Source: Arthrobacter sp. StoSoilB19 (GTDB lineage: Bacteria; Actinomycetota; Actinomycetes; Actinomycetales; Micrococcaceae). Taken from it: DNA of 64,000 nt. Every line of letters starts with the position of its first letter. Position 1 is the first letter of the stretch. Positions 1 to 64,000 of the stretch are shown piece by piece. The translations under genes and the position numbers were made by a program. The stretch spans positions 1,612,001 to 1,676,000 of the forward strand of contig NZ_AP024650.1 of assembly GCF_019977275.1 (NCBI RefSeq), read 5' to 3'. The notes below the pieces were generated by a model, which was not told where the DNA came from, did not search any database, and saw only the letters and a program-made list of their open reading frames with translations.

Positions 1-276
1 CTTGGCCGTCTCGAAGAGGCCGGCTGCTCCCGCTACGTCGTGACCGACGTGACCAAGGACGGCACTCTGCAGGGCCCCAACGTCGAACTCCTCCGCCAGA
101 TGGTGGAAAAGACCGGCAAGCCGGTTGTGGCTTCCGGCGGCATCTCCAGCCTGGACGACCTGAAGGTCCTCCGGTCCCTGGTCCCGCTGGGCGTGGAAGG
201 CGCGATTGTGGGCAAGGCCCTGTACGCCGGAGCCTTCACGCTGCCCGAAGCCCTCGACGTCGCCGGCCGGCGCTGA
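1..276 (+). CDS. priA: Phosphoribosyl isomerase A (PriA/HisA), C-terminal part
   Basis: This is the last 91 codons of a (beta/alpha)8-barrel isomerase; the 5' part lies outside the window. The fragment contains the late-barrel catalytic segment [13 protein letters not shown], where the Asp is the expected general acid/base, and the C-terminal phosphate-binding segments VVASGGISS and [11 protein letters not shown]. In actinobacteria this single enzyme usually serves both histidine biosynthesis (HisA, ProFAR isomerisation) and tryptophan biosynthesis (TrpF, PRA isomerisation). The dual role is inferred from the phylum and cannot be tested on this fragment. The next gene starts 20 bp downstream, so co-transcription is likely. 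Confidence 0.9.
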
Positions 277-295
277 CCCGGCGGACATCGACCCC

Positions 296-1180
296 ATGCC
301 TAACGTCGAGGAGCCAGGGCGGCAGCCAGCACGCCAGCTGCCCGGACATATCGCGGCAGCCCTGTCCGGCGCTGGTGGCGCCACGGATTCGGCGGGCCAG
401 CCATGGGCAGGACGCAGCCTGGCCGGTGACGACGGCAGGATCCACAACTTCGAGGACGACGACGGAACGGCCGACGCCGGCTACCTCGCCGCCCTGGACG
501 CGCTCCGGCAAGGGGCAGGCGATGAAGCACGCGTCGTGGCCGCCCTGGCAACGGCCCGGGTCTTCATTCCGATTGTGGCGCAGCTGGCTGAAGAGTCGGA
601 AACAGCCCACGGACTGCACGCTGACAAGCAGGCGGACATGGCGCTGGTAACGCTGAAGGCGGCCGACGGCAGGACTGCCCTCCCCGCCTTCACCTCGGCC
701 GCCGCGCTGACCGCCTGGCATCCCCAGGCCCGGCCCGTCGCCGTGTACGCCGCGCGGGCTGCCCTCTCGGCAGTCGCCGAAGGCGCCGAGCTCCTGGTCC
801 TGGACCCGGGCGCCGACGTGACGTTCGTGGTGCGCCGTCCGGGGGTCTGGGCACTGGCAAAGCAGCACGACTGGACCCCCTCCTACAACGACCCCCAGCT
901 GGCCGATGAAATGGCGCGCGCAGCCTCCGGGTTCGCCGCCATCCGCAGCATTGGGCTTATGCCGGGCAGGGGAGTGGCTTCCAGTGCTGCCGATGGCGCA
1001 GTAGTCCCTGGCGGGGGTGCCGGGCCGGAACTTCAGGTGGTGCTGTACCTTGAGGACGGCCTGGACGCCGCCGGTGTCCAGAAACTGGTGGCCAACCTCC
1101 AGGCGGAGTGGTCGCGGAATGTATTGTTTGGGGAGCGCGTCGACTCCTTGGAAATCAAACTGAGGCGCGCTCCCGACTAG
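296..1180 (+). CDS. SseB family protein
   Basis: A 294-residue protein with an SseB-type domain at roughly residues 60-190: a helical start (YLAALDALRQ), the motif ARVFIPIVAQ, a strand-rich part ending in LPAFTSAAALTAWHP, and ELLVLDPGADVTFVVRR. An N-terminal stretch of about 50 residues is Gly/Ala/Pro-rich and probably unstructured. The C-terminal part contains VVLYLEDGLDAAGVQKLVANL, resembling the C-terminal extension of longer SseB proteins. The ATG at 296 was chosen because upstream starts overlap priA; there is no strong ribosome-binding site, so the start is uncertain. SseB domain proteins have no settled biochemical role; placement behind priA suggests co-transcription only. Confidence 0.75.
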   Translation: MPNVEEPGRQPARQLPGHIAAALSGAGGATDSAGQPWAGRSLAGDDGRIHNFEDDDGTADAGYLAALDALRQGAGDEARVVAALATARVFIPIVAQLAEESETAHGLHADKQADMALVTLKAADGRTALPAFTSAAALTAWHPQARPVAVYAARAALSAVAEGAELLVLDPGADVTFVVRRPGVWALAKQHDWTPSYNDPQLADEMARAASGFAAIRSIGLMPGRGVASSAADGAVVPGGGAGPELQVVLYLEDGLDAAGVQKLVANLQAEWSRNVLFGERVDSLEIKLRRAPD

Positions 1181-1237
1181 ACGCAGCCGGATGGGTGATC
1201 CCCGCCAGTGCTGCGGCATACCCTGAAGGACCGTTTC

Positions 1238-2533
1238 GTGAATTTCGCTCTCTACCGGGAGTTGCTCGCCGTCCGGCCAATCCGCCGGCTGCTGCTGGTT
1301 GGCATGATCGCCCGCATCCCGCACTCAGCGGCCGGGGTGCTCCTGACCCTGCACATCGTCCTCACCCTTGGCCAGGGCTATGCCGCGGCCGGTGCCGCCG
1401 CAGCGGTCATGACCATCGGTATTGCCCTGGGCGCCCCGTGGCGCGGCAGGCGCGTTGACACCGTAGGGTTGCGGACCGCACTCATCCCGTCCGTGATCTC
1501 GGAGACGCTGATCTGGTCTGTGGTGCCGCACGTGTCCTACCAGTGGCTCCTCCCACTGGTCTTCGTGGGCGGCCTGCTCACGCTGCCAATTTTCAGCGTG
1601 GTCCGGCAGTCCCTGGGCGTCCTGGCGGAGGGCGACCAGCGCCGCACCGCGTTCGCCCTGGACGCCATCACCACCGAAATGGTGTTCATGATCGGGCCGG
1701 CCGCCGGCGCCGTGGTGGCCACCAGTGGATTCACCGTTGCCGGGTTGACCGTGGTGGGCGTGGCCACGTCCCTGGCAGGGCTGTCCCTCATGTGGTTCAA
1801 CCCGCCCACCCGCAGTCCGGCGCAAACCGCCGAATGCGCCGGGGATGAGCAACATGCCGCGGAAGCCGCCGTGGTCGCCACCGCTCCGGCCCACGTCCAG
1901 GAAGCCGCCGCGGAACTGTCACCGGCCGGGACGGCCGGCCGTGCGGCAGAGGGACTGCGCGGAAGGCTGGCGGGCGGCTTCGCGTGGTTCACCGCAACGG
2001 TCGCGGCACTCTTTGCTGTTGCCGCCGGCGCCGGCATGGTCCTGAGCGGCACCGACGTTGGCATCGTTGCGGCGCTGGAAACCGGAGGGCGCCAGAGCGA
2101 GATCGGCATCGTGTTCGTCTTCTGGTGCGCCGCCTCGGTGGTGGGCGGACTCATCTACGGCGCCATGCACCGGCCCATCCCGCCTGTCATCCTGCTGCTG
2201 GGAATGGCGGCGCTGACGCTGCCCATGGCCTTCGCCCACGACACCTGGACGCTGGCACTGGTTTCCATCCTGCCCGGCCTGCTCTGCGCTCCCGTCCTCT
2301 CCGCAGCCTCCGAAAAGGTCGCGGACCTGGTGTCGGAGGAACGGCGCGGGGAGGCGATGGGCTGGTACGGCTCAGCCCTGACCGCCGGTGTTGCCCTCGG
2401 CTCGCCGCTGGCCGGCATCTTCATCGACCTCATGGGACCGTCCGGGGGTTTCGTTTCGGTTGGCGCCGCCGGCGTCGTGCTGTGCCTGGTGGGCCTGGCC
2501 CTCCAGCAGCGCCGCCGAAAAGCCGCCGCCTGA
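1238..2533 (+). CDS. Major facilitator superfamily transporter
   Basis: A 431-residue polytopic membrane protein with about 12 predicted hydrophobic helices in two halves, e.g. LLLVGMIARIPHSAAGVLLTLHI near the start and GSPLAGIFIDLMGP followed by a last helix near the end. A cytoplasmic Ala/Glu-rich linker of about 55 residues (roughly 200-250) separates the halves. GTG 1238 is preferred over GTG 1208 because GAAGGA lies 8 nt upstream of it. Substrate unknown; the two-half layout fits a drug or metabolite efflux MFS. It starts about 57 bp after the SseB gene and ends at a strong hairpin that separates it from the convergent DUF1844 gene. Confidence 0.8.
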   Translation: MNFALYRELLAVRPIRRLLLVGMIARIPHSAAGVLLTLHIVLTLGQGYAAAGAAAAVMTIGIALGAPWRGRRVDTVGLRTALIPSVISETLIWSVVPHVSYQWLLPLVFVGGLLTLPIFSVVRQSLGVLAEGDQRRTAFALDAITTEMVFMIGPAAGAVVATSGFTVAGLTVVGVATSLAGLSLMWFNPPTRSPAQTAECAGDEQHAAEAAVVATAPAHVQEAAAELSPAGTAGRAAEGLRGRLAGGFAWFTATVAALFAVAAGAGMVLSGTDVGIVAALETGGRQSEIGIVFVFWCAASVVGGLIYGAMHRPIPPVILLLGMAALTLPMAFAHDTWTLALVSILPGLLCAPVLSAASEKVADLVSEERRGEAMGWYGSALTAGVALGSPLAGIFIDLMGPSGGFVSVGAAGVVLCLVGLALQQRRRKAAA

Positions 2534-2607
2534 TATTTCCGTCCGCCGCGCTGAACGGCAGGTACGGAGTGGCCGGTCAAGCCCCGGGTGCTTTGCCTGG
2601 AAACGAC

Positions 2608-2643
2608 GACGGCGGGACGACCTTGAAAGGCCGTCCCGCCGTC
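2608..2643. terminator. Bidirectional terminator hairpin
   Basis: A 12-bp perfect stem, GACGGCGGGACG (2608-2619) and CGTCCCGCCGTC (2632-2643), with a 12-nt loop, between the convergent MFS gene and the DUF1844 gene. There is no long U tract, as is common in high-GC actinobacteria. Confidence 0.75.
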
Positions 2644-2668
2644 GGACGCTGCTTGGGTGGGTTCTTCC

Positions 2669-3055
2669 TTAGTTCACTGCGCCGGTGTACTTTTCGCCCG
2701 GGCCCTTGCCCGGTGCATCCGGAATCAGCGACTCTTCACGGAACGCCAGCTGGAGGGACCGCAGCCCATCGCGCAACGGTCCGGCGTGCTGCGAGCCGAT
2801 TTCGGGGGCAGCTGCCGTCACCAGACCGGCCAGGGCGGTGATCAGCTTCCGGGCCTCGTCCAGGTCCTTCAGCTCGGCCGCGTTGTCTTCTGCGGCCAGG
2901 CCAAGCTTTACCGCGGCTGCGCTCATGAGGTGCACGGCGGCCGTGGTGATGACCTCGATGGCGGGGACTTCCGAGATGTCCCGGATCTGTTGTGAAACGT
3001 CTGCGCCTGCGTCACCGGGCTCGAAGACGTACGAATTACTGTCTGAGGTGCTCAT
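2669..3055 (-). CDS. DUF1844 family protein
   Basis: A 128-residue acidic protein with the DUF1844 pattern: a conserved helical start (DISEVPAIEVITTAAVHLMS), then AAAVKLGLA, DLDEARKLITALAGLV and PLRDGLRSLQLAFRE. Found widely in actinobacteria directly next to infC, as here, but divergently transcribed from it. No catalytic motif is visible and no function is established. The start ATG at 3055 opens into a 359-bp intergenic region shared with the infC leader. The gene ends 25 bp from the terminator hairpin shared with the MFS gene. Confidence 0.8.
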   Translation of the reverse strand: MSTSDSNSYVFEPGDAGADVSQQIRDISEVPAIEVITTAAVHLMSAAAVKLGLAAEDNAAELKDLDEARKLITALAGLVTAAAPEIGSQHAGPLRDGLRSLQLAFREESLIPDAPGKGPGEKYTGAVN

Positions 3056-3414
3056 ACTGGTAAGCTTGACACAGACCGACTGGATGTCGTTATTTCAGAG
3101 ATTGTCCCAAACGATCAGGTTCCCAACAGCGCTTTTGCGGCGTTGACGGGAATTTTTTCTGTAGAATGGCTTCCAGTTTGCAAGCGGAGTTCTCTCCCAC
3201 CCGCGTCAGCCGCTGTCCCAGGCGTTCCTTTGGAACCTGCAGGGGACGTAAGGTTGCCGGGTATCTGGTTGGGCATGGACCGGCACACGCCGGGACTGTG
3301 TGCGTGCAGCCCTGACGGGGTTGCCGAGCCAACCTATCTGAGGCCTTCGATTGCTCCGGCAATTGGGGGCCTTCTCTATTTGCCGGACTCAACAACAAAC
3401 ACAGGAGCTTTAAC
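3056..3414 (+). promoter_or_regulatory. infC promoter and long 5' leader
   Basis: A 359-bp gene-free stretch between the divergent DUF1844 gene and infC. Possible promoter elements on the + strand are TTGACA (3066-3071) followed by TTATTT at 18 bp, and TAGAAT (3163-3168) without a well-spaced -35. From the second candidate a leader of about 240 nt would precede infC. It contains short inverted segments such as CCGGCACACGCCGG around 3280 and ends with the Shine-Dalgarno AGGAG (3403-3407). infC leaders in other bacteria mediate autoregulation by IF3 or L20; whether this one folds similarly is inference. Confidence 0.45.
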
Positions 3415-4464
3415 ATTAGCGAGCCAAGAATCAATGAGCGTATCCGCGTCCCCGAGGTGCGGCTGGTCGGCCCTGCAGGTGAACAGGTAGGAATCGTCCG
3501 TATTGAGGATGCCCTGCGACTGGCTGCCGAGTCCGACCTTGATCTCGTTGAAGTTGCACCTCAGGCGAAGCCTCCGGTGTGCAAGCTGATGGACTTCGGC
3601 AAGTACAAGTACGAGGCCGCGGTCAAGGCACGTGAGGCCCGGAAGAACCAGACGAACACTGTTCTGAAGGAAATCCGTTTCCGGTTGAAGATCGACACCC
3701 ACGACTACGAGACCAAGCGCGGCCACGCCCTGCGCTTCCTCGGTGCCGGGGACAAGGTCAAGGCCATGATCCAGTTCCGTGGCCGTGAGCAGCAGCGTCC
3801 GGAGATGGGCATCCGCCTGCTCCAGCGCTTCGCGGACGACGTCGCCGAAGTTGGCGTGGTGGAGTCCAGCCCCCGCATTGACGGCCGCAACATGGTCATG
3901 GTGGTTGGGCCGCTGAAGAACAAGGCTGAAGCCAAGGCTGAGGCACGGCGCGCCACGCAGCGGGCCGAGGCCAAGGCCCAGAACGAAGCCAAGGCTTCCG
4001 GACGCGTTGACACGTCCGGCGAGGACCAGGCCCCCTTGACGCAGTCACTGGCGGACCTGCTGCCCGAAGGTTTCACCGTCTCCACGGAGCCGGAGGCTGT
4101 AGCCGAGGACAACGCCCCCGCCGAGGCGCCCGCTGTTGCGGCACCTGAGCAGGAAGCTCCGAAGCAGGAAGCCCCCAAGGCTGCTGCGCCGAAGCAGGAA
4201 GCTCCGAAGCAGGAAGCCCCCAAGGCTGCTGCGCCGAAGCAGGAAGCTCCGAAGCAGGAAGCCCCCAAGGCTGCTGCGCCGAAGGCCGCTCCGGCTCCCA
4301 GGCCTGCAGCTGCCGCCAAGCCGGAAGCCGCCGCGCCGGCGGCACCGAAACCGGCCGCTGTGCCTGCACCACCCAAGCCGGTGGCCAGGCCTGCTGCGCC
4401 GAAGCCTGCTGCGCGCCCTGCCCCCAAGGCAGCGCCGAAGCCGGCCGGCAAGAAGACCAACTAG
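3415..4464 (+). CDS. infC: Translation initiation factor IF-3 with AUU start and long C-terminal tail
   Basis: IF-3 binds the 30S subunit, keeps subunits apart and proofreads start-codon selection. The N-domain begins [18 protein letters not shown] and contains [19 protein letters not shown] and [15 protein letters not shown]; the C-domain includes [16 protein letters not shown] and [12 protein letters not shown]. The conserved N-terminus is preserved only if translation starts at ATT (3415), 7 nt after AGGAG; the first GTG (3457) would remove 14 conserved residues. Total 349 residues against about 180 usually: everything after about residue 170 is a Lys/Ala/Glu then Ala/Pro/Lys-rich tail with three perfect 15-residue repeats. 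First gene of infC-rpmI-rplT. IF-3 sensitivity to non-standard starts makes AUU a likely autoregulatory device, as in E. coli. Confidence 0.93.
4150..4284 (+). repeat. Three perfect tandem 45-bp repeats inside infC
   Basis: Units at 4150-4194, 4195-4239 and 4240-4284 are identical, each encoding [15 protein letters not shown]. Each unit contains an internal near-duplication (QEAPK twice). Identity at third codon positions indicates recent expansion. Confidence 0.95.
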
Positions 4465-4581
4465 TTCACAGCTGCCGGGGTACGCCTCCGGCAGTCAGCA
4501 ACCAGCATGCTGCCCGCAGGGGTGGCTGCGCGATAGAACTGCGGCCCCCGGGCCTGCAGAAACGTAAGGAGATCGGTTCCC

Positions 4582-4776
4582 ATGCCGAAGATGAAGACCC
4601 ACAGTGGTGCTAAGAAGCGCTTCAAGCTGACCGGCAGCGGCAAGCTGCGCCGCCAGCAGGCCAACCGCCGCCACTACCTGGAGCACAAGTCCTCCCGCCT
4701 GACCCGCCGCCTTGCCGGCGACCGGATCGTCTTCAAGGGCGACGCCAAGGTCATCCGGAAGATGCTCGGCATCTAA
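4582..4776 (+). CDS. rpmI: 50S ribosomal protein L35
   Basis: A 64-residue basic protein with the full L35 signature: [21 protein letters not shown] at the start, then the Arg/His-rich [10 protein letters not shown] and a C-terminal [13 protein letters not shown]35 sits near the base of the 50S subunit on 23S rRNA. AAGGAG lies 13 nt upstream of the ATG. It is the second gene of the infC operon, 117 bp after infC; length is typical for the family. Confidence 0.98.
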
Positions 4777-4894
4777 TTTCCAAGTTCTATGAGGGGCCGC
4801 CGCCTGGCGGTCCGTCACCTGCCAAACAGCATTCTCAGGCCGCCGGTTCACCGGCAGTAGATGCTTGGGATCAGATTTTCGAAGGAGTACGCAC

Positions 4895-5284
4895 GTGGCA
4901 CGTGTGAAGAGGGCGGTCAACGCCCACAAGAAGCGCCGGGTTGTTCTTGAACGCGCAAAGGGTTACCGCGGACAGCGTTCGCGCCTGTACCGCAAGGCCA
5001 AGGAGCAGCTGCTGCACTCGTTTGTGTACAGCTACGGCGACCGCAAGAAGAAGAAGGGTGACTTCCGCCGCCTGTGGATCCAGCGCATCAACGCTGCGTC
5101 CCGCGCCAACGGCCTCACCTACAACCGCCTCATCCAGGGCCTGAAGGCCGCCGAGGTCGAGGTTGACCGCCGTATGCTGGCCGAGCTTGCCGTCTCTGAC
5201 GCCAACGCCTTCGCCGCGCTGGTCCAGGTGGCCAAGGACTCCCTTCCGGCAGACACCTCCGCCAAGAAGGCAGCCGCAGCCTAG
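4895..5284 (+). CDS. rplT: 50S ribosomal protein L20
   Basis: A 129-residue protein. The start is GTG at 4895 ([15 protein letters not shown]), placed after the strong site AAGGAG. The body has the expected basic N-terminal extension ([19 protein letters not shown]), the central [20 protein letters not shown] and the globular part [23 protein letters not shown]20 binds 23S rRNA early in 50S assembly and in several bacteria represses its own operon. A C-terminal extension of about 10 residues ([12 protein letters not shown]) exceeds the usual 115-120 residues. A GC hairpin follows the stop. Confidence 0.98.
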
Positions 5285-5297
5285 GCAAGCAGCTTCC

Positions 5298-5315
5298 GCC
5301 CCTCGCCTGAGGGGC
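5298..5315 (+). terminator. Hairpin after rplT
   Basis: GCCCCTC (5298-5304), loop GCCT, GAGGGGC (5309-5315), 13 bp after the rplT stop. A short GC stem with no U tract; probable terminator or attenuator of infC-rpmI-rplT. Confidence 0.6.
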
Positions 5316-5343
5316 CCGTTCAGGAACTGGTGGCAGCAGCTAC

Positions 5344-5349
5344 TACAGT
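5344..5349 (+). promoter_or_regulatory. Putative -10 box, leaderless rRNA methyltransferase gene
   Basis: TACAGT ends 7 nt before the ATG at 5357, which places the expected transcription start on the initiation codon. No Shine-Dalgarno sequence is visible. Confidence 0.4.
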
Positions 5350-5356
5350 TTTCTAT

Positions 5357-6283
5357 ATGAACGAAACCGGGCGCCCGCAAGACCTTCCACTTTCCAACCC
5401 CCGAGCTGATCGGGTCAGGGATGTGGCAAAGCTTGCAGGGCGCCCGGTCCGTTTAAAGCGCGGGCAGTTCCTGGCCGAGGGCCCGCAGGCCGTCCGTGAA
5501 GCACTCAAGCTCCACCAGCAGCGTCTTGCGGCGGGAGGTCCCGGAGTAGTGACTGAGGTCTTCGCCAGCGAAAGCTGCCTTGACCGTTTTCCCGAATTTG
5601 AAGAGCTCTCCGAGGGCACCAGCGCACGGCTGGCCACGGATGAGGTCCTGGCAGCCATGGCGGACACCGTCAACCCGCAGGGGATAGTGGCGGTCTGCAG
5701 GTTTGTGGACGTGGCTCTGGCGGACGTGCTCGACGCCGGGCCCCGCCTGATTGCCGTGCTGTGCCAGGTGCGGGACCCGGGGAACGCGGGAACGGTCCTG
5801 CGTGCGGCCGATTCCGCCGGTGCCGACGCCGTGGTGTTCACGACGTCCAGCGTGGACATCTACAACCCCAAGGCCGTCCGGTCCACCGCAGGTTCGCTGT
5901 TCCACCTTCCGGTGGTGCTGGCCGCCGATCCCGCGGAACTCGCTGCAGCCTGCAAGGCCCGCGGCATCGGCATCCTTGCCGCCGACGGCTACGGGCAGCT
6001 GGACCTTGATGTCCTGCAGGACGAGAACGCCCGGCGCCGGCTCACCGGAACAGGGCCGGAGTCTGTGTACGACCTCGCCGGTCCCACGGCCTGGTTCTTT
6101 GGGAACGAGGCGCAGGGACTCTCCGCGGAGGAGCTGGAACTGGCCGACCACCGGGTGGCCGTTCCTGTCTACGGCGCCGCCGAGAGCCTCAACCTTGGGA
6201 CGGCGGCCACGGTATGCCTCTACGCCAGCGCCCGCTCCCAGCGCCGTGCGGCAGCTGCAGTGGGGCAGGAACAGGCCGGATAG
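5357..6283 (+). CDS. TrmH/SpoU family RNA 2'-O-methyltransferase
   Basis: A 308-residue SAM-dependent RNA ribose methyltransferase of the SPOUT class. An N-terminal substrate-binding domain (RVRDVAKLAGRPVRLKRGQF, FLAEGPQAVREAL) is followed by the knotted catalytic domain: motif 1 DPGNAGTVLRAADSAGAD with the catalytic Asn/Arg, motif 2 WFFGNEAQGLS, and motif 3 VPVYGAAESLNLGTAATVCLY. Such genes commonly follow rplT in actinobacteria, corresponding to the position of tsnR in M. tuberculosis, and methylate rRNA or occasionally tRNA. The exact target base cannot be told from the sequence. Start at 5357 is supported by the -10-like box 7 nt upstream. Confidence 0.88.
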   Translation: MNETGRPQDLPLSNPRADRVRDVAKLAGRPVRLKRGQFLAEGPQAVREALKLHQQRLAAGGPGVVTEVFASESCLDRFPEFEELSEGTSARLATDEVLAAMADTVNPQGIVAVCRFVDVALADVLDAGPRLIAVLCQVRDPGNAGTVLRAADSAGADAVVFTTSSVDIYNPKAVRSTAGSLFHLPVVLAADPAELAAACKARGIGILAADGYGQLDLDVLQDENARRRLTGTGPESVYDLAGPTAWFFGNEAQGLSAEELELADHRVAVPVYGAAESLNLGTAATVCLYASARSQRRAAAAVGQEQAG

Positions 6284-6328
6284 GGACGCGCCACGGCCGG
6301 GAACTTCGGGGAAAGGCCAGGGACCTTC

Positions 6329-6360
6329 TAAAAAAAGAAAGGCCCCGGAAGTCCGGGGCC
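6329..6360 (-). terminator. Intrinsic terminator of the GlsB gene
   Basis: Stem GGCCCCGGA (6341-6349)/TCCGGGGCC (6352-6360) with a 2-nt loop. Read on the minus strand it is followed by TTTCTTTTTTTAG, a classic U tract. Confidence 0.9.
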
Positions 6361-6385
6361 GATGGGGTGTTGGTAGACAGAGTGA

Positions 6386-6661
6386 TCAGGGTGCGCGGGT
6401 TGCTTTTCCGCGTCCGGTGACTGCTCCGTAGATGCCGGCGACAAGCAGGCCGCCGACGATAGCGAGAATCCAGGTGCCGAGGTCGAAGAAGGCAAGATCG
6501 CCCTTGTTGAACAGGAGGCTGCCAATCCAGCCGCCAACAATGGCACCGACGACACCGAGGATGAGGCTGGTGACCCAGCCGCCGCCGACCCGTCCGGGCA
6601 TAACGGCCTTAACGATGGCCCCGACTATGAGGCCCAAAATAATCCAAGCAAGAAAACCCAT
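6386..6661 (-). CDS. GlsB/YeaQ/YmgE family membrane protein
   Basis: A 91-residue protein of the transglycosylase-associated/GlsB family. It has three hydrophobic helices: MGFLAWIILGLIVGAIVKAV at the N-terminus, LILGVVGAIVGGWIGSLLF in the middle and GTWILAIVGGLLVAGIYGAVTG at the end, with the family's Gly-rich PGRVGGGWVTS loop. Members are stress-associated inner-membrane proteins of unknown mechanism. GGAGGAG lies 5 nt before the start. A small inverted repeat, CGGGATTAATAGTCCCG (6681-6697), lies about 20 bp upstream and could be an operator. Confidence 0.88.
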   Translation of the reverse strand: MGFLAWIILGLIVGAIVKAVMPGRVGGGWVTSLILGVVGAIVGGWIGSLLFNKGDLAFFDLGTWILAIVGGLLVAGIYGAVTGRGKATRAP

Positions 6662-6771
6662 GTCTCCTCCTTATTGTGACCGGGATTAATAGTCCCGATG
6701 AGGCTCAAGCTAACATAAGCCCCCTGCAAAGTCAGTAGCTCGGGTGACGGCGTTGCTGCATCGTTAGGACA

Positions 6772-6803
6772 GCGCGGGCCCCCGTTTTCGGGGCTCCGTG
6801 CGC
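6772..6803 (-). terminator. Terminator of the second MFS gene
   Basis: An imperfect GC stem (GCGCGGGCCCCCG, 6772-6784, with CGGGGCTCCGTGCGC, 6789-6803) around a TTTT loop, 6 bp past the stop of the minus-strand MFS gene. Confidence 0.6.
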
Positions 6804-6809
6804 ATAACC

Positions 6810-8018
6810 TCAGGCAGCCAGCGGCCTCTTGCGTTCGAGCAGGCCGCTGAGGAGCGCGACGCCGAAACCAAGGACGGCGAGGACGGCGCCGACCAGCGCC
6901 GGGGCAACAAAGCCCCACCCGAGGGCGATGACAAGGCCGCCGAGGAAGGCTCCCAGCGCGTTGGCGACGTTCAGCGCGGCATGGTTGAGGGAGGATGCCA
7001 GCGATGGGGCATCCGGCGAGGCGTCCAGCAGCCGGGTCTGCAGAGCGGGGATGAGCATGGAACCGGAAGCTCCCACCACAAACACCATGACCATGGCGCT
7101 CCACTGCCAGTGCGCCGCCACCGCATAGACCACCAGAGCCACGGCGATGGCAGGGAGGACCCGGTACAGGGTGCCCATGACGGATTTGTCAGCGAGCCTG
7201 CCGCCGACGACGTTCCCGGCCACCATGCCAAGACCGTAGAGCGCCACCACAAGGGGGATCAGGGTGGAGGGGATGCCGGCCACGGAGGTCATGGTGTGGG
7301 CGATGTAGGTATAGGTGGCGAAGAAGCCGCCGAAACCCACGATGCCCACCAGGAGTGCCAGCCATACCTGGAGCCGTTTGAGGGCCCCGAGCTCGCGCCG
7401 GATGCTCGCGTCGGAGTGGGCGTGCTGGAAGGGGACGAATTTCCACACCATGGCCAGTGCCAGCAGGCCGATGGCACCGACCAGGACAAACAGCAGGCGC
7501 CAGCCGAAGGTCTGTCCCAGCCAGGTGGCGAACGGTACTCCCACGACGTTGGAGACGCTGAGCCCGGCCATGACCATGGAGATGGCCCAACCGCGCCGTG
7601 TGGGCGGAACGAGGGAAGCCGCGATGACGGCTGCAACGCCGAAGAACGCTCCGTGCGGCAGGCCGGCGGCAAAGCGGGACACCAGCATCCAGCCATAGTC
7701 GGGGGCAACGAATGACGCCAGGTTGGCCACGGTAAAGAACAGCAGCAGCCCCAGCGCCAGTTTCTTGCGGGGGAGCCTGGCGCCGACGGCGGCCAGCAGC
7801 GGAGCGCCTACCACTACCCCCAGCGCATAGGCGGAGATCAGGTTGCCGGCCTGCGGAGTGGTAATTGCCAGGCCCTGCTCCACTTCCTTGAGCAGGCCCA
7901 TCATGGTGAACTCGGTGACGCCGATGCCTACGCCGCCCATGGCCAGGGCGAAAATCGCCATGCCGATGTTGGGGGTCGTGCTGCGGGTTGCCGTGGACGG
8001 GGAAAGAACGCTGCTCAT
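6810..8018 (-). CDS. MFS transporter, DHA1-like
   Basis: A 402-residue permease with 12 hydrophobic segments. It resembles the AraJ/PbuE-type drug:H+ antiporter-1 group: start IGMAIFALAMGGVGIGVTEF, motif A-like loop GARLPRKKLALG, and the antiporter-type helix GLPHGAFFGVAAVIAASLVP. A short cytoplasmic loop (FQHAHSDASIRRELGALKR) separates the halves. Start at 8018 is chosen because AGGA lies 4-5 nt upstream and the extra N-terminal residues of longer versions are not membrane-like. Substrate not predictable; homologues export sugars, purines or chloramphenicol-like drugs. Confidence 0.82.
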   Translation of the reverse strand: MSSVLSPSTATRSTTPNIGMAIFALAMGGVGIGVTEFTMMGLLKEVEQGLAITTPQAGNLISAYALGVVVGAPLLAAVGARLPRKKLALGLLLFFTVANLASFVAPDYGWMLVSRFAAGLPHGAFFGVAAVIAASLVPPTRRGWAISMVMAGLSVSNVVGVPFATWLGQTFGWRLLFVLVGAIGLLALAMVWKFVPFQHAHSDASIRRELGALKRLQVWLALLVGIVGFGGFFATYTYIAHTMTSVAGIPSTLIPLVVALYGLGMVAGNVVGGRLADKSVMGTLYRVLPAIAVALVVYAVAAHWQWSAMVMVFVVGASGSMLIPALQTRLLDASPDAPSLASSLNHAALNVANALGAFLGGLVIALGWGFVAPALVGAVLAVLGFGVALLSGLLERKRPLAA

Positions 8019-8180
8019 ATTCCTGCTTCTTGAAACGTGGGACTCGCAAGGGACGGATGCCACGGCAGTGGGGCAGGACGGTCCGGACAGTGTGGCAAAC
8101 CCCGGCTGGGCAGGACCTATTCCCGGCAGGAACTGTTCCTAAGGCGGGAATGCTGTTCCCGGACACTCCATTGTGGCCCA

Positions 8181-8186
8181 TAGAAT
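8181..8186 (+). promoter_or_regulatory. Putative -10 box, leaderless mutT
   Basis: TAGAAT ends 6 nt before the GTG start at 8193. The region upstream is shared with the divergent MFS gene. No clear -35 and no ribosome-binding site. Confidence 0.45.
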
Positions 8187-8192
8187 GACCCG

Positions 8193-8639
8193 GTGACTGG
8201 ACTGATTCAGGTTGTGGGCGGAGCTGTGGTGGACCGGCTGGCCAATCCGGCTGCCCTGTTGGTGGCACGGCGAAGCGCGCCGGAGCACCTGGCGGGGCTG
8301 TGGGAGTTCCCCGGCGGCAAGGTGGAGGCCGGGGAGGAACCCGAAACGGCGCTGGTGAGGGAGCTGGCTGAGGAACTGGGAATCGGCGTGCGCCTGGGAC
8401 TGGAACTTCATGCGGAAACACCGGCTGGCTGGCCCCTCAATGACCGGGCCAGTATGAGGGTGTGGTTCGCTGAGGTGACCCACGGCGAACCATTGCCCCT
8501 TGAAGACCATGACGAACTGCGCTGGGTGGACCTGCGGGACCGGGAAGCTGTCCTCACCTTGCCGTGGATCCCCGCCGACTATCCGATTGTCCATGCGCTG
8601 CTGGAATCCGTGGGATCGTCGCTGGGCCGGAGCCGCTAG
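8193..8639 (+). CDS. mutT: MutT-type Nudix hydrolase (8-oxo-dGTP diphosphatase)
   Basis: A 148-residue Nudix protein. The Nudix box is complete: GGKVEAGEEPETALVRELAEELGI, roughly residues 41-64 (written here as overlapping parts GGKVEAGEE and RELAEELG), with Gly, Glu and the REUxEE core that binds Mg2+. The N-terminus LIQVVGGAVVD and the aromatic LWEFPGG are typical of MutT, which sanitises oxidised dGTP. Starts with GTG and appears leaderless. Its stop codon overlaps that of the convergent radical SAM gene through a shared CTAG. Confidence 0.85.
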   Translation: MTGLIQVVGGAVVDRLANPAALLVARRSAPEHLAGLWEFPGGKVEAGEEPETALVRELAEELGIGVRLGLELHAETPAGWPLNDRASMRVWFAEVTHGEPLPLEDHDELRWVDLRDREAVLTLPWIPADYPIVHALLESVGSSLGRSR

Positions 8640-9742
8640 AAAAGCGCGTCCTGCTGCGAGGGCCGGGACGAAGAAGGGACGCCCGGGGGCCCGGCATTCG
8701 TGCCGGCCGGAATGCTTCCTGCCGGGTACTGCGCTTCCTCGGCACGGGGATCGTCCAGGTCCCGGTGGCTGAAGCCGGACGAATGCGAAAACCCATGGCG
8801 TGCCTTGAAATAGCGGACCCTGCCGGCCAGCCAGGTGCGGTACTCCTTGGAGGCGTAGGAACCCGTCCCGTACAGGCGCCGGTAGCGGCCGGCCAATTCG
8901 GGGTGGTGTTTGGCAATCCACTGCATGAACCACTCCCGGGTGCCAGGTTTCAGGTAGAGGGCGCCGGCCGTAACGCCGGTGGCCCCGGCAGTGGCCAGGG
9001 AAGCGAAGAGGGAATCAAGTGCTTCGTCGCTGTCCGACAACCACGGCAGGATGGGCATGGCCATGACGCCGCATGGCAGTCCGGCCTCACGTAAGCGGGA
9101 GACGAGTTTCAGCCGGGCCCTGGGTCCTGGGGTGCCGGGTTCGATGGCCTCCGAGAGGGCCTCGTCCGTCATGGCCAGGGAAATGCCCAGCCCCACGGGC
9201 ACCTGCGTGGCAGCCCTTTTGAGCAACGGGATGTCCCGCGCCAACAGCGTTCCCTTGGTGAGGATGGACAGGGGAGTGCCGGATTCCGCCAAGGCGGCAA
9301 TGATGCCGGGCATGAGCCGGTACCGGCCCTCGGCCCGCTGGTAGGGGTCTGTATTGGTACCCAGCGCCACCTGCTGGCGTGTCCAGGATGCCTTGTTCAG
9401 TTCCTTGCGGAGGACCTCCGCGGCATTCACCTTCACCACCACCTGGCTGTCAAAGTCCATCCCGGCGTCGAAATCCAGGTAGGTGTGGGACTTGCGGGCG
9501 AAGCAGTAGACACAGGCATGGCTGCAGCCGCGGTAGGGATTGACGGTCCATTCGAAAGGCATCTTTGACCCTGCCGGGACCCTGTTGAGCACCGATTTGG
9601 CGGTGACCTCGTGGAACGTGATGCCGGCGAACTCGGGGGTGGTGACGGAACGCACCAGTCCTGCCAGCGGAAGCAGCGCCGGAGCAGCGGCACCCGCGGT
9701 GTCAGGCGTATCGGGTACCAGTGCCTGCGCTTCCCATCTCAT
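8636..9742 (-). CDS. Radical SAM protein, Rv2578c family (SOS-controlled)
   Basis: A 368-residue radical SAM enzyme. The 4Fe-4S-binding motif appears as NPYRGCSHACVYCFARKSH, with the three Cys of CxxxCxxC. Later elements PLSILTKGTLLARDIPLL and GLGISLAMTDE are shared with the SplB-like (spore photoproduct lyase-like) branch. The C-terminus is low-complexity Pro/Ser/Gly-rich. M. tuberculosis Rv2578c is a known LexA-regulon member; here a LexA-type box directly abuts the start, which supports a DNA-damage role, though the reaction is unknown. Start at 9742 (MRWEAQAL) matches the family N-terminus; an upstream in-frame ATG at 9760 lies inside the LexA box. Confidence 0.85.
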   Translation of the reverse strand: MRWEAQALVPDTPDTAGAAAPALLPLAGLVRSVTTPEFAGITFHEVTAKSVLNRVPAGSKMPFEWTVNPYRGCSHACVYCFARKSHTYLDFDAGMDFDSQVVVKVNAAEVLRKELNKASWTRQQVALGTNTDPYQRAEGRYRLMPGIIAALAESGTPLSILTKGTLLARDIPLLKRAATQVPVGLGISLAMTDEALSEAIEPGTPGPRARLKLVSRLREAGLPCGVMAMPILPWLSDSDEALDSLFASLATAGATGVTAGALYLKPGTREWFMQWIAKHHPELAGRYRRLYGTGSYASKEYRTWLAGRVRYFKARHGFSHSSGFSHRDLDDPRAEEAQYPAGSIPAGTNAGPPGVPSSSRPSQQDALF

Positions 9743-9750
9743 GGCTCCAT

Positions 9751-9766
9751 TCGAAAACATGTTCGA
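9751..9766. promoter_or_regulatory. LexA (SOS) box
   Basis: TCGAAA-ACAT-GTTCGA matches the actinobacterial/Gram-positive SOS operator TCGAAC-N4-GTTCGA in 11 of 12 fixed positions. It is embedded in a larger perfect inverted repeat (CATTCGAA...TTCGAATG). It ends 8 bp before the start codon at 9742, so bound LexA would block transcription of the radical SAM gene. Confidence 0.85.
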
Positions 9767-9803
9767 ATGGAAGTCAAGGCGCCGCGCGCTGATACCAGCC
9801 GGT

Positions 9804-9844
9804 CGCCCAGAGGTACCGGCCGGCCGCCCAGAGGTACCGGCCGG
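9804..9844. repeat. Two 20-bp direct repeats
   Basis: CGCCCAGAGGTACCGGCCGG occurs at 9804-9823 and again at 9825-9844, one base apart, between the LexA-controlled gene and the stop of the SIMPL gene. Each copy contains GGTACC. No function is evident. Confidence 0.9.
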
Positions 9845-9857
9845 TGGAAGGGGCGGC

Positions 9858-10517
9858 CTACTGCTCCAGGGCCCACGTGGCGGTCACGGCTGCCTCCACC
9901 CGGTTTGCGCCCGGTTCCACCGTCATGCCCTCCGGAGCAGAGGCCCGCTGCATGCCCGCCAGGGGAACCGGGCCCGGCGCCGGGCGCTGGTCTGTCACGG
10001 ACAACACCGGTCCCAGGCGGGCGGAGGCCAACGCTGCGTACTGCCCGGCAGTGCGGAGTGCGTCGTGCCAGGCGGCTTCCCGGGCCTCAGCCCGGACGGC
10101 GGTGTCGTCCGAAAGGACCAATTGCAGGGTGTTCAGCCGGGCGGAATCCCCGGCCGCGTCGACGGCCGCGGAGATGGTGGCGGACGCGGTGGCGATGTCC
10201 CTGAGCCGGACCGTGACGCTGCTGGCAGCCACGTACCCCACGAGCTTTTGGCCCTCGCCGTCCCGCCAGGCGAGGTCGGCGCGGACGCTCATCCCCGCCG
10301 AGCGGATATCGGCCGGTGCAACACCGTGGCCGCGGAGAACCGAGCCCATCATGGCCAGGCCTTCCGCGGCCGCCGCATACGCCTCCTCCACCGATCCGGC
10401 ACGGCACTCGACGCCCACCGAAACCAGCATCAGGTCAGGGGGTGCCTCCGCCCATCCCGTGCCCGTGGCGGTGACTGTTCGCGCATTCCCGTGCGCGGGG
10501 GCCTCCGGGCCCATCAC
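9858..10517 (-). CDS. SIMPL (DUF541) domain protein
   Basis: A protein of about 219 residues made almost wholly of one SIMPL domain: the opening TVTATGTGWAEAPPDLMLVSVGVE, the helix-rich AYAAAAEGLAMMGSVLRGHGVAPADIRSAGMSV, the mid-domain strand KLVGYVAASSVTVRLRDI and the closing VEAAVTATWALEQ. SIMPL proteins are beta-sheet oligomers; most are periplasmic, but no signal peptide is seen here. Function is unknown (the founding member is an IRAK1-interacting partner; bacterial forms are linked to oxidative stress). The GTG start overlaps the stop of the upstream HExxH gene (GTGATG), implying translational coupling. Confidence 0.85.
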   Translation of the reverse strand: MMGPEAPAHGNARTVTATGTGWAEAPPDLMLVSVGVECRAGSVEEAYAAAAEGLAMMGSVLRGHGVAPADIRSAGMSVRADLAWRDGEGQKLVGYVAASSVTVRLRDIATASATISAAVDAAGDSARLNTLQLVLSDDTAVRAEAREAAWHDALRTAGQYAALASARLGPVLSVTDQRPAPGPVPLAGMQRASAPEGMTVEPGANRVEAAVTATWALEQ

Positions 10518-10966
10518 GCCCGCCTCGACGCAGTGGGCGGGTAGCCGCCGGCCGCCAGCCCTGCCCGGCGCTCAAAGATGTTGCCCGTTCCCGGATTTCC
10601 GGTGCGCAGCACCGACCAGCCGGCGGCTGCCAGGTACAGGGGGATGAAGGGCAATCCGAGGCACCACGCGTACTGGGTGCAGTGCCCTTCCTCGTGTCCC
10701 AGGAGTGCGGGCCGGGACAGCAGCTCACCGGCCGTGCTCCGGCACAGCACGACGTTCCCAAGGGTGTAGGCGTGCGCGAACGGCAACCGCCAGCGGTAGC
10801 CTGCGGCTATGATCAGGCCGCGGGGGCCCCGGCTGATCTGCGTCCTGGCGGCGAGCGCGACGGCGAGCCCGGCCAGGGTGCTCCCGTTCAGGAGGTTCGC
10901 TGCCCGCCTGAGCCGTTGGGCCGTCGTCGGGCCGTGAACGGTACCCGCGCGCTGCCGCAAAGTCAT
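10514..10966 (-). CDS. Small HExxH protein, putative zincin-like
   Basis: A 150-residue basic protein that I cannot assign to a named family. A hydrophobic helix at about residues 28-42 (GSTLAGLAVALAAR) is followed by VVLCRSTAGELLS and the zincin-type motif GHEEGHCTQYAW (HEEGH, 91-95). A second hydrophobic segment (GLPFIPLYLAAAGWSVL, 104-120) follows, then NIFERRAGLAAGGY, whose Glu could be a third metal ligand. Start at 10966 is preferred over 11056 because the longer form runs into the pheS promoter region. It is translationally coupled to the downstream SIMPL gene. A membrane-associated metalloprotease-like fold is inference. Confidence 0.6.
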   Translation of the reverse strand: MTLRQRAGTVHGPTTAQRLRRAANLLNGSTLAGLAVALAARTQISRGPRGLIIAAGYRWRLPFAHAYTLGNVVLCRSTAGELLSRPALLGHEEGHCTQYAWCLGLPFIPLYLAAAGWSVLRTGNPGTGNIFERRAGLAAGGYPPTASRRA

Positions 10967-10993
10967 GAGGCCATGGTAGCCGGAGGGTTCAAC

Positions 10994-10999
10994 TAGACT
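10994..10999 (+). promoter_or_regulatory. Putative -10 box of pheST
   Basis: TAGACT, preceded by no clear -35, would start a transcript near 11006 and give a leader of about 160 nt before pheS. Confidence 0.35.
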
Positions 11000-11049
11000 G
11001 GAGGGCAGTGGCCGCCGGTCCTGCCGGCGAGCCCTGACCTGGTCATTGA

Positions 11050-11154
11050 ATGACACTGACGTTCAGCGCATTCATCCATGACCTGCCAGCGACGGACGCG
11101 CCGGGCGGGAAACCGCCAACGGCTGCCCCGGCCGCCGGCAGCCACGACTCGTAG
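11050..11154 (+). CDS. Possible pheST leader peptide
   Basis: A 34-codon open frame (ATG 11050, TAG 11152-11154) in the pheS leader, starting MTLTFSAFIHDLP, with Phe at positions 5 and 8. It is followed by, and partly overlaps, a GC hairpin (GGCTGCC around 11121 with GGCAGCC around 11136) shortly before the pheS start. Only two Phe codons are present, so attenuation is a possibility rather than a demonstrated feature, and no Shine-Dalgarno is obvious. Confidence 0.25.
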   Translation: MTLTFSAFIHDLPATDAPGGKPPTAAPAAGSHDS

Positions 11155-11167
11155 CTAAGAACAGTAG

Positions 11168-12229
<1,062 letters not shown>

Positions 12230-12231
12230 CA

Positions 12232-14775
12232 GTGCGTATCCCACTTTCCTGGCTGCGTGAATTCGCGGCCGTACCGGCCGATGCAACGGCCGAAGACGTC
12301 ATGGCCGAACTGGTCAAGGTGGGCTTCGAGGAAGAAGCGGTCCACCGCCCCACGGACACGCTGAGGGGCCCTGTCGTGGTGGGCCAGGTCCTGAGCCTGG
12401 TCAAGGAACCCCAGACCAACGGCAAGACCATCAACTGGTGCCAGGTCCGCGTTGTCCCCGAAGGGCAGGAGCAGACCCTCACCGGGGACGGCATTGACCC
12501 CTCCGGCGTCCAGGGCATCATCTGCGGCGCCCACAACTTCGTTGAGGGCGACAAAGTGGTGGTCACGCTTCCGGGTGCCGTGCTGCCCGGCGACTTCCAC
12601 ATTTCGGCCCGCAAGACCTACGGCCACCTGTCCGCCGGCATGATCGCCTCAGTCCGCGAACTGGGCATCGGCGAGGACCACGACGGCATCCTGGTGCTGT
12701 CCCGCATCGGGCTGGACCCGGAAGTGGGCACCGACGCCATGGAACTGCTGGGCCTCTATGACCAGGCCGCGGAAATCAACGTCACCCCGGACCGCGGGTA
12801 CGCCTTCTCCATCCGTGGGGTTGCCCGCGAGTACGCCCACGCCACCGGCACCGCCTTCACGGACCCTGCCGCGAAGGTCAACGCCCCGGCAGAGCTGTCC
12901 GGGGGTTACGGCGTCAAACTCAACGACGACGCCCCCATTTACGGCAAGCCCGGCTGCGACCGCTTCGTGGCACGCACCGTGCGCGGCGTTGACGCTACCC
13001 GCCCCACCCCGCCGTGGATGGTGTCCCGGCTCCGGCTGGCAGGCATCCGCTCCATCTCCCTGCCGGTGGACATCTCCAATTACGTCATGCTCGAGCTGGG
13101 CCAGCCCACGCACTGCTACGACCTGGACAAGCTGTCCGGCGACATCGTGGTGCGGCGTGCCTCCGCAGGCGAGAAGATCACCACCCTGGACGGCAAGGAG
13201 CGCACCCTTGACGCCGAGGACCTGCTGATCACCGACAATTCGGGCGCCATCGGCATTGCGGGCGTCATGGGCGGCGCCGCCACAGAGGTGAGTGACTCGA
13301 CGTCGAACGTCCTGGTGGAAGCAGCGCACTTCGACGAGGTGTCCATTGGGCGGTCGCGTCGCCGGCACAAGCTGCCCTCCGAGGCGTCCAAGCGCTTCGA
13401 GCGCGGGGTTGACTGGCAGGTGGCGGGCGTCGCCGCCCAGCGCGTGGTGGACCTCCTGGTGGAACTGGCCGGCGGCACCGCCGACGAACCCGGAACCGAC
13501 GTGGGCACGGCTCCGGAAACCATCACCATCGGGCTGCCCGCCGGCTTCGCCGCTGCCCGCATCGGCGTCGACTTCACCGAAGAGCAGATCGTCACCTCCC
13601 TGGAGGACCTGGGCGCCGTCGTGGAGAAGAACGACGGCGGCTGGAGCGTTACGCCGCCCACGTGGCGCAGCGACCTGGAGACCAAGGAAGACCTGACCGA
13701 GGAAATCGCACGGCTGGTGGGCTACGACAAGATCCCGGCCACCCTGCCGGTGGCCCCTCCGGGGCGCGGACTCACCCGGATCCAGCAGCAGCGCCGGCGC
13801 CTGATCCAGTCGCTGGCCGACGCCGGCCTGACCGAGGTGCTGTCCTACCCGTTCGTGTCCAAGGCCGCCAACGACACCTTTGGCGTCGCCGAGCAGGGTG
13901 CCCAGCGGAGCGCGGTCAAGCTGGCCAACCCCATCAGCGAGGAACAGGGCTACCTGCGCACGTCCATCCTGCCGGGGCTGATCGAGGTGGCCAAGCGCAA
14001 CCACTCGCGCGGCTTCCGCGACCTCGCCCTGTTCGAATCGGGCCTGGTGTTCCTTCCCGCCGGGACCGTGGGCACTGCCTCCATCCCGCCGCTGGGCGCC
14101 AAGCCCGCCGACGAGGTGCTCGACGCACTGTACGACGGCGTCCCGGACCAGCCGTTCCATGTGGCCGCCATCCTCACCGGCCACGATTCCCCGGCTGCTG
14201 CCGGCCATACTCCGCGGACGTGGGACTGGGCCGACGCGCTGGATGTTGCCCGCCTTGCGGGCGACGTCCTCGGCGTCGACCTTGTGGTCACGCAGGGCAG
14301 CCACCAGGCGTTCCATCCCGGCCGCACCGCCCGGCTCGCACTGCGGACGGGAGAGACCGTGGGGTACGCGGGCGAACTGCACCCCAAGCTGCTGGCGGCC
14401 TCGGACATGCCGGCCCGTTCGGTGGCACTTGAACTCAATGCCGACGCCCTGTTTGAGGCGGCACCGGATGTGATCGTGGCCCGCCACATCTCCACGTTCC
14501 CGGTGGCGACGCAGGACGTTGCACTCGTTGTTCCCGCCGACGTGCCCGCGGACGAGGTCCTTGGTGCGCTGCGTGAAGGCGCCGGTGAGCTGCTGGAGGA
14601 CGTCGCGCTGTTCGATGTCTACGCAGGCAAGGGCATCGAGGAGGGCAAGAAGTCGCTGGCCTTCGGCCTCCGCTTCCGCGCCGCTGACCGCACCCTCACC
14701 GCTGACGAAGCCTCGGCCGCGCGTGAGCAGGCAGTTGCCCTGGCCGCGGAACGGTTCGGAGCCGTCCAGCGCTAA
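12232..14775 (+). CDS. pheT: Phenylalanine-tRNA ligase beta subunit
   Basis: An 847-residue protein that begins with GTG (VRIPLSWLREF). It has the EMAP-type tRNA-binding domain near residues 40-150 (VVVGQVLSLVKEP, GIICGAHNFVEGDKVVV), the B3/B4 editing region (GCDRFVARTVRGVD), the B5 domain, and the C-terminal FDX-ACB anticodon-binding domain (FPVATQDVALVVPADVPADEV to FGLRFRAADRTLT). The subunit edits Tyr-tRNAPhe and binds tRNA. The terminator hairpin expected after the stop is split by an insertion sequence. Confidence 0.97.
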   Translation: MRIPLSWLREFAAVPADATAEDVMAELVKVGFEEEAVHRPTDTLRGPVVVGQVLSLVKEPQTNGKTINWCQVRVVPEGQEQTLTGDGIDPSGVQGIICGAHNFVEGDKVVVTLPGAVLPGDFHISARKTYGHLSAGMIASVRELGIGEDHDGILVLSRIGLDPEVGTDAMELLGLYDQAAEINVTPDRGYAFSIRGVAREYAHATGTAFTDPAAKVNAPAELSGGYGVKLNDDAPIYGKPGCDRFVARTVRGVDATRPTPPWMVSRLRLAGIRSISLPVDISNYVMLELGQPTHCYDLDKLSGDIVVRRASAGEKITTLDGKERTLDAEDLLITDNSGAIGIAGVMGGAATEVSDSTSNVLVEAAHFDEVSIGRSRRRHKLPSEASKRFERGVDWQVAGVAAQRVVDLLVELAGGTADEPGTDVGTAPETITIGLPAGFAAARIGVDFTEEQIVTSLEDLGAVVEKNDGGWSVTPPTWRSDLETKEDLTEEIARLVGYDKIPATLPVAPPGRGLTRIQQQRRRLIQSLADAGLTEVLSYPFVSKAANDTFGVAEQGAQRSAVKLANPISEEQGYLRTSILPGLIEVAKRNHSRGFRDLALFESGLVFLPAGTVGTASIPPLGAKPADEVLDALYDGVPDQPFHVAAILTGHDSPAAAGHTPRTWDWADALDVARLAGDVLGVDLVVTQGSHQAFHPGRTARLALRTGETVGYAGELHPKLLAASDMPARSVALELNADALFEAAPDVIVARHISTFPVATQDVALVVPADVPADEVLGALREGAGELLEDVALFDVYAGKGIEEGKKSLAFGLRFRAADRTLTADEASAAREQAVALAAERFGAVQR

Positions 14776-14798
14776 GCAGGACAAACCCGTGAACCACG

Positions 14799-14819
14799 GA
14801 AGTCCCCGCACCCTTGAAT
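14799..14819 (+). terminator. Left arm of the split pheT terminator
   Basis: GAAGTCCCCGC (14799-14809) then ACCC, 24 bp after the pheT stop. Its complement, GCGGGGACTTC, lies at 16267-16277 on the other side of the IS. Removing the IS and one copy of the 4-bp duplication rejoins a hairpin of 11 + 3 bp around a loop of about 6 nt. Confidence 0.8.
14816..14819. repeat. Target-site duplication (left), GAAT
   Basis: GAAT directly precedes the left IS end; the same four bases (16259-16262) directly follow the right end. Confidence 0.75.
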
Positions 14820-14846
14820 TGAACTGCTCCCCGGAAGTTGGACTGA
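14820..14846. repeat. IS left terminal inverted repeat
   Basis: 27 bp beginning TGAACTGCTCCCCGGAAG, the exact reverse complement of 16232-16258. Confidence 0.95.
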
Positions 14847-14858
14847 CTAAATAAGAGC

Positions 14859-15713
14859 CTAAGCCGCGAGGGTCTGGGTCCGGTATTGCACCGGGCTCAG
14901 GCCCTTGAGCTTTGTCGAGATTCTTTCGGTGTTGTACCAGCGGATGTATTCGTGCAGTGCCCCTGCCAAGGCGTCGGTGCTGAGGTATCGCACGTGGTGG
15001 AAGAGCTCTTCCTTAAGGTGGCCGAAGAAGTTTTCCATCACGGCGTTGTCGTAGCAGTTGCCCTTGCGTGACATCGACTGGCTCGCGCCGGCTTCCTGTA
15101 AGAGTTTTCGCCACGAGACGTGCTGGTACTGGAAGCCCTGGTCCGAATGCACGAGTGGCTGCTGGTTATCCTCAAGGCAGGCAAGGGCCTGGCGCAGCGA
15201 ATTATTGGTGAGCTCCAGATTCGGAGACGGGCTGATCGAGTAGGAGATGATCTGCCGGTCGAAAAGATCCATAACCGGCGAAAGGTAGAGCTTACGGTCG
15301 CCGACGCTGAACTCCGTCACATCCGTTACCCACTTCCGGTTCGGGGCATCAGCCTCGAACTCCCGGTTCAACACGTTCGGAGCAACCCGGCCCTGCCCGC
15401 CCTGGTAGGAGTTATAACGCTTCTTCCGCCGGACCTTGCACACCAGATTCAGGGACCGCATGAGCTTCAGAACGGTCTTTTTCGCGACCGTCCACCCTTG
15501 CTTGACCATCTCGGTGTGGACCCGCCGGTGCCCGTACCGGCCATGGTTCTTCTCGAAAATTTCCCTGACAGCGGCCTTGATGAACTCCTGCGGATCAGGG
15601 CCTTGGATGCGTGCCTGATGATAGAAGAACGTCGATCTGGCAAGAGATGCTGCCTGCAGCAGGACCGGAAGCGGGAAGTCAGCCTTGAGAGCGATGAGGG
15701 CTTGGACCTTCAC
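14859..15713 (-). CDS. IS3-family transposase OrfB (DDE integrase core)
   Basis: A 284-residue integrase-type catalytic subunit. It has the HTH_21-type N-terminal region (SRSTFFYHQARIQ, FEKNHGRYGHRRVHTEM) and the rve core with the catalytic triad: first Asp in WVTDVTEFSV, second Asp in LVHSDQGFQYQ, and Glu in NAVMENFFGHLKEELF. It closes with YIRWYNTERISTKLKGLSPVQYR, typical of the IS150 group. The GTG start overlaps the stop of orfA (GTGA), so OrfB may be made by coupling. IS3 elements normally also produce an OrfAB fusion by -1 frameshifting, but no obvious slippery heptamer was recognised here. No frameshift or stop interrupts the gene. Confidence 0.95.
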   Translation of the reverse strand: MKVQALIALKADFPLPVLLQAASLARSTFFYHQARIQGPDPQEFIKAAVREIFEKNHGRYGHRRVHTEMVKQGWTVAKKTVLKLMRSLNLVCKVRRKKRYNSYQGGQGRVAPNVLNREFEADAPNRKWVTDVTEFSVGDRKLYLSPVMDLFDRQIISYSISPSPNLELTNNSLRQALACLEDNQQPLVHSDQGFQYQHVSWRKLLQEAGASQSMSRKGNCYDNAVMENFFGHLKEELFHHVRYLSTDALAGALHEYIRWYNTERISTKLKGLSPVQYRTQTLAA

Positions 15714-16198
15714 CGTCGTTCCTGCGCCCTCAAGGCCCGCAATTTTCCCAGGTAAGCCACTTCCGCCCGCAACCGTTCGTTCTCCCGCCGTAACCGCTCC
15801 AGTTCCGATACCTCGGCCGGCTGCGGGGCATCAGGTGCCTTAGGCCTGCCCTTGGACTTGGGACGTAATGCGTCCGGGCCCTCGCGGCGATACGCCCGGG
15901 CCCACGTCTTCAGTAGCGTGGGCGAGGACAAACCCACCTCCGCCGCGAGATCCGGGGCAGTCTCACCGGCGATAAACCGTTCAACCAGCGCGAGCTTGAA
16001 TTCGAACGAGTACACCTGTTTCGTCGGCTTGGCCACCAGCGCTCCTCGACCATGGATCTTCCACCGCCGATAGAGAACCCTTATCGGCGGGCGGGACACC
16101 CCTAGCAACGTCGCCGCCGCACTATCCGCGATGCCCTTCTCAAACCACGCTACAGCGGCCTCACGCTGAACCTCAGACAACGAACTACGTGCATGCAT
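15710..16198 (-). CDS. IS3-family transposase OrfA (helix-turn-helix)
   Basis: A 162-residue DNA-binding subunit. Two HTH-like stretches are visible (residues 5-55, EVQREAAVAWFEKGIADSAA and LGVSRPPIRVLYRRWK; and about 65-120, ALVERFIAGETAPDLAAEVG and SSPTLLKTWARAYRREG). They are followed by a leucine-zipper-like C-terminus, VSELERLRRENERLRAEVAYLGKL, through which OrfA and OrfAB multimerise. It recognises the terminal repeats. The ATG at 16198 lies next to the hairpin made by the right terminal repeat and its inner copy. Confidence 0.93.
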   Translation of the reverse strand: MHARSSLSEVQREAAVAWFEKGIADSAAATLLGVSRPPIRVLYRRWKIHGRGALVAKPTKQVYSFEFKLALVERFIAGETAPDLAAEVGLSSPTLLKTWARAYRREGPDALRPKSKGRPKAPDAPQPAEVSELERLRRENERLRAEVAYLGKLRALRAQERR

Positions 16199-16258
16199 AA
16201 AACTGCTCCCCGGAAGTCGGAACTGAATTTCTCAGTCCAACTTCCGGGGAGCAGTTCA
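16199..16258. repeat. IS right end: terminal repeat plus inverted inner copy
   Basis: The right terminal repeat (16232-16258) is the exact complement of the left end. About 16200-16225 carries an inverted, slightly diverged copy (ACTGCTCCCCGGAAGT...), separated from it by ATTTC. The pair can fold into a hairpin with a stem of about 25 bp directly upstream of the orfA start codon. Confidence 0.88.
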
Positions 16259-16277
16259 GAATGGGCGCGGGGACTTC
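16259..16277 (+). terminator. Target duplication (right) and right arm of the split terminator
   Basis: GAAT (16259-16262), then GGGC and GCGGGGACTTC (16267-16277), complementary to 14799-14809. It lies between the IS and the minus-strand quinone oxidoreductase gene, so the ancestral hairpin served convergent genes. Confidence 0.75.
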
Positions 16278-16303
16278 TTCATTATCCGGCGAAGCGGGGT
16301 TTC

Positions 16304-17269
16304 CTACGGCACCAGGAGAACCTTTCCGGTGGTTTTCCGGCCCTCAAGGTCGCGGTGTGCCTGCCCGGCCTGGCTTAACGGGTAGCGGGCCCCGATGCGG
16401 ACCTTCAGGCTCCCGCCGGCGGCCGCTGCAAAGACCTCGTCGGAGCGCCAGCGTCGCTCCGCGGCATCCCGCAGGTAGTGGCCCATGGTGGGCCGGGTGA
16501 GGAACAGGGAACCCCCGGCGTTGAGGCGCTGCGGGTCAAATGGCGGGACCGGGCCGGAGGCTGCGCCGAACAGCACCAGCATTCCCCGGACACCAAGGGC
16601 GTTAAGGGAGCCGTCGAACGTATCCTTACCCACGCCGTCGTACACCACGTCCACGCCCTTGCCGCCGGTGAGCTCGCGCACGTGGTGCGGAAAACCTTCG
16701 TAGCGCAGCACATGGTCCGCGCCGGCCTCAAGGGCGAGGGCCTTTTTCCCGTCATTGGACACGGTGGTGATGACCCGGGCGCCCTTTGCCTTGAGCAGCT
16801 GGATGAGCAGCAGTCCAACCCCGCCGGCCCCGGCGTGCAGCAGTACGGTGTGCCCGGATTCCACCTTGAAGGTGGAATTGACCAGGTAGTGCGCGGTGAT
16901 GCCCTGGAGGGGAAGGGCGGCGGCGGTAAAGACATCCAGGCCTTTCGGTACCGGCAGTGCGGCGTCCTCATCCACCAGGGCGTAGTCCGCGTAGCAGTTC
17001 AGGCCCTCGGCCGTGGCTATCCGGTCGCCCACGGAGAAGCCGGTGACGCCTTCGCCCACGGCTTCCACCGTCCCTGCGGCTTCCGTGCCGGGGGTGAAGG
17101 GGTACTGGACTTTGTAGGTCCCACTGCGCTTGTAGGTGTCGATGAAGTTGACGCCGGCCGCCCCGACTTTGAAGAGCACCTGGCCCGGCCCCGGAGCGGG
17201 TGTTTGAACCTCGGCGTAGTCAAGGACTTCCGGTCCGCCTGCCTGCCGTGCGACGATTGCATGCGTCAT
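16304..17269 (-). CDS. NADPH:quinone oxidoreductase (Qor-like, zinc-free MDR)
   Basis: A 321-residue medium-chain dehydrogenase/reductase without the structural-zinc cysteine cluster. N-terminal GroES-like domain: HAIVARQAGGPEVLDYAEVQ, GVNFIDTYKRSGTY, PFTPGTEAAGTVEAVGEGV, GDRIATAEG. Rossmann domain: ALPLQGITAHYLVNSTF and the nucleotide-binding GAGGVGLLLIQLLKAKGARV. C-terminal part: VYDGVGKDTFDGSLNAL, LVLFGAASGPVPPFDPQRL, RPTMGHYL. These match E. coli Qor, which reduces quinones with NADPH. Start at 17269 is set by AGGAGA 5 nt upstream. It is divergent from argC with about 160 bp between. Confidence 0.9.
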   Translation of the reverse strand: MTHAIVARQAGGPEVLDYAEVQTPAPGPGQVLFKVGAAGVNFIDTYKRSGTYKVQYPFTPGTEAAGTVEAVGEGVTGFSVGDRIATAEGLNCYADYALVDEDAALPVPKGLDVFTAAALPLQGITAHYLVNSTFKVESGHTVLLHAGAGGVGLLLIQLLKAKGARVITTVSNDGKKALALEAGADHVLRYEGFPHHVRELTGGKGVDVVYDGVGKDTFDGSLNALGVRGMLVLFGAASGPVPPFDPQRLNAGGSLFLTRPTMGHYLRDAAERRWRSDEVFAAAAGGSLKVRIGARYPLSQAGQAHRDLEGRKTTGKVLLVP

Positions 17270-17381
17270 GGCTCTCCTTTCGCGGGTCCCGGCGTTTCCG
17301 GCCCCGGCTGCCGAGACCATCCTAGGGACACCGCAGACCGGCACGGCAAGTCCCGGCGTAACCGCAGGCCTCAAGGACGGC

Positions 17382-19626
<2,245 letters not shown>

Positions 19627-19679
19627 GGCCCCTCCAGCCATTGCCCGCCAAGGCATAAACCGCTGCGGAAAGTGACAAC

Positions 19680-20635
19680 ATGAACACCCAGACGCGTGAA
19701 ACCACCAGCATGTCCGCTGCCCAGGACAAGGCGGCAACCCTGATCGAGGCGCTGCCCTGGATCCAGCGGTTTGCCGGCACCACCATGGTGATCAAGTACG
19801 GCGGCAATGCCATGGTGAACGACGAACTCCGCCGCGCCTTCGCCGAAGACATCGTCTTCCTCCACCATGTGGGCATCCACCCCGTGGTGGTCCACGGCGG
19901 CGGCCCGCAGATCAACTCCATGCTGGGCCGGCTGGGCATCGAATCCGAGTTCAAGGGCGGCCTCCGGGTCACCACGCCCGAGGCCATGGATGTGGTCCGC
20001 ATGGTCCTCACCGGCCAGGTGGGACGCGAACTGGTGGGCCTGATCAACTCCCACGGGCCCTACGCCGTGGGCATGTCAGGTGAAGACGGCGGGCTGCTGC
20101 GCGCTGTCCGCACCGGCACCGTGGTGGACGGCGAAGAGGTGGACCTCGGGCTGGTGGGCGAGGTGGTGGGCGTCGACCCCGCCGGCATCGTGGACATCCT
20201 CGACGCCGGCCGCATCCCCGTGATCTCCACGGTGGCCCCGGAAATTGTCGACGGCGGAGAAAGCGTGGCGGGGACCGCGCGGTTCCAGCCCACGGGCCAG
20301 GTCCTGAACGTCAACGCGGACACCGCAGCGGCCGCCGTCGCCTCGGCGCTGGGCGCTTCGAAGCTGGTGATCCTCACCGACGTTGAAGGCCTCTACGCCA
20401 ACTGGCCGGACAAGACTTCCCTGATCTCCTCCCTCACGGCGTCGGAGCTGCGGGAGATGCTGCCCAGGCTCGAGTCCGGGATGATCCCCAAGATGGCGGC
20501 CTGCCTCAAGGCCGTTGACGAGGGCGTGGAACGGGCACACATCGTGGACGGGCGCCTGGCCCACTCCATGCTTCTGGAAACATTTACGACGGCGGGCATC
20601 GGCACCCAGGTAGTCCCGGACGAGGAGATCAACGG

Positions 20636-20639
<4 letters not shown>
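19680..20639 (+). CDS. argB: Acetylglutamate kinase
   Basis: A 319-residue amino-acid kinase that phosphorylates N-acetylglutamate. Conserved elements: [11 protein letters not shown] (phosphate-binding Lys), [39 protein letters not shown], and [31 protein letters not shown]. The long N-terminal helix ([16 protein letters not shown]) marks the arginine-feedback-inhibited hexameric form. Start at 19680 or 19710 (MSAAQDK); the former has GGAAAG upstream. ATGA overlap with argD. Confidence 0.96.
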
Positions 20640-22886
<2,247 letters not shown>

Positions 22887-22887
<1 letters not shown>

Positions 22888-23417
22888 TGTCCGCCCAGCC
22901 GTCCTCCCCGGGCACCAGCCCGGCCACCAAGACCGCCCGGCAGGCGCGCATCACCGCCATCCTCACCGGGCAGTCCGTGCGTTCCCAGGCCGAGCTTGCG
23001 GCGCTGCTGGCCGACGACGGCGTGCAGGTCACCCAGGCCACGCTGTCCCGCGACCTGGTGGAACTGGGCGCCGTCCGCGTCCGCGGCAAGGAAGGCGTCC
23101 TGGTCTACGCCGTTCCCGGCGAAGGCGGCGAGCGGGCCGCAAAAAGCGGCGTGACGCAGGAGATCCTGGATGCCCGGCTGGCCCGGCTGTGCAGCGAACT
23201 GCTGGTCACCGCCGAAGCCTCGGCCAACATCGCGGTCCTGCGCACTCCGCCCGGCGCCGCGAACTTCCTGGCCCTGGCCATCGACCACTCGGTGATGCCG
23301 TCCATCCTGGGCACCATCGCCGGGGACGACACCGTCCTGCTGGTCTCCCGCGACCCGCTGGGCGGACCGGACCTGGCAGCCCGCTTCCTGCAAATGGCAG
23401 AAGAAGCCGGGCAATAA
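22887..23417 (+). CDS. argR: Arginine repressor
   Basis: A 176-residue ArgR/AhrC-type regulator. N-terminal winged HTH ([40 protein letters not shown], where SRDL is the family's recognition-helix signature), then the C-terminal hexamerisation and arginine-binding domain ([41 protein letters not shown]). Forms hexamers that bind ARG boxes; the two boxes ahead of argC are its obvious target, closing an autoregulatory loop because argR lies in the same operon. Confidence 0.95.
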
Positions 23418-23462
23418 GCTTGAAGACAACGAACCAACCAACCCCAACAAGGAGCATCTAAA

Positions 23463-26101
<2,639 letters not shown>

Positions 26102-26113
26102 ATACCGGATCTG

Positions 26114-26148
26114 CAAGGGGCGCCGTGGTTTTTCCGCGGGGCCCCTTG
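26114..26148 (+). terminator. Terminator of the arg operon
   Basis: CAAGGGGC (26114-26121) pairs with GCCCCTTG (26141-26148), with a partly paired interior around TTTTT. Begins 12 bp after the argH stop. Confidence 0.7.
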
Positions 26149-26159
26149 CTGATTGTGGC

Positions 26160-26165
26160 TAGGGT
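26160..26165 (+). promoter_or_regulatory. Putative -10 box, leaderless PNPOx-like gene
   Basis: TAGGGT ends 6 nt before ATG 26172. GGAG lies between, but only 3 nt from the ATG, too close to act as a normal Shine-Dalgarno. Confidence 0.4.
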
Positions 26166-26171
26166 GGAGCC

Positions 26172-26720
26172 ATGAGCGAAACCTTCCGCAAGTTCCTTCG
26201 CACCCTTCCCGATTTTCCCTCCGGCCTGCCCGGTTTCGACCCGGACAACGCCCCGCAGGACCCGGCGCTGCTGTTCAAGCAGTGGCTGGATGAGGCGCTG
26301 GACGCGGGGGAGCAGCAGCCGCACGCGTTCAGCCTGGCCACGGTGGGCGCGGCATCCGGCGGTGGGCAGCAGCCGTCCTCGCGGATGCTGATCCTGAAGA
26401 ACATTGACGACGACGGCTGGCACTTCGCCACGTCACGCACCTCCCGCAAGGGCCGGGAGCTGGCCGCTGAACCACGTGCCGCCATGAACTTCTACTGGCC
26501 GGGCCTGGGCCGCCAGGTCCGGGTGGCCGGCGCTGTGGCCGAGCTTTCTGCCGAGGCTTCCGCGGTGGACTGGCACGAGCGGCCCCGGGCCGACGGAAGC
26601 GACAATCCCCAGTGGCAGCTCTACGCCCTCCAGCCCGTCGAGATCGAGTTCTGGCAGGCCAGCAACGACGGCAACCATGTCCGGCACCGTGTCGGGCCGG
26701 ACGGATCGCCGCTGGAATAA
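26172..26720 (+). CDS. Pyridoxamine 5'-phosphate oxidase family protein
   Basis: A 182-residue FMN-binding split-barrel protein. PdxH-like features: DPALLFKQWLDEALDAGEQQPHAFSLATVG, SSRMLILKNIDDDGWHFATS, SRKGRELAAEPRAAMNFYWPGLGRQVRVAGAV. E. coli PdxH is about 218 residues and ends in a conserved Arg-Leu-Ala-Pro tail. Here the C-terminus is short and ends RHRVGPDGSPLE, so part of the classical substrate-binding segment is missing. It could still be PdxH or a related flavin reductase-like protein; substrate is unproven. Confidence 0.75.
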   Translation: MSETFRKFLRTLPDFPSGLPGFDPDNAPQDPALLFKQWLDEALDAGEQQPHAFSLATVGAASGGGQQPSSRMLILKNIDDDGWHFATSRTSRKGRELAAEPRAAMNFYWPGLGRQVRVAGAVAELSAEASAVDWHERPRADGSDNPQWQLYALQPVEIEFWQASNDGNHVRHRVGPDGSPLE

Positions 26721-26746
26721 GTAGCTGGCGCGCCTGGGTGCTCGGC

Positions 26747-26752
26747 TAGGCT
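26747..26752 (+). promoter_or_regulatory. Putative -10 box, leaderless mycothiol-enzyme gene
   Basis: TAGGCT ends 6 nt before ATG 26759; no Shine-Dalgarno sequence is present. Confidence 0.45.
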
Positions 26753-26758
26753 GGCCGC

Positions 26759-27496
26759 ATGACCTCTCCTTCTCCTGCCGGCCTCCTGGCCGAACTGCAC
26801 ACGGCCGGCGCCGCGCTGGCTGCCGGGCTGGACCGGATTCCCGACGGCGGCGAACGTGCTCCGTCCACGCTTCCCGGCTGGAGCCGCGGGCACCTTTTGG
26901 CCCACCTCGCCGGAATCTGCGACGCCCTGGCCCGTCAGGTGGAGTACGGCCGCCGCGGTGAAACGGTGGAGCTTTACGACGGCGGCGTGGAAGGCCGCAA
27001 CCGCGCCATCGATCTGGCCGCGGGGCACAGCCTTGGGCAGCACAGGGAGGACGTCGATGCTGCGCTGCGCCGCGCGCTGGCGGCTTTTGACGCACTGGAC
27101 GGGGATGAGTGGCAGACGCCCATCGCGTTCCGCGACGGCGTCATCTTCGATGCGGGGCTGGCGCTATGGCGCGAGCTCGTCATCCACACCGCGGACCTGG
27201 ATGCCGGCACGGGACCCGAAACCTGGAACAGGGAATTCTGCTCCCACCTCTTCGACTTCCTGGCCGCCCGCGTCCCGGCCGGTACCCGGCTTGTCCTGCA
27301 GCCGGTGGCACTTCCGCCGCTGGCCCTTGGCGCCGGCGGCAGCACCGTCGTCGTCAGCGGCATGGTCACGGATATCGCCGCCTGGCTCGCTGGGCGCAAG
27401 CCGTCGCTGGACAGCCTGCGGGCCACCGCCGCCGGGGACGGCACCGACCTTCCCGCCCTGCTGCCCTGGCCTTCGGCGATGCCCGACCCAAAGTAG
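26759..27496 (+). CDS. Mycothiol-dependent maleylpyruvate isomerase family protein (DinB-like)
   Basis: A 245-residue protein with the MDMPI_N/DinB four-helix bundle: LPGWSRGHLLAHLAGICDALARQ near residue 40 supplies one metal-binding His, and LWRELVIHTADLDAG near 140 supplies others. A C-terminal SCP2-like or MDMPI_C part follows (VSGMVTDIAAWLAGRKPSLDSL). Family members use mycothiol, the thiol cofactor restricted to actinobacteria, as a co-substrate or for S-transfer; the specific substrate is unknown. Confidence 0.8.
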   Translation: MTSPSPAGLLAELHTAGAALAAGLDRIPDGGERAPSTLPGWSRGHLLAHLAGICDALARQVEYGRRGETVELYDGGVEGRNRAIDLAAGHSLGQHREDVDAALRRALAAFDALDGDEWQTPIAFRDGVIFDAGLALWRELVIHTADLDAGTGPETWNREFCSHLFDFLAARVPAGTRLVLQPVALPPLALGAGGSTVVVSGMVTDIAAWLAGRKPSLDSLRATAAGDGTDLPALLPWPSAMPDPK

Positions 27497-27502
27497 TCGT
27501 CC

Positions 27503-28012
27503 TCAACTGAAGCAGTCCTGGCCAGCCTCGCGGGCCAGCAGGCTTTCCTTGATGGGCAGGCCCCAGCGGAAGCCGCCCAGCGAGCCATCGGTCCGGATCA
27601 CCCGGTGGCAGGGAACGAACAACGCCGCTGCGTTGAAGGCACAGGCGCTGGCCGCCGCCCTGACCGCACGCGGGTTGCCCGCGAGGGCCGCATACTCGGT
27701 GTATGTAACGGGTGAGCCGGGTTTGACCTGGCGCAGCACGTCCCAGGCGTGGGCGCGGAACGGGCCCGACTGCTGCAGGACCCGGACTGACATGGCGGGA
27801 GCGGGGTCGCCGTCGTAGAAGGCTTCAACGGCGGACGAGATCCCGCCAAGGCTTGCCACCTCTTCCACGGCGTCGGGCCGCAGCGTGGGATGGACCTGTC
27901 CGGTGAGTTCTGCAAGGCCTGCCGTCCAGCCCGAAGCGAGGACCACACCGTCCCGGGCAAGGATGGTGAAGGGCCCGTCAGGCGTGGACAGCTGCATCAG
28001 TTGCGCTTTCAT
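27503..28012 (-). CDS. ogt: Methylated-DNA-[protein]-cysteine S-methyltransferase
   Basis: A 169-residue suicide repair protein that takes methyl groups from O6-methylguanine onto the Cys of the PCHRV motif ([20 protein letters not shown]). The helix-turn-helix region [26 protein letters not shown] and the Asn/Arg segment [16 protein letters not shown] are present. Start at 28012 overlaps the ada-alkA stop (ATGA), so the two genes are translationally coupled and form an adaptive-response-like operon. Confidence 0.93.
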
Positions 28013-29487
28013 GGCATCCCTTTCGCGGGAACGGTTGTTGTCGGTGCGGGCCGTGCTGCGGCGCGCCACAGGTGCATGGTGGCGTAGGAGCGCCACGGGC
28101 TGGTCTCCCGGAAGTCCGGGCTCAGGGCGCTGTCACCATTATCGATGGCGCGGATTCCGTTCCGAACGGCGGCGTCGTTGGCGAGGAAGACGTCCGGGGC
28201 GCCCAGGACCCGCATGGCCACGTACCCCACGGTCCATGGTCCCACCCCCGGCAAGGGCAGCAGTTTGGCGCCCAGGCCGGTTAGGTCGTCCCCATAGCCG
28301 AACTCCAGTTCTCCGGCGGCCATGGCCGAGGCCGCCTGGAGGAGCGATTCGGTCCGTCTCCTGGGCCCGCGCAGCAGGTGGCCCGCCGCGGCTATTTGGG
28401 CCGGCGTCGGGAAGAGCCTGTCCAGGCCGTCGCCGGCCGTGCTGCTGGGACTGCCGGCGGCGGACAGTTGGGTCAGTGCGGTCCGGGCCGCCGCCACCGT
28501 GATCTGCTGGCCCACCATGGCCCGCACCAGCAGTTCCTGCGGGTCCAGCGCCCCCGGCATCCTCATTCCGGGAGCGCCGGCAACGGAGGCGGCAAGCCTG
28601 GGGTCGGCCGTGAGGGAACCGTCGATCGCTTCGGGGTCTGCGTCCAGGTCGAACAGCCTCCGCACGCGGCTCAGCAGTGCCGGAAGGTCCCGCAGGTCCA
28701 CCGCACCCACGGTGAGGGTGAGCTGCCGTGCCCGCGTGCCGCCGTCGTACGCCACCTGGAAGCGCGCATCGCCATGGGGGAGCCGCAGGGTCCGTGCGTA
28801 GGAGGTGGCCGTGCCCTCCTCGATGCCGGGGATGGCACGGACCGCAAGGAAGGAGAAGATGCTTGGATCGAACGGCGGACGGTAGGGCAGGCCAAGGGTC
28901 AGCGCCGTCGTGCCGCCACCAGGGGCCGGGTGCCGGACCGTCCTGCGAAGTGCGGTGGGGGTCATGTCGAACACCTCGGCGATGGTCTCGTTGAACTGCC
29001 GCACGCTGCTGAAGCCGGCCGCGAAGGCGATGTCGGCCAGCTTCATGGAGGTGGACACCAGCAGGGTACGTGCGGTCTGCGCCCTCGCAGCGCGGGCCAG
29101 CGACAGGGGACCGGCACCCAGTTCCTGCCCCAGGATCCGGTTAAGCTGGCGCGGCGAATACCCCAGGCGGGACGCGAGGCCTGCCACCCCGTCCCGGTTG
29201 ATCACGCCGTCGTTGATCAGCCGCATGGCCCGGCCCGCAACGTCCTGCCGCACGTTCCAGGCAGGGGTTCCCGGCACCGCCTCCGGCAGGCAGCGCTTGC
29301 AGGCCCGGTATCCCGCCTCGTGTGCCGCGGCGGACGTCTCGTAAAACGTCACGTTGGACGCCTTGGGGGTGCGGGCCGGGCAGGAGGGGCGGCAGTAGAT
29401 CCCGGTTGTGCGGACGGCGGTATAGAACTGGCCGTCGAACCGGGGGTCGCGGGCATCGATTGCCCGGTAGCGCTGCCAGAAGTCCAT
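28009..29487 (-). CDS. Ada-type regulator fused to AlkA 3-methyladenine DNA glycosylase
   Basis: A 492-residue three-part protein. Residues 1-75: Ada methyl-phosphotriester domain ([20 protein letters not shown]), with four zinc Cys at 32, 36, 63 and 66; Cys32 is the probable methyl acceptor. About 80-180: AraC-type HTH ([41 protein letters not shown]). About 200-480: AlkA N-domain and HhH-GPD glycosylase ([18 protein letters not shown], then [11 protein letters not shown] with the catalytic Asp). It would sense phosphotriester damage, activate transcription and remove alkylated bases. ATG at 29487 follows GGAGGA. Faces mpg divergently. Confidence 0.93.
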
Positions 29488-29603
29488 TCCTCCATCCTGC
29501 CAGCCCACCCCGGCCGGTACTAGCGGAAATCGGACATGGCCGTGGAGGGCGGGAATCCGGCGCCGGGGCGGCTGCCGGGCGGATGAAACGGGCTGCATCC
29601 GGG

Positions 29604-29609
29604 TAAAGT
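29604..29609 (+). promoter_or_regulatory. Putative -10 box, leaderless mpg
   Basis: TAAAGT ends 6 nt before ATG 29616; no Shine-Dalgarno sequence is visible. The 128-bp gap to ada-alkA holds both divergent promoters and is the natural place for an Ada-binding site. Confidence 0.4.
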
Positions 29610-29615
29610 CGAGCA

Positions 29616-30275
29616 ATGAACGAAAGTGCTCCGGACGCCGGGACGCTCCGGAGTTTCCTGTCCGGAGATGCCCGCGAGCTCGCCCCGCAGCTGCTTGGCG
29701 CCGTACTGACGCACCAGTCCCGGGACGGCGCGGTGTCCATCCGGCTCACCGAGGTGGAGGCCTACCTTGGGCCCGAGGATTCGCTCCATCCGGACCCGGG
29801 CTCGCATACCTACCGGGGCCCGACACCCCGCAATGCGCCAATGTTCGGCCCCGCCGGGCACCTCTACGTCTACTTCACCTACGGCATGCACCACTGCACC
29901 AACATTGTCTGCGGCCCGGCAGGCGTTGCGTCCGCCCTGCTGCTGCGGGCAGGGGAGGTGGTGGACGGACTTGAACTGGCGCAACGGCGCCGTCCGACGT
30001 CGAGAACGCCCGCCGACCTGGCCAGCGGTCCGGCCCGCCTGGCCAAAGCGCTTGGATTGACGACGGCGGACAGTGGCCGGGACGCGCTGGCTCCACCTTT
30101 CGGCCTGGAGCTTCCCTCCTGCACCGGCGGTCCGGTAAGTACTGGCCCGCGGGTGGGCGTGGCCGGCGCCGGGGGATCGGCGGAATACGCCTGGCGATTC
30201 TGGCTCACCGGCGACCCCACCGTCTCCAAATACAAGGCTGCCAAGCCCCGGATCCGGAAGCAGCCGGCACGTTGA
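29616..30275 (+). CDS. mpg: 3-methyladenine DNA glycosylase (AAG/MPG type)
   Basis: A 219-residue monofunctional glycosylase unrelated in fold to AlkA. Family marks: [18 protein letters not shown], the active-site [17 protein letters not shown] with the catalytic Glu, [29 protein letters not shown], and [15 protein letters not shown]. Removes 3-methyladenine, 7-methylguanine and hypoxanthine. Its position beside tyrS is also seen in mycobacteria; proximity to ada-alkA and ogt makes an alkylation-repair cluster. The stop codon lies in the loop of a hairpin. Confidence 0.93.
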
Positions 30276-30285
30276 CTGCCGGCTG
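30261..30285 (+). terminator. Hairpin over the mpg stop codon
   Basis: CAGCCGGCA (30261-30269) and TGCCGGCTG (30277-30285) form a perfect 9-bp stem; the loop holds the mpg TGA. No U tract. Confidence 0.6.
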
Positions 30286-30286
30286 C

Positions 30287-30303
30287 AACGTTTCACAAGC
30301 GTT
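30287..30303. promoter_or_regulatory. Palindrome upstream of helD
   Basis: AACGTTTCACAAGCGTT is a near-perfect palindrome (6 of 7 arm positions), 15 bp upstream of a TAGAAT -10-like box (30318-30323). A further AACGTT lies at 30350-30355, next to the start codon. This is a candidate operator; no known consensus was matched with certainty. Confidence 0.4.
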
Positions 30304-30356
30304 AATGGAAATGGTTGTAGAATGGACGGTCTGTCTTTCGCGATAGGGGAACGTTA

Positions 30357-32585
30357 ATGCACGACGCCGAATTGGCCCACGAACGGGAGTATGTAGCCGG
30401 CCTGTATGCCCGGCTGGAGGAACTCCGGGAGGAAAAGCGCCGCCAGCTGGCGCAGGTCCGGCGCGCCGGAGCCGTGGGCACCATGCAGAACGTTTCGGAA
30501 CGTGATGCGTTCGCTGCACTGTATGAGGACCGCCTGGCCCAGCTGGACGCCGTCGATGACCGGCTGGTGTTCGGCCGCCTGGACCTGGACTCCGGTGAAG
30601 CCCAGTACATTGGCCGCATCGGGCTTACCACCGAGGACCTGCAGCGGCTGATGGTGGACTGGCGTGCGCCCGAGGCCGGGCACTTCTACCAGGCCACGGC
30701 CTTCGACCGGCAGGGCGTCCGCCGCCGCCGGCACCTGATCCTGCAGGGGCGGGACGTCAAGGCGATCGAGGATGACGTCCTGGATGCGGGGATGCTTACC
30801 GACGACGAATCGCTGCAGGGCGAAGGGGCCCTGCTCGCGGCCCTGAACTCCAAGCGGACCGGCCGCATGTCGGACATCGTCAGCACCATCCAGTCGGAAC
30901 AGGACCGCATCATCCGGTCCTCCATTTCCGGCGCCGTCGTGGTCCAGGGCGGGCCGGGCACCGGCAAAACCGCCGTGGCCCTGCACCGGGCCGCCTACCT
31001 GCTGTACACCCACCGTGACCGCCTCAAAAGTGCCGGCGTGCTCCTGGTGGGGCCGTCGTCGTCGTTCATGAAGTACATCGAACGGGTGCTGCCCTCGCTC
31101 GGGGAAACCGGTGTCGTCATGGCCAGCGTGGGCCGCCTGATGCCCGGCATCAATGCCGTTCCCGAAACAGATGCGGACGTGGCAGCCCTGAAGGGCCGCC
31201 TGGACATGGCCGCGATCGTGGCCAACGCCGTGTCCAACCGCATGCGCGTCCCCGCGCAGAACCGGATCCTTGAAGTGGACGGCCGCAAGCTCACCCTCAC
31301 ACCCCGGCAGGTCCGGCGTGCAAGGGAACGTGCCCGCGCCACCGGAAAGCCGTACAACGAGGCACGCGTGACGTTCGTGAAGATCCTGCTGCGCGAGCTG
31401 ACCGAACAGATGACCGAGCTCGTCGAAGCCGGCAACCTCGGCAACAACGCGGACCGCTCGTACCTTGCCGAAGATGTCCGGACGGCCCGCGATGTGCGGA
31501 TTGCGCTGAACCTGTGCTGGATGCCCATGACGCCGGAGAAGCTGATCTCGGATCTGTTCAGCAAGCCGGAGGTGCTGGAATTCTGCACCCCCAACCTGAC
31601 CCCGGCCCAGCGGGCGCTGCTGCAGCGTCCCGCGGATGCCCCGTGGACGGAATCGGACGTGCCGCTGCTGGACGAGGCCGCCGAACTGCTCGGCGAGCTG
31701 GACCCGGCCGCCGGGCGCGGACTGGCCCAGCAGGAGCATGACCGTGCCCGCGACCTTGCCAACGCCAAGCAGACCCTGGTCAACATGCAGGCCGCGGGCG
31801 TGGACCCCCTGATGTCCGCGGAGGAACTGGCCGAGCAGAACCAGGAACAGGAAGGGCGGCAAACCGCTGCCGAACGCGCAACGAGCGACCGCACCTGGGC
31901 CTTCGGGCACATCGTGGTGGATGAGGCGCAGGAACTCTCACCCATGCAGTGGCGGCTCCTGGTCCGGCGCTGCCCGCTGAAGTCCTTCACCATCGTGGGC
32001 GACATCGCGCAGACCAGCTCTGTGGCCGGAGCCAACTCGTGGCAGGGGGCGCTTGCTCCGCTGTTCGGTGACCGCTGGCAGCTGGAGGAGCTGACCGTCA
32101 ACTACCGCACCCCCTCGCAGATCGCCGAAGCCGCCGTCAGGATGGCCAACGCGGCTGGCCTGGTGGTTTCCGCGCCGAAGGCCGTTCGTGAGGGGCGCTG
32201 GGCGCCCATCATCGACGAAGTAGGGAACGGCGCGGTGGTCGGCCGGCTCGTGGAGGTCCTCCCGGAAGAACTTGACGCGCTCGACGGCGGCCTGCTCGCC
32301 GTGATCGCCGATGGTGACCTCCTGCCCCAGGCCACAGCAGCACTGCGAGCCGTGTATGGGCGACGGATCGGCACCGGCGCCGGCAGCTACGAGCAGGACA
32401 TCGTGGTGATCAGCCCGCGCGAGGCCAAGGGCCTGGAGTTCGACGGCGTGGTGGTCCTGGAACCATCCGTCATGCTTAACCATGAGCACGGCAAGGTGGG
32501 GGACCTGTACGTAGCCATGACACGTGCAACACAGCGCCTGCGGCTGATTGCCTCGCAACCCGTGCCTGCCGGGATTGCCGGCTGA
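30357..32585 (+). CDS. helD: HelD-family RNA polymerase recycling helicase (HelR-like)
   Basis: A 742-residue superfamily 1 (UvrD-like) ATPase. An N-terminal coiled coil (residues 1-35, HEREYVAGLYARLEELREEK) would enter the RNA polymerase secondary channel, and LMVDWRAPEAGHFYQAT follows. Walker A GGPGTGKTAVALHRAAYLL is at 198-205; later HIVVDEAQELSPMQWRLL (Walker B), TIVGDIAQTSS and VNYRTPSQIAEAA, with SPREAKGLEFDGVVVLEP near the end. Actinobacterial class II HelD proteins of this length remove stalled polymerase from DNA, and HelR variants confer rifamycin tolerance. The tolerance role here is inference. Monocistronic, with a palindrome upstream. Confidence 0.9.
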   Translation: MHDAELAHEREYVAGLYARLEELREEKRRQLAQVRRAGAVGTMQNVSERDAFAALYEDRLAQLDAVDDRLVFGRLDLDSGEAQYIGRIGLTTEDLQRLMVDWRAPEAGHFYQATAFDRQGVRRRRHLILQGRDVKAIEDDVLDAGMLTDDESLQGEGALLAALNSKRTGRMSDIVSTIQSEQDRIIRSSISGAVVVQGGPGTGKTAVALHRAAYLLYTHRDRLKSAGVLLVGPSSSFMKYIERVLPSLGETGVVMASVGRLMPGINAVPETDADVAALKGRLDMAAIVANAVSNRMRVPAQNRILEVDGRKLTLTPRQVRRARERARATGKPYNEARVTFVKILLRELTEQMTELVEAGNLGNNADRSYLAEDVRTARDVRIALNLCWMPMTPEKLISDLFSKPEVLEFCTPNLTPAQRALLQRPADAPWTESDVPLLDEAAELLGELDPAAGRGLAQQEHDRARDLANAKQTLVNMQAAGVDPLMSAEELAEQNQEQEGRQTAAERATSDRTWAFGHIVVDEAQELSPMQWRLLVRRCPLKSFTIVGDIAQTSSVAGANSWQGALAPLFGDRWQLEELTVNYRTPSQIAEAAVRMANAAGLVVSAPKAVREGRWAPIIDEVGNGAVVGRLVEVLPEELDALDGGLLAVIADGDLLPQATAALRAVYGRRIGTGAGSYEQDIVVISPREAKGLEFDGVVVLEPSVMLNHEHGKVGDLYVAMTRATQRLRLIASQPVPAGIAG

Positions 32586-32619
32586 CCCGGCGCCGGGCGT
32601 TACTGCTAACTTAGGAAGC

Positions 32620-33933
32620 GTGCCAGAACTGAACAACCTCGAACCGCAGCGCAACGATCCCACTTTCGCCAACATTTGGCAGGAACTGAAGTGGCGTGGG
32701 CTGGTCCATGTGTCCACCGACGAAGCAGAGCTTGAGAAGCTCCTCGCCGACGGGCCGGTCACATACTATTGCGGCTTCGACCCCACCGCCCCGAGCCTGC
32801 ACCTGGGAAACCTCGTCCAGCTCCTGGTCATGCGGCGGCTGCAGCTGGCCGGGCACAAGCCACTGGGACTCGTTGGCGGCTCCACGGGTATGATCGGCGA
32901 TCCCCGCCCCACCGCTGAACGAACCCTGAACACCAAGGACACGGTGGCGGAGTGGGTGGGCTACCTGCAGGCCCAGGTCAGCCGCTTCCTCAGCTTCGAG
33001 GGTGACAACGCTGCCAGGATCGTAAACAACCTGGACTGGACGGCGCCCTTGAGCGCCATCGACTTCCTGCGTGAAGTGGGCAAGCACTTCAGGGTTGGAA
33101 CGATGCTGCGCAAGGACGCCGTGGCATCCCGCCTGAACTCCGACGAGGGCATCAGCTACACCGAGTTCAGCTACCAGATCCTGCAGGGCATGGACTACCT
33201 GCAGCTCTACCGCGACTACGGCTGTGTGCTGCAGACCGGTGGTTCGGACCAGTGGGGCAACCTCACCAGCGGTACCGACCTGATCCGCAAGGTGGAGGGC
33301 AAGAGCGTCCACGCCCTGGGAACCCCCCTCATCACCAACTCCGACGGAACCAAGTTCGGCAAGAGCGAGGGCAACGCCATCTGGCTGGACGCGGGCATGT
33401 GCAGCCCGTACGCCTTCTACCAGTTCTGGCTCAACACCGCCGACGCCGACGTTGTGGACCGGCTCAAGGTGTTCACGTTCCTCACCCGGGCCGAGATCGA
33501 AGAGATCGCGGTTTCCGTGGCCGAGCGTCCCTTTGCCAGGGAAGGACAGCGGAAGCTGGCCTTCGAAGTGACCTCACTGGTGCACGGCGTGGACGCCACC
33601 GAAAAAGTCATCGCCGCTTCAGCGGCGCTTTTCGGCAACGGCGACCTGGCCGCACTGGACAAGGCAACGCTCCAGGCGGCTACCTCCGAACTTCCTTCGG
33701 CCACGGTGCAGGTGGACGGGATGGGGATCGTCGACCTGCTGGTGGCGTCCGGTCTATCGGAAAGCAAGTCCGCCGCCCGGCGCACCGTTGGTGAAGGAGG
33801 TGCCTACGTGAACAACGAGAAGGTGTCCGATCCGGAGGCCGTGATCTCCGAGTCTGAACTGTTGCACGGCCAGTACCTGCTCCTTCGCCGGGGCAAGAAG
33901 AACCTGGCCACTGTTGAGGTGCTGGTTCCCTAG
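32620..33933 (+). CDS. tyrS: Tyrosine-tRNA ligase
   Basis: A 437-residue class I synthetase. The HIGH-type motif appears as DPTAPSLHLGNLVQLLVMRR and the KMSKS-type loop as TKFGKSEGNAIW; YQILQGMDYLQLYRDYGCVLQTGGSDQWGNL is the tyrosine-binding region. The C-terminal S4 domain is complete (LVASGLSESKSAARRTVGEG, AYVNNEKV). GTG at 32620; both an AGGAAG and a -10-like TAACTT (32607-32612) lie just upstream. The rRNA operon promoter follows 40 bp after the stop. Confidence 0.96.
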   Translation: MPELNNLEPQRNDPTFANIWQELKWRGLVHVSTDEAELEKLLADGPVTYYCGFDPTAPSLHLGNLVQLLVMRRLQLAGHKPLGLVGGSTGMIGDPRPTAERTLNTKDTVAEWVGYLQAQVSRFLSFEGDNAARIVNNLDWTAPLSAIDFLREVGKHFRVGTMLRKDAVASRLNSDEGISYTEFSYQILQGMDYLQLYRDYGCVLQTGGSDQWGNLTSGTDLIRKVEGKSVHALGTPLITNSDGTKFGKSEGNAIWLDAGMCSPYAFYQFWLNTADADVVDRLKVFTFLTRAEIEEIAVSVAERPFAREGQRKLAFEVTSLVHGVDATEKVIAASAALFGNGDLAALDKATLQAATSELPSATVQVDGMGIVDLLVASGLSESKSAARRTVGEGGAYVNNEKVSDPEAVISESELLHGQYLLLRRGKKNLATVEVLVP

Positions 33934-33972
33934 CACCTTCACGGTCCGTATGCACGCCCTTCGGCGGCCGAT

Positions 33973-34001
33973 TTGCACGGCCGCTGGGGGGCGTGTATTG
34001 T
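33973..34001 (+). promoter_or_regulatory. rRNA operon promoter
   Basis: TTGCAC (33973-33978), 17-bp spacer, TATTGT (33996-34001), followed by GC-rich then AT-rich leader. This is the best-spaced promoter in the window and gives a pre-16S leader of about 420 nt. Confidence 0.75.
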
Positions 34002-34429
34002 TTTCTGAGTCGCCGCCGCTGAGTGGTGACAAACCCCCAACTTATGAGAAGCAATTCTTGCCGCGCACCGCGTGGGATTGGAGAAATTGCTTCCCGTTGT
34101 GCTGGGCGGATTCATTCCACCGAGTGAATTCCGGAAGAAAATCCGGATTTGCGAAAGTGAATATGAATGAAATAAGATGGAAACATCGCAGCGAAGAAAT
34201 ACGGAAAAGAAATTCTTTTGAATTGTTTCCGGGAATATTCGAATGTGTCTGTTGTTTGAGAACTCAATAGTGTGCCAAGTTTGTTGATACCGATTATGTA
34301 TGTAATTGGTTGATTGTGCTGTGCCGCCACCCCGTGGTGTGCATGGTGTTTTTAGCTGGTTTCAAATTTTGTGCAGCTGTTTCTGCCGTTATTTCCGGTG
34401 GTTGTGGTTGTGTCTGTTTTTGTTTTACT
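34002..34429 (+). promoter_or_regulatory. Pre-rRNA leader with boxA and 16S processing stem (5' arm)
   Basis: Gene-free, strikingly AT-rich for this genome. The segment 34251-34279 starts with a boxA-like element (GTTGTTTGAGAACTC) used for Nus-dependent antitermination. Its length is complementary, with G-U pairs and a few mismatches, to 36156-36185 behind the 16S gene. Small hairpins such as CGGAAGAAAATCCGG occur upstream. The short open frames here are not credible genes. Confidence 0.75.
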
Positions 34430-39563
<5,134 letters not shown>

Positions 39564-39584
39564 CCACACAGATACATACAAACT

Positions 39585-39628
39585 CTGCTTGCGTCCACTA
39601 TGTGGTTCCCAACCAACAACCCCCAACA
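39585..39628 (+). promoter_or_regulatory. 3' arm of the 23S processing stem
   Basis: About 40 nt almost fully complementary to 36275-36314, enclosing the 23S gene; substrate for RNase III-type processing. Core pairing: ACTATGTGGTTCCCAACC with the boxA-containing strand. Confidence 0.75.
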
Positions 39629-39737
39629 CGCGGGGTTGTCACGGCACGGAACCACCACAACTGAATAACAACACCACAATGTTGTAACCACCAAACTTCC
39701 CACCCCCGAACAAAACACCGGGCGGGCGGGTACAAGG

Positions 39738-39856
39738 GTTACGGCGGTCATAGCGTGGGGGAAACGCCCGGTCCCATTCCGAACCCGGAAGCTAAGACCC
39801 ACAGCGCCGATGGTACTGCACCCGGGAGGGTGTGGGAGAGTAGGTCACCGCCGGAC
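39738..39856 (+). rRNA. rrf: 5S ribosomal RNA
   Basis: About 119 nt beginning GTTACGGCGGTCATAGCG and ending GGTCACCGCCGGAC, with the conserved CCGAACCCGGAAGCTAAGAC loop. The two ends pair to form helix I. Confidence 0.96.
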
Positions 39857-39867
39857 ACACATTGGTC

Positions 39868-39895
39868 GAGGCCCCAACCACCAGGTTGGGGCCTC
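39868..39895 (+). terminator. rRNA operon terminator
   Basis: A perfect 12-bp stem GAGGCCCCAACC (39868-39879)/GGTTGGGGCCTC (39884-39895) with loop ACCA, followed by CCCACATTT, 11 bp after the 5S gene. Confidence 0.9.
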
Positions 39896-39945
39896 CCACA
39901 TTTAACCCACCAACACCACAACGCGATCCCGCACCTAGGCCCCGT

Positions 39946-40074
39946 GACGCGCCATCAGGTCCTGTGCGGTTTGTGGGTGACGCGCCATCAGCTTTCGTCC
40001 CCTCACCGGAGACGCGCCATCAGCTTTCGTCCCCTCACCGGTGACGCGTCACCAGGTCCCGCGCCACGACAGAA
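39946..40074 (+). repeat. Array of four ~32-bp repeats (forward units)
   Basis: Units start at 39946, 39979, 40011 and 40043, each opening GACGCGCCATCAG (the last GACGCGTCACCAG). The second and third are identical over 31 bp. Spacing is 33, 32 and 32 bp, with no unique spacers. No gene is credible here. Confidence 0.85.
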
Positions 40075-40084
40075 GACTCTCACG

Positions 40085-40165
40085 AAGTGATGAGGCGTGG
40101 CCGGCGAACGGGCAGGATGTGATGGCGCATCCCGCGGAAACGGGCAGGATGTGCTGGGGCGTCGC
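40085..40165 (-). repeat. Inverted units of the same repeat family
   Basis: Read on the minus strand, units begin near 40165 (GACGCCCCAGCACATCCTGC), 40131 (GATGCGCCATCACATCCTGC) and 40098 (ACGCCTCATCAC). They share the GCGCCATCA core and spacing of about 32 bp with the forward units, to which they are head-to-head. Confidence 0.65.
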
Positions 40166-40342
40166 CTGTGAAGATGGCCACGATACCGCTCCCAAGGGGC
40201 CCGCTGTCCCTTGGGATTTTGCGGCTCCACTAGAATTGATGAAGATGTACGGACTTCGAAGCGCTTGATTTCGGGTTGCGTAGGAAACGAAACGAGCGGC
40301 TGCAGTTGCGCCAGTGGTCGGCTCACAACAGGAGGAATCCAT
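40166..40342 (+). promoter_or_regulatory. Upstream region of the KPFGDR/TPR gene
   Basis: Contains TTGGGA (40211-40216) and TAGAAT (40231-40236), spaced 14 bp, a sub-optimal promoter candidate. It ends with a near-perfect Shine-Dalgarno AGGAGG 7 nt before the ATG, the strongest in this region, suggesting high expression. Confidence 0.45.
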
Positions 40343-42241
40343 ATGGCCGAGCACAACGGGGGCAACCGCGGCAACGACCGCGGCGCGTTCCGCGGCAACA
40401 ACAACTCCGGCGGGGATCCCCGCGGATTCCGGTCCCGCTCCGACCGCGACGGCAACAGCCCCTCCCGCGGCGGTTCCGGGGCCGGCGGTGAGCGGAAGCC
40501 TTTCGGTGATCGTGATCGTAAGCCGTTTGGTGACCGTCCCCGCCGCGACGGCGAGGGTGACCGTCGCGGTTTCACCGGTGGTACTGGTGGCGGTGAGCGG
40601 AAGCCTTTCGGTGATCGTGACCGGAAGCCGTTTGGTGACCGTGATCGTAAGCCGTTTGGTGACCGTCCGCGCCGTGACGGTGAGGGTGACCCCGACCGGA
40701 AGCCTTTCGGCGACCGTGATCGTAAGCCGTTTGGTGACCGTCCCCGCCGCGACGGCGAGGGTGACCGTCGCGGTTTCACCGGTGGTACTGGTGGCGGTGA
40801 TCGTAAGCCTTTCGGGGACCGTGATCGTAAGCCGTTTGGTGACCGTCCCCGCCGCGACGGTGAGGGTGACCGCGACCGGAAGCCTTTCGGGGACCGTGAC
40901 CGGAAGCCTTTCGGCGACCGTGATCGTAAGCCCTTTGGTGACCGTCCGCGCCGTGACGGTGAGGGCGACCGCCGCAGCTTTGGCGGTGGTGACCGTGACC
41001 GGAAGCCTTTCGGTGACCGTCCGCGCCGCGAAGGCGAAGGCGACCGCCGCGGCTTCGGTGGCGAGAACCGCAAGCCGTTTGGTGACAGGCAGGATCGCGC
41101 ACCGCGCAGCTTCGACCGCGGCGACTCCCGGGCCGAATCAGGTCGTGGCGGCTCCGGCCCCCGCGGCTTTGGCCGCGACCGCCAAGAGGAGCGCCCTGTC
41201 CGCGTGCCCAACGCCGCAGACCTTCGCAGCGCCAACCGCCCTGACCGGGAACGCTCACCCGAGATCGATGAGGACGTCACGGGCAAGGAACTGGACCGAG
41301 CCACGCACCACCAGATCAAGACCCTTGAGCCCAAGAGCGCAGAGTGGGTTGCCCGTCACCTGGTGATGGCCGGCCGCCTTATCGACGACGAGCCCGAGCT
41401 TGCCTTCCAGCACGCCCTCGCCGCCAGTCGTCGTGGCGGACGGCTCGCAGCCGTCCGCGAGGCCGTTGGCCTGACGGCCTATGCTGCCGGCCATTACGGT
41501 GAGGCACTCCGCGAGTTCCGCACCTTCCGCCGGATCAGTGGTTCCAACGTGCACCTCCCCGTGATGGCCGACTGCGAGCGTGGCCTGGGGCGCCCCGACC
41601 GTGCCCTCGATGTTGCCCGCTCGGAGGAAGCCCGGGACCTTGACGCGCCCGGCAAGGTGGAACTGGCAATCGTGGCAGCCGGTGCACGGACCGATCTGGG
41701 CCAGCCGGACGCGGCAGTAGCGGAACTGGAGATTCCGCAGCTGGACATCAACCGTGCCTTCTCCTACAGCCCGCGACTCTTCCGTGCCTACGCCGATGCA
41801 CTTGCAGCGGTGGGACGCCAGGAAGAGTCGGAAAAGTGGAACCGCCAGGCGGTCGTGGCAGAAAACGCGCTGGGCCAGGGTGCGGACCAGGAACCCGAAA
41901 TCATCGACCTCGGCTGGGACGAGGAAGAAGAGGCACGGGAAGAGGCTGAGCGACGCCGGCTGCTGGAGCGTGCCTCCGGCGCCGCCGAAGCCGAAGCTCC
42001 CGCTGAAACCCCCACCGCCGGTGACGCAGACGCCGAAGCTGAAAGCACCCGCGCTACCGAAGCGGAAGCAGCCCAGGACAGCAACCTGGACGACCAGGAC
42101 GCCGACTACTTCGTCTCCGACGACGCCGAATCGGACCAGGACTCGGTGGAACGGGACGAGCTGGATTCCGAAGCTGCCGGTGATGCCGAAGCGGAGGACA
42201 GCGGTGCCACCCAGCATGATGAAGAACGCCGGGAAGACTGA
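40343..42241 (+). CDS. Repeat-rich disordered / TPR protein with acidic tail
   Basis: A 632-residue protein in three parts. Residues 1-310 are disordered, Arg/Gly/Asp-rich, with 14 copies of KPFGDR between residues 52 and 250, mixed with RPRRDGEGDRRGF and GGTGGG. Residues about 315-510 are helical and TPR-like (AEWVARHLVMAGRLIDDEPE, AFQHALAASRRGGRLAAVRE, GLTAYAAGHYGEALREFRTF, AVGRQEESEKWNRQAV). Residues 525-632 are strongly acidic. Its position before the HAD gene and tlyA corresponds to M. tuberculosis Rv1691, a TPR protein without the repeats (from memory). RGG-like regions often bind RNA, and the rRNA operon is next door; function is unknown and any RNA role is inference. Confidence 0.75.
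   Translation: MAEHNGGNRGNDRGAFRGNNNSGGDPRGFRSRSDRDGNSPSRGGSGAGGERKPFGDRDRKPFGDRPRRDGEGDRRGFTGGTGGGERKPFGDRDRKPFGDRDRKPFGDRPRRDGEGDPDRKPFGDRDRKPFGDRPRRDGEGDRRGFTGGTGGGDRKPFGDRDRKPFGDRPRRDGEGDRDRKPFGDRDRKPFGDRDRKPFGDRPRRDGEGDRRSFGGGDRDRKPFGDRPRREGEGDRRGFGGENRKPFGDRQDRAPRSFDRGDSRAESGRGGSGPRGFGRDRQEERPVRVPNAADLRSANRPDRERSPEIDEDVTGKELDRATHHQIKTLEPKSAEWVARHLVMAGRLIDDEPELAFQHALAASRRGGRLAAVREAVGLTAYAAGHYGEALREFRTFRRISGSNVHLPVMADCERGLGRPDRALDVARSEEARDLDAPGKVELAIVAAGARTDLGQPDAAVAELEIPQLDINRAFSYSPRLFRAYADALAAVGRQEESEKWNRQAVVAENALGQGADQEPEIIDLGWDEEEEAREEAERRRLLERASGAAEAEAPAETPTAGDADAEAESTRATEAEAAQDSNLDDQDADYFVSDDAESDQDSVERDELDSEAAGDAEAEDSGATQHDEERRED
40496..41092 (+). repeat. Coding DNA repeats for KPFGDR units
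   Basis: Fourteen units of about 21-24 bp encoding (D/E)RKPFGDR, arranged in larger blocks of two or three separated by RPRRDGEGD segments. Codon choices vary slightly between copies (CGGAAGCCTTTCGG against CGTAAGCCGTTTGG), so units have been duplicated and shuffled. They create long misleading open frames in other frames. Confidence 0.92.
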
Positions 42242-42246
42242 CAAGC

Positions 42247-43236
42247 ATGACTGACGTTTCACTGGTTTCCCGCTTCGATGCACTGCTCGCCGACCTGGAC
42301 GGCGTGGTCTATGCCGGGCCCCACGCCATTCCCGGAGCTGTGGATTCACTGCAGCAGCTCTCCGGCCTGGGTATCGGCCTGGGCTATGTGACGAACAACG
42401 CCTCCCGCTCCCCGGCGGAGGTGGCAGCGCATCTCCGTGAGCTTGGTGCCCCCGCCGAGGACAACCAGGTGGTCAGTTCCTCGCAGGCGGCAGCCGAGCT
42501 CCTGGCCTCGCTGCTTCCACCAGGGTCCAGGATCCTCATCACGGGCAGCACGGCGCTTGCCCGCGAAATTGAACTGGTGGGCCTGGTGCCGGTGGGCAGC
42601 CAGGCGGAGGAACCGGTCGCGGTCGTCCAGGGTTTCAGCCCAACCATCGGCTGGAAGGACCTGGCAGAGGCCACCTACGTGGTGTCCTCCGGGGCGCTTT
42701 GGGTGGCCACCAACACGGACATGTCCATTCCCCACGCGCGTGGCATCGCCCCGGGAAATGGCACCTTGGTTGCCGCTGTCGCTGCTGCCACGGGGCAGCA
42801 GCCCAAGGTTGCTGGAAAGCCCGAAGCTCCGCTGTTCCATTCGGCAGCCAAGCGCCTCGGGGCCGAGCGTCCCCTGGTGGTCGGCGACCGGCTGGACACG
42901 GACATCCTGGGCGGCAACAACGCCGGCTTTGCCACCGTTGCTGTCCTGACCGGCGTCGACACGCGCGAAACCATTCTGGCCGCGAGGTCTGCGGAACGGC
43001 CCAACTACATCATCGAAAACCTGGCCGGCCTGCACCGCCCGTACCCCGAAGTGACGCACGACGACGGCACGTACACGTGCGGCCAGTCAACGGCGCGCGT
43101 GGCCAACGGAGCCGTGGGCATCATTGGCAGCCAGGACCAGCTCGACTCCTGGCGGGCCGCATGTGCGGCCTGGTGGGCGGCGACGCCGGACGCCGCAGCC
43201 CCGAAGGCGCCCAAGCTGGTGTGGCTGGATCACTAG
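42247..43236 (+). CDS. HAD-IIA family sugar-phosphate phosphatase (NagD-like)
   Basis: A 329-residue hydrolase. HAD motif I is LADLDGVVYAG (nucleophile Asp and acid/base Asp); motif II is YVTNNASRSP; the C2-type cap lies between about residues 80 and 190; motif III Lys is in VAGKPEAPLF; and motif IV is VVGDRLDTDILGGNNAGF. These are marks of NagD/glycerol-3-phosphate phosphatase-like enzymes; substrate unknown. Begins 5 bp after the TPR gene, so probably co-transcribed; same order in M. tuberculosis (Rv1692, from memory). Confidence 0.88.
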   Translation: MTDVSLVSRFDALLADLDGVVYAGPHAIPGAVDSLQQLSGLGIGLGYVTNNASRSPAEVAAHLRELGAPAEDNQVVSSSQAAAELLASLLPPGSRILITGSTALAREIELVGLVPVGSQAEEPVAVVQGFSPTIGWKDLAEATYVVSSGALWVATNTDMSIPHARGIAPGNGTLVAAVAAATGQQPKVAGKPEAPLFHSAAKRLGAERPLVVGDRLDTDILGGNNAGFATVAVLTGVDTRETILAARSAERPNYIIENLAGLHRPYPEVTHDDGTYTCGQSTARVANGAVGIIGSQDQLDSWRAACAAWWAATPDAAAPKAPKLVWLDH

Positions 43237-43239
43237 ACT
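43234..43239 (+). promoter_or_regulatory. Putative -10 box before the small gene preceding tlyA
   Basis: TAGACT overlaps the stop of the HAD gene and ends 6 nt before ATG 43246, the leaderless layout. It would start the tlyA-nadK-recN transcript. Confidence 0.4.
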
Positions 43240-43245
43240 GGTTGA

Positions 43246-43557
43246 ATGACCGAGCTGACCGCACCGGACGACGCGACAGCCCAGCCGGCCCCGGAGTGGC
43301 CGCAGCCAGGCGGGATGGACCTCACCGATCCGCGGGTTGCGCAGGCCGTAGCCAGGCTTTTCGACATGCCCGGGCTCCCTGTCCCGGACCACGGGACCGT
43401 CTACGACGACCTTCACGATGAACTGCTGGCCGCCCTCAACGCCGATCCCGCAGGCACCGATCCTGCAGACGCCGATCCCGCAGGTGCTGATCCCGCAAAG
43501 ACCGCCCCCACCGGGACCGGCTCCACACTGCCCGGTCCCGCCGGGGGTGCAGCCTGA
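43246..43557 (+). CDS. Small conserved-position protein of unknown function
   Basis: A 103-residue acidic protein I do not recognise as a domain family. The N-terminal half has MTELTAPDDATAQPAPEWPQ then GGMDLTDPRVAQAVARLFDM, a likely helix, and DLHDELLAALNADP. The C-terminal third is a DPA-based low-complexity run (ADADPAGADPAKT). A short gene occupies the same slot before tlyA in mycobacteria (Rv1693, from memory). The stop overlaps the tlyA start (TGATG), so it is coupled to TlyA synthesis. Confidence 0.65.
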   Translation: MTELTAPDDATAQPAPEWPQPGGMDLTDPRVAQAVARLFDMPGLPVPDHGTVYDDLHDELLAALNADPAGTDPADADPAGADPAKTAPTGTGSTLPGPAGGAA

Positions 43558-44372
43558 TGCCGGTTCGCCTCGACCAGGCACTGGTGGCACGCGGGCTGGC
43601 GAGGTCGCGCACCCATGCCGCGACGCTCATCGCCGAAGGCAAGGTCAGCTCCGGTGGCCAGGTCCTCGCCAAGGCCTCCCTCCAGGTTGATGACAGCCGG
43701 GACCTCGCAGTCGAACACGATGACCAGGACAGCTACGCCAGCCGCGCGGGCCATAAGCTGGCCGGGGCCCTCGACGCCTTCCCCCAAGTTTCGGTGGCGG
43801 GCAAGAGGTGCCTGGACGCCGGCGCCTCCACCGGGGGCTTTACCGATGTCCTGCTTCGGCGGGGTGCCGCGCACGTGGTGGCTGTCGACGTCGGACACGG
43901 CCAGCTGGTGCCGCACCTCCGCGACGACCCCCGCGTGGACGTCCATGAAGGCATGAACGTCAGGTACATGGCGCCGGAAGACATTGGCGGCCCGGCAGCG
44001 CTGACCGTCGCCGACCTGTCCTTTATTTCCCTCACCCTCGTGGTCCAGCCACTGGCCGGCTGCACCGAACCAGGCGGGGACCTGGTGCTGATGGTCAAGC
44101 CCCAGTTCGAGATCGGCAAGGACCGCCTGGGCCGCACCGGCGTGGTCAACTCGGAGCGTGAGCGGCGGATGGCCGTGGAGAAGGTGGCCAGGGCAGCGCT
44201 CGACGCCGGCCTGGACCTTTGCGGGCTGGCGGCCAGTCCGCTGCCGGGGCAGGACGGAAACGTCGAATACTTCCTGTGGATAAAACGCAGGATCAGCAAA
44301 GACTTGCCTAAGATCGAAGAGCGAGAGGCAGCAGCCGCTGCGTTGCTCGGACAAATCTGGCCTAACCACTAG
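43557..44372 (+). CDS. tlyA: TlyA family rRNA 2'-O-methyltransferase
   Basis: A 271-residue protein. N-terminal S4 RNA-binding domain (VRLDQALVARGLARSRTHAA, EGKVSSGGQVLAKAS), then an FtsJ-like SAM domain (CLDAGASTGGFTDVLLRRGA, VAVDVGHGQL, ADLSFISLTLVVQPL, VKPQFEIGKDR with the catalytic Lys). In mycobacteria TlyA methylates 16S C1409 and 23S C1920 and makes ribosomes sensitive to capreomycin; loss gives resistance. ATG overlaps the preceding stop. Followed at 13 bp by nadK. Confidence 0.94.
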   Translation: MPVRLDQALVARGLARSRTHAATLIAEGKVSSGGQVLAKASLQVDDSRDLAVEHDDQDSYASRAGHKLAGALDAFPQVSVAGKRCLDAGASTGGFTDVLLRRGAAHVVAVDVGHGQLVPHLRDDPRVDVHEGMNVRYMAPEDIGGPAALTVADLSFISLTLVVQPLAGCTEPGGDLVLMVKPQFEIGKDRLGRTGVVNSERERRMAVEKVARAALDAGLDLCGLAASPLPGQDGNVEYFLWIKRRISKDLPKIEEREAAAAALLGQIWPNH

Positions 44373-44385
44373 AGAGCGGAACCTG

Positions 44386-45411
44386 ATGAGCAGGCGTGTA
44401 CTGGTCCTTGCCCACACCGGCCGCGAGGAATCACTGAAAGCCGCCTGGGAAGCCTGCGCCCTGCTGCACGCCTCCGGCATGGTCCCCGTGATGCAGGAGT
44501 CCGAACTGGGGGACATGGAAAGGTTTTTTGGGCACCTGGCCCAGCCGGTGGAGGTCCTCCACGACCACGTCCAGCTGCCCGATGTGGAACTCGTCATGGT
44601 CCTTGGCGGTGACGGCACCATCCTGCGGGCCGCCGAACTGGTCCGTGAGGTGGATGTGCCGCTGCTGGGCGTCAACCTGGGCCACGTGGGCTTCCTGGCC
44701 GAAAGCGAGCGGGCGGACCTTGCCCAGACCGTGGAGTGGGTTGCCAGCCGCGAGTACACGGTTGAAGAGCGCATGACCATCGATGTCCAGGTCTGGGTCC
44801 GCGGCCAGAAGATTTGGCACACCTGGGCTTTAAACGAGGCCGCCATCGAGAAGGCCAACCGCGAACGCATGCTCGAAGTCGTGACCGAGGTGGACGAGCG
44901 CCCGCTGACGTCCTTCGGCTCAGACGGCATCGTGCTGGCCACCCCCACCGGATCCACGGCCTACGCGTTCTCGGCGGGCGGTCCGGTGGTCTGGCCGGAG
45001 GTGGAGGCCCTGGTCATTGTGCCCATCAGCGCCCACGCGCTCTTCGCCAAGCCCCTGGTGGTGTCGCCCAGGTCGAAGCTTGCGGTGGAGGTGCTGGGCC
45101 GGACCGACGCCCAGGGCGTGCTGTGGTGCGACGGACGGCGCTCGGTGGACCTGCCGCCGGGAGCCCGCGTGGAAGTGACCAAGTCCGCCACTCCTGTCCG
45201 GCTGGCCCGCACCCACCAGACGCCGTTCTCCGCCCGGCTGGTCCGCAAGTTCGAGCTGCCCATCCACGGCTGGCGCGGGCCGGTCCCCAAGTCCGACGCC
45301 GTGCACACCGGCCCCATCCCCATTGTGCGGACGCCGCGGCCCATGCCGCCGCTGCCCGTGCCGCATGTGGAGAACTCCGACAGCGATCCCGATCCGTCGA
45401 CTGCAAAGTGA
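44386..45411 (+). CDS. nadK: NAD kinase
   Basis: A 341-residue kinase making NADP. N-terminal RRVLVLAHTGREESL; the diacylglycerol-kinase-fold motif VMVLGGDGTILRAAELV (GGDGT) and GVNLGHVGFLAE; the conserved NE-containing ALNEAAIEKANRERM; and GIVLATPTGSTAYAFSAGGP. The C-terminal 40 residues (PKSDAVHTGP onward) are a Pro/Asp-rich extension beyond the usual fold. Four bp separate it from recN, in the usual tlyA-nadK-recN operon. Confidence 0.96.
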   Translation: MSRRVLVLAHTGREESLKAAWEACALLHASGMVPVMQESELGDMERFFGHLAQPVEVLHDHVQLPDVELVMVLGGDGTILRAAELVREVDVPLLGVNLGHVGFLAESERADLAQTVEWVASREYTVEERMTIDVQVWVRGQKIWHTWALNEAAIEKANRERMLEVVTEVDERPLTSFGSDGIVLATPTGSTAYAFSAGGPVVWPEVEALVIVPISAHALFAKPLVVSPRSKLAVEVLGRTDAQGVLWCDGRRSVDLPPGARVEVTKSATPVRLARTHQTPFSARLVRKFELPIHGWRGPVPKSDAVHTGPIPIVRTPRPMPPLPVPHVENSDSDPDPSTAK

Positions 45412-45415
45412 ATCC

Positions 45416-47155
45416 ATGCTTGAAGAACTGAGAATCCGCGATCTGGGCGTCATCACCGACGCAACGCTTCCGCTCGGCCCTGGACTGAGCGTCGTAACCG
45501 GCGAAACCGGCGCCGGCAAGACCATGGTGGTCACCGCCGTTGGCCTGCTGCTGGGCGCCCGTTCGGATGCCGGGGCCGTCCGCAGCGGCGCCAAGAGCGC
45601 CACCGCTGAAGCAGTCCTGAAGCTCGACGCCGGCCACCCGGCCATTGCGCGTGCCCTGGACGCCGGTGCCGAGGCGGAAGAGTTCGACGGCGGCGCAGAG
45701 CTGATCCTGGCCCGGCGCCTTGGTGCGGATGGACGCAGCCGTGCCTTCCTGGGCGGCCGTGCTGCACCCGTGGGCGTACTGGCTGAGATCGGCGAGACCC
45801 TGGTGGTGGTGCACGGACAGTCGGACCAGATCCGGCTCAAGAGCGCCACGGCGCAGCGTGAAGCCCTGGACAAGTTCGCCGGCGACACCCTGGCCGGTCC
45901 ACTGGCCGCCTACCAGGAGCTGTATGGCCGGTGGAAGTCCAGCCAGGCCGAGCTGGACAACCTCCGCAGCGCCGCCCGCGACAGGCTCCGCGAAGCTGAA
46001 TCCCTGGAGGCTGCCCTTGCCGAGATTGACGAGGTGGATCCGCAGCCGGGGGAGGATGAGCTCCTGAAGGCCGAGGCCGTGAAGCTTGCCAACGTGGAGG
46101 AACTGCGGATCGCCGCGAGCACCGCCCACCAGGCACTCATTGCCGAGGACTTTGGTGAAGCCGGTGACGCCACCACATTGGTGGACTCCGCCAAGCGGAC
46201 CCTGGAGCACGTGTCCGAGCACGATGCGCAGCTGGGCTCCGCAGCCGCCCGGCTGGCCGAGGTGGGCTTCCTGCTTACTGACATCGCCGCCGAGCTGGCC
46301 AGCTACCAGGCCAGCCTGGACTCCGAGGGCCCGGAGCGGCTCGCCGAGATCGAGGACCGGCGCGCTGCGCTGGCCAAACTGGTCCGGAAATACGCCCCCA
46401 CCATCGACGAGGTGCTGGAGTGGGCGGAGCAGGCGCGCGTCCGCTTCGACGAGCTCCAGGACGACTCGTCCCGCATCGAGGCCCTGGACGCTGAGGTGGT
46501 CCGCGCCGAGGCGGATCTGAAGAAGCAGGCAGCGGGCATCAGCAGGATCCGCGCCAAGGCCGCAAAGGACCTGTCCGGCCGCGTCAGTGCGGAGCTCAAG
46601 GCCCTGGCCATGGCCGATGCCACACTGGTGATCAACCTCGAGCCGACCGGTCAGCTGGGCCCTCACGGCGCGGACGACATCAGCTTCCTGCTGCGGCCGC
46701 ATTCGGGCGCCCCGGCCCGGCCGCTGGGCAAGGGGGCGTCCGGCGGTGAGCTGTCCCGCGTCATGCTGGCCATCGAAGTGGTGCTTGCCGCCGTCGATCC
46801 CGTCCCCACCTTCGTCTTCGACGAGGTGGACGCCGGCGTGGGCGGCCGCGCCGCCGTCGAGATCGGCCGCCGCCTGGCCATGCTGGCACGCCACGTGCAG
46901 GTGCTGGTGGTCACGCACCTGCCGCAGGTGGCAGCGTTCGCGGACCAGCACATCACCGTCACCAAGACTTCCGTCAGGGGAGCCGACGGCGGCACCGCCA
47001 CCGGGTTCACCTCCAGTGACGTCCGCCTCCTCGACGGCCCGGAGCGGGTCCGCGAGCTCGCCCGGATGCTGGCCGGCCAGGAAGACTCCGAAACCGCGCA
47101 GGCCCACGCCCAGGAACTGCTGGATGACGCCAAGCTCCTGCCCCAGCGGGCCTGA
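45416..47155 (+). CDS. recN: DNA repair protein RecN
   Basis: A 579-residue SMC-like ATPase. Walker [20 protein letters not shown] near residue 30. A helical coiled-coil centre (about 150-350) is followed by the ABC signature [17 protein letters not shown] and Walker [21 protein letters not shown], then [17 protein letters not shown]. Acts at double-strand breaks to tether sister DNA. Start ATG at 45416 is 4 bp after nadK. No LexA box was seen nearby; it probably shares the operon promoter. Confidence 0.95.
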
Positions 47156-47183
47156 CAGGGACAACCACGGGAGGGACGAATTG

Positions 47184-48989
47184 ATGATAGGCTCGAATTC
47201 CGTGGTGCAGCGATCAAATTCCCGTGTAAATTCCCGGTTCCCGGGCTCCTCCAAGACGACGAAGCACATCTTTGTCACCGGCGGTGTGGCGTCCTCGCTT
47301 GGTAAGGGACTGACGGCGTCCAGCCTTGGTCACCTGCTCCGGGCACGCGGCCTGTCCGTGACAATGCAGAAGCTCGATCCCTACCTGAACGTGGATCCGG
47401 GCACAATGAACCCCTTCCAGCACGGCGAGGTCTTCGTCACAGACGACGGCGCCGAAACGGACCTGGACATCGGGCACTACGAGCGCTTCCTTGATGAAAA
47501 CCTCGAGGGGTCCGCGAACGTCACCACCGGCCAGGTGTACTCCACGGTGATTGCCAAGGAACGCCGCGGCGAGTACCTGGGGGACACCGTCCAGGTCATC
47601 CCGCACATCACGGATGAGATCAAGCGCCGCATGCGTTTGCCCGCCGAGGGCAAGAACGCCCCGGACGTCATCATCACCGAAATCGGCGGCACCGTTGGCG
47701 ACATCGAATCCCAGCCGTTCCTCGAATCCGCCCGCCAGGTCCGCCAGGACATCGGCCGCGGAAACGTGTTCTTCCTGCACGTCTCCCTGGTGCCGTACAT
47801 TGGCCCCTCGCAGGAGCTGAAGACCAAGCCCACCCAGCACTCCGTGGCCGCGCTGCGGTCCATCGGCATCCAGCCCGAGGCGATCGTGATCCGTTCGGAC
47901 CGTGAAGTGCCGGAGGCCATGCGGGAGAAGATCGGCCGCATGTGCGACGTCGACATCGACGCCGTGGTGAACGCCGCGGACGCCCCCAGCATCTACGACA
48001 TCCCCAAGACCCTGCACGGACAGGGCCTTGACTCCTACATCGTCCGGGCCCTTGACCTGCCCTTCAAGGACGTTGACTGGACCAGCTGGGACAAGCTGCT
48101 TGAAGCCGTCCACAACCCCAAGCACCACGTCGAGATTGCCCTGGTGGGCAAGTACATCGACCTGCCTGACGCCTACCTCTCGGTCACCGAAGCGCTGCGT
48201 GCCGGCGGCTTCGCCAACGAGGCCAAGGTCAAGATCCGCTGGGTCCCGTCCGACGAATGCGAGACCCGCGAAGGCGCCGTCAAGGCCCTCGACGGCGTGG
48301 ACGCCATCTGCGTTCCCGGCGGCTTCGGCATCCGTGGACTCGAAGGCAAGCTCGGCGCCCTGAAGTTTGCCCGCGAAACCAAGCTGCCCGTGCTGGGCCT
48401 GTGCCTCGGCCTGCAGTGCATGGTGATCGAGTACGCCCGCAACGTGGTGGGCCTGGAGGGTGCCTCCTCCAGCGAATTCGAGCCGGACTCCAAGTACCCG
48501 GTGATCGCCACCATGGAGGAGCAGCTGGAGTACGTGGAAGGCCGCGGCGACCTTGGCGGCACCATGCGCCTTGGACTGTACGAAGCCAAACTGGATGAAG
48601 GCTCGGTCATCGCCGGAACCTACGGCAAGACCACCGTGAGCGAACGCCACAGGCACCGCTACGAGGTGAACAACAAGTACCGCCAGCAGATCGCGGACAA
48701 GGGCCTGGTCTTCTCCGGCACTTCCCCGGACGGCAAGCTGGTGGAATTCGTTGAGCTGCCCGCCGACGTGCACCCGTACTACGTGGCCACGCAGGCCCAT
48801 CCCGAGCTGAGCTCGCGGCCCACCCGCCCGCACCCGCTGTTCGCCGGCCTGGTCAAGGCTGCACTTGACCACCAGAACGCAGGCCACCAGAACGCGGGCG
48901 GCCAGGGTGCAGGCCAGGAGGGCGTTGCCGACACGGCTGTGCCCCCGGCCGGCGAACATGCGGCATCGGGTACCGTTACCGCTAAGTAG
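47184..48989 (+). CDS. pyrG: CTP synthase
   Basis: A 601-residue enzyme converting UTP to CTP with glutamine. The synthase domain opens [20 protein letters not shown] and [20 protein letters not shown]. The GATase domain has [10 protein letters not shown] and the nucleophile Cys in [13 protein letters not shown], with the catalytic His/Glu in [17 protein letters not shown]-terminal extension of about 40 residues is Ala/Gly/Gln-rich. ATG 47184 has GGAGGG 8 nt upstream; GTG 47202 behind a TAGGCT box (47188-47193) is a possible leaderless alternative. Confidence 0.96.
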
Positions 48990-49016
48990 TCGATAGAACA
49001 CACAAAGGACGGCGCG

Positions 49017-49676
49017 ATGCCTGGTACACCTGAAGCCACCCCTGCCAAACAGGTTTCGGATGCACCAAGCCCGCGCCGTCTTTTGTCAACGGAGAAGGTC
49101 TACCAGGGCAGGATCTGGGATGTCGTCAGCGACACCTTCCAGCTCTCGGACTCCGGGGACGCCCTCACCCGCGATTACATCGACCATCCCGGCGCCGTAG
49201 CCGTCCTGCCCATGAACGCCGAGGGCCAGGTCCTGCTGTTGAAGCAGTACCGGCACCCCGTGGGCATGGACCTCTGGGAGGTTCCGGCGGGCCTGCTGGA
49301 TGTTGAAGGCGAAGACTTCGTAGTGGGGGCGGCGCGCGAACTGGCCGAGGAAGCGGACCTTGCTGCCGGGACCTGGAACGTCCTGGCGGATGTCTTCAAT
49401 TCCCCGGGATCCTCCAGCGAGGCCATCCGTATCTACCTGGCCCGTGACCTCACCGAAGTGCCGCACCACGAACGCCACGAACGGACGGACGAGGAGGCGG
49501 AGATCGAGTTCCACTGGATCGGCCTGGATGATGCCGTGGCGTCCGTCCTGGCCGGACGCCTGCACAACCCGTCCGCCGTCGTCGGTATCCTGGCTGCCGC
49601 TGCCGCCCGCGCCAACGACTATGAAGGCCTCCGCCCCGCCGACGCCCCCTGGCCCGCCCACCCCAGCCAGCGCTGA
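49017..49676 (+). CDS. Nudix hydrolase, ADP-ribose pyrophosphatase type
   Basis: A 219-residue enzyme. The strand-rich N-domain ([38 protein letters not shown]) precedes the Nudix box, seen as [16 protein letters not shown] then [11 protein letters not shown]. The helix core RELAEE is intact; the spacing before it has one extra residue and the usual Gly after EE is Asp. The layout matches ADPRase, which hydrolyses ADP-ribose to AMP and ribose-5-phosphate. Between pyrG and xerD, as in mycobacteria; its stop overlaps the xerD ATG. Confidence 0.85.
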
Positions 49677-50689
49677 TGGCCCCTCCTTCGGCTGAAGCAG
49701 CGCCGGCGTTCGAACCGGGCCCGGCGGAGGCTGCCGCTGCCCCGGCACCTGTACCTTCCGCCATCGACCGTGCAATTACCGACTACCTCCAGCACATGGG
49801 TGTGGAACGGGGACTGGCAGCGAATACCTTGGCAGCCTACCGCCGGGACCTGGCCCGCTACGCCCGGTATGTTGCCGCAGCCGGCTGCGGCCGGCCGGAG
49901 GACATCACCCGGCACCACGTCACGGGTTACGTCCGCGCCCTGTCGGACGGTTCCGACGGCGGTTCCACCCTGGGCGTCCGGTCCGCGGCCCGGACGGTGG
50001 TGGCGGTCCGTGGCCTGCACAAGTTCTGGGCCCTCGAAGGTTATACGCCGGCCGATCCAGCCCGCGACGTCCACCCACCCATGGCAGGTAAACGGCTGCC
50101 CAAGGCCATCAGCGTTGACGAAGTGACCCGCATCCTGGAGGCGGCAGGAACGGACACCGCCGCCGGACTGCGGGACCGCGCCCTGCTTGAATTCCTCTAC
50201 TCCACGGGAGCCAGGATCAGCGAAGCGGTGGGACTGGACGTTGATGACATCTCCCTTGCCGGGCCGGAATCCGGGCCTGCCATTGTCCGGCTGTTCGGCA
50301 AGGGGTCGAAGGAGCGGCTGGTGCCGCTGGGCTCCTACGGGGCCCGGGCGCTGGACGCCTACCTGGTCCGCGGCCGGCCGCTGCTTGCTGCCAAGGGCAA
50401 GGGCACGCCTGCGCTGTTCCTGAATGCCCGCGGCGGCCGGATCAGCCGGCAGAGCGCCTGGACCATCCTCAAGGCGGCGGCGGAGAAGGCCAACATCACC
50501 CGGGACGTCTCACCGCACACGCTGCGGCATTCCTTCGCCACCCACCTGCTCGAAGGCGGCGCGGACGTCAGGGTGGTGCAGGAACTTTTGGGCCACGCAT
50601 CGGTGACCACAACCCAGGTGTACACGCTGGTCACGGCTGATACGCTACGGGAAATCTACGCGGCCGCTCATCCCCGCGCGCTGGGCTGA
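49676..50689 (+). CDS. xerD: Site-specific tyrosine recombinase XerD
   Basis: A 337-residue recombinase that resolves chromosome dimers at dif with XerC. N-terminal SAM-like domain ([33 protein letters not shown]). Catalytic residues are visible: Arg in [14 protein letters not shown], Lys in [13 protein letters not shown], His-x-x-Arg in [17 protein letters not shown], His in [11 protein letters not shown] and the nucleophile Tyr in [11 protein letters not shown]. It has about 30 extra Ala/Pro-rich N-terminal residues. ATG overlaps the Nudix stop by one base. Confidence 0.95.
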
Positions 50690-50736
50690 CGTTCCGCCAG
50701 GCAGGGCACGTCCGGCCGCCAGTGTCGCGCGGACAG

Positions 50737-51426
50737 CTAGAACATGGCCTCGATGGTCAGTTCCACGGGCCCCAGCAGGAAAGCCAGCACAGAAGTGCCC
50801 ATGCAGGCGACCAACATCAGTCCGGGATGTGCCAGGCCAATCACCACCCGGCGCAGCCGTGGCCGGCCACGGAGGAAGGATTTCGGTACGCGGGAGAGCG
50901 CGGGCACCTGCCGCCAGCCGCGAAGCCGCCGAAGGAACCAGGCGCACCGGGCGACAAACGCCAACCATAGGACGGCTACCACCAGCGGCACCAGGGCCGC
51001 CATCAGGGTGAATCCCAGAGCCGTCACCTCGCGCTCTGAGTCTCCCGCCACCGCTTGGACAGTGGTTGAGATGGACGCACTCAACACCACCGAGATGGCC
51101 CAGACCATGAAGGCCGCAACAAGTGCCAGGAACCGCACGAAGAACAGGCCCAAAACCGACTCCCGGGCGGCTTTCACCTGCTGCCGGGGAGTCACGTGGA
51201 GAACGGCCAGGGTGCTGAGCAGCGTGGGCAGGGCCGCTGCTGCCACCAGCAGGTACCACGTCCAACCAGCCAGGTTCACGAACTCATCTGCAAGAATGAG
51301 CGCTGTCCAGACACAGGCCCAGGCCCAGCCCCAATACAAAGGGTTGCGCACCAGCCACCCCGGCAGGCGGGTGTCAATGGCCGAAATCCTGGCGGGCCGT
51401 ATTCCGTGTCCTGTTTCGGGAGTCAC
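50737..51426 (-). CDS. Polytopic membrane protein of unknown function
   Basis: A 229-residue protein of no family I recognise. About five hydrophobic segments: YWGWAWACVWTALILADEF, TWYLLVAAAALPTLLSTLAV, FFVRFLALVAAFMVWAISVV, LGFTLMAALVPLVVAVLWLA and LMLVACMGTSVLAFLLGPVE. A basic loop (RFLRRLRGWRQVPALSRVPK-like, positive-rich) precedes the last, suggesting a cytoplasmic loop. GTG at 51426 is the likely start. Stands alone between xerD and a divergent Nudix gene. Confidence 0.55.
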   Translation of the reverse strand: MTPETGHGIRPARISAIDTRLPGWLVRNPLYWGWAWACVWTALILADEFVNLAGWTWYLLVAAAALPTLLSTLAVLHVTPRQQVKAARESVLGLFFVRFLALVAAFMVWAISVVLSASISTTVQAVAGDSEREVTALGFTLMAALVPLVVAVLWLAFVARCAWFLRRLRGWRQVPALSRVPKSFLRGRPRLRRVVIGLAHPGLMLVACMGTSVLAFLLGPVELTIEAMF

Positions 51427-51488
51427 ACCTAGAGCTTGGCATATCCGGCGTCCCTTGGCGCTTCCCCGATGACAACTCCCGGACCCCA

Positions 51489-51494
51489 TAGGCT
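51489..51494 (+). promoter_or_regulatory. Putative -10 box of the Nudix gene
   Basis: TAGGCT ends 7 nt before ATG 51502. GAAGG also lies there but is too close to serve as a normal ribosome-binding site. Confidence 0.4.
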
Positions 51495-51501
51495 TGAAGG
51501 C

Positions 51502-51984
51502 ATGACCACAGCCTCTGTGACCCTTTGCTTCCTGCTCCGTGACGGGCCGGGCGGCCCCGAGGTGCTCCTCGGGCTGAAACAGACCGGGTTCGGCAGGGGC
51601 AAGATCGTGGGCATCGGCGGCCACGTGGAACCGGGGGAGTCGGACGCGCAGGCCGTCATCCGGGAGGTCCTGGAAGAGACCGGTGTGGTGCTGCGGGTTG
51701 AGGACCTGGCGGACGCCGGATCGGTCCACTTCGTCTTTCCGGCCCGCCCGGAATGGAATATGCGGACCACCCTCTTTACCGCCCGGACCTGGCAGGGCGA
51801 GCCGGCACCCAGCGACGAGATCCTGCCAGAATGGTTCCGGGTGGATACGCTGCCCGTGGACCGCATGTGGCAGGACGCCGACCACTGGCTCCCGGTGGTT
51901 CTGGAAGGCCGAAGGATCAACGTGGTGGTCACCATGCACACAGACAACGAATCAGTCGCCTCATCCGAGAGCCTGCTGGACTGA
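51502..51984 (+). CDS. Nudix hydrolase (MTH1-like 8-oxo-dGTP diphosphatase)
   Basis: A 160-residue Nudix protein with a complete box, seen as GIGGHVEPGESDAQAVI then REVLEETGVVL. The ASVTLCFLLRDGPGGPEVLLGLKQTGFGRGKIVG start, written here as ASVTLCFLLRD and GLKQTGFGRGKIVG, and the Trp-rich C-terminal half (LPEWFRVDTLPVDRMWQDAD) resemble human MTH1 and its bacterial relatives rather than MutT. Second candidate oxidised-nucleotide sanitiser in the window, besides the gene at 8193. Ends in a long hairpin shared with prpC. Confidence 0.82.
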   Translation: MTTASVTLCFLLRDGPGGPEVLLGLKQTGFGRGKIVGIGGHVEPGESDAQAVIREVLEETGVVLRVEDLADAGSVHFVFPARPEWNMRTTLFTARTWQGEPAPSDEILPEWFRVDTLPVDRMWQDADHWLPVVLEGRRINVVVTMHTDNESVASSESLLD

Positions 51985-51999
51985 GCAGGCAATTAACGG

Positions 52000-52040
52000 C
52001 CGACGGCGGCCCGGGCACCTGGGTGCCGGGCCGCCGTCGG
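52000..52040. terminator. Bidirectional terminator, Nudix gene / prpC
   Basis: A perfect 15-bp stem CCGACGGCGGCCCGG (52000-52014) with CCGGGCCGCCGTCGG (52026-52040), extended by a further few pairs. Lies between convergent genes. Confidence 0.88.
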
Positions 52041-52056
52041 ACGTTCCTGCCAGGAG

Positions 52057-53196
52057 TCAGGGGAGGTGCCGCTCCTCCGGACCGATGTACTCGCTCAGCG
52101 GTCTGATCAGGGAGTTCGCGTCCAGTTGCTCCATGATGTGGGCGGTCCAGCCTGTGATCCGGCTGGCCACGAACAGGGGAGTGAATGTGGGCGTATCAAA
52201 GCCCATCAGGTGGTACGTGGGCCCGGCCGGGTAGTCGAGGTTCGGCTTGATGGCCTTGGCTTCGTCCATGGCCTGCTCGAGCCCGTTGTACAGCCCCAGC
52301 AGTTCCGGCCGGCCGTAGTGGGCGATCATCTTGTCCAGTGCGGCTTTCATGGTGGGGACCCGGGAGTCGCCGTGCTTGTAGACACGGTGGCCGAAGCCCA
52401 TCACCTTCTTCTTCTGCGCCAGGGCGTCTTCCATCCATGCCTTGGCCCGGGCCGCTGCTTCCTCCAGGGACTCCTCCTGCCGGATGCCGATCTCGTCGAA
52501 GGTGTGCATGACCGCTTCGTTGGCGCCGCCGTGCAGCGGACCCTTGAGGGCGCCGATGGCACCGGTCACGGCTGAATGCAGGTCCGAGAGCGTCGAGGTG
52601 ATCACACGGGCGGTGAATGTGGAGGCGTTGAAGGAGTGCTCGGCGTAAAGAATCATCGAGACGTTGAAGGCATCCACCACCTCCGGCACCTGCTCCTCGC
52701 CGAAGGCCATCCACAGGAAGTTGGCCGAGTAGCCAAGGTCTTCGCGGGGCTCCACCACATCCTGCCCGTGGCGGCGGCGCTGGTCGTAGGCCACCACCGC
52801 GGGCATGGCGGCGAACAGGTCCACGGCCTTGGCCATGTTGGCTTCCCGGGAGGAATCCCCGGTCAGGGGATGCCGTGCCCCCATAACGGAAGCAGCAGTC
52901 CTGCAGACGTCCATCGGGTGCGAAGTGACCGGAAGGGTATCGATCACCTGCTTCACCACCGGATCGAGGGCGCGGCCGGCGCGTTCCTTCGCGCTGAACT
53001 CGGCAAGCTGGTCCTTGGTGGGCAGTTCACCGTTCCACAGCAGGTACGCCACTTCCTCGAAGCTGCACCGCGCTGCCAGTTCCTGGACAGGGTAGCCGCG
53101 GTAGAGCAGGGAGTTGGTGTCCGGATTGACCTTGGAAACGGCGGTGTAGTCCACCACCACGCCGGCAAGGCCTTTTTTGATCTCATTTTCAGCCAT
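52057..53196 (-). CDS. prpC: 2-methylcitrate synthase
   Basis: A 379-residue citrate synthase-family enzyme condensing propionyl-CoA with oxaloacetate. Conserved active-site stretches: EHSFNASTFTARVITSTLSD, GPLHGGANEAVMHTFDEIG, KVMGFGHRVYKHGDSRVP (His) and NLDYPAGPTYHLMGFDTPTF (Asp region). Short length and clustering with prpB and prpD mark it as PrpC rather than housekeeping GltA, although PrpC often has residual citrate synthase activity. Third and last gene of the GntR-prpD-prpB-prpC operon; 76 bp after prpB. Confidence 0.92.
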   Translation of the reverse strand: MAENEIKKGLAGVVVDYTAVSKVNPDTNSLLYRGYPVQELAARCSFEEVAYLLWNGELPTKDQLAEFSAKERAGRALDPVVKQVIDTLPVTSHPMDVCRTAASVMGARHPLTGDSSREANMAKAVDLFAAMPAVVAYDQRRRHGQDVVEPREDLGYSANFLWMAFGEEQVPEVVDAFNVSMILYAEHSFNASTFTARVITSTLSDLHSAVTGAIGALKGPLHGGANEAVMHTFDEIGIRQEESLEEAAARAKAWMEDALAQKKKVMGFGHRVYKHGDSRVPTMKAALDKMIAHYGRPELLGLYNGLEQAMDEAKAIKPNLDYPAGPTYHLMGFDTPTFTPLFVASRITGWTAHIMEQLDANSLIRPLSEYIGPEERHLP

Positions 53197-53272
53197 GCTG
53201 AAACTCCTTTGTTCCTAAAGCCTGTTCGTCCGGCGGAGGCCGGCCTTCCGATTGGGTGTCAGGTGCCGGGTG

Positions 53273-54175
53273 TCATGTTCCGGGAATCTGGAAATTGAAC
53301 ACGCCGGTGTCGAAGCGGTTGTAGGCCTCGTAGTCAACGAGGTCGTAGAGCCGGGCACGGGTCAGCATGTTTGGAACCTGCGCCTCCTGGGTGCCGTCGG
53401 ATTTGATCGATTCCAGAGTACGCTCAGCAGCCCCCATGGCACTACGGAGCAGCGTCACCGGATAGATCACCATGTTGACGCCGACGCCGGCCAGTTCATC
53501 CACGGTGAAGAGGTCGCTCTTGCCGAACTCGGTCATGTTGGCCAGGATCGGCACGTCCACCGCGTCGCGGATGGCCTGGAATTCGCTGAGGTCCTTCATG
53601 GCTTCGGGGAAGATTGCGTCGGCGCCGGCTTCGACGAGGGCTCTGGCGCGCTGCTGTGCGGCTTCCAGCCCCTCGGTGGCGCGGATGTCGGTGCGGGCCA
53701 TGATCAGGAAGTTCGGGTCCCGCCGGGCGTCGGCCGCGGCCCTGATGCGTTTGGTGGCGGTGTCCTGGTCCACCACGTTCTTGCCGTCGAGGTGGCCGCA
53801 GCGCTTGGGGTTGAACTGGTCCTCGATATGGCAGCCGGCCAGGCCTGCGTTCTCGAGTTCCTGGACGGTGCGTGCCACGTTCATGGGCTCCCCGAAGCCG
53901 GTGTCCGCGTCAACGATCGAGGGCAGGTCAGTCATCCGCGCGATCTGTCCGGCCCGGGTGGCTACCTCGGTCAGGGTGGTCAGGCCGATGTCCGGCAGGC
54001 CGAGGTCGTTGGCGAGGACGGCGCCGGAGATGTACACCCCGGCGAAGCCCTTTTCCTCGATCAGCCGGGCGGAGAGCGGGTTGAACGCGCCGGGGAACTG
54101 CTGGATGGTCCCGGAGGCCAGCAGTTCCCGGAAGCGGACCCGCTTCTGTTCCGGGGTGGTCTTTGAGTACAGCAT
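53273..54175 (-). CDS. prpB: 2-methylisocitrate lyase
   Basis: A 300-residue PEP mutase/isocitrate lyase-fold enzyme splitting methylisocitrate into pyruvate and succinate. The family's catalytic KRCGH is in DQFNPKRCGHLDGKNVVDQD. Also FAGVYISGAVLANDLGLPDI, SIVDADTGFGEPMNVARTVQ and IMARTDIRATEGLEAAQQRA. PrpB size, not that of isocitrate lyase (about 430). Starts immediately after the prpD stop, with no gap. Confidence 0.95.
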   Translation of the reverse strand: MLYSKTTPEQKRVRFRELLASGTIQQFPGAFNPLSARLIEEKGFAGVYISGAVLANDLGLPDIGLTTLTEVATRAGQIARMTDLPSIVDADTGFGEPMNVARTVQELENAGLAGCHIEDQFNPKRCGHLDGKNVVDQDTATKRIRAAADARRDPNFLIMARTDIRATEGLEAAQQRARALVEAGADAIFPEAMKDLSEFQAIRDAVDVPILANMTEFGKSDLFTVDELAGVGVNMVIYPVTLLRSAMGAAERTLESIKSDGTQEAQVPNMLTRARLYDLVDYEAYNRFDTGVFNFQIPGT

Positions 54176-55696
54176 CTAGAACAGTCCCTTCGGTGCCGCC
54201 GCGAGGTCGATGACGCCGGGAGCGGCGGTGATGTTCAGCTGGTCCAGCTCACCGGCGGCGAGCTGTGGGAGGCGTTCGACGGCGGTGAGGAACCTTTCGA
54301 TCTCAGCCTCCTCCACGAGCCCGGCGGCGAGGGTGCGGAACTTGTTGATGTACTGTTCCCGGGCGAAGGGGCGGGCGCCGAGCGGGTGGGCGTCGGCAAC
54401 GGCGATCTGGTCGGTGATGACGGTGCCGTCCTTGAGCGTGATCTCCACCGAGCCGCCGAAAGCCTTCTCTGCGATGTCCAGGGAGTGGTAGCGGCGGGTC
54501 CATTCGGGATCTTCCACCGTGCTGACTTTGTGCCACAGTTCCACGGTGTCCGGACGGGCGGCGCGCTGCGGTGCGTAGGAGTCCACGTGGTGCCAGGCCC
54601 CGTCCTGCAGGGCCACGGTGAAGATGTACGGGATGGAGTGGTCCAGGGTTTCCCTGGACGCGGTGGGGCTGTATTTCTGGGGGTCGTTGGCGCCGGAGCC
54701 GATCACGTAGTGCGTGTGGTGGCTGGTCTTGATCAGCACTGACTCGACGTTGGCCGGATCGGTGACCTCGGGGTGTTCGCGGTGCAGCTTGCGGGCAAGG
54801 TCGATCCACGCCTGTGCCTGGTACTCCGCGGAATGTTCCTTGGTGTAGGTGTCCAGGATGGCACGCTTGACTTCACCCGGGGTGGGAAGCGGGACCATGT
54901 AGGAGGCGTCCGGGCCATCGAGCATCCAGGCGATGACGCCGTCTTCGCCTTCGTAGATGGGCACGGGGGAGGTCTGGCCGCGCATGGCCCGGTCCGCTGA
55001 TTCGATGGCCATCTTGCCGGCAAAGGCCGGGGCGTGGGCCTTCCAGGTGGAGATCTCGCCCTTGCGGGACTGCCGGGTGGCGGTGGTGGTGTGCAGCGCC
55101 TGGCCCACTGACTGGAAGATGGTCTCCACATCGAGGCCAAGCAGGGTGCCGATCCCGGCCGCGGCCGAGGGGCCGAGGTGGGCCACGTGGTCGATCTTGT
55201 GCTTGTGCAGGCAGATGGCCTTGACCAGGTTGACCTGAATCTCGTACCCGGTGGCGATGCCCCGGATCAGGTCGTGGCCGCTGGCGCCAACGTGCTGGGC
55301 GACGGCGAGGATCGGCGGGATGTTGTCCCCGGGGTGGGAGTAGTCGGCCGCGAGGAAGGTGTCGTGGTAGTCCAGTTCCCGGACAGCCACCCCATTGGCC
55401 CAGGCTGCCCACTCCGGGGACACGCGGTCCTCGATGCCGAAGACTTTGGACCCCTTGCCGCCGGTGCTGGGGCCGTGGGTGAGCGCCTGGGCACGGGCGG
55501 CGACGATCGGCGCGCGGTTCAGGGAAGCGATCGCCACCGAGGCGTTGTCGATGACGCGGTTGATCACCATAGCGGTCACGTCGTCAGACACAGCCACCGG
55601 GTCCGCGGCGACCTGGGCGATTTTGTAGGCCAGCTGGTCCTCGCGGGGCAGGTTTTCTTCGCTTTTATAGACGCGGACGTGGTGTTCCTTAACCAT
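54176..55696 (-). CDS. prpD: 2-methylcitrate dehydratase
   Basis: A 506-residue MmgE/PrpD protein dehydrating 2-methylcitrate. Landmarks: [76 protein letters not shown] and [20 protein letters not shown]. Iron-independent PrpD type, so a separate aconitase would be needed for hydration. ATG at 55696 lies 8 bp before the end of the GntR gene; GAAGGAG precedes it. Confidence 0.93.
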
Positions 55697-56345
55697 GGTG
55701 CTCCTTCGGGTGGGATGCGTGGGTTGCTTTGACGTGGGAGAGGCTTCGGTGCAGGTGGACGATGGTGGCCGCCTCGGCGAGCCTGGGGTTGCCGGCCGCG
55801 ATCGCCTCCGCGATGGCGGCATGCTCGGCGGCTGCGGCAGTGAGCCGGCAGGCATCGTCGGCGGCAAGCCGGCGGATCCGGACCAGGTGAACGCGCAGGC
55901 TGCGCATGGCCTGGGCCAGGTAGGAGTTGGAGATGGCGGCGTCGATTGCTGTGTCCAGCCGGCCCACCAGTTCGTAGTAGTCATGCAGGGCCGGCTCGTC
56001 ACCGCCAATCAATGCGGGAGCCTCGAGCAGTTCGCGCTGCAGGCGCTCGAACGTCGCAGCCTCGCCGCGCCGCGCAGCCAGTGCCGCCGCCCTGCCCTCA
56101 AGGGTTTCGCGGAGTTCGAACAGTTCGTCAATGTCCTCAAGCGAGATGTCGGTGACGACGACGCCGCGGCCGCCTGCCGTCGTGAGGCCTTCCGCCGTAA
56201 GGCGCCCCAAGGCTTCCCGCAGCGGTGTGCGCGAGACGCCCAGACGCTCGGACTGTTCCACCTCGGCAAGGACCGTACCCGGCGCCAGGCGCCATTCGAT
56301 GATGTCATCGCGCAGGGCGGCATAGGCCTTGTCGCTGGCGCGCAT
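55689..56345 (-). CDS. GntR/FadR-family regulator of the methylcitrate genes
   Basis: A 218-residue FCD-type GntR protein. The winged HTH is at residues 1-70 ([40 protein letters not shown]). The C-terminal all-helical FCD ligand domain (about 75-205) contains the metal/ligand residues in [40 protein letters not shown] and [16 protein letters not shown]. Probable effector: a methylcitrate-cycle intermediate or propionyl-CoA derivative (inference). First gene of the prp operon, overlapping prpD; two TATAC palindromes in the divergent promoter region are its likely operators. Confidence 0.88.
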
Positions 56346-56375
56346 GCTCGTCTCCTTCCTCGGCTGACTGCATCA

Positions 56376-56385
56376 GTGTATACAC
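56376..56385. promoter_or_regulatory. GntR operator 1, GTGTATACAC
   Basis: A perfect 10-bp palindrome 30 bp upstream of the GntR start codon. Shares TGTATACA with the second site, 63 bp away, on about the same face of the helix (six turns). Confidence 0.7.
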
Positions 56386-56438
56386 AACTGGGCTCAAAAG
56401 AATGGACCTTTGAGAAAATATGCCAGAAATTGACTTCC

Positions 56439-56448
56439 TTGTATACAA
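56439..56448. promoter_or_regulatory. GntR operator 2, TTGTATACAA
   Basis: A perfect 10-bp palindrome ending 6 bp upstream of the prpE -35. With site 1 it suggests joint control of both divergent transcripts, possibly with looping. Confidence 0.7.
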
Positions 56449-56454
56449 CGACCC

Positions 56455-56483
56455 TTGTGGTGGTTAACTCCGCCAGCTAGCAT
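56455..56483 (+). promoter_or_regulatory. prpE promoter
   Basis: TTGTGG (56455-56460), 17-bp spacer, TAGCAT (56478-56483); gives a leader of about 30 nt. Confidence 0.55.
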
Positions 56484-56518
56484 GAGCTGCATCACAACGT
56501 CGTGGACGGGATTACGTT

Positions 56519-58423
56519 ATGGTCACCACCGGCTATCGGGACAGTTACCGGCGCAGCATCGAAGAGCCCGACGACTTTTGGCTGGAGGCCGCGGGAAACA
56601 TCGCCTGGAGCTCTCCTCCGGCGCAGGCGCTGGACTCCACGTGGGCACCGCTCTACAGCTGGTTTCCCGACGGCACACTGAATACCTGCTACAACGCCCT
56701 TGACCGGCATATCGCCGAAGGCCGCGGGGAGCAGGTGGCCCTGATCCATGACTCGGCCATGCTGGGAACCCGGCACCGCTACACGTATGCCCAGCTCACG
56801 GACGCCGTGGCGCGCTTTGCCGGTGTGCTGCGCGGCCATGGCGTGGGAAAGGGGCACCGCGTGGTGATTTACATGCCAATGATCCCGGAAGCCGCTATCG
56901 CCATGCTGGCGTCGGCCCGGCTGGGCGCGGTCCATTCCGTGGTGTTCGGCGGTTTTGCGCCCAAGGAGCTCGCGGCCCGGATCCGGGACGCCGCACCCAC
57001 TGCGGTGGTGACCGCTTCGGGCGGGATCGAACCCGCCCGCCGCATCGAGTATCTGCCGGCCGTCGCGGAGGCGCTGGAACTGGCGGGCATGCCGGATCTT
57101 CCCGTATTGGTCAAGGAGCGCGACGGATTCGCGTCCAAGGCTGCGGACCATGCGGGCTGGCTGGACTGGGACACGGAAATGGCTTCCGCAGAGCCTGCCG
57201 CTCCCGTTGAGGTGAAGGCCACCGATCCGCTCTACATCCTCTACACATCCGGAACCACCGGCACGCCAAAGGGAGTGGTGCGGGACAACGGCGGCCACGC
57301 CGTCGCCCTGCGCTGGACCCTGGAGAACATTTACGACGTCGGTCCGGGCGACGTGATGTGGACCGCGTCAGACGTCGGCTGGGTAGTGGGGCACTCCTAC
57401 ATTGTCTATGGCCCGCTGCTGGCCGGCGCCACCACGGTGATGTACGAGGGCAAGCCCGTAGGCACCCCGGATGCCGGCGCATTCTGGCGCGTGGTCCGGG
57501 ACCACAGGGTCAATGTGCTCTTCACTGCGCCCACGGCACTCCGGGCCATCCGCAAGGCGGATCCGGCGGCGTCGCTGCTGCGGAAGTACGACATCTCCAG
57601 CCTGCGGACCCTGTTCACTGCCGGCGAGAGGCTGGACACGGACACCTTCCATTGGGCATCACGGGCCCTCGGCGTGCCGGTGGTGGACCACTGGTGGCAG
57701 ACCGAGACCGGGTGGGCCATTTGCGCCAACCCGCGTGGCCTGGAGCAGTTGCCCATCAAGGCCGGCTCCCCGAGCGTGCCCATGCCCGGGTTCCGGCTGC
57801 AGATCCTCGACGGCGCAGGCGGAGAGGTGGAACCCGGCACCGAGGGCAACATCGTGCTTGGACTGCCGCTGCCGCCGGGCACCCTCACAACGCTGTGGCG
57901 GAATGATGAGCGCTACATCTCTTCCTACCTTCAGGCTTTCGAGGGCTGCTACGCCACCGGCGATTCGGGTTACCAGGACCGGGACGGGTACATCTTTGTC
58001 ATGGGCCGTACGGACGACATCATCAATGTTGCCGGCCACAGGCTCTCAACCGGCGCCATGGAACAGGTGATCGGCCAGCATCCGGCCGTTGCGGAGTGCG
58101 CCGTGATCGGCCTCGCCGACCCCGTGAAGGGCCAGCGTCCCAGCGGCTACGTGGTGCTCAAAACCGGGGTGGACATCGCCGAAGACGTCCTGGCCAAGGA
58201 TCTAGTGGCACTGGTCCGGCGGGACATTGGTGCGGTTGCGGACTTCAAACAGGTGACAGTGGTGGATGCACTGCCCAAGACCCGTTCGGGGAAGATCCTC
58301 CGCAAGACCATGCGCCAGATAGCGGACGGCGAGGAGTACACCGTTCCGTCCACCATCGAGGATCCAGGCGTCATCGATCAATTGATCGGAGCACTCCGGG
58401 CGGGGGAGGCGGAGGCTGGCTGA
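56519..58423 (+). CDS. prpE: Propionate-CoA ligase
   Basis: A 634-residue AMP-forming acyl-CoA synthetase. The phosphate loop reads YILYTSGTTGTPKGVVRDNG, the variant typical of PrpE. Also PLYSWFPDGTLNTCYNALDR, VDHWWQTETGWAICANP, ATGDSGYQDRDGYIFVMGRT, DDIINVAGHRLSTGAMEQV, and the C-terminal catalytic Lys in PKTRSGKILRKTMRQIADGE. Activates propionate to propionyl-CoA, supplying PrpC. Length equals E. coli PrpE. Divergent from the GntR-prpDBC operon across a 173-bp region with both operators. Confidence 0.93.
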   Translation: MVTTGYRDSYRRSIEEPDDFWLEAAGNIAWSSPPAQALDSTWAPLYSWFPDGTLNTCYNALDRHIAEGRGEQVALIHDSAMLGTRHRYTYAQLTDAVARFAGVLRGHGVGKGHRVVIYMPMIPEAAIAMLASARLGAVHSVVFGGFAPKELAARIRDAAPTAVVTASGGIEPARRIEYLPAVAEALELAGMPDLPVLVKERDGFASKAADHAGWLDWDTEMASAEPAAPVEVKATDPLYILYTSGTTGTPKGVVRDNGGHAVALRWTLENIYDVGPGDVMWTASDVGWVVGHSYIVYGPLLAGATTVMYEGKPVGTPDAGAFWRVVRDHRVNVLFTAPTALRAIRKADPAASLLRKYDISSLRTLFTAGERLDTDTFHWASRALGVPVVDHWWQTETGWAICANPRGLEQLPIKAGSPSVPMPGFRLQILDGAGGEVEPGTEGNIVLGLPLPPGTLTTLWRNDERYISSYLQAFEGCYATGDSGYQDRDGYIFVMGRTDDIINVAGHRLSTGAMEQVIGQHPAVAECAVIGLADPVKGQRPSGYVVLKTGVDIAEDVLAKDLVALVRRDIGAVADFKQVTVVDALPKTRSGKILRKTMRQIADGEEYTVPSTIEDPGVIDQLIGALRAGEAEAG

Positions 58424-58462
58424 GGCGCATGGCCGGGGCGCGCACGTCCAACCCCGAGCGGC

Positions 58463-59176
58463 TCAGCGGGTGTTCCAGCGGTATTCGTTCTCCGGCCTGC
58501 CGGGGGTGCCGTAGCGGGCGGTCCGGGAAACTGTTCCCGCATCGGCCAGGTACTCAAGGTAGCGCCGAGCCGTCACGCGCGACATCCCCAGGGCGTCCAT
58601 GACCTCCGTGGCGGACACTGCTTCGGGCTGCCCCCGGAGGAACTCCTGGACGGATCCGAGCGTCGAGGTTGAGAGTCCCTTGGGCAGCGGGAGTTCGGAT
58701 GGCGCCCGGAGGCTGGCAAAGGCCTGGTCCACTTCGCTTTGCGAGGCGCCCCCCTTGCCGGGGCCACCGCCGGAACCGGCCAACTGCTGCCGGAACTGGC
58801 GGTAATTTTCCAGCTTGTCGGAGAACGTGGCGAACGTGAAGGGCTTGATCAGGTACTGGACCACGCCGATTGCCACGGCGCTGCGGACGATCGCCAGTTC
58901 GCGCACGGCGGTGATCGCAATGATGTCCGCCAGGATCCCCGCCGAACGCATCCGGCGGGCGATGTCCAGGCCATGCAGGTCGGGTAGGTTCATGTCCAGC
59001 AGGACCAGTTCAACGGGCTCTCCCGCGGCCACGAATTCGTTCAGCAGCCGCAGGGCCGACTGGCCGTCGGGGGCTGTCCCGGCGAGCTCGAATCCTTCCA
59101 GCCTCCCCACGTAGGCCGCGTGCGCTGCCGAAGCGATGGCCTCATCTTCGACGACGAGGACCCGGATGTTGCTCAC
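58463..59176 (-). CDS. CitB/DcuR-type response regulator
   Basis: A 237-residue regulator. Receiver domain: VLVVEDEAIASAAHAAYVGR, phosphoacceptor Asp61 in LVLLDMNLPDLHGLDIARRM, Thr/Ala in IIAITAVREL and Lys in VVQYLIKPFTFATFSDKLEN. After a Gly/Ser linker (about 132-145), a winged/HTH output (SVQEFLRGQPEAVSATEVMD, ALGMSRVTARRYLEYLADAG) is of the CitB/DcuR kind. ATG overlaps the kinase stop (ATGA). The DctA gene just beyond suggests C4-dicarboxylate control. Confidence 0.9.
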   Translation of the reverse strand: MSNIRVLVVEDEAIASAAHAAYVGRLEGFELAGTAPDGQSALRLLNEFVAAGEPVELVLLDMNLPDLHGLDIARRMRSAGILADIIAITAVRELAIVRSAVAIGVVQYLIKPFTFATFSDKLENYRQFRQQLAGSGGGPGKGGASQSEVDQAFASLRAPSELPLPKGLSTSTLGSVQEFLRGQPEAVSATEVMDALGMSRVTARRYLEYLADAGTVSRTARYGTPGRPENEYRWNTR

Positions 59177-60807
59177 TGTCTGTGCTCCTTCTCCGCGGAC
59201 ACCGCTGCAGGCAGGAATACTTCGAACTTGGCGCCGCGCCGGCCGTTGATGGCCAGCGTACCGCCCAAACGCTGCACCGCCTGCCGCACCAGGGCCAGGC
59301 CGATGCCCCGGCCCCCGGCCCCCGCAGGCTTGGTGCTGAATCCGTGCCTGAAGATCTTTTCCGCATCGGTGGGGTCGATGGGCGTTCCGGAATCGTTGAC
59401 GGCGATGTCCAGGCCTTCTTCATCGGCCTCCAGCGTCAGCACCACCCTCCGCGGAGGGGGTGCATCGGCGGCGGCATCGATGGCATTGTCCAGCAGGTTG
59501 CCCAGGATCGTCACCAGGTCCTGGACGGCCACCCCGGGTGCCGTGCCGGAGCCCAGGGTGGAGAGATCCAGCTGGACGCCGCGTTCGTGGGCCTCGGCCA
59601 CCTTTCCCATGAGCAGGGCGCCCACCACCGGTTCATCGATCGAACTCACCATGTCATCTGTCAGCTGCTGGCTCAGGGCCAGGTCCTGGGTTGCAAAGTC
59701 CAGGGCTTCCCTGGTCCGGCCGAGTTCCAGGAGCGAAACCAAGGTGTGCAGCCGGTTGGCGTGCTCGTGGGTCTGGGCGCGCAGCGCGTCGGAAAGGGTG
59801 CGCATGGTCTGCAGTTCGTTGCCCAGCGCTTCGATTTCTGTCCGGTCCCTGAGGGTGGCCACGGTCCCGTAGACGGGGACCTTCCCGCGGGTGCCCCGGG
59901 CCTCGGGACCCCGGGCCGGCCCCTGGTTGACCACCAGCACGCGGGAGCCGGTCAGGACCATCTCGTCCTTGGTGGTCCGCCCGGACTCGAACAGGCTGCG
60001 CAGTTCGTCGTCCAGGGGAAGGTCTGCCAGCGATGGGGGCCGGGTGGGGTCATTGTTGCCGGTGTCGGCCAGGCCCAGCAGCTCGGCAGCCTGGTCGTTG
60101 TACATCACCACGCGCTTCCGGGCATCGATCAGGATCAGCCCTTCCCGGACCGAGTGCAGCACCGACTCGTAGTAGGCGAACAGCTGTGCCAGCTGTTCGG
60201 GACCCCAGCCCCGGGTAACCCGCCGCAGGTACCTGCCCAGCAGCCACGACGCCAGTGAACCGCCCACCAGGAGGGCCATGCCGACGGCCAGCAGGACGGG
60301 AAGGCGCCCGGCAAAGGCGATATCGACGCTGCGGACGGTAACACCCACCGCTACGAGGGCCTTGACTGTCCCCGCAGAATCCTTGACCGGAACAATGGTC
60401 CGCACCGACGGGCCCAGCGTACCTGCCGTCACTTCGGTGTAGGTGTGGCCGCGGAGTGCTTCATCGATGGAGCCGATGTAGGGCCGGCCCAGCTCCTCGT
60501 CCCGCGGGTGGGTCCAGCGGGTACGGTCCGGCGCCATGATCGTGATGAAGTCCACGTGGGCCGCGGTGGTGACGTCTTTGGCATACGGCTGCAGGACGGC
60601 GGACGGGTCCGGCGTGGCAGCAGCCTGGAGCACCAGGGGATTGGCGGCGATGGAGGCAGCCACGCCTTCCATCCGGCGGCCCGCTTCGTCATACGTCCGG
60701 TCCCGCGCGTCCACGTAGGCGGCCGTTCCCACGATGGCGATAAACGACACGACGATCAGCAGGTTCGCCAGGAAGAGCCGGCGGGCGATACTCCAGCGGT
60801 GGATCAT
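59173..60807 (-). CDS. CitA/DcuS-type sensor histidine kinase
   Basis: A 544-residue kinase. Membrane helix 1 about residues 10-31 (LFLANLLIVVSFIAIVGTAA), extracellular single-Cache/PASp sensor about 35-165, helix 2 about 170-190 (LPVLLAVGMALLVGGSLASW), cytoplasmic PAS about 210-320 (VLHSVREGLILIDARKRVVM). The CitA-type phosphoacceptor is His347 in RAQTHEHANRLHTLVSLLEL. ATPase domain: ILGNLLDNAIDAAADAP, IDPTDAEKIFRHGFSTK, GRGIGLALVRQAVQRLGG. This subgroup senses citrate or C4-dicarboxylates outside the cell. ATG 60807 preceded by GGGAGG. Divergent from dctA. Confidence 0.93.
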   Translation of the reverse strand: MIHRWSIARRLFLANLLIVVSFIAIVGTAAYVDARDRTYDEAGRRMEGVAASIAANPLVLQAAATPDPSAVLQPYAKDVTTAAHVDFITIMAPDRTRWTHPRDEELGRPYIGSIDEALRGHTYTEVTAGTLGPSVRTIVPVKDSAGTVKALVAVGVTVRSVDIAFAGRLPVLLAVGMALLVGGSLASWLLGRYLRRVTRGWGPEQLAQLFAYYESVLHSVREGLILIDARKRVVMYNDQAAELLGLADTGNNDPTRPPSLADLPLDDELRSLFESGRTTKDEMVLTGSRVLVVNQGPARGPEARGTRGKVPVYGTVATLRDRTEIEALGNELQTMRTLSDALRAQTHEHANRLHTLVSLLELGRTREALDFATQDLALSQQLTDDMVSSIDEPVVGALLMGKVAEAHERGVQLDLSTLGSGTAPGVAVQDLVTILGNLLDNAIDAAADAPPPRRVVLTLEADEEGLDIAVNDSGTPIDPTDAEKIFRHGFSTKPAGAGGRGIGLALVRQAVQRLGGTLAINGRRGAKFEVFLPAAVSAEKEHRQ

Positions 60808-60965
60808 GCCTGCCTCCCTTGGACCCTGCCGATACCGCGACCAATATGAACGCAACGGTGAGCTGGATCACGGGGTGCCCAATGATGGATATCACATTGG
60901 ACGGACGTGTTGAGCCCAGAGACTGCGCCGCAACGTCTATCAGAATATCCACAAGGAGACACATC
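60808..60965. promoter_or_regulatory. Divergent promoter region, kinase / dctA
   Basis: 158 bp that must contain both promoters and the response-regulator sites. GGATATCACATTGG (about 60886-60899) and GAATATCCAC (about 60944) are candidate half-sites (ATATC core); unassigned. AAGGAGAC precedes dctA by 5 nt. Confidence 0.35.
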
Positions 60966-62312
60966 ATGGCTTCTCAACGAGGAGAGTCGCTCGAGACCGC
61001 GACCCCGCGGCGCAAGGGACTGGACAAGTCCCACTACCTCTACATCGCAGTTATCGCCGCCGTCGTCCTCGGCGCGGTGGTGGGCCTGCTGTTCCCGGAG
61101 GTGGGCAAGTCCCTCAAGCCCCTGGGCGACGGCTTCGTCAAGCTCATCAAGATGATGATCGCACCGGTCATTTTCTGCACCATCGTCCTGGGCATCGGCT
61201 CCATCGCCAAGGCAGCCACCGTCGGCAAGGTCGGCGGCCTGGCACTGGGCTACTTCATCATCATGTCAACCTTCGCCCTGGCCATCGGCCTGGTGGTAGG
61301 CAACATCATCCACCCCGGCGAGGGCCTGAAGCTGACGCCGTACGACCCCAACAAGAAGGCGGCGACCGACAGCACCGTGGACTTCCTGCTGGGCATCATC
61401 CCCAGTGACGTCCCCGTGCTGCCCACCCTGCTGGCAGCCATCCTGGTTGGCTTCGCGCTGCAGAAGATGGGCGCCCAGGGTGCCCCGATCCTCAAGGCTG
61501 TCGGCTACGGCCAGGCACTGGTGTTCCGCATCCTCATCATGATCATGTGGCTCGCTCCGGTAGGTGCCTTCGGTGCCATCGCCGCCGTCGTGGGCGCAAC
61601 CGGCGTGCAGGCCATCGTCAGCATGTTCACCCTGATGATCGCCTTCTACATCACCTGCGCACTGTTCATCGTGGTGATCCTGGGCGGCCTGCTCCAGGTG
61701 GTTGCCGGCGTCAACATCTTCAAGCTGATGAAGTACCTGGCCCGTGAGTACCTCATCATCTTCTCCACGTCGTCCTCGGAAGCGGCACTGCCGCGGCTGA
61801 TCGCCAAGATGGAACACCTCGGCGTCTCCAAGCCGGTCGTCGGCGTCACCGTTCCCACCGGCTACTCCTTCAACCTGGACGGAACCGCCATCTACCTGAC
61901 CATGGCGTCCCTGTTCGTGGCCAACGCCATGGGCACCCCGCTGGACCTCGGCGCCCAGATCTCCCTGCTGGTGTTCATGATCATCGCCTCCAAGGGTGCC
62001 GCCGGTGTGACCGGTGCCGGCCTTGCAACCCTCGCGGCCGGCCTGCAGGCACACAAGCCCGAACTGCTCGGCGGCGTGGGCATGATCGTCGGCATCGACC
62101 GGTTCATGTCCGAGGCCCGCGCCCTGACCAACTTCACGGGCAACGCGGTGGCCACCGTCCTGATCGGCACCTGGGTCAAGGAGATCGACGGCGGCCAGGT
62201 TGGCCGGGTGCTGTCCGGCGAAGAACCTTTCGACGAGGCAACCATGATGGTCCACCATCACGGCGAAATGGCACCCAAGGAAGAGGGCGCCCGCGAGGCT
62301 GCCAAGGCCTAG
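60966..62312 (+). CDS. dctA: C4-dicarboxylate:cation symporter (DctA, DAACS family)
   Basis: A 448-residue carrier of the dicarboxylate/amino acid:cation symporter family, importing succinate, fumarate or malate with H+ or Na+. Membrane segments begin HYLYIAVIAAVVLGAVVGLL. Signature sites: FVKLIKMMIAPVIFCTIVLG, hairpin 1 REYLIIFSTSSSEAALPRLI (Ser-rich), PTGYSFNLDGTAIYLTMASL, hairpin 2 SKGAAGVTGAGLATLAAGLQ, and VGIDRFMSEARALTNFTGNA. ATG 60966 set by AAGGAG. Regulated most likely by the adjacent CitA/CitB-type system. Confidence 0.95.
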   Translation: MASQRGESLETATPRRKGLDKSHYLYIAVIAAVVLGAVVGLLFPEVGKSLKPLGDGFVKLIKMMIAPVIFCTIVLGIGSIAKAATVGKVGGLALGYFIIMSTFALAIGLVVGNIIHPGEGLKLTPYDPNKKAATDSTVDFLLGIIPSDVPVLPTLLAAILVGFALQKMGAQGAPILKAVGYGQALVFRILIMIMWLAPVGAFGAIAAVVGATGVQAIVSMFTLMIAFYITCALFIVVILGGLLQVVAGVNIFKLMKYLAREYLIIFSTSSSEAALPRLIAKMEHLGVSKPVVGVTVPTGYSFNLDGTAIYLTMASLFVANAMGTPLDLGAQISLLVFMIIASKGAAGVTGAGLATLAAGLQAHKPELLGGVGMIVGIDRFMSEARALTNFTGNAVATVLIGTWVKEIDGGQVGRVLSGEEPFDEATMMVHHHGEMAPKEEGAREAAKA

Positions 62313-62334
62313 CCACCGCCAGGACACCCCACGG

Positions 62335-62369
62335 GACCGCCCCCGCAGCCATGCTGCGGGGGCGGTCCT
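62335..62369 (+). terminator. dctA terminator
   Basis: A perfect 16-bp stem GGACCGCCCCCGCAGC/GCTGCGGGGGCGGTCC with a 3-nt loop, 22 bp after the stop. Confidence 0.9.
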
Positions 62370-62507
62370 GCGTTCCCCGGCAGCGTTCCCCGGCAGAGCA
62401 ACCTTCGACCTCAGCTAGAGGGTCAAGGCTCAACATTCGCGGAAAGTCAAGTTCCGTCGAATGCCGTGTCGGGCGCTGTAACCTAGGGAGCAGAACGAAC
62501 GGCGCTG

Positions 62508-63455
62508 GTGAGCCAGCGGCAGGAAATCACCGTCATCGAAAGTGTGGACAGATACGTGAGCAGCGAACAGGGTTCAGCAACTCTGGAGGGCACGGAATTC
62601 GACCTGGAAAACGCGGTGATGGGGCCCACCGGGCGCCCATACCGGGAGTTCCCGGAACCCGCGCCGCTGTCCTCCCACGGTCCGGCCCGCGTCATCGCCA
62701 TGGTCAACCAAAAGGGCGGCGTGGGGAAGACCACCTCCACCATCAACCTAGCCGCGGCGCTCGCCGAGTACGGCCGCCGCGTCCTCCTGGTGGACTTCGA
62801 CCCCCAGGGTGCGCTCTCCGCCGGCCTTGGTGTCAACCCGCATGAGCTGGACCTCACGGTGTACAACGTCCTGATGGACCGCAAGGTGGATATCCGTGAC
62901 GCCATCCACCACACGGGCGTCGAGAACGTCGACCTGCTGCCCGCCAACATCGACCTCTCCGCCGCGGAAGTCCAGCTGGTCAACGAGGTGGCGCGCGAAC
63001 AGGTCCTGGACCGTGCGCTCAAGAAAGTCGAAGACGATTACGACGTCGTCCTCATCGACTGCCAGCCCTCCCTGGGCCTCCTGACCGTCAACGCCCTCAC
63101 GGCAGCCCACGGCGTCATCATCCCGCTCATTTGCGAGTTCTTCGCCCTTCGCGCCGTGGCGCTGCTGGTCGAAACCATCGACAAGGTCCAGGACCGGCTG
63201 AACCCTCGCCTTCAGGTGGACGGCGTACTGGCCACCATGTACGACGCAAGGACACTGCACAGCCGCGAAGTGATCACCCGCCTGGTGGAGGCGTTCGGCG
63301 ACAAGGTCTTCGAAACTGTCATCAAGCGCTCCATCAAGTTCGCAGACGCTACCGTGGCCGCGGAGCCCATCACCAGCTACGCCGGAAACCACGTGGGCGC
63401 CGACGCCTACCGCCGGCTGGCAAAGGAGCTGATCTCCCGCGGCGGCGCACCCTGA
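62508..63455 (+). CDS. ParA/Soj-family ATPase upstream of scpA
   Basis: A 315-residue deviant Walker-A ATPase. VIAMVNQKGGVGKTTSTINL (P-loop about residues 68-77 with the signature Lys), LLVDFDPQGALSAGLG (switch), VVLIDCQPSLGLLTVNALTA (Walker B) and ATMYDARTLHSREVITRLVE. A 55-residue N-terminal extension precedes the domain. GTG 62508 or GTG 62556 are both possible. It sits at the usual actinobacterial site directly before scpA-scpB (M. tuberculosis Rv1708 position, from memory), distinct from the parAB locus near the origin, and probably works with condensin in chromosome organisation. Confidence 0.9.
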   Translation: MSQRQEITVIESVDRYVSSEQGSATLEGTEFDLENAVMGPTGRPYREFPEPAPLSSHGPARVIAMVNQKGGVGKTTSTINLAAALAEYGRRVLLVDFDPQGALSAGLGVNPHELDLTVYNVLMDRKVDIRDAIHHTGVENVDLLPANIDLSAAEVQLVNEVAREQVLDRALKKVEDDYDVVLIDCQPSLGLLTVNALTAAHGVIIPLICEFFALRAVALLVETIDKVQDRLNPRLQVDGVLATMYDARTLHSREVITRLVEAFGDKVFETVIKRSIKFADATVAAEPITSYAGNHVGADAYRRLAKELISRGGAP

Positions 63456-63462
63456 CCACGCC

Positions 63463-64000
63463 GTGGCCGAATCCAAACCCGGCTTCGAGGTGCGGCTGGC
63501 CAACTTCACGGGTCCCTTCGACCTCCTTCTGGGGCTGATCGCCAAACACCAGCTGGACATTACAGAAGTGGCCATTGCCACCGTCACGGATGAGTTCATC
63601 AAGTACATCCGTAAACTGCAGCGGCTCGGTGAAGAGTGGGCCCTGGACGAGGCAAGCGAATTCCTGGTGATCGCCGCCACGCTGCTTGACCTCAAGGCGG
63701 CACGGCTCCTTCCCGCGGGTGAGGTGGAGGACGACGAGGACATCGCCCTTCTGGAAGCGCGGGACCTCCTCTTTGCCCGGCTGCTGCAGTACAAGGCTTT
63801 CAAGCAGGTGGCAGGAATCCTGGGCGAAACCCTGCACCAGGAAGGCCGGCGCTTTCCACGCCAGGTGGCCCTGGAGGAGCACTTCGCGTCGATGCTCCCT
63901 GAACTGGTGTGGAAACACACGCCGCAACAGTTCGCCGCGCTGGCCGAGGCCGCGCTCCGGCCCAAAGCGCCCGCCCAGCCGCCGCAAGTGGCACTCGGCC
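63463..64000 (+). CDS. scpA: Segregation and condensation protein A, N-terminal part
   Basis: GTG at 63463, 7 bp after the ParA-like gene; open to the window edge (179 codons seen of about 270). FEVRLANFTGPFDLLLGLIA is the SMC-kleisin N-terminal signature, followed by HQLDITEVAIATVTDEFIKY, LDEASEFLVIAATLLDLKAA and LLEARDLLFARLLQYKAFKQ. ScpA is the kleisin that, with ScpB and SMC, compacts and segregates chromosomes. The tail seen last (LRPKAPAQPPQVALG) is the linker to the C-terminal domain. Confidence 0.95.
   Translation, partial: MAESKPGFEVRLANFTGPFDLLLGLIAKHQLDITEVAIATVTDEFIKYIRKLQRLGEEWALDEASEFLVIAATLLDLKAARLLPAGEVEDDEDIALLEARDLLFARLLQYKAFKQVAGILGETLHQEGRRFPRQVALEEHFASMLPELVWKHTPQQFAALAEAALRPKAPAQPPQVALG

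Follow-up and report, generated by a model that had tools for sequence, protein, structure and literature searches.

An Arg-rich TPR protein encoded behind the rRNA operon in Actinomycetota

Genes and signals at the locus

The window analysed here, a 64,000-nt stretch of DNA from Arthrobacter sp. StoSoilB19 (NZ_AP024650.1, positions 1,612,001 to 1,676,000), contains an rRNA operon with protein-coding genes on either side. The order on the plus strand is tyrS, 16S-23S-5S, a gene for an Arg-rich protein with a TPR core, a HAD-IIA phosphatase gene, a small open reading frame (ORF), tlyA, nadK and recN, the last being named by position and by comparison with the mycobacterial operon.

32644-33933, plus strand: tyrS, upstream neighbour of the rRNA operon (TIGR00234, E 5e-116)
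34430-39856, plus strand: rRNA operon 16S-23S-5S (Rfam), with 16S at 34430-35952, 23S at 36438-39567 and 5S at 39740-39856, all plus
39868-39895, plus strand: rrn terminator-like hairpin directly 3′ of 5S (12-bp stem; -28.7 kcal/mol, z -5.4)
40167-40187, plus strand: block TGTGAAGATGGCCACGATACC, with partial conservation in the genus, perhaps a regulatory or promoter element (alignments)
40231-40236, plus strand: TAGAAT, candidate -10 element, kept in 76 relatives (alignments)
40237-40342, plus strand: leader of ~106 nt, strongly conserved in the genus, including the Shine-Dalgarno sequence (alignments)
40343-42241, plus strand: ORF for a 632-aa protein with an Arg-rich disordered region, a TPR core and an acidic tail (translation)
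42247-43236, plus strand: HAD-IIA family phosphatase gene, downstream neighbour (TIGR01460 above cut-off)
43557-44372, plus strand: tlyA, rRNA 2′-O-methyltransferase, same cluster (TIGR00478 above cut-off)
44386-45411, plus strand: nadK, same cluster (NF002892 above cut-off)

The 632-aa ORF begins 486 nt beyond the end of 5S, upstream of tlyA. Its place behind an rRNA operon and ahead of tlyA, as given in the initial annotation, is confirmed by the Rfam and TIGR00478 matches, and the near-perfect Shine-Dalgarno sequence described there is AGGAGG at 40330-40335, 7 nt before the ATG. The ORF is real, and its start codon and leader are kept in 76 relatives. A 443-aa antisense ORF (40003-41334, minus strand) was dismissed as a by-product of the GC-rich coding repeats. 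The small ORF between the HAD gene and tlyA (43246-43557) is Ala/Pro-rich and occupies the position of Rv1693; an NCBIfam search with it returned no match.

The hairpin at 39868-39895 is interpreted as the rrn terminator because a comparison of the rrn operons of this genome found it to be common to four of the five; that of the operon at 783 kb (L252) is unlike the other four. The spacer that follows 5S (39900-40140) contains repeats (GACGCGCCATCAGCTTTCGTCCCCTCACCGG), and a long stretch of it recurs in the spacer following the 1,021-kb rrn operon (L253), a sign of exchange between rrn flanks.

The protein, its repeats and its core

The three parts first described for this protein, KPFGDR repeats, a TPR-like core and an acidic C-terminus, are all recovered by translation, composition and predicted fold.

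40343-41254, plus strand: N-terminal Arg-rich region, residues 1-304, disordered by composition, with low pLDDT just before the core
40496-41089, plus strand: array of 14 KPFGDR units, residues 52-249 (tandem-repeat search, motif count)
41255-41917, plus strand: conserved TPR-solenoid core, residues 305-525 (alignment, AlphaFold2, structure search)
41918-42238, plus strand: acidic C-terminal tail, residues 526-632, lacking in part of the family (composition)

No family is named for the whole protein by NCBIfam, and Pfam gives nothing above cut-off. The AlphaFold2 model of the core is a helical solenoid built of successive helix pairs (mean pLDDT 78.9, most core blocks 84-96), and its leading structural neighbours in Foldseek and VIA searches are TPR proteins, with VIA Z up to 16.7; the TPR-like core is thereby borne out. 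The Pfam TPR gathering score is not reached, TPR_2 giving at best 13 bits against 27 (17.6 with the core alone), and 33 of 43 relatives searched one by one match TPR_2 at E up to 0.1, the best at 5.6e-9. Profile matches to PDB sequences (designed TPR, SRP72; E 0.011 to 0.3) were too weak to count as relatives. MamA, the consensus TPR, PilF and YrrB have the same helical-pair solenoid at a sequence identity of only 8-20%, with MamA aligning over 175 residues (VIA Z 16.7, rmsd 4.5). None of the four is known to be linked to rRNA operons, and the fold common to the core and these scaffold proteins shows no function. Across 96 sequences the core is ~50% identical between families, and the invariant residues include R367, R372, E373, Y380, R393, R397, D410 and R413. 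This pattern would suit a conserved binding surface and not a loose scaffold.

The 14 KPFGDR units initially reported are exactly what a motif count returns, and a relaxed scan requiring four of the six residues adds no degenerate copy to these 14. The array is tandem by TRF (periods of 24, 75, 99-105 and 204 nt, scores to 688) and is more than chance. Its copies are encoded by seven different DNA sequences. Repeat number is variable in the genus (3 to 19 KP[FY] copies) and blocks of 75-105 bp have been duplicated, as in a neutral minisatellite without function. This explanation is highly improbable and already contradicted, both by the Arg content kept throughout the class and by the strong synonymous excess between copies: pS is 0.57 and pN 0.03 in this gene, a pN somewhat lowered because copies were picked by similarity, although the relaxed scan of this gene found no degenerate ones. 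Repeat copies of another locus (L214) give 0.50 and 0.01, and the same contrast is seen in the differing repeats of most other lineages. Since copies differ far more at silent than at amino-acid sites, the repeats are under amino-acid selection.

KPFGDR itself occurs only in this genus and its close relatives, in line with the lineage specificity suspected at first. In other lineages the same place is taken by GGFKPREDR, RRPFQRDDR, SGYRGGEGRRDDR, RPYEKRDG, RSYGPRSGDDSRGG or RRDDRRDD, and in some by short Arg/Ser/Pro-rich tails in place of repeats. All 60 class-level N-termini (lengths approximate, start codons having been picked by script from Shine-Dalgarno strength) have 17-36% Arg, against 5-9% in neighbouring proteins, and a net charge of +6 to +43. 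Arg richness is the conserved property of the N-terminus, built from differing repeats by lineage.

RGG/RG-box RNA-binding proteins include FUS, nucleolin and GAR1, and Arg-rich tails are also found on DEAD-box helicases. These proteins are Arg/Gly-rich and disordered by composition and contain aromatics and tandem repeats, as does the protein described here, in which residues 1-290 are 23% R and 22% G and form an Arg/Gly-rich region. The "RGG-like" label of the initial annotation thus holds for composition and fails for the tripeptide itself: the translation contains only two RGG. Unlike the RGG/RG-box proteins, this one has a repeat unit with many Asp, a bacterial TPR partner domain and no RNA-binding domain of known type.

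The same composition had also been likened to that of RNA-binding proteins that form condensates. Compatibility with RNA binding stands, whereas the Phe stickers and the acidic tail (42 D/E versus 9 K/R among its 107 residues here) are missing from many lineages. Aromatic residues are nearly absent from the N-terminus in several families, the acidic tail is missing in the measured members of families f10, f26, f32 and f33, and N-termini go down to 66-110 aa among the lineages that keep the protein while nearly devoid of both. Their absence in f10, f32, f33 and others argues against condensates of opposite-charged ends as a shared function. A scaffold of RNA-degradation or mRNA condensates, similar to BR-bodies, would have the aromatic and Arg repeats phase-separate while the TPR domain recruits nucleases. 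Such a role is decidedly unlikely given these absences, even with the regular F/R/D/G repeats of this genus and several others and the large opposite end charges of the protein here. Condensates are possible in long-repeat lineages such as this genus and would not be the shared family feature. The fast-changing repeats, kept in composition, amount to a natural experiment on the needed features of a disordered, RNA-binding-like tail; Arg has been kept, and aromatic residues and the acidic tail have not.

Distribution and linkage to the rRNA operon

The genome has one copy of the gene, which represents a so far unnamed actinobacterial protein family, spread through most of the class and reaching other classes of the phylum. 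Among genomes of good quality, the core was found in 96/96 of the genus, 143/144 of the family and 253/268 of the class, including streamlined genomes of 1.3-1.4 Mb. Beyond the class, a profile matches many but not all genomes of the phylum's other classes (E mostly 1e-13 to 1e-40), so that the conservation of the TPR part in actinobacteria, proposed from the single locus, extends to these divergent relatives. An apparent second copy in one genome (G034) was left uncounted: each of the two sits ~28.1 kb from an end of the same contig, which gives it the look of a circle left unclosed. Many draft contigs (L032, L071, L084 and others) stop within the repeat array or at the upstream rrn operon, so that short-read assemblies are likely to cut the gene short or omit it.

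Gene order, with an rrn operon upstream, is the chief new finding. In loci with at least 8 kb of upstream sequence, a co-oriented 5S lies within ~5.2 kb of the start in 68/73, and within 200 nt in 37 of these 68; with shorter loci included, 42 have a 5S-to-start gap below 200 nt. Twelve families from other classes are represented among the rrn-linked loci, and tlyA stays with the cluster in several loci outside the class as well. The single-locus context noted at first is thus refined to a linkage that extends through much of the phylum. The rrn neighbour is missing in L203, L224, L241, L243 and L269. Twenty mostly complete genomes have 1-8 5S genes in 1.3-9.7 Mb, so chance adjacency would be well below 1% per genome. 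The loci share descent, and the count accordingly measures retention, not independent origin; contiguous assemblies supplied most of them, since draft contigs break at rrn operons. The order tyrS - rrn - gene - HAD phosphatase - tlyA - nadK - recN is best explained as a single ancestral rRNA operon locus of which the gene is part. Conserved gene order is no proof of functional coupling.

The mycobacterial cluster Rv1691-Rv1692-Rv1693-tlyA-ppnK-recN (PMC3072309) has the same downstream layout as here (HAD, small ORF, tlyA, nadK, recN), and Rv1691 and MSMEG_3754, its reported orthologue (PMC7092591), carry a TPR annotation. This likeness is drawn from annotation, neighbourhood and the relatives in f10. 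The f10 relatives are 49-50% identical to the core here, two of them (L177, L178) have an R-rich N-terminus as here, and three f10 loci (L267, L268, L270) have the same rrn and tyrS neighbours. The measured f10 proteins differ from the protein here in lacking KPFGDR repeats and the acidic tail. Mycobacterial rrnB likewise sits behind tyrS (PMC10218544, which covers the promoter side). No discussion of the gene behind rrnB was found in the open literature, and absence there is no proof that it is unreported.

Two rrn operons occur in each of three complete genomes (G125, G203, G379) from one genus of family f33, together with two near-identical copies of the gene, both of which follow a 5S. The duplicate copies are at L274 and L275 in G125, L278/L283 in G203 and L279/L284 in G379. 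The repeat unit of G125 spans 6,678 bp (99.2% identity), extending from after tyrS to the last codons of the gene, and the gene there acts like a component of the duplicated rrn unit. In this genome tyrS precedes one copy, and the HAD gene, tlyA and nadK follow the other; these flanks suggest recombination between the two rrn-gene units.

These data bear on whether the gene merely inherited its place. Under simple hitch-hiking, the locus order would be inherited and the function unrelated to rRNA, the protein for instance serving ClpC1 as adaptor or substrate, or acting as a general TPR adaptor. That tyrS, tlyA, nadK and recN are likewise conserved neighbours is consistent with such a history, as is the listing of MSMEG_3754 in the ClpC1 interactome (PMC10433963). 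The duplication and homogenisation of the gene together with rrn in one genus is harder to reconcile with it, as is an rrn neighbour commoner than tyrS (68/73 versus 44/73, the 9-kb limit of the loci perhaps accounting for part of the tyrS shortfall). Hitch-hiking is on the whole rather doubtful.

Proposed role and expression

An Arg-rich flexible front joined to a TPR domain and encoded behind the rRNA genes probably helps to handle newly made rRNA. The reading we favour, at a probability of roughly one half, is that of an rRNA-locus factor that would bind pre-rRNA or ribosomal subunits and act in rRNA maturation or ribosome assembly. The disordered N-terminus may bind RNA, most likely nascent pre-rRNA or assembling subunits, and the TPR solenoid could use its invariant charged residues to dock a protein partner. 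The protein, produced beside the rRNA genes, would then serve as an rRNA folding, processing or assembly factor, to which the long aromatic repeats of this genus may add multivalent or condensate-like behaviour. The wide distribution of the core, the rrn linkage, the duplication in one genus, the retention of tlyA, the conservation of Arg, the constraint on the repeats and the invariant R/E/D/Y residues of the core all argue for it. Hints of an own promoter in this genus and the lineages with no rrn neighbour argue against it, as does the ClpC1 listing. If tied to rRNA operons, this near-universal and essentially unstudied protein would be a lead on ribosome building in actinobacteria, a phylum that includes Streptomyces and mycobacteria.

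Besides the ClpC1 listing, the experimental data found come from one study: in M. smegmatis, MSMEG_3754 was one of 275 proteins pulled down with crosslinked RNAP beta, and a FLAG pull-down directed at MSMEG_3754 itself recovered no DNA (PMC7092591). This is in keeping with an assembly factor; the breadth of the list weakens this support. It could also reflect a factor associated with RNAP or transcription, whose Arg-rich tail would contact nascent RNA with the TPR domain attached to RNAP or to a transcription factor, as might happen while rRNA is transcribed. The location of the gene at rrn would suit that role equally; the broad list and the failure to recover DNA speak against it, and we consider it unlikely.

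In the 76 relatives, the DNA upstream of 40167-40342 has diverged, while the conserved box, TAGAAT and the leader are kept, which makes an own promoter likely in this genus. No good -35 was seen for TAGAAT, and a consensus promoter and terminator scan of 39700-40400 gave no hits, including for a sigma-70 promoter; for terminators, GC-rich hairpins that lack long T runs escape such a scan. The leader shows no significant fold (z -0.8), and little structure emerged from RNAalifold; a riboregulator in the leader is accordingly not proposed.

The usual layout across loci is 5S, a GC-rich hairpin of ~12-20 bp, the Shine-Dalgarno sequence and the start, in some with just ~20-50 nt beyond the hairpin before the gene. 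Many other families have little space for an own promoter between 5S and start. TANNNT between hairpin and start is not clearly enriched in the 42 loci with gaps below 200 nt (17 seen, 12.8 expected), and together these make read-through possible in such families. A bolder and less likely proposal is that the gene is a distal protein-coding cistron of the ancestral actinobacterial rRNA operon. Read-through of the terminator hairpin would let the dose of an Arg-rich pre-rRNA chaperone follow rRNA synthesis, and the nascent N-terminus would emerge beside new rRNA. Co-oriented adjacency across lineages, as such a cistron would have, is present (68/73; 37 within 200 nt). Two congeners (L225, L226) have ~3 kb between 5S and the gene, apparently an insertion.
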